A stretch of 6,815 nucleotides of DNA, taken from contig JAGHAJ010000104.1 of the NCBI GenBank assembly GCA_021161545.1, positions 1 through 6,815 of the forward strand. Direction: 5' to 3'. This document shows positions 1 to 6,815 of the stretch, piece after piece. Made by a program: the position numbers and the translations under genes. Source of the DNA: Synergistota bacterium (GTDB taxonomy: Bacteria > Synergistota > JAGHAJ01). The first letter of the stretch is position 1; the number at the start of each line of letters is the position of its first letter. The notes under the pieces were generated by a model. The model ran no database searches, was not told the DNA's origin, and saw only the letters and a program-made list of their open reading frames with translations.

Positions 1-712
1 CAATTTGAATAGATTTAATCCAGTTGAAGGCATAAAAAGGATGTTCTCCTTGCGTTCTGTAGTTGAATTGGCTAAATCTATAGCTAAGGCGGTAATTATA
101 GGTTATATCTTGTATATTTCTATAAAGGGTGCGTATCCGTTTCTTATAGATACTATGAAGATGTCTCCACTTGTTGCTATGATAGAAGTCGGTAAGATAG
201 TTTTCTGGACAGTAGTTAAGGCAATGGTTGTGCTTTTGATACTTGCTGTTGTGGATTATTATTACCAGAGGTGGGAATTTGAGAAGAACATAAGGATGAC
301 GAAGCAGGAGATTAAAGATGAGTATAAGCAAACAGAAGGTGATCCTCAAATAAAGGCACGAATAAGGAGAAAACAACTGGAACTTGCCAAGAAGAGAATG
401 ATGCAGGAGCTGCCAAAGGCAGAAGTTGTTATAACTAACCCTGTATTTATTGCAGTTGCTTTGAGGTATGATCCGGATGTTATGAACGCTCCTGTGGTTG
501 TTGCCAAAGGTCAAAGATTGATAGCACAGAAAATAAAAGAAATAGCAATGAAGTATGATATCCCTATTGTTGAGAACAAACCTCTTGCGAGAGTTCTCTT
601 TTTTAACGTGGAGGTAGGAGAGGAGATTCCACCAGATTTGTATCAGGCGGTAGCAGAGTTATTGGCATTTGTTTATAATATTAAGCGTAAGAATATAGCT
701 GAGGTGGTTTAG
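1..712 (+). CDS. flhB: Flagellar export gate/switch protein FlhB, 5'-truncated by window edge
   Basis: FlhB is an inner-membrane component of the flagellar type III export apparatus. Its cytoplasmic domain switches substrate class from rod/hook to filament. The reading frame is open to the window edge (first whole codon at base 2), and the first visible residues (FNPVEGIKRMFS) match an internal FlhB segment, so the TTG at base 5 is an internal Leu and not a start. About 236 codons are visible; the family is usually about 350-380 residues, so roughly 120 N-terminal residues are missing. Counting from base 5, two hydrophobic segments lie near residues 25-45 and 65-85 (the last two of four membrane helices). 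A charged linker follows (MTKQEIKDEYKQTEGDPQIK), then the cytoplasmic domain with PVVVAKG and ENKPLARVLF. The autocleavage motif, normally NPTH, is NPVF at residues 145-148 (bases 437-448). The stop codon directly abuts the flhA start. Identification is very secure. Confidence 0.97.
   Translation, partial: NLNRFNPVEGIKRMFSLRSVVELAKSIAKAVIIGYILYISIKGAYPFLIDTMKMSPLVAMIEVGKIVFWTVVKAMVVLLILAVVDYYYQRWEFEKNIRMTKQEIKDEYKQTEGDPQIKARIRRKQLELAKKRMMQELPKAEVVITNPVFIAVALRYDPDVMNAPVVVAKGQRLIAQKIKEIAMKYDIPIVENKPLARVLFFNVEVGEEIPPDLYQAVAELLAFVYNIKRKNIAEVV
701..707 (+). promoter_or_regulatory. Ribosome binding site supporting the TTG start of flhA
   Basis: GAGGTGG lies five bases upstream of the TTG at 713 and inside the last codons of flhB. 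It justifies the non-ATG start and implies translational coupling between flhB and flhA, because the flhB stop (710-712) is immediately followed by the flhA initiation codon. Confidence 0.75.
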
Positions 713-2776
713 TTGAATAATACGGGTCTCACTACAAATTACACGTGGTTGAAATACAGCGATATAGTGGTAGCAGTTGCTGTAGTCATGGTTGTTGTTA
801 TGATGGTTATTCCTCTGCCACCATATGTGTTGGACATACTTATATCTTTTAACATCACATTTGGTGTTTTGTCTCTTTTGATGACATTTTATATAGGTAA
901 ACCACTGGATTTTTCAGTGTTTCCCTCATTATTATTGGTGGCTACACTTTATAGGTTGGCGTTGAATGTATCTACTACGAGGTCCATATTGCTTCATGCA
1001 TATGCGGGTGAGGTGATAGTTGCCTTTGGAAGATTCGTAGTGGGTGGAAATGTAATAGTTGGTATTATAGTCTTTCTGATACTCGTTATAATTCAATTTA
1101 TAGTTATCACAAAGGGTGCTGAACGGGTGGCTGAAGTTGCAGCGAGGTTTACCCTTGATGCTATGCCCGGTAAACAGATGAGTATAGATGCTGACTTGAA
1201 TGCAGGACTGATAACAGACGCGGAAGCAAGGGCAAGGAGAGCTGAAATACAGAGGGAGGCAGATTTTTATGGTGCTATGGATGGTGCTTCAAAGTTTGTG
1301 AAAGGAGATGCGATAGCTGGTATCATTATTACGATAATAAATATAGTGGGTGGATTGTCTGTAGGTGTACTGCAGAAGGGTATGTCTTTATCTGAAGCCG
1401 TTAGTACGTATACTATATTGACTGTTGGGGATGGTTTATCAGCGCAAATTCCAGCTTTGATATTGTCTACAGCTACTGGTATAATAGTTACAAGGGCAGC
1501 GTCTGAACATAATCTTGGAAGGGATCTTGTCAGACAGCTTACATCCCAGCCGAGGCCTTTGTTTATTGCTTCGGGAATGTTGCTCTTCCTTGGAGCGATT
1601 CCGGGACTACCTACTGTGCCTTTTTGGGTTTTGGGGGCTGCAATGGGTGGTTTAGCTTATTCCATGAGAAGAGCGGCAGTAAAGGAGAAGGTGGTTTCGA
1701 AGGAAGAGGCCAAGAAGGTAGAAGAGAAAAGAAAGGGACCGGAAGATGTTTCTTCTCTTATACAGGTCGACCCTATGGAGATAGATATAGGGTATAGTTT
1801 AATACCACTGGTTGACCCGAAACAGGGAGGGGATATTCTTGATAGAATAACCATGATAAGGAGACAGATGGCAATGGAGATGGGTATAATAGTTCCTCCT
1901 ATAAGGATAAGAGATGATATGAGGTTGGAACCCGATGAATATGTTATAAAGATAAAGGGTGCAGATGTGGGAAGGGCAAAACTGATGGTGGACCACTTTC
2001 TTGCTATGAATCCAGGTGTGGCTGAAGAAGAGATAGAGGGTATTCCCACTACGGAGCCTGCCTTTGGCTTACCTGCTGTGTGGATTACGGAGGATGTAAA
2101 ACACAAGGCAGAGAGCCTTGGATATACTGTGGTTGATCCGCCATCGGTGATGGCTACGCATCTCACTGAAATCATAAAGAGATATGCTGCAGATTTACTG
2201 ACACGGCAGGATGTGAGAAAGTTAATAGATATGGTAAAAGAGAATTACCCGGCTGTAGTGGAAGAGATGTCAAAGGTTCTGGAGGTAGGGGATGTGCAGA
2301 AGGTTCTTCAGAACCTTTTAAGGGAAGGGATTCCTATAAAGGATATGGTTACAATACTTGAGACGCTTACGGATTATGCCAAGGTGACAAGTGATGTTGT
2401 GCTCCTGACTGAGTATGTAAGGGCATCCTTGGCGAGGCATATAACACAGCTTTACCAGTCTCCAGATGGGATAATTCGTGTTATAACACTCTCTCCAGAG
2501 ATAGAGGATGCCGTTTCTTCTGGTGTTAGCAGGACGGAAACTGGTATAAATATTGCTGTTGACCCAGCATTAGCATCGAAAATAGTTAATAATCTGGCTA
2601 AGGTTGTAGAGAATGTTGCTTCAAAGGGAGTACAACCAGTAGTGCTGTGTAGTCCGAAGATAAGATATTACTTTAAGATTTTTATACAACATAATTTCCC
2701 AACACTCGTTGTGCTATCTTATAATGAGATTTCTCCGACTGCTAAAGTTGAATCTGTTGGAGTGGTGACACTGTGA
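713..2776 (+). CDS. flhA: Flagellar export gate protein FlhA
   Basis: FlhA forms the nonameric export gate of the flagellar type III system. It couples proton flow to export and docks chaperone-substrate complexes through its cytoplasmic ring. The 687 residues match the usual 680-700. The N-terminal half is membrane-embedded, with hydrophobic segments near residues 17-33, 39-61, 70-80, 109-132, 200-220, 240-260, 280-300 and 302-315. Family signatures include LYRLALNVSTTRSILL (79-94) and the FHIPEP loop (about 135-200) with MPGKQMSIDADLNAGLI and ADFYGAMDGASKFVKGD; the Asp of KGD (D199) corresponds to a conserved acidic residue thought to act in proton coupling. A Lys/Glu-rich linker near 320-345 leads to the cytoplasmic domain, which ends in the typical VVLSYNEISP segment. 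The start is TTG with a good ribosome binding site and no gap after flhB. The end overlaps the flhF start by one base. Nothing essential appears to be missing. Confidence 0.98.
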   Translation: MNNTGLTTNYTWLKYSDIVVAVAVVMVVVMMVIPLPPYVLDILISFNITFGVLSLLMTFYIGKPLDFSVFPSLLLVATLYRLALNVSTTRSILLHAYAGEVIVAFGRFVVGGNVIVGIIVFLILVIIQFIVITKGAERVAEVAARFTLDAMPGKQMSIDADLNAGLITDAEARARRAEIQREADFYGAMDGASKFVKGDAIAGIIITIINIVGGLSVGVLQKGMSLSEAVSTYTILTVGDGLSAQIPALILSTATGIIVTRAASEHNLGRDLVRQLTSQPRPLFIASGMLLFLGAIPGLPTVPFWVLGAAMGGLAYSMRRAAVKEKVVSKEEAKKVEEKRKGPEDVSSLIQVDPMEIDIGYSLIPLVDPKQGGDILDRITMIRRQMAMEMGIIVPPIRIRDDMRLEPDEYVIKIKGADVGRAKLMVDHFLAMNPGVAEEEIEGIPTTEPAFGLPAVWITEDVKHKAESLGYTVVDPPSVMATHLTEIIKRYAADLLTRQDVRKLIDMVKENYPAVVEEMSKVLEVGDVQKVLQNLLREGIPIKDMVTILETLTDYAKVTSDVVLLTEYVRASLARHITQLYQSPDGIIRVITLSPEIEDAVSSGVSRTETGINIAVDPALASKIVNNLAKVVENVASKGVQPVVLCSPKIRYYFKIFIQHNFPTLVVLSYNEISPTAKVESVGVVTL
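2298..2319 (+). other. Strong short hairpin inside flhA followed by TTTT
   Basis: A perfect palindromic pair AAGGTTCT / AGAACCTT (2300-2307 and 2310-2317) can fold into a stem of about 9 pairs with a UUCA loop. The stem is extended by a G-U pair (2299/2318) and an A-U pair (2298/2319). The descending arm runs into TTTTA, which gives an intrinsic-terminator-like shape, though the stem is short and the T run is only four bases. It encodes an ordinary FlhA segment (QKVLQNLL), so it may be a by-product of codon choice. A role in attenuation or mRNA processing is only a possibility. Confidence 0.3.
2759..2765 (+). promoter_or_regulatory. Ribosome binding site of flhF
   Basis: GGAGTGG sits in the last codons of flhA. 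It is 7 bases from a possible GTG start at 2773 and 10 bases from ATG at 2776, so spacing does not decide between them. The ATG is preferred because it overlaps the flhA stop (TGATG) and gives an N terminus (MKFAKKRIFIA) close to other FlhF proteins. Confidence 0.6.
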
Positions 2777-3966
2777 TGAAATTTGCCAAGAAGCGCATAT
2801 TCATAGCTAATACCGAGTCGGAAGCAGTAAGGATGGCCAAGGAGAGCTTGGGGAGCAATGCTGTTATTATATCTTCTCGTAGGATAAAGAAGGGGGGATT
2901 CTTGGGGCTTTTTGCGAAGAAGATGGTGGAAGTTACAGCAGGCGTGCCGGTGGAGGAAGAAAAGAAAAGGGGAATAGATTTTGATATCTTGGCTCAACTG
3001 CTTTCAAGGAGGCATGCAGAGGAAAGTGCGATTCCCGAAAAAAATGGGAATACCCAAAGTAGTGATATAGCTGTGCAGATCCAAGAGATGAAGAATATGA
3101 TTGCTACTTTTATAGAACATACGCTTCCTTCTAAGAATGGTGATATGTTCTTTAGCACGCTTCCACAATCCCTGAAGGGACTGTACAATAAAATGATCGA
3201 GAATGAGGTGAATGAAGGTATAGTTAAGGGTATATTTAGTGAGTTCTTGAAAGAGATTCCTAAGGAAGAGGATCTTGAGGGCAAGGAAGAGATTGTAAAC
3301 AAGCTGTTGGAATATGTTAGTAGGAAGATTCCTGTTTCTGGTCCTATAGTGGTAGATGATGGTAAAACTCCTATGGTGGTAGTTATGGTTGGTCCCACTG
3401 GTGTTGGAAAAACTACTACTATTGCTAAATTAGCTGCTATATATACCTTATATGAAAGGAAGGATGTTGCCCTTATAACGGCAGATACCTACCGGGTAGC
3501 TGCTGTGGAACAATTGAAAACTTATGGTAAAATTATAGGTATACCTGTTGAGGTAGTTTTTACTCCTCAGGAGATAAGACAGGCAGTGGAGGAGCATATG
3601 GATGCCGATCTCATCTTGATAGATACAGCAGGTAGGAGTCAGCATGATGAGATGAAGATGTCTGAACTCAAAGCATATATTGAAGGTGCGGAGCCGACAG
3701 AGACACACCTTGTTCTGAGTGCTACCACCAAATATAAAGACCTTGAGGATGCGGTTGAAAGATTCAGCTGTGTCCCTTTGGATAAGTTTGTCTTTACAAA
3801 GTTGGATGAGACTACAACTTTTGGTAATATACTGAATATAGTTGTGAAATATAGGTATCCTTTGTCTTATATAACAAATGGGCAGAATGTTCCTAATGAT
3901 ATAGAGGTGGCAGATTCCATGAAAATAGCAAGGGGACTTCTCGGTATGGAAGTATTTTATAGTTAG
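2776..3966 (+). CDS. flhF: Flagellar biosynthesis GTPase FlhF (SRP-family)
   Basis: FlhF is the third SRP-type GTPase, beside Ffh and FtsY. It acts at the membrane to place new flagella and is controlled by FlhG. From ATG 2776 it has 396 residues, typical for the family. The N-terminal B domain (about 1-60, with RIFIANTESEAVRMAKESLGSNAVIISSR) is followed by a variable acidic linker (about 60-120), a helical N domain (about 120-195) and the NG GTPase domain. GTPase motifs are intact: G1 P-loop GPTGVGKTT (206-214), DTYR (237-240) followed by AAVEQLK, G3 DTAGR (283-287), G4 TKLD (341-344) and the closing GQNVPNDIEVAD segment. GTG at 2773 is an alternative start that would add one Met. The gene overlaps flhA by one base and lies 11 bases before flhG, its functional partner. 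An A7 run (3038-3044) lies in the linker. Identification is very secure. Confidence 0.97.
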   Translation: MKFAKKRIFIANTESEAVRMAKESLGSNAVIISSRRIKKGGFLGLFAKKMVEVTAGVPVEEEKKRGIDFDILAQLLSRRHAEESAIPEKNGNTQSSDIAVQIQEMKNMIATFIEHTLPSKNGDMFFSTLPQSLKGLYNKMIENEVNEGIVKGIFSEFLKEIPKEEDLEGKEEIVNKLLEYVSRKIPVSGPIVVDDGKTPMVVVMVGPTGVGKTTTIAKLAAIYTLYERKDVALITADTYRVAAVEQLKTYGKIIGIPVEVVFTPQEIRQAVEEHMDADLILIDTAGRSQHDEMKMSELKAYIEGAEPTETHLVLSATTKYKDLEDAVERFSCVPLDKFVFTKLDETTTFGNILNIVVKYRYPLSYITNGQNVPNDIEVADSMKIARGLLGMEVFYS

Positions 3967-3971
3967 GGGAG
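3965..3971 (+). promoter_or_regulatory. Ribosome binding site of flhG
   Basis: AGGGGAG overlaps the flhF stop codon (3964-3966) and lies six bases before the flhG ATG. This is near-ideal spacing and supports both the ATG start and flhF-flhG translational coupling. Confidence 0.75.
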
Positions 3972-3977
3972 TTTCAG

Positions 3978-4877
3978 ATGGTGGATCAGGCACAGCAGTT
4001 GAGAAATTTGGTTAAAAAGTCCAGCAAGATACCGCTTAAACGGGGACAGTTCAAGGTTAACCTGTCGAGGGTTATAGCAGTTGCAAGTGGTAAGGGTGGT
4101 GTTGGAAAGACTAATTTTGTTGCGAACATGGGTATTACTATGTCGCGTTTGGGTAAGAGGGTGATTATAGTAGATGCTGACCTTGGTCTTGCAAATGTTG
4201 ACCTTGTGTTTGGTATTAGTCCCAAATATCATCTGGGTCATGTAATATCTGGAGAGAAGAAGCTTAGTGAAATAGTGGTTGATGCTCCAGAAGGGGTGAA
4301 AATTGTTGCAGGTGGTGCTGGTATAGCAGAACTTGCTAATATGAACGATACAGATAGGGTGAGGTTTATAGGGAGTTTGGGAGAGCTTGAAGATATGGCT
4401 GATATTATCCTCATAGATACAAGTGCTGGTATATCAAACAATGTTTTAGGGTTTATCTTAGCTGCAGACGAGGTTATTATAATTACAACTACAGAACCCA
4501 CTGCTATAAGGGATGCTTATGGGGTTATAAAAGTACTTGCAAGAGAAAACAGAGAAATTGATATGAAACTTGTAGTTAATATGGTTGAAGATGAAGAGGA
4601 AGCAGAGGATGTTGCAAATAGGATAAGGATGGTCGTTAGTCAGTTTCTTGGCTCTAACATAGAGTATATCGGTTACATACTGCGGGACAGTGGTGTGCAG
4701 CGTGCAGTCTTGCGATCGGAACCTTTTGCTATTGCCTTTCCTAAATCGAAGGCAGCAAAGTGTATCTCTGAAATAGCGGGTAGGTTAGTGCACCTTGAAA
4801 TGGAAGGGCGTGCCCAGGGAAAGGGTATAAAATCGTTTTTGTTCAGGTTACTGCGACTTAATAGTAGGAGGAAATAA
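3978..4877 (+). CDS. flhG: MinD/ParA-type ATPase FlhG (YlxH/FleN), flagellar number regulator
   Basis: FlhG is a MinD-like ATPase that limits flagellar number or pattern by stimulating the FlhF GTPase and by interacting with C-ring components. The 299 residues fit the family. The N terminus carries DQAQQLR (3-9), the DQAxxLR activator motif known to contact FlhF, so the start at ATG 3978 is well supported. The ATPase core has the deviant Walker A GKGGVGKT (38-45) with the signature Lys (K39), VDADLGLANVD (65-75) as switch I region, and IDTSAGI (146-152) with D147 as the Walker B/switch II Asp. The C terminus (about 282-299, IKSFLFRLLRL plus basic residues) looks like the amphipathic membrane-targeting helix of MinD/FlhG proteins. 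It lies 11 bases after flhF, as expected for the pair. Its stop codon is in the same frame as the following PilZ gene, nine bases upstream of that ATG. Confidence 0.97.
   Translation: MVDQAQQLRNLVKKSSKIPLKRGQFKVNLSRVIAVASGKGGVGKTNFVANMGITMSRLGKRVIIVDADLGLANVDLVFGISPKYHLGHVISGEKKLSEIVVDAPEGVKIVAGGAGIAELANMNDTDRVRFIGSLGELEDMADIILIDTSAGISNNVLGFILAADEVIIITTTEPTAIRDAYGVIKVLARENREIDMKLVVNMVEDEEEAEDVANRIRMVVSQFLGSNIEYIGYILRDSGVQRAVLRSEPFAIAFPKSKAAKCISEIAGRLVHLEMEGRAQGKGIKSFLFRLLRLNSRRK
4866..4871 (+). promoter_or_regulatory. Perfect but distant Shine-Dalgarno for the PilZ gene
   Basis: AGGAGG occurs in the last codons of flhG and is the strongest ribosome binding site in the window. It is 15 bases from the PilZ ATG at 4887, well beyond the usual 5-10. 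Only TTT, ATC and GAT codons lie between the flhG stop and that ATG, so no common start codon sits closer in this frame. Initiation may depend on ribosomes that have just terminated at flhG. Confidence 0.55.
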
Positions 4878-4886
4878 TTTATCGAT

Positions 4887-5564
4887 ATGGAATTATCCAA
4901 GCTTTTGAGACCAGGTGATAAGGTGTGGTTAGAGGTGCTTGCGGGCAATTATAAGGGTAGTTATCCAAGCGTGGTGGAAGGTGTAGGTAGGGATGCCATA
5001 GTAGTTGGGCACCCTTTTGTAAAGAGTGCGTTGCTCCCATTGGCGCACGGTACGAAGGTTAGGGTTACCTTTAAGGGAAGGGGGGCACTTTATACCTTTG
5101 AGAGCAGAGTTAAAGGTAGAGGAATTGAAGGAGTTTTAGTCCTGTATCTGGAGTTGCCGGAAAAAATAGACAGGATTCAGAGGAGAAGGTTTGTTAGATT
5201 GGAAGTGATACTACCGTTTTACTATAAAAAGGGTAATGAGGAGAAGTATAAAAGTGGTATGATAAAGGATATAAGTGGCTCTGGTGTGAGGGCTGTGGTT
5301 GATAAGGGTATAAATGTGGGTGATACTCTCCAGGTGTTTATTGATCTTTATGGTAAGAGTAAGCCAAATAAGGTAGTTGATATGGGTGGAATAATAGCAG
5401 TAAAGGCGGTTGTTGTGAGACAGGTGATAAATCCGAATTTTAATGATAAGAAGAGGAAAGAGGTTGGGATGGAGTTTGTGGAGATGTCTGAAAAGGATAG
5501 GCAGAAAATTGTAAGGTTTATATTTGAAAAAGAGAGATTATCACGGCAGAAGGGGTTGTTGTGA
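4887..5564 (+). CDS. YcgR/MotI-type flagellar brake, PilZ-domain c-di-GMP receptor
   Basis: The 225-residue protein has an N-terminal beta-rich YcgR-like domain (about 1-90, LRPGDKVWLEV start, no signal peptide) and a C-terminal PilZ domain (about 95-220). The PilZ c-di-GMP motifs are intact: RxxxR within QRRRFVR (R100-R104) and D/NxSxxG as DISGSG (D128, S130, G133). The downstream conserved segment ends in GMEFVEMSEKDRQKIVRFIFEKER, typical of PilZ proteins. Related two-domain proteins (E. coli YcgR, B. subtilis MotI/DgrA) bind c-di-GMP and slow the motor through MotA or the C-ring. The same role here is inferred from domains and from its place between flagellar and chemotaxis genes. It is in frame with flhG across a single TAA. 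Its stop ends one base before the cheB start. The domain call is strong; the partner protein is unknown. Confidence 0.9.
   Translation: MELSKLLRPGDKVWLEVLAGNYKGSYPSVVEGVGRDAIVVGHPFVKSALLPLAHGTKVRVTFKGRGALYTFESRVKGRGIEGVLVLYLELPEKIDRIQRRRFVRLEVILPFYYKKGNEEKYKSGMIKDISGSGVRAVVDKGINVGDTLQVFIDLYGKSKPNKVVDMGGIIAVKAVVVRQVINPNFNDKKRKEVGMEFVEMSEKDRQKIVRFIFEKERLSRQKGLL
5548..5555 (+). promoter_or_regulatory. Ribosome binding site that fixes the TTG start of cheB
   Basis: AGAAGGGG, inside the end of the PilZ gene, is 10 bases upstream of TTG 5566. The alternative in-frame TTG at 5524 has no convincing ribosome binding site, would overlap the PilZ gene by 41 bases, and would add 14 residues unlike any receiver-domain N terminus. 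TTG 5566 is therefore preferred. Confidence 0.65.
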
Positions 5565-5565
5565 A

Positions 5566-6618
5566 TTGCCAAAGATTAAGGTAATGGTAGTAGATGATTC
5601 CGCATTTATGAGAAAGGTTATCAAGGATATGCTTGAAGAGGACCCCGATATTGAGGTAGTGGCTACTGCAAGGGATGGTATGGATGCCATAAAGAAGTTG
5701 GTAGATATAAGGCCAGATGTAATTACGCTTGATTTAGAGATGCCACGCCTTAATGGTCTGGATACATTGGGCTATATAATGAGTGAAACACCTACACCGG
5801 TGATAATGCTGAGTAGCTACACTCAAGAGGGTGCTGATGCGACATTAAAAGCCCTTGACTATGGAGCAGTGGACTTTGTTCCAAAACCTTCTGGTCCGAT
5901 TTCTATGGATATAAGAAAGGTAAAGGATGAACTGATAAGAAAGATAAAGTCAGCTGTTGGTATAAACCTTAGTATGGTGAAGTTTAAAGAGGTTTCTCCG
6001 ATTAAAAAGAAGAAGGAAGTCAAAGGTGTACCTTATTTGAAGACTGCTGAGAAGATACTTGTTATAGGAACGTCTACAGGAGGGCCTCGGGCGCTACAAG
6101 AGGTGGTTCCTAAAATTCCTGCAGATATAGAATCTGGCATACTAATTGTTCAACATATGCCTCCAAAGTTTACAAGATCTCTTGCAGAAAGGTTGGACTC
6201 TTTATCTGAACTCGTAGTAAAGGAGGCAGAAGATGGCGATAAGGTATCGCCGGGTGTTGCTCTTGTTGCACCTGGTGATTACCATATGGTTGTAGAGAGG
6301 GATGACAAGGAGTTTAGGGTAAGGAATGTCAAGACTCCACCTATAGGTAAGCTTAGACCTGCAGTTGATGTTACGATGTTATCTGTTGCAGAGGTGTGGA
6401 ATGGTTTTATTGTTGGTGTTATAATGACAGGTATGGGGAAAGATGGAGCAAAGGGCATGTTGATGATAAAGAAAAGGGGTGGTAGGACCATAGTTGAGGA
6501 TAAATCTACCTGTGTTGTGTATGGAATGCCACGGGCAGTTGTGGAGATAGGGGCTGCCGATATTATAGTTCCTCTCTATGAAATTCCCAAAAAGATAGTT
6601 GAGATTATAAAAAGCTGA
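5566..6618 (+). CDS. cheB: Chemotaxis protein-glutamate methylesterase/deamidase CheB
   Basis: CheB removes methyl groups from, and deamidates, glutamyl sites on chemoreceptors, and CheA phosphorylation activates it. Starting at TTG 5566 it has 350 residues, the usual length. The receiver domain (about 1-120) has acidic pair D10-D11, phospho-acceptor D56, S83 in MLSSYT and K107 in PKPSG. A short Lys-rich linker (about 140-158, with IKKKKEVKG) leads to the methylesterase domain (about 162-350), with the catalytic triad S170 in GTSTGGP, H197 in VQHMPP and D293 in TGMGKDGA. All key residues are present. The first residues from this start (MPKIKVMVVDDSAFMR) are a textbook receiver N terminus. It starts one base after the PilZ stop and ends 15 bases before cheA, its kinase. 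The pairing with cheA matches the Firmicute fla/che order. Confidence 0.97.
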   Translation: MPKIKVMVVDDSAFMRKVIKDMLEEDPDIEVVATARDGMDAIKKLVDIRPDVITLDLEMPRLNGLDTLGYIMSETPTPVIMLSSYTQEGADATLKALDYGAVDFVPKPSGPISMDIRKVKDELIRKIKSAVGINLSMVKFKEVSPIKKKKEVKGVPYLKTAEKILVIGTSTGGPRALQEVVPKIPADIESGILIVQHMPPKFTRSLAERLDSLSELVVKEAEDGDKVSPGVALVAPGDYHMVVERDDKEFRVRNVKTPPIGKLRPAVDVTMLSVAEVWNGFIVGVIMTGMGKDGAKGMLMIKKRGGRTIVEDKSTCVVYGMPRAVVEIGAADIIVPLYEIPKKIVEIIKS

Positions 6619-6625
6619 AAGGGGG
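6619..6625 (+). promoter_or_regulatory. Ribosome binding site of cheA
   Basis: AAGGGGG follows the cheB stop directly and is eight bases upstream of ATG 6634. A second in-frame ATG at 6640 (codon 3) has 14-base spacing and is less likely. Confidence 0.7.
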
Positions 6626-6633
6626 AAAGAGAT

Positions 6634-6815
6634 ATGGGGATGGATCTTTCTCAGTATATGGATACGTATTTAGAGGAATCTGCTGATCAACTTCAGAGGC
6701 TGAATGAGCTACTATTGGATTTGGAAAAATCTCCAACAGAACTTTCTATACTGAATGAGGTTTTTAGGGTAGCACATACATTAAAAGGAATGTCTGCTAC
6801 TATGGGCTTTAATAA
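6634..6815 (+). CDS. cheA: Chemotaxis histidine kinase CheA, N-terminal Hpt segment, truncated at window end
   Basis: CheA is the cytoplasmic kinase that phosphorylates CheY and CheB in response to chemoreceptors through CheW. Only the first 60 codons plus two bases are visible, and the frame is open to the edge; whole proteins are about 650-700 residues. The visible part is the start of the P1 histidine phosphotransfer domain: DLSQYMDTYLEESADQLQRLNELLLDLE, then VFRVAHTLKGMSATMGF, in which H48 is the phosphorylated histidine of the conserved HTLKG motif. The start is ATG 6634 with a good ribosome binding site; ATG 6640 would remove two residues. It follows cheB by 15 bases, so the two are very likely co-transcribed. 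Identification is secure despite the truncation. Confidence 0.95.
   Translation, partial: MGMDLSQYMDTYLEESADQLQRLNELLLDLEKSPTELSILNEVFRVAHTLKGMSATMGFN

Follow-up and report, generated by a model that had tools for sequence, protein, structure and literature searches.

Background

Published papers call the self-cleavage site of FlhB strictly or highly conserved NPTH. The locus described here raises the question of whether an FlhB in which Thr and His are both replaced still cleaves and still serves as the switch of flagellar export. The DNA analyzed (hereafter the window) is an entire 6815-base contig, G000:C210. The draft genome to which it belongs totals 1.58 Mb over 288 contigs; its completeness is 82% and its contamination 3%. 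Its host is uncultured, and the flagellar system of this organism is known here from its genes alone. The only rank common to the window genome and every other genome searched is the phylum Synergistota, so the window genome represents a deep, isolated lineage of that phylum. An earlier note reported NPVF in an otherwise canonical FlhB and suggested that the lineage may cleave slowly, cleave without help from the His, or switch export specificity by another route.

Methods

A total of 277 FlhB rows, representing 268 distinct segments, were aligned. They were drawn from Synergistota, from samples of three further phyla, and by scanning genome contigs with search peptides that omitted the motif. 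The three samples represent the phyla of genomes G185 (a desulfobacterial MAG), G187 (Bacillota) and G188 (Duganella, Pseudomonadota) and consist of top-scoring genes plus a hand-picked spread and are not random; eight genes of the genome-contig scan were fetched twice. Conserved columns (n = 65) were those at least 80% conserved among the 268 distinct segments. The FlhB tree was inferred by maximum likelihood with the two variable motif columns omitted, and the AlphaFold2 model was built from 49 aligned sequences.

Results

The window and its FlhB

The window carries the following features:
2-712, + strand: flhB, 5'-truncated (Pfam PF01312 positions 113-335, E 3.9e-95; AlphaFold2 model with the FlhB/EscU cytoplasmic fold)
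437-448, + strand: site of self-cleavage, N-P-V-F at residues 146-149, with the cut predicted to fall at Asn146/Pro147
713-2776, + strand: flhA (Pfam FHIPEP, E 3.2e-283)
2773-3966, + strand: flhF, SRP54-type GTPase (Pfam SRP54, E 3.6e-49; gene order)
3978-4877, + strand: flhG / MinD-type ATPase (Pfam AAA_31 and CbiA; gene order)
4887-5564, + strand: YcgR-like PilZ protein (Pfam PilZNR and PilZ)
5566-6618, + strand: cheB (Pfam Response_reg and CheB_methylest)
6634-6813, + strand: start of cheA, encoding the Hpt domain and truncated where the contig stops (Pfam Hpt, E 1.7e-11)

The resulting order, flhB-flhA-flhF-flhG-pilZ-cheB-cheA on a single strand, is the conventional one for flagellar and chemotaxis genes. 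The flhB gene lacks its 5' end because the contig begins there, and the 112 missing positions of the family profile precede the contig start. The 236 codons present cover the cytoplasmic domain in full and the transmembrane region in part.

Bases 437-448 read AACCCTGTATTT, that is, AAC CCT GTA TTT in the flhB frame, and encode N-P-V-F within the peptide ITNPVFIAVALRYDP. NPVF thus stands in place of NPTH exactly as first reported, with Asn and Pro retained. The description of the remaining protein as canonical is likewise borne out, with the consensus residue occurring at 61 of the 65 conserved columns and Val148 (Thr to Val) being one of the four exceptions. The full NPTH is absent from the window, as it is from 85 of the 277 FlhB rows, and it is therefore not a defining feature of the family.

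In the AlphaFold2 model (mean pLDDT 87), strands at residues 142-146 and 150-155 flank the cleavage site, so that Asn146-Pro147 is predicted to lie between them, in the cytoplasmic domain. The model matches solved cytoplasmic domains of FlhB, EscU, YscU, SpaS and PscU with Z scores of 13-18; for FlhB/EscU domains Z is 14-18, and for 6z0w it is 18.1. FlhB crystals show an exposed, flexible PTH loop (PMC3640470).

Spectrum of the motif

Asn and Pro are invariant in all 277 rows, and they alone are invariant among the four motif residues in this sample. The position of Thr (P2') is occupied by nine different residues (T 247, V 15, E 6, Q 3, I 2, and S, L, D and M once each), and that of His (P3') by ten (H 215, T 30, R 17, M 6, Q 2, F 2, K 2, and S, E and L once each). 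Exact NPVF was found in the window only. Among 89 Synergistota proteins, we counted NPTH in 35, NPTT in 30, NPTR in 11, NPVM in 4, and NPTM, NPVH and NPTQ in 2 each, with single occurrences of NPVF, NPTF and NPTL. His is accordingly present in 37 and missing in 52, and Synergistota is, as a phylum, mostly without it. NPTH accounts for 34 of 49, 41 of 49 and 47 of 50 proteins in the three other, non-random phylum samples, where the exceptions include NPVH, NPEH, NPQH, NPVR and NPVK. The view that Thr and His are near-invariant stands for many phyla but fails for Synergistota. In the desulfobacterial sample NPQH, NPEH or NPDH was found at L177, L258, L260, L249, L252 and L243; the Thr position therefore also accepts polar and acidic residues.

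FlhB proteins without His are fixed over whole genera. Within genus g10, the intact FlhB genes carry NPTR (L021, L084 and L085 among the g10 loci). Two other genomes of this genus, G015 (99% complete) and G066 (87%), carry no FlhB beyond a small FlhB-C fragment, a pattern that resembles loss of the flagellum with this fragment as its relict. A separate oddity was seen in a Bacillota genome (L213 of G571), where an in-frame TAG at about base 1516 falls in the FlhB N-terminal GEKTE-x-ATPRKR motif at a position where relatives have a residue; possible readings are recoding, a start farther downstream, or an error.

Our literature search found no paper on NPEH, NPTR, NPTT or NPVH in FlhB and none on frequent absence of His from Synergistota FlhB. 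As far as that search goes, the frequent loss of His in this phylum is a small unreported point.

Nearest relatives

The nearest proteins belong to family f3 (L027, L032, L081 and L082), in which all four members carry NPVM. The FlhB tree groups the window with f3 (SH-aLRT 91), and in the FlhA tree f3 is nearest to the window by path distance, the fork itself being open. On the FlhB tree, at least 10 changes between His and non-His and at least 18 changes of the P3' residue are needed, and two between Thr and non-Thr. Together with the NPVM of f3, the latter count means that Thr to Val fits one change common to the window and its sister family. In Synergistota the His position drifts between the residues H, T, R, M, F, L and Q.

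No compensating residue elsewhere in FlhB survived correction for relatedness. Column 171 (after AKG) tracks the His state with 0.61 bits in the raw data, but an independent-pair test gave a median p of 0.5, and we regard the association as phylogenetic or unproven; the window FlhB has neither Lys nor Arg there. The LARxL[YF] position was also considered as compensation and rejected: the window protein and other relatives alike have F there, and the residue does not clearly follow the motif.

FliK, flagellin and small FlhB-C-like proteins

A FliK gene occurs at G000:C235 (Flg_hook, E 2.2e-19), adjoining an FlgE/F-type gene, and the window genome has three Flagellin_N matches. The presence of FliK and flagellin genes argues for the usual FliK-FlhB switch. 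Absence of FliK was rejected as a cause of the relaxed motif, since FliK was found in 15 of 15 genomes tested.

The earlier note had advised a check for a second, canonical FlhB. None was found in the 82%-complete assembly, which holds just a 90-aa FlhB-C-like protein without the motif. On the - strand of G000:C186 (L002, 1361-2589), a 319-aa FliK-like protein with a weak C-terminal Flg_hook domain is directly followed by this 90-aa protein, and the pair adjoins a YraN-like and an rnhB-like gene, both named by eye from sequence. The Flg_hook and FlhB-C pair recurs in f3 and other Synergistota genomes. Small FlhB-C-like proteins occur in most flagellated genomes searched, in NPTH carriers and non-carriers alike. 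Being present whatever the motif, they do not explain NPVF.

Cleavage of Thr and His mutants

PDB entries of EscU offer a comparison with laboratory variants. In those for T264A (3bzv) and H265A (3bzx), as in the native protein (3bzl), a separate chain of 83 residues begins its alignment at the scissile Pro; we take this to mean that both mutants are cleaved. N262A (3bzp), N262D (3bzr, 3bzs) and P263A (3bzt) are single 137-residue chains; a further P263A entry, 3c03, holds both split and single-chain forms. In Xanthomonas HrcU, cleavage is abolished in N264A, reduced in P265A and only slightly affected in T266A and H267A (PMC3040844). The mutant and structural data, with the NPEH of Vibrio FlhB (6s3l, 8z5s), agree with a reaction that would require Asn, Pro and the fold, and neither Thr nor His. 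The mutant data concern single alanine changes in injectisome homologues, and the reaction could still be slower with Val and Phe together; the literature yielded no cleavage assay of an FlhB with both Thr and His changed.

Discussion

The window most probably encodes the normal, functional, self-cleaving FlhB of a deep Synergistota lineage, in which the Thr and His positions are tolerated variables. The observations behind this reading are the sequence, the range of residues found in natural variants, the predicted fold, and the presence of FliK and flagellin genes. The cytoplasmic domain would fold like those of other FlhB/YscU proteins, and a strained turn between two strands would drive cyclisation of the Asn side chain, cutting the chain between Asn146 and Pro147. 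Asn and Pro would be what the reaction requires; the two residues that follow would sit on an exposed loop, displaced once the chain is cut, and could vary. Cleavage would then permit the usual FliK-triggered shift from rod and hook to filament export. We consider that the window FlhB very probably cleaves at Asn146/Pro147, presumably at an ordinary rate, and participates in a FliK-dependent switch. Of the proposals made at the outset, cleavage without help from the His is probably correct, in keeping with the natural variation at both positions, the split chain of EscU H265A and the near-normal cleavage of HrcU H267A.

The proposal of unusually slow cleavage, according to which Val-Phe slows the reaction so that switching comes late in this lineage or cleavage serves it as a timer, is improbable. 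Outside Synergistota the two positions most often hold Thr and His, which therefore have some selective value, and the HrcU substitutions do affect cleavage (PMC3040844). That effect is slight, however, both EscU mutants are split, Thr and His vary in several phyla, and non-His proteins are fixed in whole genera, with NPVM in the sister family. We give still less credence to a switch by another route, in which the 90-aa FlhB-C-like protein would supply the cleaved half in trans and make cleavage of FlhB unnecessary. Such a paralogue does exist beside a Flg_hook-domain gene, and the C-terminal domain of HrcU functions in trans, as has been reported for a Helicobacter homologue (PMC3040844). The same paralogue nevertheless occurs in most genomes searched, carriers of canonical NPTH included, and shows no association with NPVF; moreover, Asn-Pro would not be retained were cleavage unnecessary, and the FliK and flagellin genes are in place.

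There is practically no probability that the motif reflects faulty sequencing or assembly, or that the gene is a decaying pseudogene. The fragmented, incomplete and 3%-contaminated draft assembly is what could be said for such an explanation, but it is refuted by NPVM in four independent relatives. In addition, two neighboring codons are altered, the frame is open with its conserved columns largely kept, and flhA-flhF-flhG are intact downstream. The earlier argument that the change needs several base substitutions, and so is no sequencing error, is upheld.

In Synergistota, the exposed loop after the scissile bond might be a freely evolving surface on which His has been lost or regained repeatedly while Asn-Pro stays fixed, and its residue may tune cleavage rate or FliK binding in each lineage. 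We offer this as a speculation that is rather unlikely to hold; under it NPVF would be, with NPVM, the most altered loop found in the phylum. The findings amount to a small correction to the description of the motif and a set of natural variants for testing the role of His. No new mechanism is indicated.

Comparison with known systems

Salmonella and Aquifex FlhB (PDB 3b0z, 3b1s) have the same cytoplasmic fold and Asn-Pro scissile bond as the window protein and about 50-55% identity to it over the C-terminal half, but carry NPTH. The EscU T264A and H265A proteins are laboratory counterparts of the loss of Thr or His and are split at Asn-Pro; they differ in belonging to an injectisome, in being single alanine substitutions and in their 33-36% identity. 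Small proteins of the FlhX/YlqH type, exemplified by that of G000:C186, share the C-terminal half of the Pfam family with the window FlhB but have neither its transmembrane part nor an Asn-Pro site. A natural non-Thr residue after Asn-Pro is found in Vibrio FlhB (PDB 6s3l, from V. mimicus, and 8z5s), which reads NPEH and, unlike the window, retains His. The closest parallel is f3, whose FlhB proteins have Met rather than Phe at the His position, but share with the window protein 56-60% identity over the compared region and Val after Asn-Pro, in genomes that likewise contain FliK and flagellin genes.
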